64,000 nucleotides of DNA from Chitinophagaceae bacterium (GTDB taxonomy: Bacteria; Bacteroidota; Bacteroidia; Chitinophagales; Chitinophagaceae), in assembly GCA_019638595.1 (NCBI GenBank), contig JAHBTJ010000005.1:62001-126000 (forward strand), in the 5' to 3' direction. Of this stretch, positions 1 through 64,000 are shown piece after piece (positions within the stretch are counted from its first letter, which is position 1; every line of letters begins with the position of its first letter). The notes under the pieces are model-generated. The model saw nothing but the letters and a program-made list of their open reading frames with translations. It was not told where the DNA came from and did not search any database. The translations under genes were made by a program, and so were the position numbers.

Positions 1-215
1 AGGTAATGGCATGGGCCTACGAAAGACCTGATGGCGGAAGAGGTTTTGGCTTTACCGGAGGGCACGTGCATAATAACTGGAAAGTAGACGGTTTCAGAAA
101 GCTGGTGGTCAATGCGATAGCGTGGGTAGCGAAAATAGAAGTTCCCGATACAGGATTTGACACACCAACTCCCACCCGGGAAGAGTTGGATAAGTTATGT
201 AAGAATTCTAAATAA
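1..215 (+). CDS. ThuA-domain protein, C-terminal end (partial)
   Basis: Only the last 70 or so codons are in the window; the gene starts to the left of it. The visible part carries WAYERPDGGRGFGFTGGH followed by a segment ending AWVAKIEVP, which is the usual C-terminal end of ThuA-like (trehalose-utilisation type) domains, a glutamine-amidotransferase-like fold common in sugar-catabolic loci of Bacteroidota and Planctomycetes. The exact reaction of these proteins is not settled. The stop codon at 213-215 lies 4 bp before the duplicated target site of the mobile element that follows, so the gene was probably once close to, and perhaps co-transcribed with, the nitrilase gene. Family call from the recognised motif; substrate unknown. 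Confidence 0.8.
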   Translation, partial: VMAWAYERPDGGRGFGFTGGHVHNNWKVDGFRKLVVNAIAWVAKIEVPDTGFDTPTPTREELDKLCKNSK

Positions 216-219
216 GAAG

Positions 220-227
220 GAGATTCT
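220..227. repeat. Target site duplication, left copy
   Basis: GAGATTCT directly left of the element at 228-523. The identical sequence lies directly right of it at 524-531. Confidence 0.8.
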
Positions 228-523
228 GGGTACATTCCAAATTGTCGCATTGCCATACTTCATGTGGGCGGTGGGGACACCATAGCCGTCAACTTAAGCC
301 CGGAGGGCTTGAATTTGAATAGCCCCCAACAAAGTTGGGGGACAAAAATGTCAAGGTTTTGTTGAACCCCGTAGGGGTTCAATGTAAAAATTGTTGCGAA
401 TATACCACCGGTTGCACCGATGGCTATTCAAATTAAACCCCATTCGGGGTATTTGAGCGCTTAAGCTCTTTAAGTTGACGGCTATGGTGGGGACACCAAC
501 CGGCGACAATTTGGAATGCACCC
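228..523. mobile_element. MITE-like non-autonomous element with terminal inverted repeats
   Basis: A 296-bp element without a plausible gene. Its ends, 228-248 and 503-523, are inverted repeats matching at 20 of 21 positions (outer sequence GGGTACATTCC on the left, GGGTGCATTCC on the right when reversed). Identical 8-bp sequences GAGATTCT flank it at 220-227 and 524-531, as expected from transposition. Inside are further nested inverted repeats: 278-297 with 470-489 (20 bp perfect) and 312-324 with 422-434 (13 bp perfect), plus short hairpins at 297-309, 323-341, 362-382, 437-450 and 455-468. GGG ends and an 8-bp duplication recall IS1595/IS1016-type elements, but that assignment is inference; no transposase is present. 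Confidence 0.85.
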
Positions 524-531
524 GAGATTCT
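524..531. repeat. Target site duplication, right copy
   Basis: GAGATTCT directly right of the element, identical to 220-227. Removing the element and one copy would leave about 50 bp between the ThuA stop codon and the nitrilase start. Confidence 0.8.
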
Positions 532-564
532 TTATAGCTATCACTACGAGTAATGCATAATAAA

Positions 565-1341
565 ATGAAAGAAGTAAAAATAGCAATGGTGCAGATGCTG
601 GTAAAAGGGAATGATATAGCCTCCAACCTTGCCAATGCAGAAAGATGTTTGCAGGAGGCAGCGGCAAATGGTGCTGATATTGCCGTGTTACCGGAATGCA
701 TGGATATTGGCTGGACTCACCCGGGCAGCCGGGAGTTTGCCGGAACCATACCTGGCGGGGAGGTATTTAGCAGGCTAAGTACCGCTGCTGCCAAATGGAA
801 AATATTGGTGTGTTCGGGTCTTACTGAAAGGGATAACGACAAAGTATATAATACTGCCGTACTGATAGACAGCAATGGTGATTTGCTTTTAAAGCATCGT
901 AAGATCAATGAGCTGGATATCGGTAAGCCATATTATGCTACCGGCGACAGGATCAACACTGCGGATACAACATTTGGCCGCCTGGGGGTGATGATCTGCG
1001 CGGATGCGATCGTGGAAGACAGGTCTATTACAACCGCGCTGGCAAGGATGGAACCGGCTATTATCTTATCCCCCTGCGCCTGGGCTGTACCACCGGGCTA
1101 CGATAATAATATCCAGCCTTACGGCGATCTGTGGAGAGATGCCTATATGCCCATTGCGGAAAAATTTGCTACTTACATTATAGGCGTAAGCAATACCGGT
1201 CATATGGAAGCTGGCCCCTGGAAAGGCTGGGACTGTATCGGTGCTTCTATTGCGGTAGACAATACAGGAAAGCAAATGGTACAGTTGCCATTTGGGGTAA
1301 CTGCCCAGGCAATTGTGTATATACATTGCCAGATAAATTAA
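565..1341 (+). CDS. Carbon-nitrogen hydrolase (nitrilase superfamily)
   Basis: A cytosolic amidase/nitrilase-fold enzyme of about 258 residues, the normal size for the superfamily. The catalytic Glu-Lys-Cys triad is visible: E44 in VLPECMDIGW, K113 in KHRKINELD and C145 in GVMICADA (numbering from the ATG at 565). An in-frame ATG at 553 would add four residues; 565 was chosen because it places the first beta strand (VKIAMVQM) directly after the start, as in relatives. No signal peptide. The substrate, some C-N bond such as an amide or N-carbamoyl group, cannot be told from sequence. It lies between the mobile element and the FecR gene on the same strand and may have been co-transcribed with the ThuA gene before the insertion. 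Confidence 0.85.
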   Translation: MKEVKIAMVQMLVKGNDIASNLANAERCLQEAAANGADIAVLPECMDIGWTHPGSREFAGTIPGGEVFSRLSTAAAKWKILVCSGLTERDNDKVYNTAVLIDSNGDLLLKHRKINELDIGKPYYATGDRINTADTTFGRLGVMICADAIVEDRSITTALARMEPAIILSPCAWAVPPGYDNNIQPYGDLWRDAYMPIAEKFATYIIGVSNTGHMEAGPWKGWDCIGASIAVDNTGKQMVQLPFGVTAQAIVYIHCQIN

Positions 1342-1414
1342 GGGATCGGCATAAAGTTACTTTTTGCATGGGAAGTTTTGCAGCCCTGTACGTTTATACC
1401 ATAACAACTTATAC

Positions 1415-2635
1415 ATGGCATATATAGAACGGCAAATCGCGCAGTTGATCTTAAAATATTTTTCGGAGGAATTAAATACACTCGAAGAGGCGGAACTGGA
1501 AAGCTGGTTGGCTGCATCTCCCCGTAACCGCCGTTTTTTTGACGGGCTTAGTGAAGAAGATGATTTCATACGTTTACTGGCACAGGAAGAGCTGGACAGG
1601 GAGAACAAGATAGAGCAAAAAATACTTCAGAAAATACAGGAGAAAATACGAACCTCCGAAAAGGATGATGAGGATGGATTTATACCGGCTAAAATTTCGC
1701 GAATCAGCCGCAGTATATGGATCGCGGCTGCAAGTGTAATAATAGTGCTGGGCATTGGCATATATTTTTGGAGCAGGGCGGATGCGGCAAAACAGGATGG
1801 AAAGCCAACGCTGGTGAAAACCACTAACGATGTTTTACCGGGCAGCGATCGTGCAATACTTACTCTTTCTAACGGGCAGGAGATTGAATTAAATACAAAA
1901 GGCGGGGAAGTAATAATGGATGGAGAATTGCCTATAGCCAATAATGATGGGGAATTGAAGTATTCCGGATCTGGTAAAACGGTATACAATACCATGACCA
2001 CTCCTAACGGGGGACAATACAAAATTACCCTGTCGGATGGCAGCAAAGTATGGCTGAATGCCGCATCTTCTGTTACTTATCCTACTCATTTTGAGGGAAT
2101 GGCAAGAGAAGTAAGCATAACGGGAGAAGCCTATTTTGAAGTAGCGCACGATAAAACAAAACCGTTCATCGTACAAACTCCCGGCGGTTCGCGGGTAGAA
2201 GTACTGGGAACTCATTTTAATGTAAATGCTTATGGTGATGAAGCGTACCAAACAACAACCCTGGTAGAAGGAAAAGTAAGAGTGGCAAAGCTATCTGGAA
2301 CCGTACACCTGAAACCGGGATTCCAGGCAAAAGTAGCGAACGTTCAAGGTACGGATAGCAGTGAAGATATTACTGTTACGGAGGCAGATGTGGAAGAAGC
2401 GACGGGGTGGAAAAATAATTTATTTGTATTCAACAAGGCTGATATTCCTTTTATAATGCGGCAGTTGAGCAGGTGGTACGACCTGGATGTTACGTACAAA
2501 GGTGAAATTCCCAAAAGAAATTTTTTAGGAAAGATCCCAAGAAACATTCCTTTATCGCAAATGCTGAGCGCGTTAAAATTAGTAGGAGTGAATTTTGAAA
2601 TTAAGGATAAGACACTTATTGTATCCGGAACTTAA
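1415..2635 (+). CDS. FecR-family anti-sigma factor
   Basis: Inner-membrane signal transducer of the FecR type, about 406 residues. Order of parts: cytoplasmic N-terminal anti-sigma-like region (1-95, with an acidic helix around LNTLEEAELESWLAAS), one membrane helix (about 101-119, IWIAAASVIIVLGIGIYFW), periplasmic FecR domain (about 180-285, including SVTYPTHFEG and SITGEAYFEVAHD) and a C-terminal DUF4974-like STN-related domain (about 330-400). An upstream in-frame ATG at 1364 adds 17 residues unlike the family, so 1415 was chosen. Such proteins normally sit next to an ECF sigma-factor gene that they control; here the upstream neighbour is a nitrilase and no sigma gene is in the window. Downstream is a SusC with an STN domain, the expected signalling partner. 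Confidence 0.9.
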   Translation: MAYIERQIAQLILKYFSEELNTLEEAELESWLAASPRNRRFFDGLSEEDDFIRLLAQEELDRENKIEQKILQKIQEKIRTSEKDDEDGFIPAKISRISRSIWIAAASVIIVLGIGIYFWSRADAAKQDGKPTLVKTTNDVLPGSDRAILTLSNGQEIELNTKGGEVIMDGELPIANNDGELKYSGSGKTVYNTMTTPNGGQYKITLSDGSKVWLNAASSVTYPTHFEGMAREVSITGEAYFEVAHDKTKPFIVQTPGGSRVEVLGTHFNVNAYGDEAYQTTTLVEGKVRVAKLSGTVHLKPGFQAKVANVQGTDSSEDITVTEADVEEATGWKNNLFVFNKADIPFIMRQLSRWYDLDVTYKGEIPKRNFLGKIPRNIPLSQMLSALKLVGVNFEIKDKTLIVSGT

Positions 2636-2692
2636 ATAAATGAAACAGATATGTACCTGGTATAAGAAAATAGTTTGACCGGCTAAAGTAAA

Positions 2693-2718
2693 CCGCCCCG
2701 GTGTGCAGACCGGGGCGG
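2693..2718. other. GC-rich hairpin between fecR and susC
   Basis: A perfect 10-bp stem (CCGCCCCGGT, 2693-2702, with ACCGGGGCGG, 2709-2718) and a 6-nt loop. No T-run follows, so it is not a classical terminator; it may stabilise or attenuate the transcript that enters susC. A 10-bp palindrome GTTGATCAAC lies at 2727-2736. Confidence 0.5.
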
Positions 2719-2791
2719 CGGAAATGGTTGATCAACAATAGTAACATTTAGCAAAGCCACTTTATTGTTAAACCAAAACTGAAACAAAAGT

Positions 2792-5700
2792 ATGCAAAAA
2801 CATGCATTTTTTGTCTGGGTTTTACAACATTGTAAATCCAGAGCAATCACTAAATCTTTGTTAGTGATGAAACTAACTACTGCGATACTGATCAGCTTTA
2901 TTTTAAATGCCAGCGCCAACGGCATTTCTCAAACAGTTACCTTCAGCGGAAAAAATGTTCCCTTTGAGAAGGTGCTTAACGCGGTTGAGAAGCAAGCGAA
3001 CGTATTCTTTTTTTATGATGCCGAACTGCTGAAGCTGGCGAAGCCTGTAACCATAAAAGTTTCGCAGGTTGAGGTAAAAGATTTTCTAAATACGCTGTTT
3101 AAAGAGCAGCCGCTGGAGTATCATATGGATAACCAGTTGGTGGTAGTCACAAAGAAAAAAAATGCCGGCATCGCTATTGCGGAAGAAAAAAGTGTACCCG
3201 GCTTACTCCAGGAGCCGCCGCCTGTTTTGATCAGGGGACGTATAACGAACGAAACCGGGGATCCTGTTATGGCATCTGTTGTAGTAAAAGGAACTTCAAC
3301 AGGTACTACTTCTAACAGCAACGGCTACTTTGAGTTAACCGTTCCTTCTGTTCCGGCTACGCTGGTTATCACCGGGGTTAATATAGAAACCAAAGAAGTA
3401 GCAGTAGACGGAAGCGCCGACAAACTGCATACCATTTCGGTAAATACAAAAATTATCGAAGGCCTGGAAACAGTAATAACCGGTTACTCTTCCCAACGGA
3501 AAAAAGATATTATCGGGGCTGTTGCAGTGGTAGATGTAAAAGCATTGAAATCCATTCCGGCCGGTTCGGCTTTGCAGGCATTGCAGGGACAGGCTGCCGG
3601 TGTTAATATCATTAGCTCAGGCTCTCCCGGTTATGCCAGTAATATAAGGATTCGTGGTATCACCTCCATGGAAAATACGAATCCGCTTGTGCTTATTGAC
3701 GGTGTACAGGGTAATATCAATGATATTCCCGGTGATGATGTGGAATCTATCCAGGTATTAAAAGATGCCGGCGCGGCCGCTATTTACGGGGTTCGTGGCG
3801 CTAATGGAGTCATCGTTGTTACTACCAAAAAAGGAAAATCGGGTAGGATGCAAACTACGTATGACGCTTACTATGGCATACAAACTCCTGCTGCCAGAGA
3901 TGCTAACATGATGAGTCCCCGGGAGTATGCAGAAACATTCAATAAGCTCAATCCTACCAATAGCCCGTTTTTAAATGGTCTTCCCGAGTACGCGTGGAGA
4001 GGCCCTACTCCTTCCGGTATTGGTTATGGTATTGCCAATGCAGGTGATCCTGCTGTAGACCCTTCAAAGTATTACCTTGACATGTCCAACCCTGCTTCTA
4101 ATTATCTTATTCAGAAATTAAACTGGGATGGCAATGGAACCGACTGGTTTAATGAGATCTTTAGCCCGGCCCCGATGATGAATCATAATCTTTCTGTTAG
4201 CGGCGGAAGTGACAGGGCTATTTATATGCTTTCTATGGGGTATATGAATCAACAGGGTACCCTGCTGAATACCTATATGAAGAGATATTCGGTACGTGCC
4301 AATACACAATTTAAACTGAGGGATAATATCCGCATAGGTGAGAATATATACCTGATGTACCGTGACAATCCACAGGAAAATCCTAATCACCCTTATTTGG
4401 CTATTAATAATGCACGTGCTACCCACAGGTTTCTTCCCGTTTATGATATTATGGGCAATTTTGGAGGTGGTTATGCCGGTGCGCCGTTATTCGGAGGAGC
4501 AGGTAACCCTTATGCCATGCGTGCAGGAGCAGCCAATAACAGGAGCCGCGAAATGGCTATAACCGGTAATGTGTTCGCTGAAATTGATTTCTTTAAGGAT
4601 CTCACTTTTAGAACAAGCTTTGGCGGAAACGTGAATAATTTTTATCGCCAGACTTACACGCCACCGCAATACTGGCATGGTGAGCAATTTCAAAACAGGA
4701 ATCAGTTGGATGAAAATAGCGGATACAATGCGCTAACCATGTGGACCAACACATTGACCTATAAGAAAACTTTTGGTAATCATAATCTCACTGCACTGGC
4801 CGGAACAGAAGCGATCAGGATGACCGGCCGTAATCAAACCGGTAGCAGGCAGGGATTTGCGTTTGAGGACTATAATCTCCTGGTGCTGAACTTCGGACAA
4901 TTCAATTTTAGCAATGGAAGCGGTGAGCAGGACGACGCTTTCTTTTCTGTGTTCGGACGAGTGGATTATTCTTACGATGACAGGTATTTGTTAGGGTTGA
5001 CACTGCGCAGAGACGGATCATCAAGATTTGGTCCGCAAACCAGGTATGGTACCTTCCCTTCTGTCACTGCCGGTTGGAGGATCAGCAATGAGAAGTTTAT
5101 GCAGAATATTTACTGGATCAACGATCTTAAGCTGAGAGCCAGTTATGGAATATTGGGAAATGCTAATAATGTTACCAGCTTTAACTACTCCACGTTTTAT
5201 ACGCAGGATCTTAGCTCCTCTTATTATGACATTGATGGAACCGGTACAAGCGCTGTGTTGGGATACCGTCCTAATAATATCGGAAACCCCGCAGCGCAAT
5301 GGGAGAAAAATATCGTTACCAATATAGGTCTTGATGCGACTTTATTTAATAGCAGGCTGGATTTCTCTATTGAGTATTTTGATAAAACAATCTCAGGATT
5401 GCTATTTCCTCTGCCCCTGCCTTCAAGTATTATAGGAACAGCCGGTTCACCTACTGTGAACCTGGGAAATATTAAAAATACAGGTGTTGAGATAGCTGCT
5501 ACCTATCATGCCAGGTTTGGTAATGATATGCGCCTGGATATCGGGGCGAACTTCACCACCTACAAAAATCTGATTGACCATATTCCTGGTACTTCAGGAT
5601 ACGTTGATCCCCCCTGGACTCCCGGAAACAGTGTGCGTAACCAGGTGGGGCAGGCTGTTGGTTCGTTCTTCGGATATGATATAGTGGGATTGTTCCAGGA

Positions 5701-6325
5701 TGCCGGTGATGTAAGCAGATCACCTACACAGGATGGCGCTGCTCCGGGCAGGTTCAAATACAGGGATGTAAACAGCGATGGTGTGATCACTCCTGATGAT
5801 CGTACCTTCATCGGTAATCCTAATCCTGATTTTGTGTATGGAGTGAACCTCGGGTTTTCCTATAAAAAATTCGACCTGTCTGCGGTTTTCTATGGCTCAC
5901 ATGGCAATGATATATGGAACGAATCACGCAGGTGGACTGATTTTCCTTATGGAAACAGTTGGAACTTTAGCAGAAGATTATTGGATGCATGGACTCCTCA
6001 GCATACTAACACCAATCAACCCATAGCAGAAACAACCCCGAATTTCAGTGCGGCAAATGTGCCCAATACCTATTTCATTGAAGATGGCTCTTATTTAAAG
6101 ATGAGATCATTATTGCTTGGGTATAATATTGATGCAAATGTGTTGAAAAAGGCTGGTATTAACAGGCTCCGCGTTTATGTACAGGGCTCTAATTTGTTTA
6201 CGCTTACCAAATATACCGGATCTGACCCTGAAATTACCAGCTATAGAACATTGACATTTGGTATTGATGAAGGATTCTACCCGAATTCGAGAATAATACT
6301 TGTTGGCCTTAATGTTGGATTTTAA
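2792..6325 (+). CDS. SusC/RagA-family TonB-dependent transporter with STN domain
   Basis: Outer-membrane active importer, 1177 residues. Order: N-terminal extension and signal peptide (hydrophobic stretch within MKLTTAILISFILNASANG, residues 26-44), an STN domain (about 48-125), a carboxypeptidase-regulatory-like beta-sandwich (about 147-230, ILIRGRITNETGDPV type), the plug (about 235-360, with ANGVIVVTTKKGKSG) and a large beta-barrel ending in an aromatic residue (GLNVGF). The STN domain indicates a transducer that signals to a FecR-type anti-sigma factor, matching the gene 156 bp upstream. Family members feed oligosaccharides or peptides through a SusD lid, and the next gene is that lid. 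An inner ATG at 2867 starts directly at the hydrophobic stretch and is an alternative start. Confidence 0.95.
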   Translation: MQKHAFFVWVLQHCKSRAITKSLLVMKLTTAILISFILNASANGISQTVTFSGKNVPFEKVLNAVEKQANVFFFYDAELLKLAKPVTIKVSQVEVKDFLNTLFKEQPLEYHMDNQLVVVTKKKNAGIAIAEEKSVPGLLQEPPPVLIRGRITNETGDPVMASVVVKGTSTGTTSNSNGYFELTVPSVPATLVITGVNIETKEVAVDGSADKLHTISVNTKIIEGLETVITGYSSQRKKDIIGAVAVVDVKALKSIPAGSALQALQGQAAGVNIISSGSPGYASNIRIRGITSMENTNPLVLIDGVQGNINDIPGDDVESIQVLKDAGAAAIYGVRGANGVIVVTTKKGKSGRMQTTYDAYYGIQTPAARDANMMSPREYAETFNKLNPTNSPFLNGLPEYAWRGPTPSGIGYGIANAGDPAVDPSKYYLDMSNPASNYLIQKLNWDGNGTDWFNEIFSPAPMMNHNLSVSGGSDRAIYMLSMGYMNQQGTLLNTYMKRYSVRANTQFKLRDNIRIGENIYLMYRDNPQENPNHPYLAINNARATHRFLPVYDIMGNFGGGYAGAPLFGGAGNPYAMRAGAANNRSREMAITGNVFAEIDFFKDLTFRTSFGGNVNNFYRQTYTPPQYWHGEQFQNRNQLDENSGYNALTMWTNTLTYKKTFGNHNLTALAGTEAIRMTGRNQTGSRQGFAFEDYNLLVLNFGQFNFSNGSGEQDDAFFSVFGRVDYSYDDRYLLGLTLRRDGSSRFGPQTRYGTFPSVTAGWRISNEKFMQNIYWINDLKLRASYGILGNANNVTSFNYSTFYTQDLSSSYYDIDGTGTSAVLGYRPNNIGNPAAQWEKNIVTNIGLDATLFNSRLDFSIEYFDKTISGLLFPLPLPSSIIGTAGSPTVNLGNIKNTGVEIAATYHARFGNDMRLDIGANFTTYKNLIDHIPGTSGYVDPPWTPGNSVRNQVGQAVGSFFGYDIVGLFQDAGDVSRSPTQDGAAPGRFKYRDVNSDGVITPDDRTFIGNPNPDFVYGVNLGFSYKKFDLSAVFYGSHGNDIWNESRRWTDFPYGNSWNFSRRLLDAWTPQHTNTNQPIAETTPNFSAANVPNTYFIEDGSYLKMRSLLLGYNIDANVLKKAGINRLRVYVQGSNLFTLTKYTGSDPEITSYRTLTFGIDEGFYPNSRIILVGLNVGF

Positions 6326-6352
6326 TATTTATAATATTAAAAAATATTCAAA

Positions 6353-8167
6353 ATGAAACTGACTAAAAATAAATTAATACTTGCAGCGGGCCTGGCGGCA
6401 TTGTTCATTTTTGCGGGCTCATGTAATAAATCCTATCTTGAAAGAGTGCCTATAGCCGGTATCAGTGAGAATACGCTGCTGACAAAACATGGTGTAGAGG
6501 GGTTATTAATAGGAACCTATTCAATTCTTAACGGCACGGCACGGTTCAATGCCAACGACTTTAATAATGGTATATCTAATTCTTTGGTAGCCGGCATTGC
6601 ATCAGATGATGCGAAAAAAGGATGTATTTATTTTGCCGGCCCTGAATGGGATGCGATAGAAAATTACACTGTGAACCCGACGCTGGTGCATATTGCAGAC
6701 AGATGGAAATCTATTTATACCGGTGTGCATCGTGCAAATGAAACCATCCGGTTTTTAAATAAACTCCCTGAAGGAGTGTTCACAGCCGAAGAAGCGTTAC
6801 AGGTATTGGCCGAAGCCCGTTTCCTGCGTGGTGTGTATCATTTTGAAGCCGTAAAACTGTGGAGGAACATACCGTATATTGATGAGTCAGTAGTTTTTGG
6901 CGCTGATGATATTTTCAAAAGCAATCAAACGGTGCCGTGGTCGTCTATTGAGTCCGACTTCGAATTTGCAGCAAATAATCTTTCGGCTGTAAAAGCTAAT
7001 ATAGGAAGAGCCAATAAATGGGCAGCCAAATCTTTCCTTGCAAAAACCTATATGTTCCAGAATAAGTGGACCGAAGCAAAACCCGTTCTGGAAGATATAA
7101 TCGCCAACGGTGTAACCAGCAATGGTACAAAATATAAATTGGTGGATAAATACGGAGATACCTGGAATCCCAGGACTAAAAACAGCTCCGAGTCGGTATT
7201 TGCCGTGCAAATGGCCGCGGTGCCTAATGATGGAGGATATAACGGTTTTGCAGGCGAGGCTTTAACAACTCCTGTTCCTTATGGGGGTAACTGGTATCAG
7301 CCTTCTTTTAACCTGGTTAATTCCTTTAAAACAGATGCTGTAAAAGGACTACCGTTGCTCACTACCTTTAATGATGTGCCGATGCACAGCGATATGGGAC
7401 TCGGGCTCACTGATCCTTTCACTCCCTATGGCGGCACTATTGATGCCCGTCTCGACTGGACAGTAGGGAGAAGAGGAATTCCATATCTTGACTGGGGCGT
7501 TTTTGACCTTTCTTTTTTACTTTCCCAGGATGGCGGACCTTATTGCCACATAAAAAGCGCCTTCTGGGAAAAAGATAAAGCCACTAGCTTAGGATCTTTT
7601 GAAGGATGGGCATTCGTTACTTCAACTAACTATACCATGATCCGTTTTGCGGATGTATTGTTATGGGCAGCAGAATGTGAAGTGGAGATCGGAAGCCTTC
7701 CTAAAGCGGAAGAGTATGTGAACATTGTACGTGCGAGGGCAGCCAATCCTGCCGGATTTGTAAAGACTTATATTGATAATAACAATCCACAAGGTGGATT
7801 CACTAATATTCCTGCTGCAAATTACTTTGTAGGATTATACAACGGTGAGTTTGCAGCCAGCGGAAAGGAGTTCGCCCGCGAATCTGTACGCTTCGAACGC
7901 AAACTCGAATTCGGTATGGAAGGCGTTCGTTTCTTCGATTTACAACGGTATGACCTTCAGCAACCCGGTTATATGGGGAACCTGCTGGATGCTTATAATG
8001 CTGATGAAAATCGGTTTTATATGGATTTAACCGGCCAACCTTACCAGATCACTCAGGGAGCCCATTTTACAAAGGGTAAATGTGAAGTGCTTCCCATTCC
8101 GCAAAGGGAAATTGACCTGAGCGTGGTGAACGGACAATCTGTGTTGAAACAGAATAACGGCTACTGA
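6353..8167 (+). CDS. SusD/RagB-family outer-membrane lipoprotein
   Basis: Surface lipoprotein that forms the substrate-binding lid of the SusC channel encoded 27 bp upstream. A lipoprotein signal peptide is clear: positively charged start, hydrophobic core and lipobox AGSC followed by NKSYLE. The N-terminal half has the TPR-like helices of the family (AEARFLRGVYHFEAVKLW), and the C-terminal end has the usual LPIPQREIDLS and QNNGY motifs. Length (604 residues) is normal. The SusC/SusD pair is certain; the ligand is not predictable from sequence, and no glycoside hydrolase lies beside it to give a hint. Confidence 0.95.
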   Translation: MKLTKNKLILAAGLAALFIFAGSCNKSYLERVPIAGISENTLLTKHGVEGLLIGTYSILNGTARFNANDFNNGISNSLVAGIASDDAKKGCIYFAGPEWDAIENYTVNPTLVHIADRWKSIYTGVHRANETIRFLNKLPEGVFTAEEALQVLAEARFLRGVYHFEAVKLWRNIPYIDESVVFGADDIFKSNQTVPWSSIESDFEFAANNLSAVKANIGRANKWAAKSFLAKTYMFQNKWTEAKPVLEDIIANGVTSNGTKYKLVDKYGDTWNPRTKNSSESVFAVQMAAVPNDGGYNGFAGEALTTPVPYGGNWYQPSFNLVNSFKTDAVKGLPLLTTFNDVPMHSDMGLGLTDPFTPYGGTIDARLDWTVGRRGIPYLDWGVFDLSFLLSQDGGPYCHIKSAFWEKDKATSLGSFEGWAFVTSTNYTMIRFADVLLWAAECEVEIGSLPKAEEYVNIVRARAANPAGFVKTYIDNNNPQGGFTNIPAANYFVGLYNGEFAASGKEFARESVRFERKLEFGMEGVRFFDLQRYDLQQPGYMGNLLDAYNADENRFYMDLTGQPYQITQGAHFTKGKCEVLPIPQREIDLSVVNGQSVLKQNNGY

Positions 8168-8189
8168 TAATATCATTTCTGATAAAATG

Positions 8190-8226
8190 ATCATCATCCA
8201 TTACAACCATAGTAATGGATGATGAT
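8190..8226 (+). terminator. Strong hairpin after susD
   Basis: A perfect 15-bp stem (8190-8204 with 8212-8226) and a 7-nt loop, 22 bp after the susD stop codon, followed by TTATAAATCTTTTT. It looks like a full or partial intrinsic terminator that separates fecR-susC-susD from the hydrolase genes downstream or lowers their expression. Confidence 0.65.
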
Positions 8227-8251
8227 TTATAAATCTTTTTAAATAAGCTAA

Positions 8252-9745
8252 ATGAGAGTAGCGTATGTAACCGTACACAAGCTTTATGTAAAACTTTGTG
8301 TCGCTGTCATTTTTAGCCTGGGAGCTTGCTTAACAGGTTATGCCCAGGAATTATATGTTGGCACGGCAGAGGTGGATTTTACGCCTGCACTCCCGGTTGC
8401 GCTGGCAGGACAGGGCCACCTGAGAATCGCTATGGAGGTAGAAACCCCCTTGAAAGCGAATATTATAGCGATGGAATCGCGCGGTGGAAACACCTTGTTG
8501 GAAACTGTTGTTTTTGTTGCATGCGACCTTGTAGACATAGCGCCGGCATACCAGGCAGGGGTGCGAAAAGCAGTTAAGCATTTATTGCCTTCGATTGATA
8601 CGGCAAAAGTGATACTTACGGCAACGCATACCCACACAGCACCGGTAATGGATACGCTGTTTTCTAAATACCCCATACCACCGGAGATTACCCAGCCTTC
8701 AGCATTTGAGAAGTTTTTTATTGAACGTGTAAGTGCCGGGATCGTAAAGGCCTGGAACAGCCGTGTTGAATGTACTGCCAGTTGGGGACTCACGCATGCC
8801 GTTGTAGGATACAACAGGAGAAGCTCCTATTTTGACGGAACGGCGTTGATGTATGGCGGTACCTATTTCCCGGGATTTGCAGGCATAGAAGGATACGAAG
8901 ATCATGATGTGAATACCCTGTTCTTCTGGAATAAAAAACAGGAACTGATCGCAACAGGTGTCAGCGTTGCCTGCCCCGCCCAGAAAACAGAGAATGGAAC
9001 AGCCGTTAATGCAGACTACTGGCATGAAGTGAGAGGGATGCTCAAAAAGAAATTTGGCGACAAGCTGTGTGTCGTAGGCTGGATCGCAGCAGCGGGAGAC
9101 CAGTCGCCGCATGTTATGTACCGGCATAAGGCGGATGTGCGGATGCATACATTATCCGGGCGAAAACCGATGGAAGAGATCGGAAGGCGTATATCGAATG
9201 CTGTAATAGAAGCCCACGATATTGTAAAAAAGGATCAGCATAAGCAGATCCCGCTGGTGCATACATACGAAAACCTGCAGTTGCCGGTACGCATCATTAC
9301 ACATAAGGAATATCTTGATGCAAAGCATACCCGGGATGAAGTGGCTGCAAAAATCGCTGCTGATAATAAGCTGGCGGAAAAACTAAGAGGCGAACAGTTT
9401 TTTAACGACAAAATTGTAAAGCGATATGAAAATCAGCAGCAGGGAAAACAACTGCTGCTTCCCACAGAAATTCATGTGGTTCGGTTAGGCGATATCGTTA
9501 TTTGCACCAATCCCTTTGAATTGTACACGGAATATGGTATCAGGATACAGGGCAGAAGCAAAGCACTGCAGACATTTGTAGTGCAGCTTGCGGGCGAACA
9601 AGGGTATCTGGCAACAGAAAAGGCTGTTAAAGGAGGTGGTTATAGCGCCACAGTATTTAGCTCGCTCGTTGGAGCTGAGGGCGGTCAAATGCTGGTAGAC
9701 AGGACAATTGATCTGATAGAGGAAATTATGAAAGCGGGAAAATAG
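8252..9745 (+). CDS. Secreted neutral/alkaline ceramidase-like hydrolase
   Basis: Related to the N-terminal catalytic domain of neutral/alkaline non-lysosomal ceramidases, zinc amidohydrolases. A signal peptide ends near CLTGYAQ. Visible motifs are VGTAEVDFTPALPVALAG at the mature start, ATHTHTAP (the metal-binding THTH element) and AAGDQSPH, which corresponds to the GD-x-SP active-site motif. The protein has 497 residues and lacks the C-terminal immunoglobulin-like domain of full-length ceramidases (about 650-700). Bacteroidota carry many such shortened forms in catabolic loci, so the substrate need not be ceramide; any amide or N-acyl compound is possible. It follows the susD hairpin and leads a run of secreted hydrolases. 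Confidence 0.8.
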   Translation: MRVAYVTVHKLYVKLCVAVIFSLGACLTGYAQELYVGTAEVDFTPALPVALAGQGHLRIAMEVETPLKANIIAMESRGGNTLLETVVFVACDLVDIAPAYQAGVRKAVKHLLPSIDTAKVILTATHTHTAPVMDTLFSKYPIPPEITQPSAFEKFFIERVSAGIVKAWNSRVECTASWGLTHAVVGYNRRSSYFDGTALMYGGTYFPGFAGIEGYEDHDVNTLFFWNKKQELIATGVSVACPAQKTENGTAVNADYWHEVRGMLKKKFGDKLCVVGWIAAAGDQSPHVMYRHKADVRMHTLSGRKPMEEIGRRISNAVIEAHDIVKKDQHKQIPLVHTYENLQLPVRIITHKEYLDAKHTRDEVAAKIAADNKLAEKLRGEQFFNDKIVKRYENQQQGKQLLLPTEIHVVRLGDIVICTNPFELYTEYGIRIQGRSKALQTFVVQLAGEQGYLATEKAVKGGGYSATVFSSLVGAEGGQMLVDRTIDLIEEIMKAGK

Positions 9746-9802
9746 CGCTCTGCATTTCTTCTTTTAACGATATGGGCAACTTTTTAAAATTTCCCGATAA
9801 GC

Positions 9803-11125
9803 ATGAAGAGAAGTTCGTTTTTATTACTGTTGGCCGCACTATTGGCGTTTTCCGGTATAAAAGCACAACATACCGATAAGATAAGAAAATTAGCCTATGC
9901 GGATTCTTCAAGGCTGGTAGCCATCTTTCAGGATTTGCACCAGCACCCCGAACTTGGCTTTATGGAAGTAAGAACAGCGGGCATATTGGCGAAAGAACTG
10001 CAATCGCTGGGGTATGAAGTAATAACCGGAATAGGAAAAACAGGGCTGGTGGCAATTCTGAAGAACGGCTCCGGACCGGTAGTGGGCTACAGAGCTGATA
10101 TGGACTGTAATGCGGTAGAAGAAATAACCGGATTGCCTTATGCCAGTACTAAAACCATGAAAAGAGAGGACGGCACGGAAGTGCCGGTGATGCATGCCTG
10201 CGGGCATGATGCGCATATGACCTGGATGCTCGGCATTGCTAAAATAATGATGGAGCTGAAAAAGGAATGGAAAGGAACGCTGGTATTGATTGGACAACCG
10301 GCCGAAGAACCGCTGCTGGGGGCCAAAGCCATGGCCGCAGATACTGTATTTAAAACCAGGGTGCCAGAAACCGATTATTTATTTGCGCTGCATACCTTAC
10401 CCATTGAGGTGGGTAAAGTGATCAATGGTTATGGTGTCAGGAATTCAGGAAGCGACCAGTTGGACGTTACTTTTTACGGCATAGGCGGGCACGGTTCTAC
10501 ACCGGAGTTAACAAAAGACCCGATCGTGATGATGAGCAATGCAATTTTGCAATACCAAACCATCATCAGCAGGAATATCGGGGCGCAGCAGGCTGGTGTT
10601 GTAACAGTAGGAGCCATTCATGCAGGGGGAGATAATAACGTGATTCCTGCTACCGGTGTTGTAAAACTGAATCTTCGCTGGTTTAGCAATGATATCAGGA
10701 ATACGCTGCTGGAAAAAATAAAATCCATTAATACAGGCATTGCGGTGGCAAATGGATTACCCGAATCAGCCTACCCAACCATTACAATGAAGAGCTCAGC
10801 CGTTCCTTTAAAGAATGATACGGTGCTGGCTAAACGAATTAATAAATCACTGGCTGCTGTTTTAAAAACAGAGCATATTATATACGACCTGCCTGCATTT
10901 ATGGGCTCGGAGGATTTCACTTACCTGGCTTCGGAGAAAACTAAAAGTGATTATGTATTTGTTGGCACGGCACACCCCGATCTGGTAGCGCAGGCGAAGA
11001 AAGAAGGTAAAGCGTTTCCTTTTAACGGGCATAACGGCAATTACAAGGTAGATCTATCGGCTATCCCCCTGGGAACGGTGATAGGTGCTGTGGGTGTATT
11101 TGAAATGTTTAAGGAAAAACCCTGA
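9803..11125 (+). CDS. Secreted M20-family amidohydrolase
   Basis: Zinc-dependent amidohydrolase or peptidase of the M20D type (hippurate/IAA-amino-acid hydrolase-like), 440 residues, with an N-terminal signal peptide ending near FSGIKAQ. Metal-site motifs are visible: GYRADMDCNAVEE, HACGHDAH and GSEDF near the C-terminal end; the dimerisation domain lies around residues 210-320. Members release amino acids from N-acyl conjugates in the cytosol; the export signal here suggests a periplasmic role in the same pathway as the ceramidase-like gene 57 bp upstream. The family assignment is firm, the substrate is not known. Confidence 0.9.
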   Translation: MKRSSFLLLLAALLAFSGIKAQHTDKIRKLAYADSSRLVAIFQDLHQHPELGFMEVRTAGILAKELQSLGYEVITGIGKTGLVAILKNGSGPVVGYRADMDCNAVEEITGLPYASTKTMKREDGTEVPVMHACGHDAHMTWMLGIAKIMMELKKEWKGTLVLIGQPAEEPLLGAKAMAADTVFKTRVPETDYLFALHTLPIEVGKVINGYGVRNSGSDQLDVTFYGIGGHGSTPELTKDPIVMMSNAILQYQTIISRNIGAQQAGVVTVGAIHAGGDNNVIPATGVVKLNLRWFSNDIRNTLLEKIKSINTGIAVANGLPESAYPTITMKSSAVPLKNDTVLAKRINKSLAAVLKTEHIIYDLPAFMGSEDFTYLASEKTKSDYVFVGTAHPDLVAQAKKEGKAFPFNGHNGNYKVDLSAIPLGTVIGAVGVFEMFKEKP

Positions 11126-11141
11126 TATAACATTTTTAACT

Positions 11142-13580
11142 ATGAAATATTTATTCTTTTTAGTGTGCGTATTAATACAGCATTCTGTTATGGCTCAGCA
11201 TGAACATAACAACCATGTGCCTGCCGCAAAAGAGCCTGTAAAAAATGTAAATACAAATGTAAATACGTTTGAACGGGAAATTCCTGTGCAACCGTTCGTG
11301 GCGCATGCTGTTCGCTTACAAGAAGCCCTGGGCTATATAGGAAGCCCGCTTTCGGCCGAAGATGAAAAAAAGATAGAAGAAATTCGCAAAGCTCCTTTTA
11401 CGCAAGCGTCGGTTCAAAAGATACAGGAGGTGCTTGACCCCTACTGCATCGCGTTAGTAGACATCAATCCGGAATCCAGGGTGAAAGTTGAAAAAGGGAA
11501 AGCCATACCCCGGTTAATGCAGGGCGGGTGGAAAAGCTTTTTGGTAAAAGTTAAAAATGATGGGATGGTCACCTCCAGGCTGGAAGCGGAAAGTCCCAAC
11601 GCGTTATTGCCTTATAACCGGCCCGGTTGGGGACGATATACCAGTGACCCGGTATCTGCCGGTGAGGCGGCCAATCGTTTCCTGGATGTTCAGATGTATA
11701 CAGGTGGCCAGATGAACAAACATCTTTCGGGCATGCCGGTTGAATATGCTATTGTGCAGTTATACAGCAAGGATGCTGGTATGCGTGACGTAGAGCTGGG
11801 CTTTAATATTGGCATAAGTTCAAAAGACATCGGGTTCAGGAATACCACCCATTTTATATTTCATATTGATCCGGCTGTAAAATTGTACTTCGATATACGC
11901 GATGACGATGGACAGCCTGTAATGGCTGCCGTAACGATCACAGATAGTATAGAGCGGTCGCAGGGAAAGCTGGCATCAGTATACCCGTTGCCTTCGCGCA
12001 GAATAGCTACATATGATACCTATCCTGATTTTTTCTTTCAGCAACATGTATACCGTAAAACAGGTGAGTACGTATTGCTTCCCCCCGGCAAATTCACTAT
12101 AAAGTATACACGGGGCCCGGAGTACCTGCCTCAGTATAAACAAATCACCATACCGGAAAGGGCGGATAGTGTCCGGGTAAGCCTGCATTTGAAAAGATGG
12201 ATTGATCTGTCCAAATATGGATGGTACAGTGCAGATCATCACGTGCATGCATCTGGCTGCAGTCACTACGATAGTCCCGCCGAAGGCGTAAACCCGGCAG
12301 ATATGTGGCGCCAGGCAGCGGGGGAAGATCTGAAAGTTTCTTCCGTACTGTCATGGGGCCCCGGATGGTATCATCAGAAAAATAATTTTACCGGTAAGCA
12401 AAATGAGCTCTCTACCAAAGAAAATATTATGCAGTATGATGTAGAGGTTTCCGGTTTCCCCTCTTCACATGCCGGGCATGTGGTATTGCTCCGGCTGAAA
12501 GAAGATGATTATCCGGGTACTACAAAAATTGAGGAATGGCCAAGCTGGACGGGGCCTGTATTGAAGTGGGCACAGGAACAGGGAGCGGTTACCGGCTATG
12601 CGCATTCCGGTGACGGACTGGAGCCATCGGAGACAATCAATCGCCGCCTGTATCCACCTGTAACAAAAGAAGAAAAAGTGCATACCGCTGCCTGGCGCGC
12701 TTACGAGGAAGTGACGACTGAAGTGCCTAATTATATAATTCCGAAGATGAATGGGATCGGCGCCAATGAATACATTGTTACTGCACCACTTGGGCTTGTG
12801 AACTTTTTTAGTGCAGGAAATACAGGAGTATACAGGGAGTTGAATATGTGGTATCATACACTGAATGCAGGTATACGGGTTTCCATAAGCGGTGAAACAG
12901 ATTTCCCCTGTTTGTCTGACGAACGGGTGGGCTATGCCAGGAGTTATTTTAAAACAGACGGCAGGATCAATTATAATAATTATGTAGAAGCAATAAAGAA
13001 TGGAAGGAACTATGTATCGGATGGCTTTTCGCATATCATGAACTTTTCGGTAAATGGCGTTGAGCCAGGCGTGAAAAGTAGTGTGCTTAATCTGAAATCA
13101 CCACAAAAAGTTACGGTAAAGGCTGATGTAGCTGCCTATTTAACGCCTGAGCAAACAAGAGAAGGGGAAGTAATTGCAAAGAGTTACCCGGATGTGTTCC
13201 CACCCTGGAACATTGAACGTGCAAGGATCAGGAAAAGCAGGAAAGTAAAAGTAGAGCTCATCGTGAACGGGTTGAGCATTGATGCAAAAGAAATAGAAGC
13301 TGATGGTGCTGTACAACAGGTGCAATTCACTCCTGAGATCACTGAAGGAAGCTGGGTAGCAGTAAGGATATACGCAAGCTCGCATACGAACCCTGTTTAC
13401 GTTGATATGAACAATAAGCGGGTAAGTGTTGATAAGAGTGTAGAATGGTGTATTAAGACGGTAGATCGTTGCTGGGAAATGAAGCATTCCCAGATAAGAG
13501 AAAATGAGAGGGTTGAGGCTGAGAATGCGTATAAGGAAGCAAGGACCTGGTATGAAAAAAAGCTGAGTACAAAAAAATAA
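11142..13580 (+). CDS. CehA/McbA-family PHP metallohydrolase, copy 1
   Basis: A secreted protein of about 812 residues with a signal peptide (MKYLFFLVCVLIQHSVMAQ). The C-terminal half is a PHP-type metal hydrolase domain: GWYSADHHVHASGCSH holds the metal-binding HxH motif, followed by GYAHSGDG and SISGETDFPC. The family is named for CehA and McbA, which act on carbaryl; most relatives have unknown substrates. The N-terminal half includes a beta-sandwich region (FDIRDDDGQPVMAAVTITDS). An upstream in-frame ATG at 11085 overlaps the M20 gene and lacks a signal peptide, so 11142 was chosen. The next gene is a close tandem copy. Confidence 0.88.
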   Translation: MKYLFFLVCVLIQHSVMAQHEHNNHVPAAKEPVKNVNTNVNTFEREIPVQPFVAHAVRLQEALGYIGSPLSAEDEKKIEEIRKAPFTQASVQKIQEVLDPYCIALVDINPESRVKVEKGKAIPRLMQGGWKSFLVKVKNDGMVTSRLEAESPNALLPYNRPGWGRYTSDPVSAGEAANRFLDVQMYTGGQMNKHLSGMPVEYAIVQLYSKDAGMRDVELGFNIGISSKDIGFRNTTHFIFHIDPAVKLYFDIRDDDGQPVMAAVTITDSIERSQGKLASVYPLPSRRIATYDTYPDFFFQQHVYRKTGEYVLLPPGKFTIKYTRGPEYLPQYKQITIPERADSVRVSLHLKRWIDLSKYGWYSADHHVHASGCSHYDSPAEGVNPADMWRQAAGEDLKVSSVLSWGPGWYHQKNNFTGKQNELSTKENIMQYDVEVSGFPSSHAGHVVLLRLKEDDYPGTTKIEEWPSWTGPVLKWAQEQGAVTGYAHSGDGLEPSETINRRLYPPVTKEEKVHTAAWRAYEEVTTEVPNYIIPKMNGIGANEYIVTAPLGLVNFFSAGNTGVYRELNMWYHTLNAGIRVSISGETDFPCLSDERVGYARSYFKTDGRINYNNYVEAIKNGRNYVSDGFSHIMNFSVNGVEPGVKSSVLNLKSPQKVTVKADVAAYLTPEQTREGEVIAKSYPDVFPPWNIERARIRKSRKVKVELIVNGLSIDAKEIEADGAVQQVQFTPEITEGSWVAVRIYASSHTNPVYVDMNNKRVSVDKSVEWCIKTVDRCWEMKHSQIRENERVEAENAYKEARTWYEKKLSTKK

Positions 13581-13622
13581 ATACCTGTGGGTAACGACTA
13601 TTCATTGCAAAATTGTTTACAG

Positions 13623-16031
13623 ATGAAGTATGTATTGCTGTTGATTACAATAATGATGGTGGGAGGCGTAATGGCGCAGCAGCCTGGCAGGCATCAGGAT
13701 CCGGAAAAGGCAGTTGCTTCGCTTAAGGGTGAGCCGCAGGCTCAGCCATTTATAGCACATGCTGTGAGGATTAAGGATGCATTGGAATATATCGGCAGTG
13801 CATTGTCTCCGGAAGATGCTAAAAAGGTGGAAGATATACGTCATGATGTTTTTACGGGGAAGTCGGTTGCATTGATCCAGGAAATACTGGATCCATATTG
13901 CATAGCGCTGCTGCATATTGATTCCGCTGCGCAGGTAAAAGTGGCGAAAGGCCAGGCGGCTCCTAAATTAATGCAGGGAGGCTGGAAGAGCTTTTTGGTA
14001 AAAGTAAAAAATGAAGGTCATGTTACCCGTGTGCTGGAAGTGGAAAGCCCCAGTGCACGTTCTCCTTACCATCGTTGGGATTTTGGTATACATGCCAACG
14101 ATACCATTACAAGGGAGGAAGCTGCGAACCGCTTCCTGGATGCACAAATGTACACGGGCAGTACCATCAGTGAGCACTTGTCAGGCATGGCTATAGAATA
14201 TGCCATCGTGCAACTGTACAGTAAGGTTGCCGGTACCCTGGATGTGGAGCTGGGCTTTAGTATTGACACCGGCACATCAAAAATCCCGTTCAGGAATACA
14301 ACAAATATTAAGTTCCAGGTAGCTCCTGCGGTAAAAGTGTATTTTGATATCAGGGATGATGACGGGCAGCCGGTGATGGCGGCCATTACTATTACCGATA
14401 GCATGCAGCGGCTTCCGGGAAAGCTGGGGAATATTTATCCGCTTCCTTCCAGGCGGGTGTCTGCCTTTGATGAATATCCTGATTTCTTTTTTCAACAACA
14501 CATATATCGTAAAACAGGAGAACATGTGGTACTGCCTCCCGGAAAATTTATTATTAAATACACCCGGGGGCCGGAGTACCTGGTTCAGTATAAACAGATA
14601 ACCATACCTGAGCATACGGATAGTGTAACCCTTGTTTTGCCATTAAAGAGATGGATAGATGTATCTAAGCTGGGCTGGTATAGTGCCGATCACCATGTGC
14701 ATGCTTCCGGATGCAGCCATTATTATAAACCGGAAGAAGGAGTGAATGCTGCAGATATGTTGCGGCAGGCAGCTGGGGAAGATCTGAAGGTATCTTCAGT
14801 TTTATCATGGGGCCCCGGATGGTATTATCAGAAAAATAATTTTACCGGTAAACAATATGAGTTGTCTACAAACAATAACATCATGCAGTATGATGTGGAA
14901 GTATCCGGTTTCCCCTCTTCACATGCCGGGCACCTGGTATTGCTCCGGCTGAAGGAAGATGATTATCCGGGTACTACAAGAATTGAAGAATGGCCGAGCT
15001 GGACCGGGCCGATATTGAAGTGGGCACAGAAACAGGGAGCTGTTACCGGGTATGCGCATTCCGGCGACGGACTGGAGCCTTCACAAACAATAAACCACCG
15101 CCTATATCCTCCGGTAACAGAAGAAGAAAAAGTGCATGCTCCTGCCTGGCGAACGCACGAGGAGCTAACAACCGAAGTGCCTAATTATATTATCCCGAAG
15201 ATGAATGGGATTGGCGCTAATGAATACATTGTTACTGCCCCACTGGGGCTTGTAAATTTTTTTAGTGCCGGAAATACCGGGATATACCGGGAGCTGAATA
15301 TGTGGTATCATACATTGAATGCCGGTATAAGGGTTTCTATAAGCGGGGAAACTGATTTCCCCTGTTTGTCTGACGAAAGAGTGGGCTATGCCAGGAGCTA
15401 TTTTAAAACAGGCGGCAGGATCAGTTATAATAATTATGTAGAAGCGATCAGGTCCGGCAGGAATTATGTGTCTGACGGATTCTCACACATTATGAACTTT
15501 TCAGTAAATGGCGTTGAGCCGGGAATAAAGAACAGTCTCGTCAATATAAAATCACCACAAAAAGTTACGGTAAAGGCGGATGTAGCGGCCTATTTAGCGC
15601 CTGAGCAAACAAAGGAAGGAGAAGTAATTGCAAAGAGTTACCTGGATATGTTTCCCTGCTGGAATATTGAGCGTGCAAGAATTAAAAAAAGCAGGAAGGT
15701 AAAAGTGGAACTTATTGTGAACGGATGGAGCATTGATTCAAAAGAAATAGAAGCCGATGGTGCTGTGCAGCAGGTGCAATTCACTCCTGAAATTACCGAA
15801 GGAAGCTGGGTGGCATTAAGAATATATGCCAGTTCGCATACCAATCCTGTTTACATTGATATGAACAATAAGCGCGTAAGTATTGACAGGAGTATAGAAT
15901 GGTGTATTAAAAGTGTAGATCGTTGCTGGGAAATGAAGCATTCCCAGATAAGGGAAGAAGAGAGAGGGGAGGCAGAGGAGGCTTATAAGGAAGCAAGAGC
16001 ATGGTATCAGAAGAAGCTATCAGGCAAATAA
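13623..16031 (+). CDS. CehA/McbA-family PHP metallohydrolase, copy 2
   Basis: Tandem paralogue of the preceding gene, with the same order of parts: signal peptide (MKYVLLLITIMMVGGVMAQ), N-terminal beta-rich region, and PHP domain with SADHHVHASGCSHY, GYAHSGDG and SISGETDFPC. By eye the PHP half is about 90% identical to copy 1, while the first 150 residues after the signal peptide differ more; some DNA stretches in the conserved half are identical. The pattern suggests duplication with divergence at the N-terminus, or gene conversion of the catalytic half. An in-frame start at 13587 adds 12 unrelated residues; 13623 begins at the signal peptide. All visible metal-ligand motifs are intact in both copies, so both may be active. 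Confidence 0.88.
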   Translation: MKYVLLLITIMMVGGVMAQQPGRHQDPEKAVASLKGEPQAQPFIAHAVRIKDALEYIGSALSPEDAKKVEDIRHDVFTGKSVALIQEILDPYCIALLHIDSAAQVKVAKGQAAPKLMQGGWKSFLVKVKNEGHVTRVLEVESPSARSPYHRWDFGIHANDTITREEAANRFLDAQMYTGSTISEHLSGMAIEYAIVQLYSKVAGTLDVELGFSIDTGTSKIPFRNTTNIKFQVAPAVKVYFDIRDDDGQPVMAAITITDSMQRLPGKLGNIYPLPSRRVSAFDEYPDFFFQQHIYRKTGEHVVLPPGKFIIKYTRGPEYLVQYKQITIPEHTDSVTLVLPLKRWIDVSKLGWYSADHHVHASGCSHYYKPEEGVNAADMLRQAAGEDLKVSSVLSWGPGWYYQKNNFTGKQYELSTNNNIMQYDVEVSGFPSSHAGHLVLLRLKEDDYPGTTRIEEWPSWTGPILKWAQKQGAVTGYAHSGDGLEPSQTINHRLYPPVTEEEKVHAPAWRTHEELTTEVPNYIIPKMNGIGANEYIVTAPLGLVNFFSAGNTGIYRELNMWYHTLNAGIRVSISGETDFPCLSDERVGYARSYFKTGGRISYNNYVEAIRSGRNYVSDGFSHIMNFSVNGVEPGIKNSLVNIKSPQKVTVKADVAAYLAPEQTKEGEVIAKSYLDMFPCWNIERARIKKSRKVKVELIVNGWSIDSKEIEADGAVQQVQFTPEITEGSWVALRIYASSHTNPVYIDMNNKRVSIDRSIEWCIKSVDRCWEMKHSQIREEERGEAEEAYKEARAWYQKKLSGK

Positions 16032-16064
16032 CAATAGCAACGTTTATAATAATTTGAAAGTAAC

Positions 16065-17489
16065 ATGCGGATGAGCAGGATATTTTTTTTGTTTGGCTTA
16101 CTGATATGGGCGGGTGCTGTTACAGCACAATTGCAATCCATTGATCTTACCACGCTCGATGCTTTTCGTAACCCGGGTAAAAACTGGAATATTGTAGCTG
16201 ATGTACATACCAGCTATGATGGTAAGGTAAAAACACGAAACGTAAGCGGTACAGGTGTGGTAATGAATTACTATTCGCCAAAAAACGAAAGCGACCTCAT
16301 TACAAAAGAGGAGTGGGGGGATATGGAATTGGAGTTTGAGTTTATGATGTTCAAAAATTCAAACTCAGGCGTTTATTTGCAGGGAAGATATGAAGTACAG
16401 TTATATGATAGCTGGAAGAAGTTAAATCCTGCCTGGTACGATGCAGGAGCGATCTATTCCCGGTATAACAATGGATATTCATACGAGGGTACACAACCTA
16501 TCATGAATGTAGCAAGGGCTCCGGGGTTGTGGCAGAAATTGCAGATCAGGTTCCGGGCGCCTCGGTTTAACCACAAAGGAGACAAAACAGAAAATGCCCG
16601 TTTTGAGTCTGTACAGCTAAACGGAGTTACTATAATAAGAGAAGTAGAAGTGAGTGGATGCACCCGTGCTTGTTTGTTTCCGGAAGAAAAACCCACTGGG
16701 CCGCTGGTCTTCCAGGGTGATCACGGTCCGGTGGCATTTAGAAATATTCGTTATGGAAAATTGATTGCACCACCACCTCCTCCCGAAAAAAGAGATATAT
16801 GGGATCGTAATTCCCATTTCTGGAAAACGGCTGTTAATCCATTGGTTGTTATCCCGGCAGCTAAGCCTGAGATCATCAGAACATTTTTAAAGTACAAGGA
16901 TACAACATTGACACATGTTCTTTCTGTTGGGGCTGCGAATGAATTGAATTATTCCTATGATGTTAAGCAGGGCGCTATTTTCCAGTTCTGGAGAGGGAAA
17001 TTCCTGGATGTTGCTGCCGCATGGTGGGACAGGGGCTGGATGCAATTGGGTGTTCCCCTGGGGGCGGTTATTACATTGCCAAATGTACCTGCGGTGGCTG
17101 TTCTGATAAACGGAAACAGCGCCTGGCCAAATGCTGTGGCATTTGACGATATGCATAACAAAGGATATGTATTGGACAGGAATGGCTTCCCCACGTTCAA
17201 ATACAGCTACAACAACCTGGATGTGGAAGACAAGATTGATTTCCCGGGGTCAAATGACGGAATATCAAGAACCCTGACTGTTACCGGAAATACTAGCGAT
17301 GCATTTTGCAGGATAGCCACCGGTAAGAAGATTGAGAAAATAAAAAATGATCTGTTCCTGGTAGATGATAAATCTTACTATCTGCAGGTTGATAAAAAAT
17401 TAAAACCGGTCATCCGGCAATCAGGATACGGTTATGAGCTTATTGTAAAGTATAATGATACACCGGTTACGTATAGTATTATCTGGTAA
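16065..17489 (+). CDS. DUF1080 (3-keto-disaccharide hydrolase-type) secreted protein
   Basis: A secreted protein of 474 residues with a signal peptide ending near AGAVTAQ. Residues about 30-230 form a jelly-roll domain of the DUF1080 family (EWGDMELEFEFMMFKNSNSGV, split as WGDMELEFEF and NSNSGVYLQGRYEVQLYDSW), some members of which cleave 3-keto-disaccharides. After a proline-rich linker (APPPPPEKRD) comes a second module of about 220 residues with LSVGAANELNYSYD and FQFWRGKFLDVAAAWWDRGW, a segment that in other bacteria often accompanies DUF7133-type beta-propellers. The next gene encodes such a propeller, which suggests joint function. ThuA, DUF1080 and propeller genes commonly cluster in sugar-oxidation loci. 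Confidence 0.8.
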   Translation: MRMSRIFFLFGLLIWAGAVTAQLQSIDLTTLDAFRNPGKNWNIVADVHTSYDGKVKTRNVSGTGVVMNYYSPKNESDLITKEEWGDMELEFEFMMFKNSNSGVYLQGRYEVQLYDSWKKLNPAWYDAGAIYSRYNNGYSYEGTQPIMNVARAPGLWQKLQIRFRAPRFNHKGDKTENARFESVQLNGVTIIREVEVSGCTRACLFPEEKPTGPLVFQGDHGPVAFRNIRYGKLIAPPPPPEKRDIWDRNSHFWKTAVNPLVVIPAAKPEIIRTFLKYKDTTLTHVLSVGAANELNYSYDVKQGAIFQFWRGKFLDVAAAWWDRGWMQLGVPLGAVITLPNVPAVAVLINGNSAWPNAVAFDDMHNKGYVLDRNGFPTFKYSYNNLDVEDKIDFPGSNDGISRTLTVTGNTSDAFCRIATGKKIEKIKNDLFLVDDKSYYLQVDKKLKPVIRQSGYGYELIVKYNDTPVTYSIIW

Positions 17490-17529
17490 TGGATAACTGG
17501 AACGCCCGGGATTGATAAAAGAGATTCAA

Positions 17530-19596
17530 ATGCAGACGAAACATTTATTGCTATTGACCACCTGTGTTTTGCTTTTTGGTGTTGCTGCCGGCCAGCATCA
17601 GCATCATCTGGCACAAAATAATGATACAGATACCGCCCGTATTCAGAAAGAAGAAGATTTTTATACGATCATTACAATTCCTGTTCCCCGGCATGTAGAA
17701 CTGGAGGTAGGTGGAATGGTATTTATGCCCGGGGATAAGCTGGCAATTTGTACCAGGAGGGGTGAAGTATGGATCATAACGAACCCCTATATGCGAAATG
17801 GTGAGCCTCCTCAATACAAGCTATTTGCAAGGGGACTCCATGAAGCCCTGGGCATGAATTTGATAGGCGACTATTTATACGTAGTACAGCGTTCAGAAAT
17901 TACCCGGCTGAGAGATATAGATGCGGATGGCGAAGCAGATGAATACAAAACGATATTTACAAGACCACTGGCTGCTAACTACCACGAGTATGCGTACAGT
18001 ACCATTACTGATGCTGATGGCAATATGGTTGTAACGCTTAACCTGGGGTGGACAGGTCGTGCAGAAAGCCTTTCTAAATGGGATGGCTGGATGCTGAAGG
18101 TAGATACTGTGGGAAATGTAAAGCCGTTCGCTACGGGTTTTCGTTCTCCGGCCGGCATGGGCTTTAATAAAGAAGGAGATATTTTTTATGCGGAAAACCA
18201 GGGCGATTGGGTTGGGTCGGGTTATATAGCGCATGTTGCCAAAGGCGATTTTATGGGAAACCCTGAGGGGCTGAAATGGGCCGCGGAACCGGGATCGCCT
18301 GTTAAATTAATAGCAACGGATATACCCGATACCGACGAGCCTAAATACGAGGTCGCCAAAAAAGTGCCCGGCTTGAAAGTTCCTGCGGTGTGGTTGCCAC
18401 ATTCTATCCTGGGCATCTCTACAGCGGATATTTTATTGTATGATGACAAAGGTAAAATGGGGCCTTTTGAACAGCAGTTATTTGTGGGCGACCAGGGACA
18501 AAGCAAGATCATGCGTGTAGCGCTTGAAAAAGTGAAAGGTATGTACCAGGGCGTTGTATTTCCTTTCAGGGAAGGCTTTAGCTGCGGCATTTTACGAATG
18601 AAATGGGGATCTGATGGAAGCATGTTTGTTGGTATGACCAACCGGGGCTGGGGTTCATGGGGAACTGAACCTTTCGGACTGCAGCAACTGGTTTGGAATG
18701 GTAAAACTCCCTTTGAGATGAAAACGATCAAAGCGATGCCCGATGGTTTTGAAATAGAATTTACCAGGCCGGTTGACATAGCAAGGGCAAAGACGGCAGA
18801 TTATGCTGTTACCAGCTTTACCTATAAATACGGACACAAATATGGCAGTCCTGTAATTAATGAAAGCAACCGGTTGATCAAAGCTGTAAGTGTATCAAAA
18901 GACGGTATGAAAATACGGTTGGTGACAGACAGCTTAAAGCAAGGGTATATTCACGAAGTAAAGCTAGAAGGAATACGTTCGTCAGGTAATTATCTCCTGC
19001 TTCACAATGTAGGATATTATACGCTCAACGAAATACCCGATGGCGAAAAGCTTGAAATAACAGATGAAAACCGGGTGGTAGCAAAGCAGGCTGTTTCTTT
19101 GGAGGATGATGCGGAGCAAAAAACCGCCGGTACTGTAAAGCAGGTAAAGAAATCGGCTGTTCCGGAGGTTGCGCCATCCAAAAGAATGCTGAAGCAACCA
19201 GATAGCTGGACTAACGGGGCAGATCAAACGATAGTGCTTACACCGGCAAATAACCTTACATTCAATGTGTCTGACGTAACAGTAAAAGCCGGGTCGAGCA
19301 TAAAGCTGACTTTCAATAATACGGACGACATGTTGCACAATGTGGTGATAACAGCTCCCGGCGCGGTAGATGAAATAGGTTCTGCGGCGTTAAAAATGGG
19401 GCTGTCGGGCGAAAGAATGAATTATGTGCCCCCATCCCCGAAAGTACTTTTTTATACAGCATTGATACAGCCGGGAAAGTCGGAGACGATTTATTTTACG
19501 GCTCCTTCCGTTCCGGGTAATTATTCTTTTGTATGTACTTACCCGGGGCATTACCTGGTAATGAGGGGCATACTCAAGGTGGTACCGGGTAAATAA
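17530..19596 (+). CDS. Secreted beta-propeller protein fused to a cupredoxin domain
   Basis: About 688 residues with a signal peptide (MQTKHLLLLTTCVLLFGVAAG). The first 400 or so residues form a six-bladed propeller of the sugar-dehydrogenase-like/DUF7133 type (LRDIDADGEADEYKTIFT, GFRSPAGMGFNKEGDIFYAE, WLPHSILGISTAD). A linker region follows, then a C-terminal cupredoxin domain of about 125 residues whose type 1 copper ligands all appear present: His in MLHNVV, and Cys, His and Met in FVCTYPGHYLVMRG. This is an azurin/auracyanin-like electron carrier fused to a putative oxidoreductase. A TTG at 17512 is possible, but the ATG at 17530 starts the signal peptide. No heme-binding CxxCH is seen. 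Confidence 0.82.
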   Translation: MQTKHLLLLTTCVLLFGVAAGQHQHHLAQNNDTDTARIQKEEDFYTIITIPVPRHVELEVGGMVFMPGDKLAICTRRGEVWIITNPYMRNGEPPQYKLFARGLHEALGMNLIGDYLYVVQRSEITRLRDIDADGEADEYKTIFTRPLAANYHEYAYSTITDADGNMVVTLNLGWTGRAESLSKWDGWMLKVDTVGNVKPFATGFRSPAGMGFNKEGDIFYAENQGDWVGSGYIAHVAKGDFMGNPEGLKWAAEPGSPVKLIATDIPDTDEPKYEVAKKVPGLKVPAVWLPHSILGISTADILLYDDKGKMGPFEQQLFVGDQGQSKIMRVALEKVKGMYQGVVFPFREGFSCGILRMKWGSDGSMFVGMTNRGWGSWGTEPFGLQQLVWNGKTPFEMKTIKAMPDGFEIEFTRPVDIARAKTADYAVTSFTYKYGHKYGSPVINESNRLIKAVSVSKDGMKIRLVTDSLKQGYIHEVKLEGIRSSGNYLLLHNVGYYTLNEIPDGEKLEITDENRVVAKQAVSLEDDAEQKTAGTVKQVKKSAVPEVAPSKRMLKQPDSWTNGADQTIVLTPANNLTFNVSDVTVKAGSSIKLTFNNTDDMLHNVVITAPGAVDEIGSAALKMGLSGERMNYVPPSPKVLFYTALIQPGKSETIYFTAPSVPGNYSFVCTYPGHYLVMRGILKVVPGK

Positions 19597-19676
19597 TAAA
19601 CGGGTGGTTTTTTTGTGCAGGTTAATTTTTTATGCCTGCAGGTGCTTATTTGTAAATATTGAATTAAACCAGGCTT

Positions 19677-20579
19677 ATGAAACTTGTAAAAACCCAAATG
19701 ACGCCTTTGATCAAAAGCTTCCTTCATATCGAAAAGCGGGAGCAGCCGTTCCTGTATTCTCCTTATCATGGTCGTCCTACTTTTCATGCTCATCCCGAGC
19801 TGGAGCTTACATACATTTTACAAGGGCATGGAAAAAGGATTGTAGGAAATAATATTGCTCCCTATGTAGAAGGAGATATGGCTTTTATCGGGTCGAACCT
19901 GCCTCATATCTGGCTGAGCGATCCTGCTTTTTACCAGGCTGGTTCTTCTGATAGCTCAAAAGTTATTGTAGCCTATATAAATCTTCAGATTTTTGAGCAG
20001 ATGTTTGAAATGCTGCCGGAATTGGGAGGAATAAAAGAGATGACACGCCTTGCTTCGCGTGGCTTTAAGATCTGTGGAGAAACGAAGCTGCAGATTGCCG
20101 GAAAACTTGAAAACCTGCTCAATGCATCAGGATATGCTAAGATAGAAGGGTTCATGAGTATTCTTCATATCATCGCAACTTCCGAACAAAAGGAGTTTAT
20201 TTCCTGTAACAGGATATCTGCGGCTACTCATTTTAATTCAGACAGGCTGGTGCCCGTCATTCAATATATAAAAAATAATATTTCCAGCACTATATCCCTG
20301 AATACACTCGCTGACCTTGCCTATATGGCAGTACCTTCTTTTTGTCGTTTTTTCAAGGGCAGAATGGGGGTTAGTCCCCTGCAATATATTTTAGAAGAAA
20401 GAATGGTACTGGCGCAAAGGCTGCTGATTGAGCTTGACAAGCCCGTGTATGAAATAGCCGGTCGTTGCGGTTACAATTCAGATTCTCATTTCTGTAAAAT
20501 ATTTAAAGCACATTTCGGTATAAGCCCGCACCGTTATAAATCAAATGTAATGCGAATATCAAATTTAGCTGGTATATAG
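19677..20579 (+). CDS. AraC-family transcriptional regulator
   Basis: DNA-binding regulator of 300 residues: an N-terminal cupin-like sensing domain (about 15-150, with HAHPELELTYILQGHGKRI) and a C-terminal pair of helix-turn-helix motifs (about 200-295: TLADLAYMAVPSFCRFFKGR and IAGRCGYNSDSHFCKIFKAH, ending FGISPHRYK). AraC proteins with this cupin usually answer to a sugar or related small molecule. It lies 80 bp after the propeller gene on the same strand, so it may control the preceding locus, but that is inference. A second ATG at 19698 would shorten it by seven residues. It converges with the metallophosphoesterase gene, with 13 bp between stop codons. Confidence 0.92.
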   Translation: MKLVKTQMTPLIKSFLHIEKREQPFLYSPYHGRPTFHAHPELELTYILQGHGKRIVGNNIAPYVEGDMAFIGSNLPHIWLSDPAFYQAGSSDSSKVIVAYINLQIFEQMFEMLPELGGIKEMTRLASRGFKICGETKLQIAGKLENLLNASGYAKIEGFMSILHIIATSEQKEFISCNRISAATHFNSDRLVPVIQYIKNNISSTISLNTLADLAYMAVPSFCRFFKGRMGVSPLQYILEERMVLAQRLLIELDKPVYEIAGRCGYNSDSHFCKIFKAHFGISPHRYKSNVMRISNLAGI

Positions 20580-20592
20580 CCGGGAAAAGCAT

Positions 20593-21402
20593 TCATATTC
20601 TTGCATCAAACTCGTTCATTCTAACAGAAGGATTCATAATAAAGGAGCGCATGCTGTTGTCTTCGAGTAATTCCACTACACGAAAGCCACGGTAACCGGT
20701 GCCCCAACTGCCTCCAAAATGCCCGTCGAATAAAAAAGGGATCTTACCGAGCATTTTTACATTGTCCTGGTCATGGTCGTGCCCGTTAAATACCGCTTTT
20801 ACATTTTTATGCTTTTGTATCAGCTTTTGAAAATCCACTCCGTCAACGGCATTTTCAGTCCATTTTACGGGTGTAATGTGCAGGAAAATAAAAATATTTT
20901 GAGCGCGCTTATATTGCGTAAGGCTGCTGTTGAAAAAATCTGCGTCGGGTACCAGGTATTTTCCTTTTTCATTGGAGGTATCGCCCAGCAGGAACACCTG
21001 GTCTTTGATAACTACCGAATGATTCAATGGCATGTTCCAGGTTTGCTGCCAAACCTCTGCGCTTACCCTGTCGTGATTTCCCCTGGTAACGTAAAAGGGT
21101 ACCTGTAGTTGCTGTAATTCTTTTGCTGCTTCCGGCAGGAAAGCCGGCTCGTTGTGAATAATATCTCCATTGATCACACAGGCGTCCAGCGGCATCGTGC
21201 TGTGAAATGCGTTAATTGATTTAACCAGCGATTGATAATACTCACTAAACTCGGTTTTTGCCTCTCCGTAATGCCCGTCGGAGGCTATTGCAAAACGCAA
21301 TACCACTTTCTTTTCGCTGAAGATATTTGCCCTGAGTATGCTGCCATCTGCAAGCAATAATAGCGAACCAGACATAGCACGTATGAAATGACGACGCTGC
21401 AT
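20593..21402 (-). CDS. Exported calcineurin-like metallophosphoesterase
   Basis: Phosphoesterase of about 269 residues. The N-terminus (MQRRHFIRAMSGSLLLLADG) carries an RR motif and hydrophobic core resembling a Tat signal, which would bring a metal-loaded enzyme to the periplasm. Metal-binding motifs in order: ASDGHYG, NGDIIHNE, TRGNHDR and NGHDHD. The first motif reads DGH rather than the common DxH with a small middle residue variant, and the last is GHDHD instead of GHTH, so the site is slightly unusual but complete in ligands. The start at 21402 was chosen over 21453 because it opens the signal sequence. Substrate unknown. Confidence 0.85.
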   Translation of the reverse strand: MQRRHFIRAMSGSLLLLADGSILRANIFSEKKVVLRFAIASDGHYGEAKTEFSEYYQSLVKSINAFHSTMPLDACVINGDIIHNEPAFLPEAAKELQQLQVPFYVTRGNHDRVSAEVWQQTWNMPLNHSVVIKDQVFLLGDTSNEKGKYLVPDADFFNSSLTQYKRAQNIFIFLHITPVKWTENAVDGVDFQKLIQKHKNVKAVFNGHDHDQDNVKMLGKIPFLFDGHFGGSWGTGYRGFRVVELLEDNSMRSFIMNPSVRMNEFDARI

Positions 21403-21453
21403 GTTGTTTTGTTTAACGGTTGAAGCAGTAAAATACAAAAAATACAGTGTCAT

Positions 21454-21919
21454 GCAATGGGGTTGCGTATTAAATAAAAAAGGAAAGTTGTGTTATGATC
21501 TGTGTCCGGGCTTGCATCACATAGTAATATAGAAAGATAGAAGCTTAGAAAGCTGGTGGTGAAAAAAGCATTGTATGAAGGAAATAAATCAACCTGCGTG
21601 TAACGGCACAATTAGTTTCACACAGGGTCGGGGATTTCGCTTTTAAAGTAATGTTATACTCCAAAGGTAATGTCGTTCGTTCGGGATCGGAATGACGGAA
21701 AGAGTGTTTTATTACTAGTACAGCACTCAAAGGTGATACTATCGTCACTGATCTTTTTGCTAAAAGCGAAATCCCTGAATTTAAGGTTTGTCTTCCTGCT
21801 GATTTTTCCATAATTTTCCACCTGTCGTATTCTACGGTTGTTGAAAACCGTTTTCTGTGAGGGGTTCCTTCAATGTATCAACTCAATTAAATAAATATCG
21901 TTCAACACAAACACAATAT
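21454..21919. other. Gene-free stretch with a long inverted repeat
   Basis: No convincing gene. A 14-bp perfect inverted repeat (GGGATTTCGCTTTT at 21631-21644, reverse copy at 21762-21775) encloses about 117 bp containing GGGATCGGAATGACGG at 21684-21699, which resembles intergenic repeat text seen in other Bacteroidota. An 88-codon minus-strand reading frame (21545-21811) spans it but has no recognisable domain. The stretch may be a decayed mobile element or a structured leader upstream of the Dabb gene. Confidence 0.4.
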
Positions 21920-22225
21920 ATGGTCAGACATTTCGGCGTTTTTAAATTCAAGCCCGGCATACAGGAATCCCAGATAGAAGATTGTTTCCGCACCATGAAA
22001 GATATGGTGGGCAGGATAGATGGACTGCTGGATATGGAGTATGGTCCATACAACGGAGATGAAGGGTTGAACGAAGATTTTACGCATGGCTTTGTGATGA
22101 CCTTCGATACTCCTGAATCACGCGATACGTATTTACCACATCCCGTTCATGAAGAGGTAAAAGCATTTGTAGTGCCTAAGCTCGAAAGGGTAATTGTTTT
22201 TGACATTGTTGTTCCTTCCAAATAA
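21920..22225 (+). CDS. Dabb (stress-responsive alpha-beta barrel) domain protein
   Basis: A small cytosolic protein of about 101 residues with the Dabb ferredoxin-like fold: VRHFGVFKFKPG at the start, and GFVMTFDTPESRDTYLPHPVHEEVKAF near the C-terminal end (key part HPVHEEV). Dabb proteins dimerise and are found as stress proteins and as cyclases or isomerases of aromatic and polyketide compounds. A GTG at 21857 gives a 21-residue extension unlike the family, so the ATG at 21920 was chosen. The stop codon lies 21 bp before the Tm-1-like gene, so the two are likely co-transcribed. Confidence 0.85.
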   Translation: MVRHFGVFKFKPGIQESQIEDCFRTMKDMVGRIDGLLDMEYGPYNGDEGLNEDFTHGFVMTFDTPESRDTYLPHPVHEEVKAFVVPKLERVIVFDIVVPSK

Positions 22226-22246
22226 ACCCTCATAATAGTTTTCAAT

Positions 22247-23482
22247 ATGGAAGACCAGGAAAAATCAGTTTTGATCATTGGTTGCTTTGATACCAAAGGA
22301 GAAGATTTTACTTTTTTACGGGAATGTATCCTGGCGTTGGGAGAAAAAGTGATCACGCTCAATACAGGGGTGATGGAAACAAATGTGGATTTTCCCATTG
22401 ATCATGCTGCGGAACTTACCGCGGCTGAAGGAGGACATACATTGGACAACCTGCGAAAATCAGGCGACAGGGGAAAAGCGATCGAGATAATGAGTGCCGG
22501 TGCTGCAAAGCTGGTGAGTAAACTTGTAAGCGAAAACAAGATCAAAGCGGCTATAGGCATGGGTGGGGGAGGAGGAACCTATATAGCGTTGGCTGCCATG
22601 CAGTCTATACCGTTTGGTATGGCAAAACTCTGTTTGTCTACCGCTGCAGCCAAAGACCTGTCGAGGCAGGTAGGCAGCAAGGATATTACGTTAATGCCTT
22701 CTATTGTAGATGTGGCAGGATTAAACAATATCAGCCGGTTACTTATAAAACAGGCTGCCGTAGCTGTTTGTGCGATGGCGGGCGTTACCAAAGAAACAGA
22801 AAAAAATACGTCGGCTGGTACCATTGCCATCAGCATGTTTGGAAATACCTCCGCCTGTGTAGATCAATGCAGCGAACTGCTGCGTAAAAAAGGATACGAG
22901 GTTTTAGCCTTTCATGCCAATGGTTTGGGGGGAAAAACAATGGAGTCGCTGATAAAGGAAGGCGTGTTTGATGCGGTGCTGGATATTACTACTACTGAGC
23001 TGGCAGATGAATTGTGCGGTGGTATATGCAGCGCGGGGCCGGAAAGGCTGAACGCGGCTGCCAATGCCGGTATCCCGCAGGTGGTTGTGCCCGGTTGCCT
23101 GGATATGGTCAATTTCGCGCAGCCCGATACCGTTCCTTCACAATATAAAGAACGTGAACTGTATAGCTGGTCGCCCGATGTAACGCTGATGCGTACCAAC
23201 CAGGAAGAAAACGAAATACTGGGTGAACAACTGGCAGGCAGAATAAACAGGTCGCCCGCGCCGGTAACGGTGCTGATCCCGTTGAAAGGTATATCGCAGG
23301 TGGATGCGGAAGGAGGTGTCTTTTATCGTCCTGAAACAGACAAGGTCTTGTTCAGCGCTATAAAAAAACATGCAAAGCCCGGTATCCCGGTTATTGAAAT
23401 AAACGCGCATATCAATGATCCTGGTTTCTCAAAACGACTGGTAGATGCATTATTGAATTTGCTGGAGCAGAAAAAATCATAA
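22247..23482 (+). CDS. Tm-1-like ATP-binding protein (UPF0261)
   Basis: A cytosolic protein of 411 residues of the UPF0261 family, homologous to the N-terminal half of the plant antiviral protein Tm-1. Visible features are VLIIGCFDTKGEDFTFLREC at the start, the glycine-rich GMGGGGGTYIALAAMQSIP and the conserved ITTTELADELCGG and VVPGCLDMVNF segments. In tomato Tm-1 this domain binds ATP and the viral replication protein; the bacterial role is unknown, though it is usually paired with a TIM-barrel protein, as here 64 bp downstream. Length is typical for the stand-alone bacterial form. Likely in one operon with the Dabb and PEP-hydrolase-like genes. Confidence 0.9.
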   Translation: MEDQEKSVLIIGCFDTKGEDFTFLRECILALGEKVITLNTGVMETNVDFPIDHAAELTAAEGGHTLDNLRKSGDRGKAIEIMSAGAAKLVSKLVSENKIKAAIGMGGGGGTYIALAAMQSIPFGMAKLCLSTAAAKDLSRQVGSKDITLMPSIVDVAGLNNISRLLIKQAAVAVCAMAGVTKETEKNTSAGTIAISMFGNTSACVDQCSELLRKKGYEVLAFHANGLGGKTMESLIKEGVFDAVLDITTTELADELCGGICSAGPERLNAAANAGIPQVVVPGCLDMVNFAQPDTVPSQYKERELYSWSPDVTLMRTNQEENEILGEQLAGRINRSPAPVTVLIPLKGISQVDAEGGVFYRPETDKVLFSAIKKHAKPGIPVIEINAHINDPGFSKRLVDALLNLLEQKKS

Positions 23483-23546
23483 CAGGAAATGATTTGCTTT
23501 TATCTTAGCACGGAAGTTATTTTCAAAATATTACAATCAAATTAGT

Positions 23547-24413
23547 ATGCCAAATCCATGGACGGGAAAAGGAAATCCATATACCAAACAGGAGGTAAGA
23601 GACAGGCTGCAAAAGACCATTGATCAGAACAAAGCGATCATAGCTGCGGGAGCCGGTACCGGCATCAGCGCCAAATTCATTGAAAAAGGCGGGGCTGATC
23701 TGATCATTATCTATAATTCCGGCCGTTTTCGTATGGCCGGGCATGGCTCTACAGCAGGATTAATGGCTTATGGCGACGCCAATGCCGAGGCGATGAGCAT
23801 TGGTGAGTTTGAAGTGCTGCCGGTAGTGGAAGAGATACCTGTAATATGCGGTGTACATGGATCGGACCCGCGCCGCAGGATGTGGCATCATTTGCTGAAG
23901 GTGAAAGAGATGGGGTTTTCCGGCGTGAACAATTTCCCAACGCATTGTATTGTAGACGGTCATTTCCGGCAGGTACTGGAAGAAACAGGTATGGGCTTCG
24001 CGAAAGAAGTGGAAATGGTAAGGCTGGCTACTAAAATGGACCTGTTTTCAATCGTATATGTTGCCAAACCGGAAGAAGCCGCGCAAATGGCTGAGGCGGG
24101 CGCCGATGCTATCATTTCTCATGTAGGCACCACCGTTGGCGGATCAATAGGGGTAACAGGTGCAACATGCAGCATGGATGAAGCGATACAAACAACGATA
24201 GAAATCATGGAGGCAGGCAAACGGGTAAACCCCAACATTTTCTTCCTGGCACACGGCGGACCTGTTAATACGCCCGAAGATGTGCGTATTGTGTTAGACC
24301 AGTCTGGCGTGCATGGCTTTGTAGGAGCTTCTTCGCTGGAGCGCATGGGCGTTGAAAGATCGTTGACTGAACTGACGATGAAATTTAAATCACTCACGCT
24401 GAAGGCTAAGTGA
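23547..24413 (+). CDS. Phosphoenolpyruvate hydrolase-family TIM-barrel protein
   Basis: A cytosolic TIM-barrel protein of 288 residues, of the family annotated as phosphoenolpyruvate hydrolase-like or TIM-barrel signal transduction protein. Visible segments: IIAAGAGTGISAKFIEKGGA, IIYNSGRFRMAGHGS, CGVHGSDPRRRMW and GADAIISHVGTTVGGSIG. It is homologous to the C-terminal half of plant Tm-1, while its upstream neighbour matches the N-terminal half. No experimental reaction is firmly known for the bacterial proteins. A near-match to the -7 box, TATCTTAG at 23501-23508, could give this gene some transcription of its own. A terminator hairpin follows at 24431. Confidence 0.88.
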   Translation: MPNPWTGKGNPYTKQEVRDRLQKTIDQNKAIIAAGAGTGISAKFIEKGGADLIIIYNSGRFRMAGHGSTAGLMAYGDANAEAMSIGEFEVLPVVEEIPVICGVHGSDPRRRMWHHLLKVKEMGFSGVNNFPTHCIVDGHFRQVLEETGMGFAKEVEMVRLATKMDLFSIVYVAKPEEAAQMAEAGADAIISHVGTTVGGSIGVTGATCSMDEAIQTTIEIMEAGKRVNPNIFFLAHGGPVNTPEDVRIVLDQSGVHGFVGASSLERMGVERSLTELTMKFKSLTLKAK

Positions 24414-24430
24414 TAAGGTATAAGATCAAA

Positions 24431-24451
24431 AGCCCGGCACAAGGCCGGGCT
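24431..24451. terminator. Bidirectional hairpin terminator
   Basis: Perfect 8-bp stem AGCCCGGC/GCCGGGCT with a 5-nt loop, followed by TATATAATATTTT, between the convergent PEP-hydrolase-like and aldolase genes. It likely ends the + strand transcript and may serve the minus-strand one. Confidence 0.75.
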
Positions 24452-24483
24452 ATATAATATTTTGCTGGTTGATGAAGCAAATG

Positions 24484-25140
24484 CTATTGTTTCATCTTCT
24501 TCGCGTCTTCCAGGAATTTGGCGAGCCCGATATCTGTCAGCGGGTGTTTTAGCAGGCCTAAGATTGGTTCCAGCGGGCAGGTGCAAACATCAGCGCCTAA
24601 TTCGGCAGCTCTTACAATGTGCAAAGAGCTACGGATGGAAGCAGCCAGTATCTGGGTTTTGAAGCCCTGTAACGAATAGATCTGGGCTATCTGGCCAATG
24701 AGTTCCATGCCATCCCAGTTGCCGTCGTCTATCCTGCCTACGAACGGAGAAACATACGTAGCGCCGGCTTTTGCGGCCAGTATTGCCTGCCCTGCAGAAA
24801 ATACGAGCGTGCAGTTTGTTTTAATACCGTTGTCGGTAAACCATTTCAATGCTTTTACACCATCTTTGATCATGGGCACTTTTACTACGATATTGGGGTG
24901 AATAGCAGCCAGCACTTTGCCTTCGGCAACAATGCCGTCAAAATCGGTGGAAATGACCTCGGCGCTGATGTCTCCATCCACCATTTCACAGATGGTTTTA
25001 TAATGATTTTTCACAGCTTCTTCCCCTTTTATACCTTCTTTAGCCATTAACGAAGGATTGGTGGTTACACCGTCTAATATACCCAACTCATTGGCTTCCT
25101 TTATTTGGGCAAGATTGGCTGTATCAATAAAAAATTTCAT
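24484..25140 (-). CDS. fsa: Transaldolase-like fructose-6-phosphate aldolase
   Basis: A cytosolic class I aldolase of 218 residues, of the short MipB/TalC group of the transaldolase family. Visible motifs: FFIDTANLAQIKEA at the start, GVTTNPSLMAKEG, VVKVPMIKDGVKALKW (the Schiff-base lysine region, lysine in VKVPM) and ATYVSPFVGRIDD. Members either split fructose 6-phosphate into dihydroxyacetone and glyceraldehyde 3-phosphate or act as true transaldolases in the pentose phosphate pathway; sequence alone does not decide this here, so the symbol is tentative. Candidate -7 boxes lie at 25181-25197, just outside the SRP RNA gene. Confidence 0.88.
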   Translation of the reverse strand: MKFFIDTANLAQIKEANELGILDGVTTNPSLMAKEGIKGEEAVKNHYKTICEMVDGDISAEVISTDFDGIVAEGKVLAAIHPNIVVKVPMIKDGVKALKWFTDNGIKTNCTLVFSAGQAILAAKAGATYVSPFVGRIDDGNWDGMELIGQIAQIYSLQGFKTQILAASIRSSLHIVRAAELGADVCTCPLEPILGLLKHPLTDIGLAKFLEDAKKMKQ

Positions 25141-25180
25141 GTTTTGCTGTTTAAAACTTGGTTAAATATCTTTTAAGAGA

Positions 25181-25197
25181 GCGAATATACAAAAATA
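25181..25197 (-). promoter_or_regulatory. Candidate -7 boxes of the aldolase gene
   Basis: Read on the minus strand the segment holds TATTTTTG (25190-25197) and TATATTCGC (25181-25189), both close to the TAnnTTYG consensus. No clear -33 element was found. Confidence 0.35.
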
Positions 25198-25199
25198 AA

Positions 25200-25297
25200 A
25201 AGGCAAGTTACTTACATCGCACCGCTACAACCGCTTACCCTTGCTACCTTCCGGTCCTGGGGGAGTTCAGCAGGAGCTGGTCGTATAAGACTTGCCG
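25200..25297 (-). ncRNA. ffs: Signal recognition particle RNA, small bacterial type
   Basis: The minus strand carries the conserved apical part of SRP RNA, CAGGACCGGAAGGTAGCAAG, with pairing arms around it (CTCCTGCTGAACTCCCC on one side, GGGTAAGCGG on the other) and closing ends GGCAAGT/ACTTGCC at 25290-25296 and 25202-25208. Size, about 95-98 nt, fits the 4.5S type that binds Ffh for co-translational membrane targeting. A -7 box TATCTTTG lies at 25301-25308, so transcription should begin at about the predicted 5' end. It lies downstream of the DUF5103 gene on the same strand but has its own promoter. Confidence 0.92.
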
Positions 25298-25300
25298 GCG

Positions 25301-25308
25301 CAAAGATA
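25301..25308 (-). promoter_or_regulatory. -7 box of the SRP RNA promoter
   Basis: Minus-strand TATCTTTG followed by C, a perfect match to the Bacteroidota -7 consensus TAnnTTTG, ending 4-5 nt from the structural 5' end of the RNA. Confidence 0.7.
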
Positions 25309-25331
25309 ATAAAGATCGGCATCCTAAAAAA

Positions 25332-26636
25332 TTAAAACTGTCCGGGCGCGCCGGGGCGGTTTACCATTGAGCTGAGTGTTGTAACGTTCAGCAACTGGTC
25401 GTACCTGCCCCCCAGTTCGCGGTAGTATACCAGCACCATATATTCATTTTCGGTTTCCCATATATTGCCTTCGGTCTCATCGGTTACATATTTTATGCGT
25501 CCCCCCTGTTTATCTTCCAGCGCATAGGCGTAATCATAATATCCCTGCTTAAGCAACAGCGTGGTTTGGTACACCTGCTGATCTTCATTCCAGGTCATTT
25601 TAGCGCCTTCGTTTCTGCCATAGTTGGTCATTTGTCCAATAATATAAAGGTCTTTGTTGTACGGCGTATTACCCGGGGGGGCGTAGGTAAAGTGTACCGT
25701 GGCATAATCTCCGCTCCAGAAAGGATTTACATTTTCATTGGTAAGAGCGGCATACAACCCGTTGTAATCTTTATAATATACATATCGCTGGGTATTGCGC
25801 GACACATCGGGAATTACAAACAGGTCGTATGCGGTATTGGTGTTTTGCTGCCTGCGCACCCGGTCGCTCAGCAGCCTGAAGCTGGTAAGGTCCAGCCAGC
25901 GCCACTCCCGCATTGCCGGCAATACGCAATCAACCTCGGTATTGTATTCATAAGTATTGTTGCGTACTATGCTGGGTTTAATATTTTGTAAGCTGTTATC
26001 CCAGCGGTTATTCTGCAGTATCATCACTTTTACCTGTTGCTGGGGATAGCTCACGTTGAGATTGCCTGTATTAACGGTTAGCTGGATTTTTTGATGCGTG
26101 CGAAAAAGCTGCTGGTTAAAAGGCTGCTGTATTTGTGCGCCAACGGCAATGGCTGTGCTTACTACCAGGAACCGTTTGGTAAAAGCGAGTTTGGAGGTAT
26201 CGCCGTTGATAAAAACTTTTAAAACGTAATTGCCCGCCCTGGTAGGCATAATGTTCCTGTCGGGAAAAGTTAACTGGTAATGAGTATAGCGTGTGAGGGT
26301 TTGAGAAGAGTTCCTGTAGGTGGAAATACGTTGATTCGGGTACCCTTTTACGTAATCGAAATAGCTCATCTGAACAGCGCTCCAGTCGGCATTGCGCAAT
26401 TCTATATTATAATAATAGCTTTTTACATCCCCGTCCATATCATCAAATTCCAGTTGCAGTTGATCGTTGCTGTTTAGCTTAACGATGGGATAAGCAAGCT
26501 GGTTCCCATACATGGTTAACTGTACGGTTTTAATGTTATCCATGTATATTTTGTCGGGTTCGCGTTGCGCCTGCGTTCGCAGAACAGCAAAAATAAAAAA
26601 GCATGCAAACAGTATAGAGGGACTACGATGGTACAT
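25332..26636 (-). CDS. DUF5103 protein (type IX secretion plug-type)
   Basis: A secreted or periplasmic protein of 434 residues with a signal peptide (FACFFIFAVLRTQAQ). The segments IYMDNIKTVQLTMYGNQLAY, YYNIELRNADWSAVQMSYFD and GYYDYAYALEDKQGG are typical of DUF5103, a Bacteroidota-specific family now connected with the plug protein of the type IX secretion translocon; whether every member does that is open. The presence of a T9SS-type sorting domain elsewhere in the window (DUF1501 gene) agrees with an active system. It is divergent from the permease gene, with about 43 bp between starts. Confidence 0.85.
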   Translation of the reverse strand: MYHRSPSILFACFFIFAVLRTQAQREPDKIYMDNIKTVQLTMYGNQLAYPIVKLNSNDQLQLEFDDMDGDVKSYYYNIELRNADWSAVQMSYFDYVKGYPNQRISTYRNSSQTLTRYTHYQLTFPDRNIMPTRAGNYVLKVFINGDTSKLAFTKRFLVVSTAIAVGAQIQQPFNQQLFRTHQKIQLTVNTGNLNVSYPQQQVKVMILQNNRWDNSLQNIKPSIVRNNTYEYNTEVDCVLPAMREWRWLDLTSFRLLSDRVRRQQNTNTAYDLFVIPDVSRNTQRYVYYKDYNGLYAALTNENVNPFWSGDYATVHFTYAPPGNTPYNKDLYIIGQMTNYGRNEGAKMTWNEDQQVYQTTLLLKQGYYDYAYALEDKQGGRIKYVTDETEGNIWETENEYMVLVYYRELGGRYDQLLNVTTLSSMVNRPGAPGQF

Positions 26637-26679
26637 CGGCTATTTCATTTATCTTCACAATTTAGTAAAATACACGGTA

Positions 26680-27915
26680 TTGAATACGGCATCGTTCATA
26701 GCGCGGAGAATAGCATTTAACAGCAAACGTTCTTTTTCGGGGTTCATCATCCGGCTTGCCATTACTGCAACGGCCATCAGCGTAGCGGTAATGATCCTTA
26801 CACTGGCATTTGTAAATGGTTTTCAGGATGCGGTGAGCCAGAAAATTTTCAGTTTCTGGGGGCATCTGCGGGTGCAGCATTACGAGCAATATAAGTCGGC
26901 TATAGCAGAGGAGTCGCCGATCGAAAAAAATGATACGGTAGTAAACAGTATCATGGCAATTAAAGGAGTAAAGCAGGTACAGCCTTTTGCCACCAAGTAT
27001 GCCATACTTAAAACCGCAGAATCTATTGAAGGCATATTGTTTAAAGGTGTTAACAGCCAGTACGATTTTGCTTCCATGCAGCAGTTCCTTACACAGGGAA
27101 GATGGGCGGGCTTTAATGATAGTACGTACAGCAGGGAGATCGTCCTGTCTGAATACACTGCCAAACAGTTGCAGTTGAAAGTGAATGATAAAGTGCTGAT
27201 CTATTTTTTTAAAGGCAATGAGCAAAAGCCCCGCCCGGATAAGCTTACCATCGTAGGCTTGTACAAAACCAATATGGAGGAGTACGACAAGCTGTATGCC
27301 ATTGGTGATCTGAAGCTGGTGCAGCGACTAAACGATTGGGATAAAGGAGAAATAGGCGGTTACGAAATTTTTTTGGATGATTACCATAAAATGGAAGAGC
27401 TCAATGATGAAATATTTGCGACGCTTCCGGATAAATGGGGAAGCAAATCTATTAAAGATGTATACCCCAATATATTCGACTGGCTGCAACTGCAGGATAT
27501 TAACCGTTATGTTGTGCTGGGCGTGATGATCGTAATTGCTATTATTAATCTTGTAACCTGCCTTATTATAATGGTGCTGGAGCGTACGCGCATGATAGGC
27601 GTGCTGAAGGCGGTAGGCGCTACCGACTGGACGGTACAGAAAATATTTACCTGGCAGGGAGCTATTATTACATCGGTAGGAATTGCTATTGGCCTGGTAA
27701 CAGCGCTGGGTATTTGCTACCTGCAGCAGCGTACCGGCTTTATGAAGTTCTGGGATGAAAACGCCTACTATATGCTGGTAGTGCCTGTAAAAGTAATATG
27801 GTGGGAAGTTTTGCTGGTAGTGCTGGGTACATTGCTGGTATGTACGCTCACTTTAATGATCCCCTCGCTGGTAAGCAGGAGAATACAGCCGGCAAAGGCA
27901 GTGCAGTTCAGGTAA
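26680..27915 (+). CDS. FtsX/LolE-type ABC transporter permease
   Basis: Inner-membrane permease of about 411 residues with the MacB/FtsX layout: one N-terminal membrane helix (FIIRLAITATAISVAVMILTLAF region), a large periplasmic domain (about 50-270) and three C-terminal helices (YVVLGVMIVIAIINLVTCLII and two later). Relatives (LolC/LolE) extract lipoproteins from the inner membrane with a LolD ATPase; no ATPase gene is adjacent here. The start was set at the TTG at 26680 because the product then begins NTASFIARRIAF, the usual N-terminus in Bacteroidota; longer readings overlap the divergent DUF5103 gene. A near-match -7 box TATCTTCA lies at 26650-26657. Confidence 0.82.
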   Translation: MNTASFIARRIAFNSKRSFSGFIIRLAITATAISVAVMILTLAFVNGFQDAVSQKIFSFWGHLRVQHYEQYKSAIAEESPIEKNDTVVNSIMAIKGVKQVQPFATKYAILKTAESIEGILFKGVNSQYDFASMQQFLTQGRWAGFNDSTYSREIVLSEYTAKQLQLKVNDKVLIYFFKGNEQKPRPDKLTIVGLYKTNMEEYDKLYAIGDLKLVQRLNDWDKGEIGGYEIFLDDYHKMEELNDEIFATLPDKWGSKSIKDVYPNIFDWLQLQDINRYVVLGVMIVIAIINLVTCLIIMVLERTRMIGVLKAVGATDWTVQKIFTWQGAIITSVGIAIGLVTALGICYLQQRTGFMKFWDENAYYMLVVPVKVIWWEVLLVVLGTLLVCTLTLMIPSLVSRRIQPAKAVQFR

Positions 27916-27956
27916 CAGCTATATATACACCCTGCCGGGAAATTAAAATATTCATT

Positions 27957-27964
27957 TAGTTTCG
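27957..27964 (+). promoter_or_regulatory. Candidate -7 box of the APC permease gene
   Basis: TAGTTTCG, ending only 6 nt before the ATG at 27971. If used, transcription would start at or near the start codon, giving a leaderless or almost leaderless mRNA. Confidence 0.4.
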
Positions 27965-27970
27965 GTTCAT

Positions 27971-29383
27971 ATGAGTACTACAGCTTCTTTCAAACCTTCG
28001 CTCAGCCTGCTGGATGCTACCATGATAGTGGCAGGCAGCATGATCGGGTCGGGGATTTTTATTGTGAGCGCCGACATTACCCGTAATATGGGCAGCGCCG
28101 GCTGGCTGATGCTGGTGTGGATCATTACAGGATTTATGACAATAACTGCAGCTTTGAGCTATGGTGAATTGAGCGGCATGTTTCCCAAAGCCGGCGGGCA
28201 ATATGTATACCTGAAAGAAGGATGGAACCCGTTGATCGCCTTTTTATATGGCTGGAGCTTTTTTTCGGTAATACAAACAGCTACTATTGCGGCGGTTGGG
28301 GTTGCATTTGCAAAGTTTACTGCCTATATTTTTCCTTTTTTTAGCGAAGATAATAAGCTGCTGGATATTGGATTCTTCAGTATATCGGCTGCCCAACTGC
28401 TGGCTATAGCGGTCATTGCTTTACTTACGTTGATCAATACCCGGGGTGTAAGAGAGGGAAAGATATTACAGACAACATTTACACTTACCAAAATTATAAG
28501 CCTGGCAGGGCTGGTGGTTTTTGGTTTGCTGGCTGCCAAACCCGAAGTATGGCAGGCTAACTGGACCAATGCATGGGATATGCACGGACTGGCTACCGAT
28601 GGAACAATAACGGATTATACCACTATTATGGCGTTTGCCGCGGTTGCTGCCGCTATGGTAGGCTCCATTTTCAGCAGCGATGCCTGGCATGGTGTGGCTT
28701 TTGTTGCGGGAGAAATAAAAAACCCGAAAAGGAACATAGGGCTCAGTCTTTTTTTAGGAACCCTTATTGTTACGGTGGTATATACGTTTACCAATATCAT
28801 GTACACGGCCGTATTACCGTTGCAGGAAATCGCGTCGGCAGAAAATGACCGGGTAGCCGTTGTTGCTTCGCATGTAATTTTTGGACAGGCGGGAACAACC
28901 ATCATAGCCATCATGATCATGATCTCTACTTTTGGCTGTAACAACGGGTTGATATTGGCCGGTGCCAGGGTGTATTATACCATGGCCAGAGATGGATTGT
29001 TTTTCACAAAAGCGGGTACATTGAATGCTGCTGCGGTACCGTCTTTTGCCTTGTGGATACAATGCCTGCTGGCTTCGGCGTGGTGTTTAAGCGGTAAGTA
29101 TGGCGATCTGCTGGACATGATATCGTTTGTAGTAGTTGGCTTTTATATGCTTACTATAGTGGGAATATTCAGGCTGCGTAGAACCCGCCCCGATATGGAG
29201 AGACCCTATAAAGCTTTTGGTTACCCGGTATTGCCGGCTATTTACATACTAATGGGATGTACATTCTGTATACTGCTCATTATTTTTAAGCCAAAGTTTA
29301 CCTGGCCCGGTTTGATCATTACTCTAATAGGCATACCTGTGTATTATGCTGTAATGGCAGCGTCGGCAAAGAAGAAAGGTTAG
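27971..29383 (+). CDS. APC-superfamily amino-acid permease
   Basis: Inner-membrane transporter of 470 residues with about 12 hydrophobic helices. The APC signature near the N-terminus is clear: TMIVAGSMIGSGIFIVSADI, with the substrate-binding GSGIF loop of helix 1. The segment FPKAGGQYVYLKEGW is also typical. The family imports or exchanges amino acids or polyamines; the exact substrate cannot be read. It is close to the hydroxyproline and dipeptide genes (29714-35662) but on the other strand, so a role in amino-acid uptake for them is only possible. Confidence 0.92.
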   Translation: MSTTASFKPSLSLLDATMIVAGSMIGSGIFIVSADITRNMGSAGWLMLVWIITGFMTITAALSYGELSGMFPKAGGQYVYLKEGWNPLIAFLYGWSFFSVIQTATIAAVGVAFAKFTAYIFPFFSEDNKLLDIGFFSISAAQLLAIAVIALLTLINTRGVREGKILQTTFTLTKIISLAGLVVFGLLAAKPEVWQANWTNAWDMHGLATDGTITDYTTIMAFAAVAAAMVGSIFSSDAWHGVAFVAGEIKNPKRNIGLSLFLGTLIVTVVYTFTNIMYTAVLPLQEIASAENDRVAVVASHVIFGQAGTTIIAIMIMISTFGCNNGLILAGARVYYTMARDGLFFTKAGTLNAAAVPSFALWIQCLLASAWCLSGKYGDLLDMISFVVVGFYMLTIVGIFRLRRTRPDMERPYKAFGYPVLPAIYILMGCTFCILLIIFKPKFTWPGLIITLIGIPVYYAVMAASAKKKG

Positions 29384-29406
29384 AGCTGTGTAATGTAAAG
29401 CAGGTA

Positions 29407-29637
29407 CTATTTTTTGCGGGTAGTTTTACGAGCCGTTTTTTTAGCTCCTTTTTTTGCGGGAGCGCTTTTTTTAGCAGGAACTTTTACTCCGGCTTTCCTT
29501 GCTTCTGAAAGACCAATAGCGATGGCCTGTTTTCTGCTGGTTACTTTTTTACCACTGCCGGAACGTAATGTTCCTTTTTTCTTTTCACGCATTACCTTTT
29601 CCACTTTTTCCCCGGCTTTTTTAGAATACTTTGCCAT
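29407..29637 (-). CDS. Small lysine-rich DUF6496 protein
   Basis: A 76-residue very basic protein. The N-terminal part (KAGEKVEKVMREKKKGTLRS, then VTSRKQAIAIGLSEARKAG) matches DUF6496-type proteins; the last 25 residues are an alanine-lysine tail (KSAPAKKGAKKTARKT) like eukaryotic histone H1 tails. Such proteins are common in Bacteroidota and are thought to bind nucleic acid, though this is not proved here. It converges with the APC permease gene, 23 bp from its stop codon. Confidence 0.8.
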   Translation of the reverse strand: MAKYSKKAGEKVEKVMREKKKGTLRSGSGKKVTSRKQAIAIGLSEARKAGVKVPAKKSAPAKKGAKKTARKTTRKK

Positions 29638-29713
29638 AAAAATTTGTTTTATACAACCAGTATTAAAAAATCCATGCCACTTTAATTAACAGGTAGTACC
29701 CGGTTAAAAAGCA

Positions 29714-30739
29714 TTACAGTTGGGTAATCAGCTCCACACCCAACCCGGGGGCAGTCGTAGGCGTGATCTTTCCAAAATCGTACCGGAGCCCGGTAGCAAG
29801 ATCTTCTTCCTGCAGCAGGGGACCATCGGCATCCAGGCAATCAACCTGCGGAGCAAGGTGTACGATTGCGGCGGAGCCAACAGTGCTTTCGTTCATGCAG
29901 CCCAGCATTACTTTTAGCCCGAGTTGTTTGGCCTCATTGATCATGCGCAGCGCAGGAGTGATGCCGCTGCATTTGGTGAGCTTGATGTTGATACCATGAA
30001 AAAAGCCCTGGCATTTTTTTACATCTGTTTCCGATACACAGCTTTCATCGGCAAATAAAGGCAGCGGAGATTTTTCATGCAGCACTTTCATTCCTTCCCA
30101 GTCATCCTTTGCCAGGGGTTGCTCAACCAGCTCCACATTTAATGCCTGCAATACCGGTAGTATTTCCAGCGCTTCCTCCAGCTTCCAGCCGGCATTGGCA
30201 TCTACCCTGAATACCGCATCAGAATGCTTACGCAACATTTCCATGATGGTTATATCTTCTTTAGTGCCCAGCTTTATTTTATATACCGGCCACGGCTTTT
30301 CTTTCATTTTTTCCACCATCCTGTCTACGGAGTCTATAGCGATCGTATAATCTGTTACAGGGGCTGTTGCCATGTTGGTATTCCATAACCGGTACAAGGG
30401 CTGCTGTTTCAGCTTGCCGAAAACATCCCAGGCCGCTATATCCAGGGCGGCTACCAGGAAGGGGTTTTGAGGAAACAGATGATGCAGGTAATGCCAGTAC
30501 CTGTCGGGGTGAGTAAACGAAAATTTTTCAATAAACGCTTTTTTCGCTTCTATATCTTCAATCATTTTTTCCACCGGTATATTGTAATACGCAATAGCCG
30601 GGGCCTCTCCATATCCTTTGATGCCGTTGAAGTTCAATTCTACGAGCAGGGAGGGCTGATGGGTTTTGGTGCCTTTTGAAATGGTAAAAGGATACCGGAA
30701 CTTTATATTATGCTTGCTGTATCGTATTGAGATCGCCAT
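29714..30739 (-). CDS. Dipeptide epimerase (L-Ala-D/L-Glu epimerase type)
   Basis: Cytosolic enolase-superfamily enzyme of 341 residues that inverts the alpha-carbon of one dipeptide residue. The barrel-domain acid-base lysines and metal ligands are visible: YKIKLG (KxK motif), FRVDANAGW, VELVEQPL, LFADESC and INIKLTKCSG, and the C-terminal LDADGPLL corresponds to the DxD motif that binds the dipeptide amino group. The family recycles murein peptides, but substrates vary widely. It is the last gene of a minus-strand series with hydroxyproline-catabolic genes, which may hint at collagen-like peptides (inference). A candidate -7 box lies 2 nt from its start codon. Confidence 0.9.
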   Translation of the reverse strand: MAISIRYSKHNIKFRYPFTISKGTKTHQPSLLVELNFNGIKGYGEAPAIAYYNIPVEKMIEDIEAKKAFIEKFSFTHPDRYWHYLHHLFPQNPFLVAALDIAAWDVFGKLKQQPLYRLWNTNMATAPVTDYTIAIDSVDRMVEKMKEKPWPVYKIKLGTKEDITIMEMLRKHSDAVFRVDANAGWKLEEALEILPVLQALNVELVEQPLAKDDWEGMKVLHEKSPLPLFADESCVSETDVKKCQGFFHGINIKLTKCSGITPALRMINEAKQLGLKVMLGCMNESTVGSAAIVHLAPQVDCLDADGPLLQEEDLATGLRYDFGKITPTTAPGLGVELITQL

Positions 30740-30741
30740 AA

Positions 30742-30750
30742 GCGAAAATA
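30742..30750 (-). promoter_or_regulatory. Candidate -7 box of the dipeptide epimerase gene
   Basis: Minus-strand TATTTTCGC. Its end lies 2 nt from the start codon (30737-30739), which would give a leaderless transcript. Confidence 0.4.
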
Positions 30751-30760
30751 CGTAATCATG

Positions 30761-30786
30761 CCGCAGATATGCGGATTAAACCTGCG
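30761..30786. repeat. Short dispersed repeat, copy 1
   Basis: CCGCAGATATGCGGATTAAA and following CCTGCG resemble the sequence at 41685-41708 (CCGCAGATGCGCAGATTTAA). CCGCAGAT-type repeats are frequent between genes in Bacteroidota. Function unknown. Confidence 0.45.
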
Positions 30787-30861
30787 CAATTGCCTGTGGC
30801 AGACAAGTTTGCCGCAATTTTTGCATAGAGATAGTATATAAATAATTTTTGCCTGCAGAAA

Positions 30862-31977
30862 TTATACGCGTAAAAAAACTTTTTTGCGATACATGAAATA
30901 CAGGAACAACCATTTTGTTATTATAAAGCAAACAGCCATTACTACAATATTGAACGGATCGCCTGCTATTTGACCCATCCATCCAAACAGCGCGTTATTG
31001 GTATATCCCCAGTTAATAAATCCTTCGCTCATGTAAATAAGAATGGAGTTCATGCCTATTACTTTAAAGAAGAAGGCCCAGTTCTTATAGCCTTTTACAT
31101 CTATAATGTAGTAGAAGATGGCTAAAAGGATAAGGCTGTACCCCCCTACATTTAATGTAAACGAGCTGGACCACAAATTTTTATTGATCGGGAAATCAAG
31201 ATCCCATACATGCGCCAGCGCTACAAAAGCAATACCCGTTAACAGCATATACAATGCTTTTTTAGATCCGTCAGGCGTTTTTCTTTTTAAAAAGGTACCT
31301 GTTAAAATCCCCAGCAGCCCGGTACCAATGGCGGGAATGGTGCTTGTAAGCCCTTCGGGATCGTGAATGCCCAGGTATAGTTTTCCGGGCATAATCAACC
31401 GGTCTAAATAAGATGCAAAATTTCCCTGCATGGTAAGATCACCCATGGGAAATCCGGGAGCGGAATTGAATTTCAGCAACAGCCAGTACCCGATCAGCAA
31501 TGAGCAAAACCATATTATTTGCCCCCGCTCTTTGCTGTAGAGGTAAATGATATTGGCGAACATATAGGCAAGCCCGATCCGCCCGAGCACACTGCCGAAA
31601 CGTATTTCGGAAAGGGGTTTAAGCTCAAGCCCGTTGTTGTAAACTATACCCAGCAATACAAGCACAAGTCCGCGTTTAATAACACGCTTCAGCATTTGTT
31701 GTCTTGATTTTCCTTTTTCTAATTCGCGCCCCACCGAAAAAGGAGTGGTAACGCCCGATATGAACAGGAATAATGGAAAGATGAGATCATAAAAATGAAA
31801 ACCATTCCAATCGGGGTGGGTCAATTCTTCGGCTATTGTATGCCAGAATGGAGAATGAGTGGCTTTTGCCAGGGCATGAAATATTTCTTCCGCACCCATG
31901 ATCCAGAACATATCGAATCCGCGTAATGCATCCAGGGAAAAAAGTCTTACTGAAGTGTTGCTTGTTGTAATTGCCAT
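30862..31977 (-). CDS. HGSNAT-like (DUF5009) membrane acyltransferase
   Basis: A polytopic inner-membrane protein of 371 residues with about 9-10 hydrophobic helices, of the family of heparan-alpha-glucosaminide N-acetyltransferase and NagX. Typical segments: LDALRGFDMFWIMG at the start, HPDWNGFHFYDLIFPLFLFI, and the C-terminal NSILIYMSEGFINWGYT. Human HGSNAT passes acetyl groups across the lysosomal membrane to glucosamine; bacterial members are mostly uncharacterised and may acetylate amino sugars in the periplasm. It is on the same strand as the hydroxyproline genes, 153 bp downstream of the epimerase gene, with no clear functional connection. Confidence 0.88.
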   Translation of the reverse strand: MAITTSNTSVRLFSLDALRGFDMFWIMGAEEIFHALAKATHSPFWHTIAEELTHPDWNGFHFYDLIFPLFLFISGVTTPFSVGRELEKGKSRQQMLKRVIKRGLVLVLLGIVYNNGLELKPLSEIRFGSVLGRIGLAYMFANIIYLYSKERGQIIWFCSLLIGYWLLLKFNSAPGFPMGDLTMQGNFASYLDRLIMPGKLYLGIHDPEGLTSTIPAIGTGLLGILTGTFLKRKTPDGSKKALYMLLTGIAFVALAHVWDLDFPINKNLWSSSFTLNVGGYSLILLAIFYYIIDVKGYKNWAFFFKVIGMNSILIYMSEGFINWGYTNNALFGWMGQIAGDPFNIVVMAVCFIITKWLFLYFMYRKKVFLRV

Positions 31978-32130
31978 ACATTTTTTTTACAGGCATTCTT
32001 GTTGCCTTATATAAAAAGAATAAATATAGGTAAGGAATCGCACAACTGTGAGACAGAGAACAGGGTATAATACTATATGTGCAGAAATTATTTCAAACGG
32101 TTAACAAGTGTGCATTTTAACCGCTTCGGG

Positions 32131-33132
32131 CTACATTACCTGGAATCCGTAAGCATAGGGATCATCATCAGGGTCTATCGAAATAGTATTGTATCCGTAA
32201 ATGCGTGCCCAGCCTTCAATACCGGGGCGGATGGCAGGCTTTCCGTTCAGCGTCAGCTCTTCCTCTATTCTTCCCGTAAAGCTGGACCCGATAATGCTTT
32301 CATGAATGAAATCCTCTCCCTTTTTCAACTTTCCTTTAGCGTACCATTGCGCCATGCGGGCCGAAGTGCCGGTTCCGCAGGGGCTCCGGTCTATAGCCTT
32401 ATCGCCGTAAAACACGGCATTGCGGGCGGTAGCTTTAGGGTTGATGGTGGCTCCCGTCCACAATACATGCGAGCACCCGTTAATAGTAGGATCTTCAGGA
32501 TGGATGAACCGGTGATTTTCGTTAACAAGCCTGCGGATATCCCTGGCCCAGGCTATCAGCTTGTCAACGGGATAATGCTCCAGTCCTTTAAAATTCTTTT
32601 GTACATCCACTATAGCATAAAAATTTCCGCCGTAAGAAACGTCAATGATCAACTCGCCTAACTCCGGGCATTCAACGGTAAGTCCTTCGGCTGCTAAAAA
32701 TGCAGGCACATTGGTAAGCTTAACGCTTTTTATTTTTTTACCCTCGCATGTATAGCTTATCATTATCAGTCCTGCAGGCGCTTCCATGCGTACAATGCCC
32801 GGAGTTTTAGGCACAAGCAGTCCCTCTTCAAGGGCAATGGTAATAGTGCCGATTGTACCATGTCCACACATGGGTAAGCATCCGCTGGTTTCTATGAACA
32901 GAACGGCTATATCATTTGCCGGGTCGTGGGGTGGATACAAAATGCTCCCGCTCATCATATCGTGTCCCCTTGGCTCAAACATCAATCCTTTCCTGATCCA
33001 GTCGTACTCTTTCAGAAAATGCTGGCGTTTTTCGCTCATGCTATTGCCTTTCAGTAAAGGACCTCCGCCGGCAACCAGCCTTACAGGATTACCGCAGGTA
33101 TGCGCATCAATGCAAAAAAATGTTTTTTTCAC
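32131..33132 (-). CDS. 4-hydroxyproline epimerase (proline racemase family)
   Basis: Cofactor-free epimerase of 333 residues. The two catalytic cysteines of the family are present, C89 in MCGHGTIGT and C252 in DRSPCGTGTSARMA, separating it from the Cys/Thr dehydratase variants. It is called a hydroxyproline rather than proline enzyme mainly because the two upstream genes encode the deaminase and semialdehyde dehydrogenase that finish hydroxyproline breakdown. Reaction expected: trans-4-hydroxy-L-proline to cis-4-hydroxy-D-proline. The FAD-dependent enzyme that should oxidise the product is not in the window. 56 bp separate it from the dehydrogenase gene, so co-transcription is likely. Confidence 0.88.
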   Translation of the reverse strand: MKKTFFCIDAHTCGNPVRLVAGGGPLLKGNSMSEKRQHFLKEYDWIRKGLMFEPRGHDMMSGSILYPPHDPANDIAVLFIETSGCLPMCGHGTIGTITIALEEGLLVPKTPGIVRMEAPAGLIMISYTCEGKKIKSVKLTNVPAFLAAEGLTVECPELGELIIDVSYGGNFYAIVDVQKNFKGLEHYPVDKLIAWARDIRRLVNENHRFIHPEDPTINGCSHVLWTGATINPKATARNAVFYGDKAIDRSPCGTGTSARMAQWYAKGKLKKGEDFIHESIIGSSFTGRIEEELTLNGKPAIRPGIEGWARIYGYNTISIDPDDDPYAYGFQVM

Positions 33133-33188
33133 TGACTGGAGTATATTTCAGGTTTTGTACAGAAAAAGCATCTTGTTCTTTTGAAAGA

Positions 33189-34652
33189 TCAGATCGCATT
33201 TTTCGTGTACTCATTATTTACAATTCTCCATATATGCAGCGGATTGCTGTTTTTTAACGCGTCCGGGAGCATACTGTCTCTGAACCCCTGGAAACATACC
33301 GGGCGAACCCAGCGTTTAATGGCAGTGGTTCCCACGGATGTAAATCTTCCATCGGTGGTAGAAGGGAAGGGACCGCCATGTACCATGCTGGCGCATACTT
33401 CAACGCCGGTAGGTACATCGTTTAAAATGATCCGCCCTGCCAGCGTGGTTTGAAGCTCGATGATATCAGCGTTTGCCGCTATATCCGCGTCGGTAGCCAT
33501 TATAGTTGTGGTCAACTGTCCTTTGAGCGATTGCAAAACGGCCATCAGCTCTGCTTTGTCGGCACACACTACCGCCAACGAATAGGGTCCAAAAACTTCT
33601 TCGCGGAAATGCGGGTTCTGCATAAATACTGCTGCATTTACCCTGGCAACTGTTGGAAAAGCTTCTCCTTCTGCCGGCTGCCGGGCAGACTGTGCTATTT
33701 TTTCAATTCCCTTTTGCGATAACGCTTCGTTCAATCCTTTGATATAAGAAGCCTGGATGCCGCCATGCAGCATTTTTTGCGGCACAATTTGTTCTATTTC
33801 CCTGCCCAGCAGTGTTAAAAACTGGTCAAGCGCATCACTTTTAACAGCCAGTAACAAACCAGGGTTGGTGCAGAACTGTCCCATGCCCAGGGAAATGGAA
33901 GCCGCGTATGTTTTTGCCAGCGAAGTTGTATTTTCCTGCAAAGTATGCTGTAGCAGCACCACAGGATTGATGCTGCTCATTTCTGCAAAAACAGGGATCG
34001 GCTGCTCCCTTTGGTTAGCAAGCTCCCACAAGGCCCTGCCGCCGCTGAATGAGCCGGTGAATCCCACCCCTGTAGTATAGGGATGCTGTACCAGCGCTTT
34101 GCCCACAGTGCTGCCCGAACCCAGCACATGCTGTATGGTATAAGGATGAACTCCTGCTTTTGTTATCGCTTTTTGCATGGCTTCAAAAACCTGCTGAGAG
34201 GTTTTTGCATGTGCCGAATGTCCTTTAATAACCACGCTTGAGCCTGCGGCCAACGCGCTCGCTGTATCGCCTCCTGCCGTTGAAAAAGCAAAAGGAAAAT
34301 TGCTGGCTCCAAAAACCACTACAGGACCAACAGGCAACAGCATCTTCCTGGTATCAGGCTTGGGAGGAGTCCTGTTTTTATCTGCAGTATCTATCGCCGC
34401 CTCTACCCAGCTGCCTTCTTCAATAAGCCTGGCAAATAATGCAAGCTGATTGGTGGTTCTGCTTAATTCACCGTTTAAGCGGGGCAGGGGAAGGTTGGTT
34501 TCTTCATGGGCTGTTTGCACCAGTACTTCACGTGCGGCTTCCAGTTGTGCTGCTATAGCCTGTAAGAAAGAAGATCTGTCTGAAGAAGATAAAAGTTTGA
34601 AACTGTCAAATGCCTCCCGGGCATTTTGCATTACCATGTCAATATCGTTCAT
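33189..34652 (-). CDS. Aldehyde dehydrogenase (2-oxoglutarate semialdehyde type)
   Basis: Cytosolic NAD(P)-dependent aldehyde dehydrogenase of 487 residues. The catalytic residues are E224 in VFAEMSSINP and C261 in GMGQFCTNPG; the nucleotide-binding region includes FGASNFPFAFSTAGGDT and GFTGSFSGGRAL. The sequence resembles the group acting on 2-oxoglutarate (alpha-ketoglutaric) semialdehyde, the last intermediate of hydroxyproline and some sugar-acid pathways, giving 2-oxoglutarate. Position between the epimerase and deaminase genes supports the hydroxyproline role. The assignment of the exact substrate depends on this context. Confidence 0.88.
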   Translation of the reverse strand: MNDIDMVMQNAREAFDSFKLLSSSDRSSFLQAIAAQLEAAREVLVQTAHEETNLPLPRLNGELSRTTNQLALFARLIEEGSWVEAAIDTADKNRTPPKPDTRKMLLPVGPVVVFGASNFPFAFSTAGGDTASALAAGSSVVIKGHSAHAKTSQQVFEAMQKAITKAGVHPYTIQHVLGSGSTVGKALVQHPYTTGVGFTGSFSGGRALWELANQREQPIPVFAEMSSINPVVLLQHTLQENTTSLAKTYAASISLGMGQFCTNPGLLLAVKSDALDQFLTLLGREIEQIVPQKMLHGGIQASYIKGLNEALSQKGIEKIAQSARQPAEGEAFPTVARVNAAVFMQNPHFREEVFGPYSLAVVCADKAELMAVLQSLKGQLTTTIMATDADIAANADIIELQTTLAGRIILNDVPTGVEVCASMVHGGPFPSTTDGRFTSVGTTAIKRWVRPVCFQGFRDSMLPDALKNSNPLHIWRIVNNEYTKNAI

Positions 34653-34741
34653 TACTTGCTTGTTTTTGGCCGGGCAAGATACAACACTTTTAAAAGTGAA
34701 CTGTAAACAGGAAACATACGCTTTAACTTGCGGGCTGCAGA

Positions 34742-35662
34742 TTAAACGGCAGCTAACACATTTGCCGGCAAAGCGGGCCTGGTAAGCAGGGCTGTATTAA
34801 TTATATGCAGGACATCTTCCCGCTCTTTGCCAACCAATGGCAGCCGGGGCGCTCTTACATATTCGCTGCCCAGGCCTACCTGTGTTTCTGCGAGCTTTAT
34901 GTATTGTACTAATTTAGGATGAATGTCGAGCTCCAGCAGGGGCATAAACCATCTGTATAGCGGAATGGCTTCGAAAAAACGTCCTGCTTTTATCAGGTTG
35001 TACAGCGTTACGGTTTCTGCAGGGAAAGCGCAAACCAGTCCTGCAACCAACCCGTCGGCTCCTAGCGAAAGCTCTTCAAACGTGAGCGTATCAACACCGC
35101 AAAGGATTTTAAACCTGTTGCCAAAGCGGTTGATCATGCGCGTTACATTGGTAACATCGCGTGTTGATTCTTTTACTGCTTCAATGTTCTTTATTGCAGA
35201 CAGCTTTTCAAACATATCAAGTGTTACTTCAATCTTATAGTCAACCGGGTTGTTATACAACATCACAGGCAGGTCGGTAGAGCCGGCTACCTCGGTAAAA
35301 TAGGTTACAGTTTCCCTTTCATCGCTTTTGTAACGCATGGGAGGCAACAGCATTAAACCGCCGGCGCCCCATGTTTGGGCAAGCTGTGCCTGCCTAATGG
35401 CTTCGCGGGTAGCCCCTTCAGCAATATTTACTATAACCGGGATTTTTTCCTGTAGCTTATCTACGGCAAATTTTACCAATTGTTCTTTTTCATTTTCGGT
35501 AATGGTACTGGCTTCACCCAGCGATCCGCCTACAATAATTCCACCCACGCCTGCTTCGGTTTGAGCGTCCAGGTTTTTATCAAATAAGTGGAGATCAAGC
35601 GTATCGTTCGCCGTAAATTTTGTTGTGAGCGCCGGGAATACACCTTTCCATTGGATAGACAT
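34742..35662 (-). CDS. DapA-family lyase, probable pyrroline-4-hydroxy-2-carboxylate deaminase
   Basis: Class I aldolase-fold enzyme of 306 residues in the dihydrodipicolinate synthase family. The Schiff-base lysine K164 (EAVKESTRD) and the active-site tyrosine Y136 (MLYNNPVDY) are present, whereas the GTTGE-type motif of true DapA is replaced by GGSLGEAST, which argues against lysine biosynthesis. Together with the dehydrogenase and epimerase genes downstream, the likely reaction is deamination of 1-pyrroline-4-hydroxy-2-carboxylate to 2-oxoglutarate semialdehyde. It is the first gene of the minus-strand series. N-acetylneuraminate lyase or keto-sugar-acid aldolase activity would be alternatives without the context. 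Confidence 0.85.
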   Translation of the reverse strand: MSIQWKGVFPALTTKFTANDTLDLHLFDKNLDAQTEAGVGGIIVGGSLGEASTITENEKEQLVKFAVDKLQEKIPVIVNIAEGATREAIRQAQLAQTWGAGGLMLLPPMRYKSDERETVTYFTEVAGSTDLPVMLYNNPVDYKIEVTLDMFEKLSAIKNIEAVKESTRDVTNVTRMINRFGNRFKILCGVDTLTFEELSLGADGLVAGLVCAFPAETVTLYNLIKAGRFFEAIPLYRWFMPLLELDIHPKLVQYIKLAETQVGLGSEYVRAPRLPLVGKEREDVLHIINTALLTRPALPANVLAAV

Positions 35663-35752
35663 AGATATGATATTTTTATAATGAATGATCGTTTAAGATA
35701 CGGCATTTATAAGATCGCCGGATATTGGAACCATCAACCCTGTTGTGCAAAC

Positions 35753-36502
35753 CTATACAGGCTTAACAAAATGCGAAAGTATGATACCTGTTGCTACAGC
35801 AGCATTTAACGACTCTGCATTGCCAAACCGTGGTATGGTAACCTGCGATGTACAAAAAGACAGCAGCTCTCTCCTGATGCCCTTTGACTCATTGCCTATT
35901 AATAAAATACCGGTAACCGGTAAAGGAAATGTATAGAGCGACTGGCCGCTTAATGTGGCGCCATATATATTAATTCCCGTATGTGCGCTGCAGAATTGCT
36001 CCAGGTTATGGCAGGTTATATTTGTTCGCAATATACTGCCCATTGTTGACTGTATTACTTTAGGGTTATACATGTCAACACAATCTTCGCTGCAGATAAT
36101 TGTTTTAATTCCAAACCAGTCTGCAATACGTATAATGGTACCGAAATTGCCGGGATCCTGGATATTGTCGAGCATCAGCGAAAGCTTGCCATTGGGCGAA
36201 AATGCTTCCGGGATATTTTTGGTTACTACGGCAAGCACCTGGTTGGGAGCTGATAAAGACGATATTTTTTGAAGCTCGTGCTCCTCAACAATGGTAGTAA
36301 TGTCCTGAACTGCTTCGGTAAGTAAATGCCGGTTGTTATTTAGCCATGTTTTAACACCATATATTTCCTGTATATTGCGGGGAGATTCCCGGAGGAATTC
36401 TGCTACAACCTTTGGTCCTTCAATAACGTAGGAATTAGCTTCGTCTCTGAATTTTTTATGGTATAAACTTTGAATATATTTGACCCTGGATTTGCTGAGC
36501 AT
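35753..36502 (-). CDS. TrmH/SpoU-family RNA methyltransferase
   Basis: A cytosolic SPOUT-class 2'-O-methyltransferase of 249 residues. The N-terminal RNA-binding substrate domain (KSRVKYIQSLYHKKFRDEA, VIEGPKVVAEFL) is followed by the knotted catalytic domain with its three motifs: LDNIQDPGNFGTIIRIADWF, LLIGNESKGI and VTIPRFGNAESLNAAVATGI. It methylates rRNA or tRNA using S-adenosylmethionine; RlmB- and TsnR-like proteins share this layout, and the exact target site is uncertain. Its start is only 15 bp from that of the divergent TamL-like gene, and its candidate promoter lies inside that gene. Confidence 0.9.
   Translation of the reverse strand: MLSKSRVKYIQSLYHKKFRDEANSYVIEGPKVVAEFLRESPRNIQEIYGVKTWLNNNRHLLTEAVQDITTIVEEHELQKISSLSAPNQVLAVVTKNIPEAFSPNGKLSLMLDNIQDPGNFGTIIRIADWFGIKTIICSEDCVDMYNPKVIQSTMGSILRTNITCHNLEQFCSAHTGINIYGATLSGQSLYTFPLPVTGILLIGNESKGIRRELLSFCTSQVTIPRFGNAESLNAAVATGIILSHFVKPV
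36475..36482 (+). promoter_or_regulatory. Candidate -7 box of the TamL-like gene
   Basis: TATATTTG, a perfect TAnnTTTG match about 35 bp before the ATG at 36518. It lies within the first codons of the divergent methyltransferase gene. Confidence 0.5.
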
Positions 36503-36517
36503 CCTGTATACTTAATT

Positions 36518-38944
36518 ATGCCTGTTTTACCAACGAAAATACGTTCTTCTTTTTTTATCCCTTTCTTTTTTGTCCTCAGTATTATTTACCTGATGTCATC
36601 GTGTACCGTTGTGCGAAAATACCAGGGCAATAAGCCTTTTGTTTTTGAAAATGAGATTCGGGTTGAAGGGCAGATAAGCGCGGGTGAGAAATCGGGGTTA
36701 AAAGCCAAACTGGAGGGGCAGATAGAGGATAGCGTGAAGCCTGCTTTTAAAAATATTCTTTTTTTATTTAAAAGTTTGAACAAACCTGCTGTTTTCGACA
36801 GTAATTATGTAAAGCAAACTTTGCAGAATATGAATAACCTGCTTCATAATACAGGTTATTATCGCAGCAATGTTATTGCCGACTGGTCGCATGTGGATAC
36901 TGTTTTCAAAAAAAACAAGCCTGATCAGTACCAACTGAAAGTAATTTATACCGTATACCCGGGAAAAGTTTTTAAGGTTGATTCTATCAGCTACAGCTTT
37001 AAAGATACAACCCTGCAGCAACTGGCATTGCAAAGTTTAAATAAGTCATTGCTTAAAAAATCGGAGCCGTTTAACCGGCAAAAGATAGATGAGGAATTGA
37101 ACCGGCTGATTGATATTTTCAGGGATAATGGTTATTATAAAATTAACCGCGAAATGATCAAGGCTGAACTGGATACGGTAGATGTGTCGCTGATTGATCC
37201 TTTGGCTGATCCTTTTGAACAAATACGCCTGCAACTGGAAGCAAAAGCAAGAAATGAAAATCCTACGATTGATATTTCCATATTGCAGGTACCTGTAAGA
37301 GATACCAGCATTGTGCTCCCTTATGTGATCGGGCGGGTGAATGTGTTTCCCGATGAGCCTGCTGATCTGCAAACTGGCAGAAGGGAGAACATGCAGCGGA
37401 TAGAATACAAGGGATACACTTTCTTCAGCAGGTATAATTTATTTAAGCCGTCTTTTTTAGCAAAGCGTATTTCTTTAAAGCCCGGCGCTATGTACCGGTT
37501 GTCTGATTACAATCGTACCCTGTTAAATTTCAACCGTATTGAAGCCTGGCAAAATGTAAATATTAACAGCAGACCGCAGGATTCAGCAGCGGCGGTGGAT
37601 TTTTTTATCCGGATGGTGCCGGCCAAAAAGTTTTTTTTCAGTGTTGATTTTGAAGGTTCCAGCATTCTTTCCGCGCAAAACCAGATATTTTATGCAGGCA
37701 ATAAAGGACTGGCGCTTAATTTTCATTTAAAGAACCGGAATGTGGCCAGGCAGGCTTTGCAGCTTGAAAACACGTTGCGTACGGGTATAGAATTTACCGA
37801 CTTCAGAAAAATCCTTTCCTCGGAGATCGGGTTGGTTAACCGCCTGGTTTTCCCACGGCTGCTCACTCCTTTTTTTAAAGTGAAGAATGAGCAGGATTTT
37901 TTAAATGCAAGAACTTATGTAGGTCTTGACGGAGCGTATATAGACCGGTATTTGTATTATAAAATAAATACGCTGAACGCTTACCTTGGGTATGAGTTTC
38001 AGAAAAAAGCAAGTGTAACCTGGCAGTTGAAATTTCCCAACATCGAATTTACCAGGATATATGACAGGGATACGGGATTTACCAGGCTGACAGATGATTA
38101 TCCATTGCTTCGTTATTCGTATAATGATGGATTGATCATTGGGGTAAATGCCACGTACACACGCAGGTTCAACTGGGCTAATCCCCGTGCTTTCAGCCTG
38201 GTAAGGGTATATGGCGAAGAGTCAGGGCTATTAATGGGAGCCTTGTTCAAGGCGCAAACCGATACGGGAAAAGCATTAGAACGGTTATACAGGTTCGTTA
38301 AGGTGAGCGCTGATTTCAGGCATTATCTTGCTAATCCTAAAACCATGTGGGCGTTCCGCTTTTTTGCGGGATATGGTATTGGCTTTGATACGGAAAGCCG
38401 GAAAGATGATGTGTCGCTCCCCTTTTTCAGGCAATTCTTTGCGGGAGGTCCTAACAGCATGAGAGGCTGGCAATTGAGAAAGCTGGGCCCGGGCTCCAGT
38501 GTTTTCTATGATACGGTTCGTTTTCGTACATATACTACCGACCCTCCCGGAGTAATAGAAAAAAGATTTGACGACCGGTACGCGGATATTCAGTTAGAAG
38601 CGAATGTTGAATACAGGTTCGACATCTTCCCGGTATATGGCTACTGGCTGAAGGGAGCTTTGTTTACAGATATTGGAAATGTTTGGATAAGAAGATCGGA
38701 TGACCCGGTATTTAAATACGGGGTTTTTGATGTAAGCAGAATATACAGGGACATTGCCGTAGCAGGCGGCACAGGGTTGCGGCTTGATTTTAAATTTTTC
38801 CTTTTGCGGTTTGACCTGGGCTGGCGGCTGAAAGATCCGCTTTATGCCTCCGATGGATACCTGTACTCCGAAAAAGATGGCTGGTTCGTTACCCGCAATA
38901 TGCGCCGCCCTACTTTTCAATTTGGCATAGGATACCCGTTTTGA
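36518..38944 (+). CDS. tamL: TamL-like BamA/Omp85-family outer-membrane lipoprotein
   Basis: Outer-membrane assembly factor of about 808 residues. The N-terminus is a lipoprotein signal (hydrophobic stretch, then LMSSC), after which come POTRA-like domains (about 40-300) and a C-terminal 16-strand barrel with the Omp85 signatures RQFFAGGPNSMRGWQLRKLG and ending in GIGYPF. A lipidated TamA-like protein is the TamL form found in Bacteroidota, where it works with the inner-membrane TamB; no tamB gene is nearby. The start 36518 was chosen over 36470 because it begins the lipoprotein signal and does not overlap the methyltransferase gene. Confidence 0.88.
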   Translation: MPVLPTKIRSSFFIPFFFVLSIIYLMSSCTVVRKYQGNKPFVFENEIRVEGQISAGEKSGLKAKLEGQIEDSVKPAFKNILFLFKSLNKPAVFDSNYVKQTLQNMNNLLHNTGYYRSNVIADWSHVDTVFKKNKPDQYQLKVIYTVYPGKVFKVDSISYSFKDTTLQQLALQSLNKSLLKKSEPFNRQKIDEELNRLIDIFRDNGYYKINREMIKAELDTVDVSLIDPLADPFEQIRLQLEAKARNENPTIDISILQVPVRDTSIVLPYVIGRVNVFPDEPADLQTGRRENMQRIEYKGYTFFSRYNLFKPSFLAKRISLKPGAMYRLSDYNRTLLNFNRIEAWQNVNINSRPQDSAAAVDFFIRMVPAKKFFFSVDFEGSSILSAQNQIFYAGNKGLALNFHLKNRNVARQALQLENTLRTGIEFTDFRKILSSEIGLVNRLVFPRLLTPFFKVKNEQDFLNARTYVGLDGAYIDRYLYYKINTLNAYLGYEFQKKASVTWQLKFPNIEFTRIYDRDTGFTRLTDDYPLLRYSYNDGLIIGVNATYTRRFNWANPRAFSLVRVYGEESGLLMGALFKAQTDTGKALERLYRFVKVSADFRHYLANPKTMWAFRFFAGYGIGFDTESRKDDVSLPFFRQFFAGGPNSMRGWQLRKLGPGSSVFYDTVRFRTYTTDPPGVIEKRFDDRYADIQLEANVEYRFDIFPVYGYWLKGALFTDIGNVWIRRSDDPVFKYGVFDVSRIYRDIAVAGGTGLRLDFKFFLLRFDLGWRLKDPLYASDGYLYSEKDGWFVTRNMRRPTFQFGIGYPF
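36534..36541 (-). promoter_or_regulatory. Candidate -7 box of the RNA methyltransferase gene
   Basis: Minus-strand TATTTTCG, about 32 bp before the start codon at 36502 and inside the 5' coding part of tamL. With the box at 36475-36482 it forms an interlocked promoter pair. Confidence 0.4.
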
Positions 38945-38956
38945 TATTAGAGGTTT

Positions 38957-39194
38957 ATTTGAGATTTGATATTCGAGATTTGATATCCGTCGCTGCGGAC
39001 AGGTTTTGATATTGAATTTCTGATTACTGGAAGCTGATTATATGCTGCCTCTTAATTTTTGCAGCATAAAATCCTGATCTGACAAAAGTTTCAAGGTATC
39101 ATATCATTGTAATCATTTATGTTGTTATGAAGGTGGGTATAAGACTATACAGCCATCAGGGATGGTAGAGTATAACAAATCTCAAATCTCAAAT
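38957..39194. repeat. GAGATTTGA-type repeats as inverted pair
   Basis: ATTTGAGATTTGA at 38957-38969 recurs inverted at 39182-39194 (13 bp perfect). The left side also has two direct copies of GAGATTTGATAT at 38961-38972 and 38975-38986. The sequence fills the gap between the convergent tamL and truB genes. A related stretch, GATTTGAGATTTTA, lies at 50637-50650. No target duplication or gene was seen; it may be a dispersed intergenic repeat. Confidence 0.5.
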
Positions 39195-39219
39195 GTCGAA
39201 TCTCCAATACTGTATCTCT

Positions 39220-39927
39220 CTACTCCTTATTCAACCTTTTCGCTGCTTCTTCACTGAACTGTGTTATGGTCATGGCGTTGTTTACCAGGAAGCTCCCGAT
39301 CCTGGTGCGTCTCAGGCTGCTGAGATAGGCTCCGCATCCCAGGGCTTTCCCATAATCATTTGCGAGACTTCGTATATACGTTCCCGTTGAGCAAACCACC
39401 CGGAAATGAACAACCGGCAGATCCACCTGTGTTATTTCAAATATTTTGATAGTTACCGGCCGTGGCTCCAGCTTTACCTCAATACCCTTGCGTGCCAGTT
39501 CATATACAGGTTTACCGGCTTTTTTAATAGCAGAATGGGCAGGCGGTACCTGTTGAATATTGCCAACAAACGTGGCGGTTGCCTGCTGCAACTGTTCAGT
39601 TGTAATATCATCGCAGCTTGAAAAATTCCCGGGTTCGCTTTCAAGATCATATGTAGGAGTAGTAGCCCCCAGGGTAAAGCTTCCCGTATATTCTTTTTCC
39701 TGGGCCATAAATTCATTGATCCTTTTGGTGAATTTTCCCGTGCATACAATCAGTAAGCCGGTGGCCAGAGGGTCGAGCGTACCTGCATGCCCTATTTTTT
39801 TTATGCGTAATATAGAGCGCATTTTTCTTATTACATCGAAAGATGTCCATTCCAGCGGCTTGTCTATTAATAAAACGGCGCCCTGTTCAAACACATTGCG
39901 GTTGCTATCAGGTAAAATTGATTCCAT
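39220..39927 (-). CDS. truB: tRNA pseudouridine-55 synthase TruB
   Basis: Cytosolic RNA-modifying enzyme that converts uridine 55 of the tRNA T-loop to pseudouridine. The catalytic aspartate lies in the signature GHAGTLDPLATGLL (residues 47-60 region), preceded by LLIDKPLEWTSFDV. Further motifs KEYTGSFTLGATTPTYDLES and CSTGTYIRSLANDYG complete the family pattern. 235 residues is a normal length for forms lacking the C-terminal PUA domain. It converges with tamL. The 96-codon gene upstream on the same strand may be in the same transcript. Confidence 0.95.
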   Translation of the reverse strand: MESILPDSNRNVFEQGAVLLIDKPLEWTSFDVIRKMRSILRIKKIGHAGTLDPLATGLLIVCTGKFTKRINEFMAQEKEYTGSFTLGATTPTYDLESEPGNFSSCDDITTEQLQQATATFVGNIQQVPPAHSAIKKAGKPVYELARKGIEVKLEPRPVTIKIFEITQVDLPVVHFRVVCSTGTYIRSLANDYGKALGCGAYLSSLRRTRIGSFLVNNAMTITQFSEEAAKRLNKE

Positions 39928-39987
39928 TTTTGTGAAATAGAGGTTGAAGGTATAAGGTAAAGGGCATAAAATGTAAAGGACAGGGGG

Positions 39988-40278
39988 TCAATTCAGTTGT
40001 ACGGCAGGAAGCCTGTGTAACTGTCCGTCTACCACTACCAGTTCTTCAATTTCGAATTTCCAGTATTTGTATATAGGCGAGCCCGAAAGATATTTCTTTA
40101 CCTGCTTTTTATTTTCAGCGGAAACGGTGATCCATATTTTCTGCGATTCCATTGTTACCACGTATTGATCTATGGCGTTGCTTTCAATCAATGAATTGAT
40201 ATATTCCCTGTGCTTGGGAATGAGGGCCATAAAGTCATCATCCATATTAAATTTTATTGTTACCTGGTACTTTTTCAT
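39988..40278 (-). CDS. Small conserved-looking protein of unknown function
   Basis: A 96-residue cytosolic protein. KYQVTIKFNMDDDFMALIPK at the start, alternating strands and helices (HREYINSLIESNAIDQYVV, then KKQVKKYLSGSPIYKYW) suggest a ferredoxin-like fold, as in YciI or muconolactone-isomerase-like proteins, with which it shares overall layout but no decisive motif. It lies between mtaB and truB on the same strand, 60 bp before the latter. A real gene is likely from codon pattern and position; no function is proposed. Confidence 0.7.
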   Translation of the reverse strand: MKKYQVTIKFNMDDDFMALIPKHREYINSLIESNAIDQYVVTMESQKIWITVSAENKKQVKKYLSGSPIYKYWKFEIEELVVVDGQLHRLPAVQLN

Positions 40279-40360
40279 TATTATAAATATCCTGTGGAAG
40301 AACTTCCTTTATACTGATATGTACGTAGCAATGTTAGTAAAAGTATATTAAGTGTCGCTG

Positions 40361-41644
40361 TTAAATTTTCCATTCGCGGATGCTGTTTACCCAGCTTTCC
40401 GCAAAAGGGGCTGTAACCTTAATGTAATTATCGGTATATCCCTCCATCATACCGTTTTTATTATTGGCTTCAAACAAAACCTTCCTGTGCTGTCCGGTGT
40501 GCTGAGCGGTAAAATACTGCATTTTTTTGTAAGAAAGATTACGCAATATTTTATTACGTGCATGACGTGCCGGTATAGGAACAACCGGTTGTATGCTCAA
40601 CGCGTGCGTGTTGGGCCTTTCAGAGTAAGTAAAAACATGAAGATAGGAAATGTCCAGCTCATGAAGGAACGCCGCAGTAGTGTCAAATTCTTTATCTGTT
40701 TCACCGGGAAATCCTACTATTACATCAACACCTATGCAGCAATGGGGCATTAATGTTTTGATGGTATTTACTCTTTCCTGGTATAACTCCCTGCGGTATC
40801 TCCTTCTCATCAAACCTAATATATGATTGCTGCCGCTTTGCAGCGGAATGTGGAAATGAGGCATGAATTTTTTGCTCTCCGCTACAAATTGAATGATATC
40901 GTTGTTTAAAAGATTGGGTTCAATAGAGGATATCCTGAACCTTTCAATACCATCTACTTTTTCAAGCTCCTGTATAAGCTGGTAAAAATGTTCATTCCGT
41001 TTCCAGCCTTTTTGTTCCGGCTGTTCATTAATGCCAAAATCGCCCAGGTTTACGCCGGTCAGTACAATTTCCTTAACCCCCGATTCCGCCAGTTGCCTTG
41101 CGTTCCTTACAACATTGCCAACGGTATCGCTCCTGCTTTTGCCTCTTGCCATGGGGATCGTACAAAAAGAACAGCTATAATCGCAACCATCCTGCACTTT
41201 TAAAAAGGTACGGGTACGATCGTTTACGGACCATGAGCTGTTAAAGCCCTGCACTTCCTCTATATCGCAACTGGATATTTTGGCGGAATCGCCCTTGGTA
41301 AGCTCTTTAAGATGGGAAGTGATATTAAATTTTTCAGCAGCGCCCAATACCAGGTCAACTCCTTGTATTTCAGCTATTTCTTTTGGTTTCAACTGCGCAT
41401 AACATCCTGTAATTACCACCAGGCTTTCGGGCGAACGCCGTTGTATGCGGCGAACCAGTTGCCGGCATTCCTTATCAGCGTTGTCTGTAACCGAGCAGGT
41501 ATTGATCACATATACATCGGCCACGTCATCAAACTCTTTTTTTACAAAGCCATCATTTTCAAGCAGCCTTGAAAGGGTGGATGTTTCTGAAAAATTGAGC
41601 TTGCATCCTAATGTATGAAATGCCACGGTTTTCGATAACGACAT
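40361..41644 (-). CDS. mtaB: tRNA t6A37 methylthiotransferase MtaB
   Basis: Cytosolic radical-SAM enzyme of 427 residues that adds a methylthio group to threonylcarbamoyladenosine 37 of tRNA. Order: N-terminal UPF0004 domain with three cluster cysteines (HTLGCKLNFSE, NTCSVT, TGCYAQ), then the radical-SAM CxxxCxxC motif in VQDGCDYSCSFCTIP, then the C-terminal TRAM-like part. MtaB rather than MiaB or RimO is indicated by GCKLN and the close match to the MtaB pattern. A consensus -7 box ends 7 nt before its start codon. Confidence 0.93.
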   Translation of the reverse strand: MSLSKTVAFHTLGCKLNFSETSTLSRLLENDGFVKKEFDDVADVYVINTCSVTDNADKECRQLVRRIQRRSPESLVVITGCYAQLKPKEIAEIQGVDLVLGAAEKFNITSHLKELTKGDSAKISSCDIEEVQGFNSSWSVNDRTRTFLKVQDGCDYSCSFCTIPMARGKSRSDTVGNVVRNARQLAESGVKEIVLTGVNLGDFGINEQPEQKGWKRNEHFYQLIQELEKVDGIERFRISSIEPNLLNNDIIQFVAESKKFMPHFHIPLQSGSNHILGLMRRRYRRELYQERVNTIKTLMPHCCIGVDVIVGFPGETDKEFDTTAAFLHELDISYLHVFTYSERPNTHALSIQPVVPIPARHARNKILRNLSYKKMQYFTAQHTGQHRKVLFEANNKNGMMEGYTDNYIKVTAPFAESWVNSIREWKI

Positions 41645-41651
41645 AAGGCTG

Positions 41652-41659
41652 CAAAGATA
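41652..41659 (-). promoter_or_regulatory. -7 box of the mtaB gene
   Basis: Minus-strand TATCTTTG followed by C, a perfect consensus match. It ends 7 nt upstream of the start codon (41642-41644), so the mRNA should have almost no leader. Confidence 0.5.
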
Positions 41660-41684
41660 CTTGAATCGGCTTTATTTTACGTAG

Positions 41685-41708
41685 CCGCAGATGCGCAGAT
41701 TTAATCTG
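41685..41708. repeat. Short dispersed repeat, copy 2
   Basis: CCGCAGATGCGCAGATTTAA and following TCTG, similar to 30761-30786. It contains the near-perfect palindrome CAGATTTAATCTG at 41696-41708. Confidence 0.45.
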
Positions 41709-41754
41709 TACACCTGCTCCGTTTTCTGCACGGGGGTATATATAATTATATTCA

Positions 41755-43689
41755 TTATTGCATCAGGTGCTTCAGCGTTTCCAGTTTGCCGTTCTCCAGG
41801 CGTATTGCTATCAATAATTGTTTGGCGCCCCTGAATTGCAGGTGGTTAAATGGATAGTTGTTAGCTCCTGTGGTTAATTGCACGGACATTTTATATAGTG
41901 TATGCCCTTGCATATCCATAAAAACGATATCGGCTTTTTGCCGTGTTGCGCTGCTGATAGACAGCGTAAATTCATTTGTGGAAGGATTGGGATAGCTTTT
42001 AATATGGGTGACCGTGGTTTTTCGAAGGATAGCGCGTACCGGTCCGAAATACTGGTATTTACCATCAAAATCGTTTTGCAGCAACCGGTAATAGTTGAGT
42101 CCTTCTACTGCATCATGATCGAGCCATTCGTATAATTGCTGGCTATACGAATTACCGGCAGCGGGAATACGTGCAACCGGTGTAAAATTTACCGTATCAG
42201 TACTTTTTTCCAATACAAAATCTTTTGTATTGGTTTCCTGCGCGGTAGCCCAGTTTACGCGAACCGCATCGTTACCTACAGGCGTAGCCGTAAGATCCGT
42301 TAATACGATCGGTAAAACGCTGAATGTACTGTAGCAGGAGGTGGGAGCGACGTAAGACGTACGGAGCAGGCTGGCTTTATTGTTTACAAACTGCTCCGGA
42401 AGCGCAGTGGATAATATGCCATTATCAACAGCCAGGAAGTCCTGCAGGAGATTTGCATAAATTTTCCGGTAATCAAATTGCAGGTCTACACAGCCCCTGT
42501 CTACCACTTTTGTGAGGTCAACAGGGTTTCCGGATACACCGGCCTTTACCCCGGTACCAATTACGAACATGGGGTTAACCCCACCGTGGTCCGTGCCACC
42601 GCCCGAATTCTGATCAATCGTTCGCCCGAATTCAGAATACGTGCTGGTAATTACCTGGTCATCAATTCCCAGGGATTCCAGGTCGGTCTGGAAAGCCTTG
42701 ATCGCATCCGATAATTCCTTTAAAAGCCCCGCATGTTCTCCTTTGGAGGAATTTCCGATTTCAGTTTGCCTGGCATGTGTATCGTAACCATCCTGGTGAA
42801 CAAGAAATACTTTTGTTTTTGATCCTCCTTTAATGAGCCTTGCTACTGTTTTTAGCTGGCTGGCTACCGCAGTATCAGGATACGCTGCCACGTTAGCTCC
42901 ATTGTTAAATACATTGGATACTCTTTCGGAATAAGCGTTGGCTGATTGTTCTATAGAATTGATATAGTCAATTTCATCTTTGAACTGAGAGGGTGCGTAG
43001 GTAGTGGGTAGCGGATTGCCCAACCCTATTACATGTGAATAATATAGGGATGCGTCTACTGTCAGGATAATGTTAGTGAATTTTCCGCTGTCTGCTTTGA
43101 ATAATAAAGAGGAAGCCGCGGAACCCAGCTCTAACCCGAGCGGATCCTGGAAGCTGCCGGTAGGTCCATCAATATTTTGATGATATACACTGCTTAGGTA
43201 GCGACCGATCCAGCCCGATTCAAGGTGGCTGAGGTCCGGAGTTGAATCACCCCCGGTTACCCAGTGATCGTTAGCCTTAAAATGAGACCGGTTATTGTTC
43301 AGGTATCCTACGCCGTTAATAACATTGAGCTTACCTTCATCGTACAACGATTTAAGCCCCGTCATAGCCGGGTGAAGCCCTATCTGGCGGGCTTCCGGCA
43401 AGGTTGCATCTACGTTCAATAGGCCGGTACTGCCGGTTCGTGGAATAGCAATGGTAGGGCGGTTTTGGGCATACAGGTTGTATCTCGATTCTTCTACGGG
43501 AATCACCGTATTGATCCCGTCGTTTCCGCCACCCTGGTTGATAAATACCAGTACCCTGTTTTGAATATCGCTGCAGTTAAATTCATTAAAGCCCAGCAAT
43601 GAATTATGTGCTTTTAGCAAGGATGAGTTAAGAAAAACAGGGGTAAACCCCAGTCCCATCGTATTTCGGATAAATTTTCTCCTGTTCAT
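41755..43689 (-). CDS. DUF1501 protein with type IX secretion sorting domain
   Basis: A secreted protein of 644 residues. The N-terminus (MNRRKFIRNTMGLGFTPVFL) has an RR motif typical of this family. The DUF1501 domain (about 40-450) is sulfatase-like in fold and includes VFINQGGGNDGINTVIP, STYSEFGRTIDQNSGGGTDH and MFVIGTGVKAGVSG. A fibronectin-like stretch follows (LTATPVGNDAVRVNWATAQE), and the last 80 residues form a C-terminal sorting domain (SYPNPSTNEFTLSIS), which sends proteins through the type IX system to the surface. The upstream gene encodes the DUF1800 partner, 19 bp away, a pairing widespread in bacteria but of unknown function. Confidence 0.9.
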   Translation of the reverse strand: MNRRKFIRNTMGLGFTPVFLNSSLLKAHNSLLGFNEFNCSDIQNRVLVFINQGGGNDGINTVIPVEESRYNLYAQNRPTIAIPRTGSTGLLNVDATLPEARQIGLHPAMTGLKSLYDEGKLNVINGVGYLNNNRSHFKANDHWVTGGDSTPDLSHLESGWIGRYLSSVYHQNIDGPTGSFQDPLGLELGSAASSLLFKADSGKFTNIILTVDASLYYSHVIGLGNPLPTTYAPSQFKDEIDYINSIEQSANAYSERVSNVFNNGANVAAYPDTAVASQLKTVARLIKGGSKTKVFLVHQDGYDTHARQTEIGNSSKGEHAGLLKELSDAIKAFQTDLESLGIDDQVITSTYSEFGRTIDQNSGGGTDHGGVNPMFVIGTGVKAGVSGNPVDLTKVVDRGCVDLQFDYRKIYANLLQDFLAVDNGILSTALPEQFVNNKASLLRTSYVAPTSCYSTFSVLPIVLTDLTATPVGNDAVRVNWATAQETNTKDFVLEKSTDTVNFTPVARIPAAGNSYSQQLYEWLDHDAVEGLNYYRLLQNDFDGKYQYFGPVRAILRKTTVTHIKSYPNPSTNEFTLSISSATRQKADIVFMDMQGHTLYKMSVQLTTGANNYPFNHLQFRGAKQLLIAIRLENGKLETLKHLMQ

Positions 43690-43708
43690 GGTTGGTTGTT
43701 TGGCCGGA

Positions 43709-45325
43709 TTATTGGAGTTGATATTCCTGTGAAAATAAAATACTTTTAAATAACTGTTTCAATTGCGGAAGGATGGAGGCGCTGTTTCCCGATGTCTTGT
43801 AATTATCCCATTCCATCCTCCAGTTGGTTAAACTAAGGTTTCCGAGCAATATGTCATTTAAAAAAAAGTCGAAGCGTTCTGTTTTGGTGGGATTTTCAGG
43901 GAATACATAGCGAATGATCTCATCAACCAGCTTAGTTCCGTCTCCGGGATCGGAAATATTTTCAGGATTGTTTATCCAGGCTAACAGGTCAAACGTTACA
44001 TAGAAATACCCATTTGCCAGAATACGCCTGTTTTCCAGTATCATCCTGGGTAGTGTATAACGGATCACCAGTGTGGAGGTATTTATCCAAAGCCTGTCGT
44101 AATCCGGTTCTCTGTAATAAGCCGGATAGCCTGCTACGTTGTCCGGGTGGAACAATTTAAAACCAGCGCCGTCCATAAAAAAGCCCTGTATCGCTTCCCT
44201 GTAAAAATCCTGGTAATGATTGAAGGTGTTAGTAACTGCATCCGGTGGCTGGATATTAAAAAAACGCATGGTTCCAAATAACAGGTCTGCGGGTGATTTG
44301 ATCTGGCTGCCGATGATCTCGTCTTTTTTATTATCATCGTCTTCGTCATAAAAATGTTTGCTTTTCAACAGGCGCTTTATCACCTCTTTCAACTCATAGT
44401 TTTCATTTCTTAATTGCGTTGCCAGGGGAGTAATGATCTGCGTTTCTATTTCATCATCAATTTTTCTGTTAACAAAAAAGCGATACAATTTTCTGCAAAT
44501 ATTTTTCGAAACTTCTTCCTGCGCGAACACAAGATCAACGAATTGCTGTACTTCTGTATATATTCCTTCAGAAGTAGTGGCACTGTGGATCGTTGTATTT
44601 TGAAAAGCATCGCCAAAAAACTTATCATCGCGGTTATGTTTTGAAATATCTACTGTGCAAACCCTTAAACCGGTTTCACTATCGGCTACTTCGTTATTCT
44701 TTGCCCAACGGAACCCGGTAAAGATCTTTGCGGCTTCTTTAATGTCATTTTCTGAATAATTGCGAACTCCTTCACGCGTTGTTTTACCAATAGTGAACAT
44801 CTCAAGAAATTCACGTGCAAAGTTTTCATTAGGGTCGGTGCGGGTATTATACCCTCCATCCAGGTAAATAAGCATGGAATTATTAAAGCACATCTTATAA
44901 GCGAGTGTTTTAAAGTTTCCCAGGCCGTAGTATTCAATTAGTTTCAGGTAGTCGTAGTATAATTCGGAATCTACGTTTTCATAGGTAGTGATCCATGTCT
45001 GGTGTAAGAAAAGTATCATCTTGTGTAAAATAGTGTTATCACGCCTGGCATTATCAAGCCACCAGCTTACTACAAAACGTTTTAGCAGGTTTTCGGTAGA
45101 GTTGCTGGATGAAGAATAATTATCAACCCAGGTCTTGCCGGTAAGATAATCAATAGGTTTGGTGGTAATGGGTTGTATGTCCAGCAGGGCAGTTACCGCT
45201 TCATCAGGTATCATAGCAGCATATGCTTCGATCATAGCCCGCGTTGGGCCAAAAGTAGTTCTGCGTAATAAATGAGCAGCTTTTCGGGTGCCTAATACAC
45301 CGTTGGATGGATTTAGTGATGCCAT
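43709..45325 (-). CDS. DUF1800 domain protein
   Basis: A 538-residue protein of the DUF1800 family. Typical segments: KAAHLLRRTTFGPTRAMIEA at the start, LFLHQTWITTYENVDSELYY, NENFAREFLEMFTIG and ADLLFGTMRFF. Unlike most relatives it shows no N-terminal signal peptide, since the family domain begins at residue 12; an upstream start could be missed, but no good one is visible. It forms an operon with the DUF1501 gene downstream (19 bp). The pair is often found together with secretion of surface proteins; the biochemical role is unknown. Confidence 0.88.
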   Translation of the reverse strand: MASLNPSNGVLGTRKAAHLLRRTTFGPTRAMIEAYAAMIPDEAVTALLDIQPITTKPIDYLTGKTWVDNYSSSSNSTENLLKRFVVSWWLDNARRDNTILHKMILFLHQTWITTYENVDSELYYDYLKLIEYYGLGNFKTLAYKMCFNNSMLIYLDGGYNTRTDPNENFAREFLEMFTIGKTTREGVRNYSENDIKEAAKIFTGFRWAKNNEVADSETGLRVCTVDISKHNRDDKFFGDAFQNTTIHSATTSEGIYTEVQQFVDLVFAQEEVSKNICRKLYRFFVNRKIDDEIETQIITPLATQLRNENYELKEVIKRLLKSKHFYDEDDDNKKDEIIGSQIKSPADLLFGTMRFFNIQPPDAVTNTFNHYQDFYREAIQGFFMDGAGFKLFHPDNVAGYPAYYREPDYDRLWINTSTLVIRYTLPRMILENRRILANGYFYVTFDLLAWINNPENISDPGDGTKLVDEIIRYVFPENPTKTERFDFFLNDILLGNLSLTNWRMEWDNYKTSGNSASILPQLKQLFKSILFSQEYQLQ

Positions 45326-45571
45326 TCTTATTGCAATAATGAATTAAAACAGTAGCAAGTAGTGCCCAATTTTTGAGATACTCAAAAGGTCAACAGGATT
45401 TTCAGAAGATAAGAGTTGAATTCAATAAATGATCGCTAAGCACGCATTTTTTAACAAAAATCAGACCAATTGGGGGTGCTGACGTTCGCTGTAAAATAAA
45501 AAACAGATGCATACTTTATATCTGCATAAAGTTCAATATAAACAGGAATGGTAATAAAAGAAGTAAGCATT

Positions 45572-45982
45572 CTATTTTTTCATTGCTTCAAATGCTTCCC
45601 TGCCAAGATAAATTTTTCCTTCATATACGGCTGTTATTGCCTGGAGTAAATCGTCGGCTACATGGTGCTTTACAACATATCCCTTTGCTCCTGCCTCTAT
45701 CATTTTTTTTATATAAAAAGCCGAATTGTGCAAAGACACGGCTATTACTTTTACTAAAGGATATTCTGCTGTTATTGTCCTGGTGGTTTCTATGCCCGAA
45801 GTTTTTTTCATGTTAATATCCATCAATACAATATCCGGGTGAAACTCGGCTATCGCTTTTATTGTTTCATTGCCATCAGCACATGTGGCTACTACCTGGA
45901 TGTTTCTTTGTTCGCCCAGGAACATTGCCCAGGCGTTTCTCACTTCGGGATGGTCGTCTGCGATCACAACTCTTATCATCAT
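45572..45982 (-). CDS. Stand-alone response-regulator receiver domain
   Basis: A receiver domain of the NarL/FixJ type, 136 residues. The phosphorylation site is intact: acidic pair D9/D10, phospho-acceptor D55 (LMDINMKK), switch serine S83 (VSLHNS) and K105 (GYVVKHH). The reading frame stops after the sixth helix (YLGREAFEAMKK), where NarL-type regulators continue into a LuxR-type DNA-binding domain; no such domain can be read in any frame downstream. It is therefore a single-domain receiver, or a regulator that lost its output domain. No histidine kinase gene is near it. Confidence 0.88.
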   Translation of the reverse strand: MMIRVVIADDHPEVRNAWAMFLGEQRNIQVVATCADGNETIKAIAEFHPDIVLMDINMKKTSGIETTRTITAEYPLVKVIAVSLHNSAFYIKKMIEAGAKGYVVKHHVADDLLQAITAVYEGKIYLGREAFEAMKK

Positions 45983-46102
45983 CGGGTACTCTTTGTGGTA
46001 TTTACTAGCACAATATTCGTAGAAATACGAGTAAAAACCCTGACGAGAGCAGGAAAAGCAGTGAAATTTTTAATTAATTGATGAATGTTAACAATAGTTG
46101 AT

Positions 46103-48511
46103 CTATGTAAGACTTAGATCCAGCACCTGTTGCATTGTTTTTACATAATGAAACCTGATACCTTTGATGAAATCCGAATTAATTTCCTGCACGTCTTTTT
46201 CGTTTTGCCAGCAAAGAATCACCTCTTTCATGCCAGCTCTTTTTGCGGCAAGTATCTTTTCTTTTATTCCTCCTACCGGTAATACCTGGCCCCTTAGTGT
46301 AATTTCTCCCGTCATTGCAAGATAAGGCTTTACTTTCCGACCCGTTAACGCCGATGCAATAGCTGTCATCATGGTAATGCCGGCGCTGGGACCGTCTTTT
46401 GGGGTAGCCCCCTCCGGTACATGCACATGTATATTTTTCTTTTGAAATACTTCCGGGTCAATGCCATATTTTTTAGCGTTGGCCTGTAAATAAGTAAAAG
46501 CGGTGGAAGCGCTTTCTTTCATTACGTTCCCCAGGTTGCCTGTTAAGCGCAATTCTCCTTTCCCGTCGCTTTGGGTGGTTTCTATAAATAAAATGTCTCC
46601 ACCTACATAGGTCCATGCAAGCCCAACGGCTACCCCCGGCATGTTGGCTATTTTGTATAACTCGTTGCTATAGCGGGGTTTGCCTAAAATTTTTTCTACA
46701 TCTTTAGCCGTAAGCGTTGGCTTTAACTTATTTTTTAATGCATATTCCCTGGCCTGCGAGCGCATGATGGATGCGAGTTGCCTGTCCAGTTCACGCACTC
46801 CACTTTCGCGCGTGTATTCTTCAATGATCTTTTCCAGAACAGCATCGCTGATTTTAAAATTTACATTTTTCAATCCATGCATTTCTTTTTGTTTGGGCAA
46901 AAGATGGCGCTTGGCGATCTGGATCTTCTCTTCAACGGCGTATCCGTTCAGGTCAATTATTTCAAGCCTGTCCCTGAGGGCCGGTTGTATATGCTGTATA
47001 TCGTTCGCTGTAGCTATAAATAATACCTTGCTCAGGTCGTACTCCAGTTCCAGGTAGTTATCGTAAAATGTATGGTTTTGCTCCGGGTCCAGTACTTCCA
47101 GCAAAGCTGAAGACGGATCGCCCCTGAAGTCGTTGCCCACTTTATCAATCTCATCGAGTATAATTACAGGGTTAGAAGACTTTATTTTCCTGATGGACTG
47201 CAGGATCCTTCCGGGCATTGCACCGATATATGTTTTGCGATGTCCCCTTATTTCGCTCTCATCGCGCAGGCCTCCCAGGCTAAGTCTTACATATTTCCTG
47301 TTTAAAGCCGAAGCAATACTTCTGCCCAAAGAGGTTTTTCCGATGCCGGGTGGTCCAACAAAACAAAGAATAGGGCTTTTCATATCGCCCTTCAGCTTTA
47401 GCACGGCAAGGTATTCAAGCAGGCGCTCTTTTATTTTGTTCATGCCGTAATGATCGCGATCCAGTATTTTTTTTGCTTTTGGCAGATCATAAGAATCTGT
47501 AGTGCCTTCATCCCACGGAAGTTCCAGCATCAGTTCCAGGTGATTATATACTACCGAGTAGTCGGGGGTGGACACATGCATCCGCTCCAGTTTCTCTATT
47601 CCCTTTAAAAACATTTCTTTGGCGGCATCCGGCCATTTTTTGCTTTCTGATTTTTTGATCATTTCCCTGATCTGCCGCTCATTGGTATCGCCTCCCAGCT
47701 CTTCCTTTATACTTTTTAGCTGCTGTTGCAGAAAGTATTCTTTTTGTTGTTTATCGAGCTCGGTTTTGGTTTTGGTAGTGAGCTGGTTTTTCAGTTCGGC
47801 AAACTGCAGTTCCCGGTTCAGGATATGCATCAGCTTTTCCGCTCTTATTTTAATATCGTTGATCTCAAGCAGCTCCTGCTTTTCTTTAAGATCGCTGTTT
47901 ACATTGCTGCTTACAAAATGTATAAGGAAGGATGGGTTTTCAATGTTTTTCAGAATAACAGATGCTTCCGAAGGCATATTGGGAGAAAGCAATATGATCT
48001 GCCCTGCCAGGTCTTTAATAGAACTTACCGTTGCCGCAAAGTGCTGATCGTCTTCAATATTGATCTTTTCTTCTTCCAGCAATTGTATGGATGCCCTGAA
48101 ATAGGGATCTTCGGCAGTAATGGTATTGATGCTGAATCTTTTTTTGCCCTGTATAATGATGGTAGTGCCGCCATCGGGCATTTTTATAAGCTTAATAATC
48201 TTTGCCGCCGTACCGGTATTTTCCAGATCATTTATACTAGGGTCTTCTATGGTACTGTCTTTTTGCGCTACTACTCCTACCAATTTGTCAGTTTTATAAG
48301 CGTCGTTAACAGCTTTTATGGAACGGTCCCTGCCTACGGTTATAGGTAACACCACTCCGGGAAATAATACCGTATTTCTTAATGGCAGTAAGGGCAGGTC
48401 GGTTGGAATGCTACTCTCATCGGGGCTTTCACTGTCTTCTTCATTCAAGGGGATAATGGGCATGAATTCCATTTCATCTTCCGGCTTTAAATACAAATCG
48501 GTTCTTTTCAT
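46103..48511 (-). CDS. lon: ATP-dependent protease Lon
   Basis: Cytosolic quality-control protease of 802 residues, normal length. Order: N-terminal substrate-binding domain (about 38-240, [19 protein letters not shown]), coiled-coil linker (about 245-340), AAA+ domain with Walker [12 protein letters not shown] and Walker [11 protein letters not shown], and C-terminal peptidase domain with catalytic S709 (KDGPSAGIT) and K752 ([11 protein letters not shown]). It degrades misfolded and some regulatory proteins. No specific heat-shock promoter element is recognisable upstream; a terminator for the preceding barrel gene lies at 48608-48638. Confidence 0.96.
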
Positions 48512-48607
48512 AATCTTTATTCAAGGTCAATATGACATCTTTTGCAGGTTTTCTAACTTCCAAAATACAAACTATCTAATTTGTCAAGTATAGTGCCAGT
48601 AAAAAAC

Positions 48608-48638
48608 AAAAACCCGGATGTTTTATACATCCGGGTTT
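48608..48638 (-). terminator. Intrinsic terminator after the outer-membrane barrel gene
   Basis: A perfect 13-bp stem (AAAACCCGGATGT, 48608-48620, pairing with 48626-48638) and 5-nt loop. Read on the minus strand it is followed by TTTTTGTTTTT. It separates the barrel gene from lon. Confidence 0.85.
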
Positions 48639-48660
48639 TATTGAGTTTTTTTATCATTTA

Positions 48661-49257
48661 TCACAGTGCAAATCCTACCCCCAGTTGTATTGCCTGGCTT
48701 TTCCAGCTATCCTGTTTGTCAATATCGTTCAATTCGGATAGTCCAATCGCGTATCTCCCATAAATTCTCAGCCGGAGGAGGTTGATCTGCGCGCCGCCTA
48801 CCATGGCAAAATCTCCTTTTTTAAAAGCATCTCCTCCATTTTCCAGCAAGGTTCGTTGTTTGTTCATCAGCACGCTGAACTGTGGTCCGGCCTGCAGGGT
48901 AAAGAAAGAAACGGGCCGGAAAGAAAGCATAAGGGGAATGCTCAGGTAATTTAGTTTCACATCTTTTAATTCATGCGAAGAGATTTTATAGATGTCTTCG
49001 AATTCCCTGGAGGTAGTAGTATTGCTCTGGCTGAACATTACTTCAGGCTGGATACCCCATTTTTTAGTGAGCATGATCTCGGGGGCAACGCCTAAATGAT
49101 ACCCAAGTTGAAATTCATCATTAAAAGATTTTCCGTCCAGCTTTCCCATATTGGCTCCCGCATGTAAAGCAAGCCTGAAGCCCTGTGCGAAAGAAGAGGA
49201 TGAAGAAATAATGAAGAACAGGCATACAAATGCCAAAATTGATGAGATACGTTTCAT
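48661..49257 (-). CDS. Outer-membrane beta-barrel protein (PorT-like)
   Basis: A small outer-membrane protein of about 198 residues with a clear signal peptide (MKRISSILAFVCLFFIISSS ending SSFAQG). Mature segments LALHAGANMGKL, YLSIPLMLSFRPVSFFTLQAGPQ (key part YLSIPLML) and the C-terminal AIQLGVGFAL fit eight-stranded barrels of the outer-membrane-beta-barrel/PorT group. Role unknown. A longer reading from 49302 adds 15 residues; 49257 begins the signal peptide. Its 5' leader contains an inverted repeat that ends next to the start codon. Confidence 0.85.
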   Translation of the reverse strand: MKRISSILAFVCLFFIISSSSSFAQGFRLALHAGANMGKLDGKSFNDEFQLGYHLGVAPEIMLTKKWGIQPEVMFSQSNTTTSREFEDIYKISSHELKDVKLNYLSIPLMLSFRPVSFFTLQAGPQFSVLMNKQRTLLENGGDAFKKGDFAMVGGAQINLLRLRIYGRYAIGLSELNDIDKQDSWKSQAIQLGVGFAL

Positions 49258-49260
49258 TGT

Positions 49261-49312
49261 GAGGGGTTTTGATATGCTGAAAATAATCGAATTTGATGCC
49301 ATGTAACCCCTC
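49261..49312 (-). promoter_or_regulatory. Inverted repeat in the leader of the barrel gene
   Basis: GAGGGGTT (49261-49268) pairs with AACCCCTC (49305-49312) around a 36-nt loop, ending 3 nt from the start codon at 49257. In RNA it could hide or expose the start region. Further upstream, GATTGTCC occurs twice with a 10-bp period (49359-49366 and 49369-49376), a possible protein-binding site. Both are observations; no regulator is known. Confidence 0.35.
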
Positions 49313-49385
49313 GGTTTCAGAGTAATTTGTTAATCAAAACACAGGGAAATGTTATTTTGATTGTCCACGATTGTCCTTCAGTCAA

Positions 49386-50633
49386 TCACGCAAGCTCGAT
49401 CACGGTGATCTCCGGTAAAATGCCTACCCGCCCCGGGTAACCGATAAACCCGTACCCGCGGTTTACGTATAATTTTTGAGCGCCTTCCTCATACAACCCG
49501 GCCCACTGCTTGTAAACATATTGAACAGGGCTCCATTTAAATCCCGGCATTTCAACTCCAAACTGCATGCCGTGTGTGTGCCCGCTCAGCGTAAGATCAA
49601 TATCTCCGTAAGAAGGTCTTACCTCGGCGTCCCAGTGGCTGGGGTCGTGGCTCATTAGTATTTTAAAAGGATATTTTTCCGTGCCTGCATATGCTTCATT
49701 CAGCCTGCCGTATTTAGGAAAGTTAGCTTTGGCTCCCCAGTTCTCAATACCCAGCAATGCAATCTGTTCTCCCTCTTTCTCCAGTATCACATGCTCGTTC
49801 ATCAGCAGCCGCCATCCCATTTCATTTTGAACCTGCTTTAGCAATTCCAGGTTTTCCGCCTTGGCTTCCGGGCTGGGCCAGGTCCTGTAGTCGCCGTAAT
49901 CATGGTTGCCGAGGGTGCTGAATACTCCCATGGGAGCACTGAGTTTAGAAAAGATATCGGCGTAATTGGTTATCTCTGCCGTATGATCATTTACCAGGTC
50001 GCCCGTAAATAGTATAATGTCCGCCTGCTGATCCATGATCAGTTGAATACCCCGCGCTACCGCGCTTTTATCTGTAAAGCTGCCGGAGTGAATATCGGAA
50101 ATGTGTACCATTTTCAGTCCCCTGAAGGCTTTAGGCAGGTTGGGAAAACCAAGCCTGATTTTTTTTACCTGGTAACTGTATTTGTTGGTGAAGCCATACA
50201 GCATAGCAGTCATCAATCCTCCCCCAATTGCCAGCCCCAGCCAGCTCATAAAGGCAGAGCGGGATATTCCTGCAGCTTTAAAGGGTTCTCCGTGAATGTA
50301 TTGATAAAACAGTTTACCCCCTGCCCACTGCAATACCCGGCGCAGATCATCTGCCAGCAAAAATATAACGGTAATAGCTTTTGAAAGGAACAGGCCTATC
50401 AGTGTGGCGAACAGGTAGGTTCGTATATTTTTGGGCCAGTTGTCGAGGTTGGTATATGGTAAAGCTACCATTGCTATAACTGCCAGCGAACTGATTGCCC
50501 AGTATATGCCAAATACTGTAAAACGGACTTTAGGCGAAGCGGATTGAACTGCGATTTTTACCGCCTGGAAAACATACAGGTCAATCAGCAGCATTACAAT
50601 TATAAGTATCCACGAACCGGTAAAACGACGCAT
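49386..50633 (-). CDS. Membrane-anchored metallophosphoesterase
   Basis: A 415-residue protein: about four N-terminal membrane helices (residues 5-165, such as WILIIVMLLIDLYVFQAV), then a calcineurin-like phosphoesterase domain with all motifs in order: HISDIHSGS, FTGDLVNDH, TLGNHDYGDY, MSHDPSHWD and LSGHTHGMQFG. Relatives such as YkuE/YaeI-type enzymes act on phospholipid or lipid-A precursors (YkuE acts at the cell wall); the exact substrate is unknown. The catalytic domain likely faces the cytosol or periplasm depending on the helix count, which cannot be settled by eye. Confidence 0.9.
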   Translation of the reverse strand: MRRFTGSWILIIVMLLIDLYVFQAVKIAVQSASPKVRFTVFGIYWAISSLAVIAMVALPYTNLDNWPKNIRTYLFATLIGLFLSKAITVIFLLADDLRRVLQWAGGKLFYQYIHGEPFKAAGISRSAFMSWLGLAIGGGLMTAMLYGFTNKYSYQVKKIRLGFPNLPKAFRGLKMVHISDIHSGSFTDKSAVARGIQLIMDQQADIILFTGDLVNDHTAEITNYADIFSKLSAPMGVFSTLGNHDYGDYRTWPSPEAKAENLELLKQVQNEMGWRLLMNEHVILEKEGEQIALLGIENWGAKANFPKYGRLNEAYAGTEKYPFKILMSHDPSHWDAEVRPSYGDIDLTLSGHTHGMQFGVEMPGFKWSPVQYVYKQWAGLYEEGAQKLYVNRGYGFIGYPGRVGILPEITVIELA

Positions 50634-50698
50634 AGTGATTTGAGATTTTATATTTTATAATATCCGCCCCGGTCTACACAGGGTAGCACTGCATCTGC

Positions 50699-51208
50699 TT
50701 AAAACCTAATAAACTCATCCAGTTGTTCATTGATCACCTTAAGGGTGCCGGCATCTATGGTATCGTCTCCATTCAATAATTTGTTCACTACAGATATTGG
50801 GAGCTTGTTATGATGAACATGCATTTTTAAATAATGTAATACCCCTGTTAAATGCTCCATTCCCCTTAAATTGCCCGCCCTTCCTGTAGAAATACCGGTA
50901 AGCAAAGCTTTTTTACCCCACCATACCTTTTCAATGTCGGTATGATCCATCATAGCTTTCAATACCCCCGGGAAGCTGCCATTGTACTCAGGTGTAACAA
51001 ATATGATTTTTTTACTGGGGATCAGTACTTCTTTTTCCAGTTGCCGCAGGGCGTCATTCCGGCTATTCACATCCATTCCTTCTAAAGTAACAAAGCGGGC
51101 ATTCACGCCTTTTTCCTTTAACAGGCGGTAATACAGCCTGGCTACTCTTATAGTATTGCTCCCCGGTCGGTTGGTACCTGAAATAACAGTATATATATCT
51201 GAAGACAT
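50699..51208 (-). CDS. NAD(P)H-dependent FMN reductase-type flavoprotein
   Basis: A cytosolic flavodoxin-fold reductase of about 169 residues. The FMN-phosphate loop is visible as ISGTNRPGSNT, and the FMN-binding VTPEYNGSFPGVLKAMMDH is the classical second motif of the NADPH-dependent FMN reductase family; LTGISTGRAGNLRG is also typical. Such enzymes reduce flavins, quinones, chromate or azo dyes; substrate not predictable. The start at 51208 (MSSDIYTVISG) matches the family; 51226 is an alternative. A consensus -7 box lies at 51293-51300. Confidence 0.88.
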   Translation of the reverse strand: MSSDIYTVISGTNRPGSNTIRVARLYYRLLKEKGVNARFVTLEGMDVNSRNDALRQLEKEVLIPSKKIIFVTPEYNGSFPGVLKAMMDHTDIEKVWWGKKALLTGISTGRAGNLRGMEHLTGVLHYLKMHVHHNKLPISVVNKLLNGDDTIDAGTLKVINEQLDEFIRF

Positions 51209-51292
51209 ATCTGGTGCGATGTGCATGAATTGTTCTGCCGAAACTGTATTTTTGTTAACAGGTCCGGGTTGCCGTTTTAATCAACCTGGGCA

Positions 51293-51300
51293 CAAAGATA
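51293..51300 (-). promoter_or_regulatory. Candidate -7 box of the FMN reductase gene
   Basis: Minus-strand TATCTTTG, a perfect consensus match about 85 bp upstream of the start at 51208. No clear -33 element. Confidence 0.4.
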
Positions 51301-51352
51301 AATTTGTTTTCCTTCAGGAACAGTAATTTATAAATCAACAGAATTATTTTAC

Positions 51353-52033
51353 ATGCATTTTACATATTACGGTCATTCCTGTTTTGCAGTAGAGATAAAA
51401 GGAAAGAATATCCTGTTCGATCCCTTTGTTACCTATAATGAGCTTGCCAAAAATGTGGATGTGGATACAATAGAGGCTGATTATATTTTTTTATCGCATG
51501 GGCATGAGGATCATATAGCCGATTGCATAAGCATAGCCAAAAGAACCGGGGCCAAAGTGGTTTGCAGTTGGGAAATTCATGTGTGGCTGAATAACCAGGG
51601 CATTTCCAATACGCATCCCATGAACACAGGCGGTAAATGGGCGTTCGACTTTGGCACGGTAAAATGCGTGGTGGCTCATCATTCGAGCGGCCTGCCCGAT
51701 GGCAGCTATGGCGGCAGCCCTATGGGTTTTGTATTTACCAGCGAACAGGGCAATTTTTATTATGCCGGCGATACCGCTTTAACGCTGGATATGCAACTGA
51801 TACCCCAGTATGCCGCGCTTAATTTTGCCGTACTGCCTATAGGCGATAATTTTACGATGGACGCTAAAGACGCCGTGCAGGCAGCAAGGTTTGTTCAGTG
51901 CCATAAAATAATAGGAGTGCATTACGATACTTTTGGATTTATTAAAATTGACCATGAAAAAGCCGTTCATTTGTTTGCCGAACAGGGATTAAAACTTTTT
52001 CTGTTACAACCAGGAGAAACTACAGACATTTGA
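51353..52033 (+). CDS. UPF0173 metal-dependent hydrolase
   Basis: A cytosolic metallo-beta-lactamase-fold protein of 226 residues of the UPF0173 (YtkL-like) family. Metal-ligand motifs: YYGHSCFAVEI at the start, LSHGHEDHIADC (HxHxDH), AHHSSGLPDGSYGGSPMGF and YYAGDTALTLDM. Length and motif order match family members closely. Substrate unknown. The parA promoter overlaps its stop codon, so parA is probably transcribed separately although the genes are only 84 bp apart. Confidence 0.92.
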   Translation: MHFTYYGHSCFAVEIKGKNILFDPFVTYNELAKNVDVDTIEADYIFLSHGHEDHIADCISIAKRTGAKVVCSWEIHVWLNNQGISNTHPMNTGGKWAFDFGTVKCVVAHHSSGLPDGSYGGSPMGFVFTSEQGNFYYAGDTALTLDMQLIPQYAALNFAVLPIGDNFTMDAKDAVQAARFVQCHKIIGVHYDTFGFIKIDHEKAVHLFAEQGLKLFLLQPGETTDI

Positions 52034-52060
52034 AAAGGGGAGAATAATAGTCTACATTTG
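52029..52060 (+). promoter_or_regulatory. parA promoter (-33 and -7 elements)
   Basis: TTTG at 52029-52032, a 20-bp spacer and TACATTTG at 52053-52060: both elements match the Bacteroidota housekeeping consensus (TTTG, 19-21 bp, TAnnTTTG). The expected start of transcription is near 52066, leaving a leader of about 50 nt before parA. Confidence 0.75.
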
Positions 52061-52073
52061 CCATTTTGGCAAA
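52057..52073. promoter_or_regulatory. Inverted repeat over the parA transcription start
   Basis: TTTGCCA (52057-52063) and TGGCAAA (52067-52073) around TTT. It overlaps the -7 box and the expected start site, where an operator would sit. An autoregulator such as ParA or ParB could bind it, but that is inference. Confidence 0.45.
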
Positions 52074-52116
52074 AGCGATTAAAAGCTTGAATAGGTAAAT
52101 TTTTACGTTATAACTC

Positions 52117-52941
52117 ATGGCAAGAATTATTGGGATAGCCAATCAGAAAGGTGGAGTAGGGAAAACCACAACAGCTATTAACCTGGCAGCAAGTTTGGCG
52201 GTGCTCGAAAAAAAGACTTTGCTGGTAGACGCGGATCCGCAGGCAAACAGCACTACGGGCACAGGATTTGATCTGCACAATGTGCAGAAAAGCCTGTATG
52301 ATTGTATGGTGAATGATACACCTGCACGGGATGTGATATTGAAAACGGAAATTCCCAACCTGGATGTAGTTCCATCACACATAGACCTGGTGGGGGCCGA
52401 AATAGAAATGATCAATTATCCCAACAGGGAGAATGTGCTCAAATATATTCTTGATCCCGTACGCAATGATTACGATTTTATCATTATAGATTGTTCCCCG
52501 TCGCTGGGTTTAATAACGGTAAATGCGCTTACCGCCGCCAATAGCGTGGTAGTACCGGTGCAAACAGAGTTTTTTGCGTTGGAAGGACTGGGGAAATTAT
52601 TAAATACTATAAAGATAGTGCAGAGCCGCCTGAATCCTGAACTGGTAATTGAAGGCATTTTAATGACAATGTACGACGGGCGGCTGCGTTTGTGCAACCA
52701 GGTAGTAAATGAAGTAAGGCAGCATTTTGAAGAAATGGTTTTTGATACTATTATACACCGCAATACACGCCTGAGCGAGGCGCCGAGTGTGGGCAAGCCT
52801 GCTATTTTATACGATGCGGAAAGCAAAGGCTCGATCAATTACCTTAACCTGGCCAAGGAAATTCTGCAGCGCAATAACATGACAAAAATATCGCAGGAAG
52901 AAAGAATATTAACCCTTGACAATGAGCAGCACTCCGAATAA
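52117..52941 (+). CDS. parA: Chromosome-partitioning ATPase ParA
   Basis: Cytosolic ATPase of 274 residues, Soj/ParA type, which drives segregation of the replication-origin region with ParB. The deviant Walker A motif [14 protein letters not shown] with its signature lysine is at residues 10-23, Walker B-like [11 protein letters not shown] follows, and [12 protein letters not shown] is the third nucleotide motif. The short N-terminus fits the chromosomal rather than the plasmid class. The stop codon overlaps the start of parB by about 20 bp, so the two are translated from one mRNA. Confidence 0.96.
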
Positions 52942-53845
52942 TAAAAAAGACGCCCTGGGTAAAGGTATCCGTTCTCTTTTGCAGAGCATTGATGCCGATT
53001 TAAAAACAACTTCGGGAGAACACCTGAAAGCAGGCGTGGTAGACAAAGCTACTACAAGCATTCGCGTGCCTGTGGATCAAATAGAGCCTAATCCAAAACA
53101 ACCCCGTCATGATTTTGACGAGCAGGCCTTAAATGAGCTGGCGAAGTCCATTAAGCTGCACGATATCATTCAGCCGTTAACGGTTGCCAAAATAGCGGGA
53201 ACAGATAAGTACAGGATCATAGCGGGCGAACGCCGCTGGAGAGCAGCAAAACTTGCAGGCTTAAAGGATGTGCCTGTTTATATAAGACAGGCGAACGATC
53301 AGCAATTGCTGGAACTGGCGTTGCTGGAAAATTTACAACGCGAAAATCTTAATTCAATTGAAGTGGCGCTTAGTTACAAGCGCATGATGGAAGAGCTGGA
53401 TTATACCCAGGAGCAGGTAGCGGAAAGAATGGGAAAGGAGCGTAGCACTGTAACCAATTACATCCGGTTGTTAAAGCTCCCGCCCGATATACAGGTAGCT
53501 GTTCGTACCAACGTGCTTAGCATGGGCCATGCAAGGGCTATTATTAACGTGGATACTGTAGACCAGCAATTGTTCATCTTTAATGAAATTAAAAATAAAG
53601 GACTTTCTGTTAGGCAAACCGAAGATCTGGTAAGAAACCTGTACAAAGGCGCCGCTGTTAAAAAAACGGTAAAAGCAACACTGCCGGCACCATTCAAAAA
53701 AATTGAAGATAATTTAGCTTCCCATTACGGTACCCGCGTAAAGATGCAGCATAGCAAAAAGGGGCACGGAGCCATTACTATTGAATATTTTTCTATTCAG
53801 GAGTTAAACGCTATCCTTGAAAAAATGAATGTATCTGCGGGATAA
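52922..53845 (+). CDS. parB: Chromosome-partitioning protein ParB
   Basis: DNA-binding CTPase of about 307 residues that loads at parS sites. Order: N-terminal ParB/sulfiredoxin-like domain with the CTP-binding box ([14 protein letters not shown] and [19 protein letters not shown]), central helix-turn-helix ([21 protein letters not shown]) and C-terminal dimerisation part. The residues just after the start ([11 protein letters not shown]) match the usual ALGRGL-type N-terminus that stimulates ParA. The ATG at 52922 was preferred over a TTG at 52916. No parS palindrome (GTTTCACGTGAAAC type) was found in the window by eye. Confidence 0.96.
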
Positions 53846-54546
53846 TGTACATGATCATGTTCAAGCAATCCCTGGTCATAGCTTTTCTTTTGCTGCTGTT
53901 GCCCTGCGCGCTTGTGGCCCAGGCAGACGACAGTTTGAAGCAGGTACCGGCAGATTCGGTGGATACGCGTGCGGAAGCCCCCAAAAAAGATACAACCGTC
54001 ATTACGGTAAAGGATACCGACACCAGCAGGTGGAGCCCCGGTAAACGGGCTGCCGTTTATTCAGCCATCTTTCCGGGAGCAGGCCAGGTTTATAATAAAA
54101 AATACTGGAAGCTGCCGCTGGTATATGGGGCGCTTGCTTTCCCTACCTATACTTTTGTAGATAATCTGAACTGGTTTAATAAAACAAGGTTTGCCTTCAA
54201 TACTTTAACGAAGATCGTTAACTCGCAATACAGAGATTCTACCGGATACGACCAGATTGACCCTAAATTGATACCTATTGTGGACAGGGGCGATTTAAAC
54301 GGGTTAAAGAATTACAGGAACGACTTTCGCCGCAATGTTGATTATTCCGTACTTGGTTTTTTGGCCCTTTGGGGCCTGAATGTAATAGACGCTGCTGTGG
54401 ATGGTCATTTGCGTGATTTTAATATTTCGGATGACCTGAGTTTACAAATAAAACCCGGCTATATGCCCATTGCCAATACTACGGGAGTGGGAGTGGTACT
54501 GAATATTGGCAAAAACCACGTTAACCGGGTGAATTCAGGTCGTTAA
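53845..54546 (+). CDS. DUF5683 membrane-associated protein
   Basis: A 233-residue protein of the Bacteroidota-specific DUF5683 family. A signal peptide (FKQSLVIAFLLLLLPCALVAQ) leads to a variable linker and a conserved part with WSPGKRAAVYSAIFPGAGQV and YNKKYWKLPLVYGALAF, plus two further hydrophobic segments. Its ATG overlaps the parB stop codon by one base (TAATG), so it is translated with the par operon; DUF5683 genes often sit beside parAB or dapB in this phylum. Function unknown. ATGs at 53851 and 53857 are alternative starts. Confidence 0.88.
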   Translation: MYMIMFKQSLVIAFLLLLLPCALVAQADDSLKQVPADSVDTRAEAPKKDTTVITVKDTDTSRWSPGKRAAVYSAIFPGAGQVYNKKYWKLPLVYGALAFPTYTFVDNLNWFNKTRFAFNTLTKIVNSQYRDSTGYDQIDPKLIPIVDRGDLNGLKNYRNDFRRNVDYSVLGFLALWGLNVIDAAVDGHLRDFNISDDLSLQIKPGYMPIANTTGVGVVLNIGKNHVNRVNSGR

Positions 54547-54551
54547 AATCT

Positions 54552-54559
54552 TACCTTTG
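54552..54559 (+). promoter_or_regulatory. -7 box of the dapB promoter
   Basis: TACCTTTG followed by C, a perfect match, 35 bp before the dapB start and just after the DUF5683 stop. No clear -33 element at the usual distance. Confidence 0.55.
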
Positions 54560-54594
54560 CACATTTACAACAGCTAAAATTATAAACTGATCAC

Positions 54595-55311
54595 ATGAAA
54601 ATAGCTTTGATCGGATATGGTAAAATGGGGCATGCCATCGAAGAGATCGCGGTAAAACGGGGGCATACCATTGAATTGGCAGTATCAATAGAAAATGTAG
54701 AGGATAATACAGTAGAAAATATACGTAAGGCGGATGTAGCCATAGAATTTACGGGGCCGGAAAGTGCGTTTGAGAACGTAAACAAATGCCTGGAAGCCAA
54801 AGTGCCTGTTGTATGCGGGTCTACCGGCTGGCTCGACCGGTACCAGGAAGCGGTTTGGAACTGTAACGAACAAAACGGGGCCTTGCTTTACGCGAGCAAT
54901 TTTAGTATAGGCGTAAATATCTTTTTTGAAGTGAATAAACGGCTGGCGCAACTGATGGCTTCTCAAAAAGAATATGATGTTACGATCGAAGAAATTCATC
55001 ATACCCAAAAAAGAGATGCTCCCAGCGGCACTGCCATTACACTGGCAGAGCAAATACTGGAAGTGAACCCGCTTAAAAAACAGTGGATAAACCAGCCGGG
55101 TAATAATAAAGGCGATTTACTGGTGATCAGTAAAAGAGAAGACCCTGCACCGGGCACACATATTATCAGGTACCAATCGGATATAGACGATATTGAAATA
55201 AAGCATACAGCCCATAACCGCTACGGTTTTGCATTAGGCGCTGTATTAGCGGCAGAATTCATATACGGACGGAGGGGAATATTTAACATGGGCGATGTGC
55301 TGGGTTTATAG
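54595..55311 (+). CDS. dapB: 4-hydroxy-tetrahydrodipicolinate reductase
   Basis: Cytosolic enzyme of lysine and diaminopimelate synthesis, 238 residues, the short form usual in this phylum. It has the N-terminal nucleotide-binding GYGKMGHAIE motif, the central catalytic EIHHTQKRDAPSGTA with the paired histidines and the KRDAPSGT loop, and the C-terminal HTAHNRYGFALGAVLAAEF. It reduces 4-hydroxy-tetrahydrodipicolinate with NAD(P)H. It has its own -7 box but may also be read through from the par operon. Confidence 0.96.
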   Translation: MKIALIGYGKMGHAIEEIAVKRGHTIELAVSIENVEDNTVENIRKADVAIEFTGPESAFENVNKCLEAKVPVVCGSTGWLDRYQEAVWNCNEQNGALLYASNFSIGVNIFFEVNKRLAQLMASQKEYDVTIEEIHHTQKRDAPSGTAITLAEQILEVNPLKKQWINQPGNNKGDLLVISKREDPAPGTHIIRYQSDIDDIEIKHTAHNRYGFALGAVLAAEFIYGRRGIFNMGDVLGL

Positions 55312-55426
55312 TAAATTTTATCAGGTCATATAGGCGAAATATATAAAAGAGCTATATTTAAGCAGGTTAATTTTTATTTGTTCTTACAATTAATATACCT
55401 GACTGAATTTACTAAGTTTAATCAAC

Positions 55427-55831
55427 ATGCTGTCTAAAAAAACTCAATACGCGTTTAAAGCATTAATGTACATGGCCCAGGTGGAAAAAGAGGGTCCTAT
55501 ACTCATCGCGGAAATCTCCAGGAAGAAAAAAATACCATTGAAATTTTTGGAGAATATTTTGCTGGAGCTGAAAAATGAGGGTGTTCTTGACAGTAAAAAA
55601 GGAAAAGGAGGGGGGTATTTTTTTAAGGAAGATCCCGCTAAAATACCTCTTGCAAAGATCATGCGCTTGCTTGACGGACCCATAGCCCTGTTGCCCTGCG
55701 TAAGCCTGAATTTTTATGAGCGATGTAAAAACTGCGATGAAAAAAACTGCGGATTACGTGATACCCTTATTTCGGTAAGAGATGCTACCCTCAGAATCCT
55801 GGAGAAAAAGACAGTGGCCGACCTGGTATAA
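55427..55831 (+). CDS. Rrf2-family transcriptional regulator
   Basis: A 134-residue winged-helix regulator. The N-terminal helix-turn-helix (KTQYAFKALMYMAQVEKEG, IAEISRKKKIPLKFLENIL) and the wing (SKKGKGGGYFFKEDP) are typical of the Rrf2 family. Four cysteines lie in a group at C91, C100, C103 and C108 (PCVSLNFYERCKNCDEKNC), which suggests binding of an iron-sulfur cluster, as in IscR or NsrR, though spacing differs from IscR. TCAGGT at about 55321 and ACCTGA at about 55399 upstream form a possible inverted operator pair. Targets cannot be predicted. Confidence 0.9.
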   Translation: MLSKKTQYAFKALMYMAQVEKEGPILIAEISRKKKIPLKFLENILLELKNEGVLDSKKGKGGGYFFKEDPAKIPLAKIMRLLDGPIALLPCVSLNFYERCKNCDEKNCGLRDTLISVRDATLRILEKKTVADLV

Positions 55832-55834
55832 AAC

Positions 55835-56638
55835 CTAATTTTTGGTAGATATATAGTTATAATCCTTCAAAAGCGTATCCAGGAAATCAAATGCCGGCAT
55901 GCTGGATTCGATGGCCAACACGTTTTTTACCCGTTCCGACGCGCTTTCCACCATCTGGTAATGCCCCATTTTCCTGCCTGAGTCTAAGATCCCCTTGATC
56001 GTATTAACGTCCCTGTCGCTTAAGCGCATCACCTGTGGAAACACCGGCACATAGCTATCCGCTACTTCCATAAAAATAGTATCCTCCAGGTTGCCTTTGG
56101 GATTGGTTTTGATCAGCATGGTACCGGCTGCCAGGTCTCCCAGCCTTTTGGCAGCTTTATGAACCGCCATCAGAATAACATCGGCAATAAACATTAAAGA
56201 GGTGATCCAGAGCGCTTTTAGTATCCATACAATCCCCAGTAAAAGCGCTATAACAATAATGGGAATGGAGATATCGGCAGAACGCAAAAGCCACCGTATA
56301 ATGTATTGCCCCGGAGAGGCCTTGCCGCCGTTATCGTTTACTACTCTTAAGCCCAGCAATCGTTTCCCAATGCTTTGACCGTTCCAGAATAACTCGCAAA
56401 GCAAATGATAGCTGACCACCGGGAGCATAATAAGCAGGTCTATAGACCACCTGTCGTACGCGTTGCCGGCGGAAAAGTCATTTTTGTCGGCTACGGCATC
56501 GTATATATTGTACGCGATGATCATATAAAATACCAGCAATACAAAATCAATGATCCATGCGAACATTCTTACATGAAAAGGAGCTGTTTCAAACTCAATG
56601 TCAATGTTAAACGTGGTAGGTATATTAATTTTACCCAT
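55835..56638 (-). CDS. RDD-family membrane protein
   Basis: A 267-residue inner-membrane protein. Residues about 20-165 form the RDD domain, with three or four hydrophobic helices (MFAWIIDFVLLVFYMIIAYN, DLLIMLPVVSYHLLCELF) and the conserved GQSIGKRLLGLRVVNDNGG loop. The C-terminal hydrophilic tail of about 100 residues is predicted to be cytosolic. RDD proteins are often next to SpoIIM/MoxR/DUF58 operons, as here, where it is divergent with about 80 bp between starts. Its role is unknown; transport has been proposed for some members. Confidence 0.9.
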   Translation of the reverse strand: MGKINIPTTFNIDIEFETAPFHVRMFAWIIDFVLLVFYMIIAYNIYDAVADKNDFSAGNAYDRWSIDLLIMLPVVSYHLLCELFWNGQSIGKRLLGLRVVNDNGGKASPGQYIIRWLLRSADISIPIIVIALLLGIVWILKALWITSLMFIADVILMAVHKAAKRLGDLAAGTMLIKTNPKGNLEDTIFMEVADSYVPVFPQVMRLSDRDVNTIKGILDSGRKMGHYQMVESASERVKNVLAIESSMPAFDFLDTLLKDYNYISTKN

Positions 56639-56719
56639 AGCTACACAATAATAATTTTTTTACCCGGTTCTATAACGATGTTATACTAATTATTTATATT
56701 GAAACAAATTTAATTTCTA

Positions 56720-57691
56720 TTGCGCGAAGCATTGTTTATCAAGAGGCATAAGGACAGATGGTTAAAAGCCCAGCATATGCCCGCAGAAGATCCCGACGAA
56801 ACAGCTATGGAATTCACCCAACTGGTTGATGATTTATCCTATGCTAAAACTTTTTATCCGCACAGCCGGGTAACGCGTTTTCTCAACGCCAGGGCTTCTC
56901 AAACATATATGAGCATATACCAGAACCGCAAGGAAGACAGGAACCGCATAGCTGAGTTCTGGAAGTATACCGTGCCCTTAACCGTGCGCAGGCATCATGG
57001 CGTATTATTGTTTTGCGCGTTGCTTTTCATTACATTTTTTGTAGTAGGCTTCTATTCCTCTGCGCACGATGAAAGCTTTTTGCGTGAAATGATGGGGGAT
57101 GATTATGTAAATATGACGGAAGAAAATATTGAAAAAGGGCGACCGTTCGGCGTATATGCCGAGGGCGGGCAATTGTTGATGTGGCTGGGAATAATGATCA
57201 ATAATGTTTTTGTCGCCTTTTCGTACTTCGCCAAAGGGCTTCTTTTTTGTTTCCCGGTATTAATGGCATTGCTGAACGAAGCGGTAAGGCTGGGCGCTTT
57301 TGAGCAAATGTTTTTTGCCAGGGGATTAGGGTTACAATCGGTGCTTACCGTATTTATACATGGTACACTCGAAATTTCCGCTATAGTAATTGCGGGAGCA
57401 GCGGGCGTGGTTTTGGGCAAAGGATGGATGTTTCCGGGAACAGGTAAAAGACTAACGGCTTTTATGCGTGGGGCAAAGGAGGGAGTGATTATATTGGTGA
57501 GCCTTGTGCCGGTATTTATGATAGCTGCATTTTTTGAGGGATTTGTTACCAGGTATTACACTATGCCGCAATGGCTAAGTGGCTTAATTTTGCTTACGTC
57601 AGCATCGTATATTATTTGGTATTATATTATTTACCCTGTACAGGTACAAAAGCGTGTCAGGTTAAAAAATGAAACCTTGTCGCGTGTGTAG
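56720..57691 (+). CDS. SpoIIM-family (DUF95) membrane protein
   Basis: A 323-residue polytopic membrane protein of the stage II sporulation protein M family, named for a Bacillus protein but common in non-sporulating bacteria. A cytosolic N-terminus (MREALFIKRHKDRWLKA) is followed by about six membrane helices; the conserved FAKGLLFCFPVLMALLNEAV and HGTLEISAIVIAGAAGVVLG are typical. The start is the TTG at 56720, since no ATG lies in the right place and the family N-terminus begins there. It overlaps the DUF4129 gene by 23 bp. Confidence 0.85.
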   Translation: MREALFIKRHKDRWLKAQHMPAEDPDETAMEFTQLVDDLSYAKTFYPHSRVTRFLNARASQTYMSIYQNRKEDRNRIAEFWKYTVPLTVRRHHGVLLFCALLFITFFVVGFYSSAHDESFLREMMGDDYVNMTEENIEKGRPFGVYAEGGQLLMWLGIMINNVFVAFSYFAKGLLFCFPVLMALLNEAVRLGAFEQMFFARGLGLQSVLTVFIHGTLEISAIVIAGAAGVVLGKGWMFPGTGKRLTAFMRGAKEGVIILVSLVPVFMIAAFFEGFVTRYYTMPQWLSGLILLTSASYIIWYYIIYPVQVQKRVRLKNETLSRV

Positions 57692-58565
57692 ATCAATAAC
57701 CAGGTTTTTTTTGAGTGTATTTGTTTTTACAGTTTCTGCTGCCGCTGCCCGGGCACAGCAGGAAGACTCTGTTATTGTAGCGCCCGGCAGCGGGGAAATA
57801 GTATTTGACAGCATACCAGAACAGCCATCCTACCCCGATTCGGCTTATGATGCGGATGAAAGTTATGCGGATGAAGAAAATGAAACGCTTTATTTTATAG
57901 GAAAGGAAGATACGCTTTCACTCTATGATTCTTCCCTAATTGAATGGCGCGCGGTTCCCGATACTACCGTGCAGGCTTTAAAAAGCGATAAGGACTTTTG
58001 GTATGTCAATAAAAACTGGAAACAAAAGAAAGAAAAAGAAGCGGATGATAAGGATAACAGCGGGCAGGGAAATTTTTTGTCGGAACTTTTAGGCAGCAAG
58101 GCGGTACGACAGGCTATCTTCATTTTTATTGTGTTGTTATTTGTTGTGGCTATAATATGGTTTTTGGTAAAAAATAAAATGAATTTGTTCGGGAGGGGTA
58201 AAACCAGCCTTGCGCCGGAGTTACAGGCTACGGAAGGAGAACCTGAAAATATATTTACAGCCGATCTGCAGTCTGCAATTGAAAAGGCGGAAAAAAACGA
58301 AGAATACCGGCTTGCCGTCAGGCTAAGCTATTTGTTGCTGCTGAAAAAGTTTTCGGAGGAAGGATGGATCAAATACAGGGAGGATACAACCAATATGGAA
58401 TACCTTGGGCAATTATACAGCCGTCCTTTTTACAGGGAGTTTTTTACCGTTATGCGCAATTATGAATATGCCTGGTATGGAGAAATGCCTGTAAGCAGCT
58501 CTGTATACAACCGTGTGCGGCAGGATATTACTATTCTTTACGCAAAAGCATCATTGTCGAATTGA
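57669..58565 (+). CDS. DUF4129 domain protein
   Basis: A 298-residue protein with a hydrophobic N-terminal segment that is probably a signal peptide or anchor (FFLSVFVFTVSAAAARAQ), a hydrophilic stretch rich in acidic residues, one membrane helix (FIFIVLLFVVAIIWFLVK) and a C-terminal DUF4129 domain (about 185-295) with AVRLSYLLLLKKFSEEGWI and EYAWYGEMPVSSSVYNRVR. It overlaps both neighbours by a few bases (DUF4350 starts at 58562), a sign of translational coupling in the operon. Confidence 0.88.
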   Translation: MKPCRVCRSITRFFLSVFVFTVSAAAARAQQEDSVIVAPGSGEIVFDSIPEQPSYPDSAYDADESYADEENETLYFIGKEDTLSLYDSSLIEWRAVPDTTVQALKSDKDFWYVNKNWKQKKEKEADDKDNSGQGNFLSELLGSKAVRQAIFIFIVLLFVVAIIWFLVKNKMNLFGRGKTSLAPELQATEGEPENIFTADLQSAIEKAEKNEEYRLAVRLSYLLLLKKFSEEGWIKYREDTTNMEYLGQLYSRPFYREFFTVMRNYEYAWYGEMPVSSSVYNRVRQDITILYAKASLSN

Positions 58566-59788
58566 AAAAAGCTTTACCATATATAGCCGGACTTGTATTG
58601 TTGTTATTGCTGCTGGCATTGGTGCTGGGCGGCAAAAAGGATCAGTTTGACCACCGGGTTACGCTTAACCGGAAGGACAAAATTCCCTATGGAACCTATG
58701 TGGCGTATAATAACCTGAAGTATGTCTTTCCCGGGGCTGCATTGAAAATAAACAAAAAAGAACCGGGCTTTTGGGAGGATGATGTAGTGCAATATGATAC
58801 GGCCAACCAGGCTATGCTTATTATTGCCAAAGAGTTTAATGCCAATAACCAGGAGCTTAGCGAGCTGTTTCATTTTGTAAGCAAAGGAAATGATGTGCTG
58901 ATCTCCGCATACGATTTCAGTGTGGATGCACGACTCTTTTTTCATATGAGCCTTAGCTATGCCGATGCAGGTTACCAGGTCAGCGATTTCATTCCAAGCC
59001 TGGATACTTTAGAGCTGTCATTGCCTTCATCGCCTTTTACCAGGGAGCCTGTTCAATTTAAATACCCTGGCAGGAAGTTTTACTCTTTTTTCGATGACTT
59101 TGATACCTCCATGTCGTATGTTATGAGCAGAACGGCCGATAGTGCGGTGGTATGCCTGAAGATGCGCGCCGGCAGCGGCAGCTTTTTTATACATACCGCT
59201 CCCCTGGCTTTTAGCAATTATTTCCTTTTGCATAAGCAAAACATCGGTTATTATAATAACTTTCTGTCGGCGCTCAGTCCCGGGGCAACCAGCGTAATAT
59301 GGGATGAGTATTTTGTGCACAAACCGGCCTATGATAGACCCAAAGATCCTTCTCCGCTGCGCGTTCTGCTTGAGCAGCCTTCGTTTAGGGCAGCGCTGCT
59401 CACGGCGCTGGCAGGATTAATTTTATTGATGCTTTTGGGGCTTAAACGCCGCCAGCGTATGATACCTGTGGTAAAGCCTCCGGCCAACGATTCGCTTGAT
59501 TTTGTTAAAACGATCGGCAGGCTTTATTTTCAAAAGAAAGATAACAGGAACCTTGCTCTTAAAATGGCGGCATATTTTACGGAACACGTGCATAGCCATT
59601 ATCATTTAGCAACAGATAATATGAGCAGTGATTTTGTAACAAGGCTATCGCAAAAATCGGGCTGCAACGAAAAAACAATACAGTTAATAATTGATTATAT
59701 AAAGTTTGCACAGGAAAATACGGCTTTACACGATCAGCAGTTATCTGAATTTTATACATCACTCAATAAATTTTATAAAACCAGTTAA
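58562..59788 (+). CDS. DUF4350 domain protein
   Basis: A 408-residue membrane protein. It has an N-terminal helix (LPYIAGLVLLLLLLALVLGG), an extracytoplasmic DUF4350 domain (about 40-230, with VLISAYDFSVDARLFFHM and VIWDEYFVHK), a second helix (AALLTALAGLILLMLLGL) and a cytosolic tail of about 110 residues. The start is a TTG that overlaps the stop of the DUF4129 gene by 4 bp. DUF4350 genes in this phylum regularly stand between DUF4129 and MoxR genes. Function unknown. Confidence 0.85.
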   Translation: MKKALPYIAGLVLLLLLLALVLGGKKDQFDHRVTLNRKDKIPYGTYVAYNNLKYVFPGAALKINKKEPGFWEDDVVQYDTANQAMLIIAKEFNANNQELSELFHFVSKGNDVLISAYDFSVDARLFFHMSLSYADAGYQVSDFIPSLDTLELSLPSSPFTREPVQFKYPGRKFYSFFDDFDTSMSYVMSRTADSAVVCLKMRAGSGSFFIHTAPLAFSNYFLLHKQNIGYYNNFLSALSPGATSVIWDEYFVHKPAYDRPKDPSPLRVLLEQPSFRAALLTALAGLILLMLLGLKRRQRMIPVVKPPANDSLDFVKTIGRLYFQKKDNRNLALKMAAYFTEHVHSHYHLATDNMSSDFVTRLSQKSGCNEKTIQLIIDYIKFAQENTALHDQQLSEFYTSLNKFYKTS

Positions 59789-59790
59789 GT

Positions 59791-60768
59791 ATGGAAGACA
59801 ATATTTTTCAACCGCGTACCGATCTCTCGCAACTGCACGACGCTGTAATGCAGATGCGCGGCGAAATCGGGAAGGTGATAGTAGGACAGGATGAAATGAT
59901 AAAGCTGATCACCGCCGCTTTACTGGCAGACGGGCATGTATTGATTGAAGGAGTGCCGGGTGTTGCCAAAACCCTGAGCGCAAGACTGGTTGCCAAATGT
60001 ATAGCTTTGAATTTTTCCCGTATTCAGTTTACCCCCGATCTTATGCCCTCCGATGTATTGGGCACTTCCATTTTCAACCCTAACGAAGGCGGGTTCCACT
60101 TTAAAAGAGGTCCTATTTTCGGTAATATAGTGTTGGTAGATGAGATCAATCGCGCCCCGGCTAAAACGCAGGCTGCCCTGTTTGAGGTAATGGAAGAAAA
60201 GCAGGTGACCGTAGACGGGTATTCGCACCAGATGGAAAAGCCATTCATGGTGCTTGCCACACAAAATCCTGTTGAGCAGGAGGGAACATACAGGCTTCCC
60301 GAAGCGCAGCTCGACCGCTTTCTCTTTAAGATCAATGTACCTTATCCAACGGAAGAGCAGGAGGTTGCCATTCTTAACCGCTTCCATCAGTCAACCGGCG
60401 AAGAGATCACAGCTAATCTTCAAACCATTTTGTCGGCGGCTCAAATTGCCGAGCTCCGGCGTTTGGTACGGCTGGTTATTATGGAAGAAAGGCTGCTGGA
60501 GTTTATCGCCAAGATTGTAACTTCTACCAGAACCCATAAATCCATCTACCTCGGTGCGTCGCCCCGCGCGTCGCTGGCAATAATGATGGCTGCAAAAGCG
60601 GTCGCCGCTATGCAGGGGCGTGATTTTGTAACACCGGAAGATATTGTTGAAATGGCTGTACCCGTATTACGCCACCGCATTATACTTACGCCCGAAAAAG
60701 AAATGGAAGGCATTACCGAAGATGCGGTGATAAAAGAAATTATCCACTCACTGGAAATACCCCGTTGA
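59791..60768 (+). CDS. MoxR-family AAA+ ATPase
   Basis: A cytosolic AAA+ chaperone-like ATPase of 325 residues. Walker A is GVPGVAKTLSARL, Walker B is IVLVDEINRAPAKTQAAL, and the sensor regions ATQNPVEQEGTYRLPEAQLD and GASPRASLAIMMAAKAVA are typical of the MoxR branch. MoxR proteins, with DUF58 and von Willebrand A-type partners, help mature or activate membrane and periplasmic enzymes; the client here is unknown. It begins 2 bp after the DUF4350 stop codon and ends directly before the DUF58 start. Confidence 0.95.
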   Translation: MEDNIFQPRTDLSQLHDAVMQMRGEIGKVIVGQDEMIKLITAALLADGHVLIEGVPGVAKTLSARLVAKCIALNFSRIQFTPDLMPSDVLGTSIFNPNEGGFHFKRGPIFGNIVLVDEINRAPAKTQAALFEVMEEKQVTVDGYSHQMEKPFMVLATQNPVEQEGTYRLPEAQLDRFLFKINVPYPTEEQEVAILNRFHQSTGEEITANLQTILSAAQIAELRRLVRLVIMEERLLEFIAKIVTSTRTHKSIYLGASPRASLAIMMAAKAVAAMQGRDFVTPEDIVEMAVPVLRHRIILTPEKEMEGITEDAVIKEIIHSLEIPR

Positions 60769-62112
60769 TTGAAAAAAATTGCCTGGTTATATCATTCGTT
60801 GATGATCACCCCGCGGGCCTATATTTCGTTGGGAGGGATTGTTATTTTATTTGTGCTTTCGTTCTTTATTCCATCGTTGTATGAAATAGCTATGATATTG
60901 CTGCTGGCGCTTTGCGCGATGCTGCTGGTAGATGGTATAGCGCTGTTTGGTCGTAAAAATCCCGTATCGGCGCAGCGGTTCACTGCAGAACGATTCAGCA
61001 ATGGCGATATCAACAATATAGAGATATATGTAACCAACGGGTATCCATTTGCTATTCATTGCGTAATTGTAGATGAGCTGCCCTTCCAGTTCCAGCAATT
61101 CAACTGGAAACGCAGTACCGTGCTGAAAGGCGGGCAGGACTACAGGAGCCAATACCAGCTTCGCCCGTTGCAAAGAGGAGAATATTCCTTTGGCGATATC
61201 AATATTTTTATAACAAGCCCTTTACGGCTGGTGGAGCGGCGCGTGGTAAGTGAACATAAACAGGTAATACCCGTTTATCCGTCCTTTCAGCAATTGAAGC
61301 GTTACCAGCTAATGGCAGTAACCAACCGGTTGAACGAAACCGGCAGCAGGCGTTTAAGGAAGCTTGGCAACAGTATGGAGTTCGAACAGATTAAGGAATA
61401 TGTTCACGGAGATGATCACCGCAATGTGAACTGGAAAGCTACAGCCAGAAGGGGAGATATAATGGTAAATACGTTTACAGATGAAAAGAGCCAGCATATC
61501 TATTGCATGATAGACAAAGGAAGGAATATGAAAATGCCTTTTGAAGGCATGACATTGCTGGACTATGCCATTAATGCTTCGCTTGTATTGTGCAATGTGG
61601 CATTGCTTAAACACGATAAAGCGGGTTTGGTTACTTTTGCCAGTAAGCCGGAAACATTTGTACCTGCGGATAAAAAAGGAATACAGATGGAGCTGATCCT
61701 TGAAAACCTGTACCGGCAGCAAACCCATTTTTCCGAGCCTGATTTTGAAGCGCTGTATGCGCAGGTGCGGGGGCGTATCAAAAACAGGTCGTTGCTGGTG
61801 TTGTTTACTAATTTTGAATCCATATACGGCTTTCAACGCCAGTTGCCTTATTTAAAGCAGATAGCCAAACATCATTTGTTACTGGTAGTATTTTTTGAGA
61901 ATACGGAACTGAAAGCGCTGCGCGAACAATCTGCCCAAACACTTGAAGATATTTATATAAAAACAATAGCCGATAAATTCGCTTTTGAAAAAAGGCTGAT
62001 TGTAAAAGAATTGCAGCAGCAGGGCATTCTTTCTGTATTATCGCCACCCGGTGAAGTAACCATAAATGCTATCAATAAATACATAGAGCTGAAAGCCCGT
62101 CAGGCTATTTAA
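60769..62112 (+). CDS. DUF58 domain protein
   Basis: A 447-residue membrane protein, the usual partner of MoxR. Two membrane helices near the N-terminus (ISLGGIVILFVLSFFIPSLY and IAMILLLALCAMLLVDGIAL) precede a beta-rich region and the DUF58/von Willebrand A-like domain (about 190-380) with FEQIKEYVHGDDHRNVNWKA (20) and YCMIDKGRNMK, the equivalent of the metal-binding motif. The start is a TTG directly after the MoxR stop (TGATTG), consistent with coupling. Last gene of the operon. Confidence 0.92.
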   Translation: MKKIAWLYHSLMITPRAYISLGGIVILFVLSFFIPSLYEIAMILLLALCAMLLVDGIALFGRKNPVSAQRFTAERFSNGDINNIEIYVTNGYPFAIHCVIVDELPFQFQQFNWKRSTVLKGGQDYRSQYQLRPLQRGEYSFGDINIFITSPLRLVERRVVSEHKQVIPVYPSFQQLKRYQLMAVTNRLNETGSRRLRKLGNSMEFEQIKEYVHGDDHRNVNWKATARRGDIMVNTFTDEKSQHIYCMIDKGRNMKMPFEGMTLLDYAINASLVLCNVALLKHDKAGLVTFASKPETFVPADKKGIQMELILENLYRQQTHFSEPDFEALYAQVRGRIKNRSLLVLFTNFESIYGFQRQLPYLKQIAKHHLLLVVFFENTELKALREQSAQTLEDIYIKTIADKFAFEKRLIVKELQQQGILSVLSPPGEVTINAINKYIELKARQAI

Positions 62113-62172
62113 CAGGCACAGGCGATCATAGAACCTTTAAAAGCCTGATGGTTAAAATCGTCATATATCAAA

Positions 62173-62201
62173 TTGATTTTACCCTTAATTCTTTAATTTC
62201 G
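62173..62201 (+). promoter_or_regulatory. Candidate promoter of the nucleotidyltransferase gene
   Basis: TTG at 62173-62175, 18-bp spacer and TAATTTCG at 62194-62201 followed by C. One mismatch to TAnnTTTG. The leader would be about 80 nt. Confidence 0.4.
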
Positions 62202-62285
62202 CAATTTTTAGCCAATAGTTGCATAAACTAATGACATTTACGTTGTAACAGGAAGTAACAAAATTTAATAATCACAATAGAAAGT

Positions 62286-63182
62286 ATGAAACCTACATTA
62301 GTAATTATGGCCGCCGGCATGGCATCGCGCTATGGCAGTTTAAAACAGGTACAGGGCTTTGGGCCTTCGGGAGAAACTATAATGGATTATTCTATTTACG
62401 ATGCCATAAAGGTTGGATTTGGTAAAGTGGTATTTATAATAAGGAAAGAATTTGCAGACGATTTTAAAAAGATATTTGAGCCCAGGCTTAAAGGTAAAAT
62501 TGAAATAGATTACGTATACCAGGACCTGCATTCATTTGTAGAAGGGCATACCATTCCGGCGGAGCGTACAAAGCCCTGGGGAACCGCTCATGCCATCCTC
62601 TGTGCTTCTCCCGCGGTGCAGGAGCCTTTTATTGTAATAAACGCGGATGATTTTTACGGGCGTGACGCTTTTCAGAAAGCGTATGATTTTTTAACCACGG
62701 AAGCCAGCGACCATACTTTTGGACTGATAGGATATGAACTGGTAAAAACCCTGTCGGATAATGGTTCGGTAAGCAGGGGAGTATGTAAAGTGGATGCTTC
62801 CAATAATCTTGTTGAAATAAACGAGCGTACAAAAATTTATCGCGAAGGCGATAAAATTGTATATGAAGAGGATGGAAAGAAAGTGGAAGTGCCGTTCGAT
62901 TCCAAGGTTTCTATGAACTTTTGGTGCTTTACGCCTTACGCGTTTACGCTTGCCAAAGATCTGTTTGACACCTTCCTTGAAAAAAATATCAACCAGCCCA
63001 AAGCCGAAGTATACGTGGTAGATATGGCCGCCAGATTTATTACCCTTCCTGATAATGCCCTGAAAGTAATACCTACCAGTGCGGATTGGTTTGGGGTAAC
63101 GTATAAGGAAGATGCGCCCATCGTTCAAAAGAATATTAATGAGCTGGTTTCCAGGGGGCAGTATCCGCAACGTTTATGGTAA
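62286..63182 (+). CDS. Sugar-phosphate nucleotidyltransferase
   Basis: A cytosolic GT-A-fold nucleotidyltransferase of 298 residues. The nucleotide-binding signature MAAGMASRYGSLKQ is at the N-terminus (GxxxRxGxxK), and FIVINADDFYGRDAF holds the metal-binding aspartates. It likely joins an NTP and a sugar 1-phosphate to make an NDP-sugar for cell-surface polysaccharide; the particular sugar is not predictable, since it lacks the C-terminal beta-helix of GlmU-type enzymes. It is apparently a single-gene unit with its own promoter. Confidence 0.88.
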   Translation: MKPTLVIMAAGMASRYGSLKQVQGFGPSGETIMDYSIYDAIKVGFGKVVFIIRKEFADDFKKIFEPRLKGKIEIDYVYQDLHSFVEGHTIPAERTKPWGTAHAILCASPAVQEPFIVINADDFYGRDAFQKAYDFLTTEASDHTFGLIGYELVKTLSDNGSVSRGVCKVDASNNLVEINERTKIYREGDKIVYEEDGKKVEVPFDSKVSMNFWCFTPYAFTLAKDLFDTFLEKNINQPKAEVYVVDMAARFITLPDNALKVIPTSADWFGVTYKEDAPIVQKNINELVSRGQYPQRLW

Positions 63183-63266
63183 TGCTTTAGCTTAAGATAA
63201 ATTATCATTTTATTGTGAGTTAGAAGTTGCGGGAAATACGGTGTGGCATTATTTTTAAGTTTATTT

Positions 63267-63275
63267 TACATTCGC
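63267..63275 (+). promoter_or_regulatory. Candidate -7 box upstream of the DUF6089 gene
   Basis: TACATTCGC, one base from the TAnnTTTG consensus, about 50 bp before the start at 63324. Confidence 0.35.
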
Positions 63276-63323
63276 TTAATTTTTTACCCAACCAGTACGT
63301 TACATTAACGTATTTATAAAAGA

Positions 63324-64000
63324 ATGCAGGTGAAAAAAATACTCACATTAGGACTTGTTTTGTATGGGTTGAGTGCCGATGCCCAGGGGTTCATCCGAAA
63401 TATACTTGAGAGATCAAGTATAGAAGCTTTTGGCGGCTTTTCCAACTATCAGGGCGAGTTGCAGGAAAAAGTATATACTTTTTCCCAGTCAAAACCGGCG
63501 TTTTCTTTGGGTGGGAGCATTGCCATCACCAATAAATTTTCGGTAAGGGGGTTAGCCAGCCTGGGCAGCCTGCAGGCTGCCGACAAGTATAGTAACAGCG
63601 CTGATAAAAGAGCGAGAAATCTTGATTTTTCTTCTAAGCTATATGATGCAAGTGTAACTTTTGTGTATGAGATTTTTGATCTTTCTGAAAAGAAATACAC
63701 TCCGTATGTTTTTGCCGGCGTTTCACTTTTTCATTTTTCTCCTTATACTTACGACTCTTCCGGTACAAAAAGATGGCTGTACGGATTTAGAACAGAAGGA
63801 CAGGGGTTACCTCAGTATCCTGACAGGCCAAGGTATAAGCTCGATCAGTTTTCTATTCCCCTTGGAGGCGGTATCAGGTTTGCTGTAAATAGAAATATTT
63901 CTTTGGGATGGGAGTTCCGGTTCAATAAAACCTTTACAGATTATATTGATGATGTGAGCACCACTTATGCTGACAGGGACATACTATTAGCCGAAAAAGG
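63324..64000 (+). CDS. DUF6089-like outer-membrane protein (partial, 5' part)
   Basis: A reading frame from the ATG at 63324 stays open to the window end (about 225 codons), so the 3' part is missing. The product starts with a signal peptide (MQVKKILTLGLVLYGLSADA, cleavage near AQG). Segments IEAFGGFSNYQGELQ, YTPYVFAGVSLFHFSPYTY and the C-terminal FNKTFTDYIDDVSTTY are typical of the DUF6089 family of small outer-membrane barrels in Bacteroidota. Function unknown. Confidence 0.85.
   Translation, partial: MQVKKILTLGLVLYGLSADAQGFIRNILERSSIEAFGGFSNYQGELQEKVYTFSQSKPAFSLGGSIAITNKFSVRGLASLGSLQAADKYSNSADKRARNLDFSSKLYDASVTFVYEIFDLSEKKYTPYVFAGVSLFHFSPYTYDSSGTKRWLYGFRTEGQGLPQYPDRPRYKLDQFSIPLGGGIRFAVNRNISLGWEFRFNKTFTDYIDDVSTTYADRDILLAEK

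Follow-up and report, generated by a model that had tools for sequence, protein, structure and literature searches.

The window analyzed here is a 64,000-nucleotide stretch (G000:C45:62001-126000) of a Chitinophagaceae genome of 7.06 Mb (G000, hereafter the own genome). It begins with the 3′ end of a ThuA-like gene (3–215, plus strand), which enters from outside the window. The 70 residues given of this gene match Pfam ThuA with an E-value of 1e-4 and 23.1 bits, below the curated cut-off of 33.4. The following gene encodes a nitrilase-like carbon–nitrogen hydrolase (565–1341, plus strand; Pfam CN_hydrolase, E = 6.3e-32), whose product shows 90–91% identity to proteins of the Chitinophagaceae MAGs ACE_BAC12 and ACE_BAC13, which are near relatives. 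The two genes are separated by a 296-bp unit (228–523), which the original prediction, made from the letters of this DNA, described as a MITE-like insertion with nested hairpins and no gene of its own. Its interior contains no complete ORF of at least 60 residues, and the hairpins inside it are real.

The termini of the unit are also as predicted. The left terminal inverted repeat (TIR), GGGTACATTCCAAATTGTCGC (228–248, plus strand), pairs with the right one (503–523, minus strand) at 20 of 21 positions; the probability of such pairing by chance at a fixed pair is ~1.5e-11. The 8-bp target duplication GAGATTCT is identical at 220–227 and 524–531. These ends are multicopy: with up to 3 mismatches allowed, the left TIR had 38 matches in the own genome, including the two of the unit itself, and the reversed control had 0. 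Among the 21 TIR pairs spaced 60–1300 bp apart in the listed and fetched own loci (two of the pairs have one right end in common), 14 are flanked by an 8–9-bp duplication with at most one mismatch, and a good duplication is absent in the other 7. Regarding the predicted inner inverted repeats of 20 and 13 bp, the 20-bp one is present (278–297 and 470–489, complementary at 20/20 positions), but the 13-bp sequence GGTGGGGACACCA is a direct repeat (270–282 and 486–498), which may be what was meant by the 13-bp inverted repeat. A second inner arm pair (305–324 and 422–441) is 90% complementary.

The unit has two layers. The inner one is a 206-bp MITE with IS231/IS4-type ends and no gene (281–486, plus strand). 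Its left TIR, CATAGCCGTCAACTTAA (281–297, plus strand), is perfectly complementary to the right TIR (470–486, minus strand), and exact copies of the 10-bp target duplication GTGGGGACAC flank it at 271–280 and 487–496. The outer layer comprises 228–280 and 487–523. Inward of the left TIR, its left part (249–280, plus strand) ends in the 5′ half of a hairpin (hairpin A, GTGGGCG-GTGGGGACAC), and its right part (487–523, plus strand) begins in the loop core of another (hairpin B, GTGGGGACAC-CAACCGG).

A search of the own genome with 228–523 yielded 29 matches, a single one of which was full-length; the rest were ends or the middle, and the next-best match covered 51–156 of the query. No full-length 296-bp match was present among the matches listed for 18 relatives (best, 49–279). 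In both searches, at most 39–40 candidates per genome were scored. Among the matches listed, 10 of the 11 same-genus relatives contained matches to the query, and none of the 7 genomes of other genera did. The whole unit was found once among the matches listed, but both of its layers are multicopy. That the unit represents a single MITE family whose body naturally carries nested hairpins, as originally read, is hardly credible. Its outer TIRs, outer duplication, and hairpins are all real, but no further 296-bp copy was among the matches listed for the own genome or the 18 relatives, and the inner element is seen in other contexts with its own 9–10-bp duplications. One sister genome (G007) has the inner element in the same gap without the outer layer, and outer copies free of the inner element exist; both layers are thus found separately. 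The prediction holds in that this is a transposase-type insertion with an 8-bp duplication and multicopy ends, but not with regard to one MITE having an unusual hairpin-in-hairpin layout. The 296-bp stretch is a composite of two gene-less MITEs of unrelated families, the second of which is located in a hairpin of the first.

The inner part was matched in at least 8 of the 11 same-genus relatives, and 7 of these relatives yielded copies in which both ends are present. The set of 39 inner copies used below consists of the 40 fetched loci of relatives, excluding three in which no end pair was found at 5 or fewer mismatches (L072, L089, and L097), and two own loci, L028 (that of the window) and L011. 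At loci with several end pairs, the pair spanning the element was used. This set does not include L009, L010, and L012 of the own genome or the 13 copies of a second inner family. A duplication of 8–10 bp flanks 25 of the 39 copies (20 exact and 5 with one mismatch), and 14 have none. Its length is 10 bp (exact) in the window and 9 bp in many other MITE copies. The second inner family (331–334 bp, ends CATAGGCGTCAACTTAA) also sits in other hairpins (CCCGC-TTT-GCGGG). It was observed on contigs C1, C6, C12, C17, C19, C30, C37, C45, C49, and C51 of the own genome (loci L015, L023, L026, L041, L056–L059, and L064–L067). Duplications are found at only 3 of its 13 copies, and at several the hairpin halves on the two sides differ. 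Such mixed flanks suggest recombination between copies or assembly joins.

Gene-poor derivatives of IS231, such as MIC231, are known. According to Table 1 of PMC2266710, the IS231 subgroup of the IS4 family has the end signature CAT-------AA--TAA--- and 10–12-bp duplications. CATAGCCGTCAACTTAA fits this signature at both inner ends. Thirty PF01609 transposase loci were fetched, and six of them are flanked by a pair of ends related to those of the inner MITE, forming elements of 1539–1558 bp. Four copies of a single G007 element are among the six, and L153 is in the own genome. Their ends, of type CATAGTCGTTAAGCTAAG, differ from the inner ends at 4–5 of 18 letters, and both end types fit the IS231-subgroup signature; no full-length element with exact inner ends was found among the 30 loci. 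The 10-bp duplication is exact in five of the six elements and matches at 9/10 positions in the sixth. All six contain the YREK motif, Y(2)R(3)E(6)K, and L153 matches NCBIfam IS4 with an E-value of 3.5e-61. The inner layer resembles the IS231 subgroup in its end signature, its 10-bp duplication at this locus, and the YREK motif of its full-length relatives, but it is distinguished by its 206-bp geneless form, the often 9-bp duplications, the REP-like body, and a clear preference for hairpin loops.

A full-length relative with a nameable transposase family, which the original prediction had proposed to look for, was found for the outer layer. The two 21-bp ends of this element (L111 in G006, 1275 bp, ISKra4) have one and the same sequence, which is also found at the ends of MITE copies such as L019. 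They differ from the outer ends of the window at 2 and 3 of 21 letters (3 at the left TIR), and the element is flanked by the 8-bp duplication AGGCAGCA. Its transposase is broken. One piece matches NCBIfam ISKra4 (NF033572) with an E-value of 1.8e-40 (6.1e-48 in the 13-genome search), another weakly matches ISLre2 (2.5e-6) and ISKra4 (6.4e-5), and the first ORF shows no transposase match. An ISKra4 remnant in G008 (L189) adjoins an outer-type right end with 2 mismatches. In the 13 genomes, no ISKra4 match exceeded the curated cut-off (the best, 164.3 bits versus 205, contains an internal stop), and we therefore do not call L111 an intact ISKra4 member and term the outer layer ISKra4-type. The own genome has no ISKra4 match at all, and those elsewhere are only broken or partial, so that the transposase of the outer family may no longer exist in this genome. 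Prokaryotic Mutator-like elements including ISKra4 are described in PMC3942029 as producing 8- or 9-bp duplications. The outer layer has an 8-bp duplication, and its 21-bp TIRs fall within the 18–39-bp range and are close to the L111 ends. It is similar to the ISKra4 family (p-MULT 4, Mutator-like DDE) and its MITEs in the 8–9-bp duplications, in ends within the published length range, and in having a full-length relative with an ISKra4-type transposase. It is unlike that family in that it has no gene, its hairpin body varies between copies, and no intact enzyme was found in the own genome.

Outer copies free of the inner element show how the two layers are joined. L019, for example, is 115 bp long and has two hairpins, A (GTGGGCG-GTGGAGACAC-CGCCCAC) and B (CCGGTTG-GTGGGGGCAC-CAACCGG). 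Positions 228–280 of the window align without gaps with bases 1–53 of L019 (44/53 identical), and positions 487–523 align without gaps with its last 37 bases (34/37 identical). The 25 bp of L019 between the two hairpin cores have no counterpart in the window. These cores are near-identical in the outer element, and slippage between them would most simply explain the loss of the 25 bp. A search of 12 genomes, allowing up to 3 mismatches, detected no outer form that lacks both the 25 bp and the inner element (an A/B chimera); the sole match at 3 mismatches is an ordinary hairpin A. The chimeric outer flanks may instead have arisen by recombination between inner copies residing in different hairpins or loci, which we consider a possible but less likely route. 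The second inner family frequently shows mixed flanks (duplications in 3/13 copies, several unlike hairpin halves), and PMC1525189 attributes hybrid flanks to recombination between IS copies. However, the outer 8-bp duplication is intact, so that an exchange between loci would require a later jump or gene conversion, and a single parent of the L019 type that simply lost 25 bp accounts for both halves. Slippage within one outer element is the preferred explanation of the chimeric flanks.

The sequences around the inner copies point to palindromes as targets. Beyond the duplication, at least 5 of 7 complementary pairs were found in 23 of the 39 inner copies, versus 1.3% by chance, and the other 16 are without an extended palindrome. 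Among the 14 outer insertions having a duplication, which served as the control, none had 5 or more of the 7 outer pairs. The window's own inner copy has only 3/7 because its flanks derive from two hairpins. At the junctions, 9/10-mers with three complementary end pairs were found on the left in 23/39 and on the right in 27/39 copies (~3% by chance), and in 0/14 left junctions of the outer insertions. The same outer MITE hairpins recur around many of the 39 inner copies, which may have spread as composites, and the counts given above therefore do not represent independent events. Inner copies in hairpins without recognized outer ends (L071, L095, L107, and L110) favor a palindrome preference, and so do the full-length IS4 elements, whereas L081, L098, L106, and the G007 copy in the ThuA–nitrilase gap have no strong hairpin at the insertion. 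In the full-length IS4 elements, the left duplication reads GTG-N4-CAC in five of the six; that of L149 reads GTGTAAGGAC, a hairpin one base off center as judged by eye. Four of the six have at least 5/7 outer pairs.

Palindrome targeting by the IS4 family has precedent and is not new. In PMC1525189, the IS4-family element ISRm22 is described as inserting at the axis of symmetry of REPs in Sinorhizobium; some of its flanks are hybrid, which is explained there by recombination between IS copies. ISRm22 is similar to the inner MITE in its family, in its targeting of the axis of repeated palindromes, and in the occurrence of some hybrid flanks. It differs in that it is a full IS with 6-bp duplications and its target is a REP, not another MITE.

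The ThuA–nitrilase gene order is retained in two sister genomes, and the same gap holds a different insert in each. In the window, the ThuA-like gene ends at 215 and the nitrilase gene starts at 565 (or 553), and removal of 304 bp would leave ~45 (or 33) bp between them, close to the ~50 bp anticipated for excision of the element with one duplication. It is possible that the element interrupted a former ThuA–nitrilase operon. The sister genome G004, which reads AAGAAAGAGATTTTTATCC at the gap, lacks the element and shows a single GAGATTTT in place of the two GAGATTCT of the window (7/8 letters shared), so the expected empty site was recovered in near-empty form; it is close and not exact, as bases further right diverge between the genomes. 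G004 has another apparent insert in this gap (L163/L180), which is ~190 bp long, lies ~33 bp further on, and has GTATCAT on both flanks. In G007, an inner-type element occupies the gap at a slightly shifted position; it has no outer layer around it and shows the imperfect duplication GCAGGCATAG/GTAGGCATAG, and no palindrome is visible there by eye. The comparison of the window, G004, and G007 at the gap thus reveals three different inserts in three sister genomes.

It had also been suggested that the hairpins of the element could form a structured RNA or a terminator for the ThuA-like gene, and neither role is favored. The folding energy of the inner strand (281–486) is −95.9 kcal/mol, whereas shuffled sequences average −52.9 (z = −10.1), as is expected of a nested palindrome. 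A conserved structured RNA, or an element that stabilizes or attenuates the mRNA between the two genes, is very unlikely, even though the fold score and several pairing measures can be read in its favor. Across 32 of the 39 inner copies, the proportion of paired cells is 92.3%, and the shuffles are exceeded in four of five measures. Cells changed on both sides number 53 versus 20, and the covariation score is 0.101 versus 0.070; for these two measures and for paired cells, 0 of 500 shuffles were as high. Pairs changed on both sides number 13 versus 8.6 expected (7/500 shuffles), and the structure performs better than all six slid versions. However, palindromic mobile DNA folds regardless, and the copies share descent. 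Five of the 13 pairs changed on both sides are in helix 6, where 5 of the 32 copies have one common alternative stem, and four are in the poorly paired helices 7 and 12; of the remaining four, three are in the terminal helix and one is in helix 8. The number of further pair types is not above that of the shuffles (332/500 at least as high), no Rfam match with an E-value up to 1 was obtained in window positions 1–1500, and the gap is not conserved in the two sister genomes. With 0 Rfam matches and much of the covariation coming from one swapped stem, the proposed structured RNA is weakly supported. A terminator for the ThuA-like gene is likewise very unlikely. Strong hairpins are located ~80–235 bp downstream of its stop codon, but the three terminator-like sites found in a scan of 100–700, versus a mean of 0.6 in shuffles, all lie on the minus strand (two of them inside the element), and the plus strand had none.

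The body of the inner MITE contains several hairpins. One REP-like repeat (296–341, plus strand) consists of the hairpin AAGCCC-GGA-GGGCTT, the spacer GAATTTGAATAGCC, and the hairpin CCCCCAAC-AAA-GTTGGGGG. A second one in inverted orientation (422–450, minus strand) consists of ACCCC-GAAT-GGGGT followed by TTAATTTGAATAGCC. Between them, the fold contains the hairpin TTGAACCCC-GTA-GGGGTTCAA (362–382; helix 8, 99.4% of cells paired), and an imperfect hairpin, CCACCGGT-TGC-ACCGATGG (405–423), is indicated by the fold and by pair counting. Seven REP-like loci were picked from the matches to 228–523 in the own genome and relatives. In four of them (L017, L193, L194, and L196), an inverted pair of REP-like repeats surrounds a Y1-transposase ORF, and in L198 a repeat lies on one side of such an ORF; L195 and L197 have REP-like repeats, and no Y1 gene was found at these two loci. 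The Y1_Tnp matches at the REP-like loci have E-values of 5.3e-18 to 1.1e-21. This suggests that the body of the inner MITE consists of two REP-like repeats in inverted orientation, boxed in IS231-type ends. REP doublets (REPINs/BIMEs) with their RAYTs, the subject of PMC3116915 and PMC2817692, likewise are inverted pairs of hairpin repeats, and REP-like repeats of the inner type also flank Y1 transposase genes. Unlike REP doublets, the pair in the inner element is enclosed by IS231-type terminal repeats. REP dimers within long palindromes are known, for example, the GTAG-15 dimers of A. variabilis (PMC3733652), which are close to the inner plan in that a REP pair is embedded in a larger palindrome; the part of that article consulted mentions no insertion-sequence terminal repeats or target duplication for them.

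Here, we propose the following order of events, based on the ends, the duplications, and the relatives of each layer. An ISKra4-type MITE (~115 bp when empty, with two hairpins) would have inserted between the ThuA-like and nitrilase genes, generating the 8-bp duplication. An IS231-type (IS4-family) MITE of 206 bp would then have entered one of the hairpin loops of the outer MITE, duplicating the 10-bp loop core GTGGGGACAC, and the 25 bp between the hairpin cores were probably lost by slippage. The outer MITE may have been moved in trans by an ISKra4-family enzyme and the inner MITE by an IS231-like enzyme of the IS4 family. IS4-type elements appear to favor palindromic loops, often GTG-N3/4-CAC, and each hairpin-rich MITE may therefore serve as a landing pad for the next element. 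We assign a probability of about 0.87 to this reading, in which two MITEs of different DDE families lie one inside the other, with enzymes acting in trans, a 25-bp loss, hairpin landing pads, and a REP-like inner body. Rather speculatively, the inner element could be a hybrid in which a REPIN-like pair was captured between IS231-type ends. Such an element might in principle be moved in single-stranded form by a RAYT and also in double-stranded form by an IS4-family enzyme seeking hairpin loops, and the new hairpins contributed by each layer could drive a self-feeding, nested build-up across the genus.

Both layers are of known kinds; what is new is their stacking and the REP pair boxed in IS231-type ends. 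A bacterial MITE inserted in the hairpin of another MITE was not encountered among the literature titles and abstract openings searched, a search that left most subscription journals outside, and the part of PMC10969869 consulted mentions neither "nested" nor "inserted within". The main interest of the locus is that it provides a clear case of hairpin-targeted nesting. It suggests that stacked intergenic palindromes of bacteria may originate from small elements, the hairpins of which preferentially attract the next insertion. Since one genus contains many insertions as well as uninserted target hairpins, a natural test is available of whether an IS4-family transposase reads the shape or the sequence of a hairpin. 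The locus also calls for caution in two respects: a supposed "MITE with nested hairpins" may in fact comprise two elements, and little about RNA function can be concluded from a high fold score in hairpin-rich mobile DNA.

Two further features of inner-type sequences were observed. On contigs C11, C22, C29, and C37 of G008 (L113, L114, and L116–L118), an intact left inner-type end is followed by other hairpin repeats, with no matching right end at the right distance; these repeats with a left end alone are perhaps one-ended relics. In the hairpins at 323–341 and 362–382 (alignment columns 96–99 and 138–141), the loops occur in both orientations among the copies (AAA/TTT and GTA/TAC) while the stems are unchanged, as if the hairpins had been flipped. 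The target loops likewise differ by side in L082, which has GTGAGACAC on the left and GTGTCTCAC on the right, and in L107.
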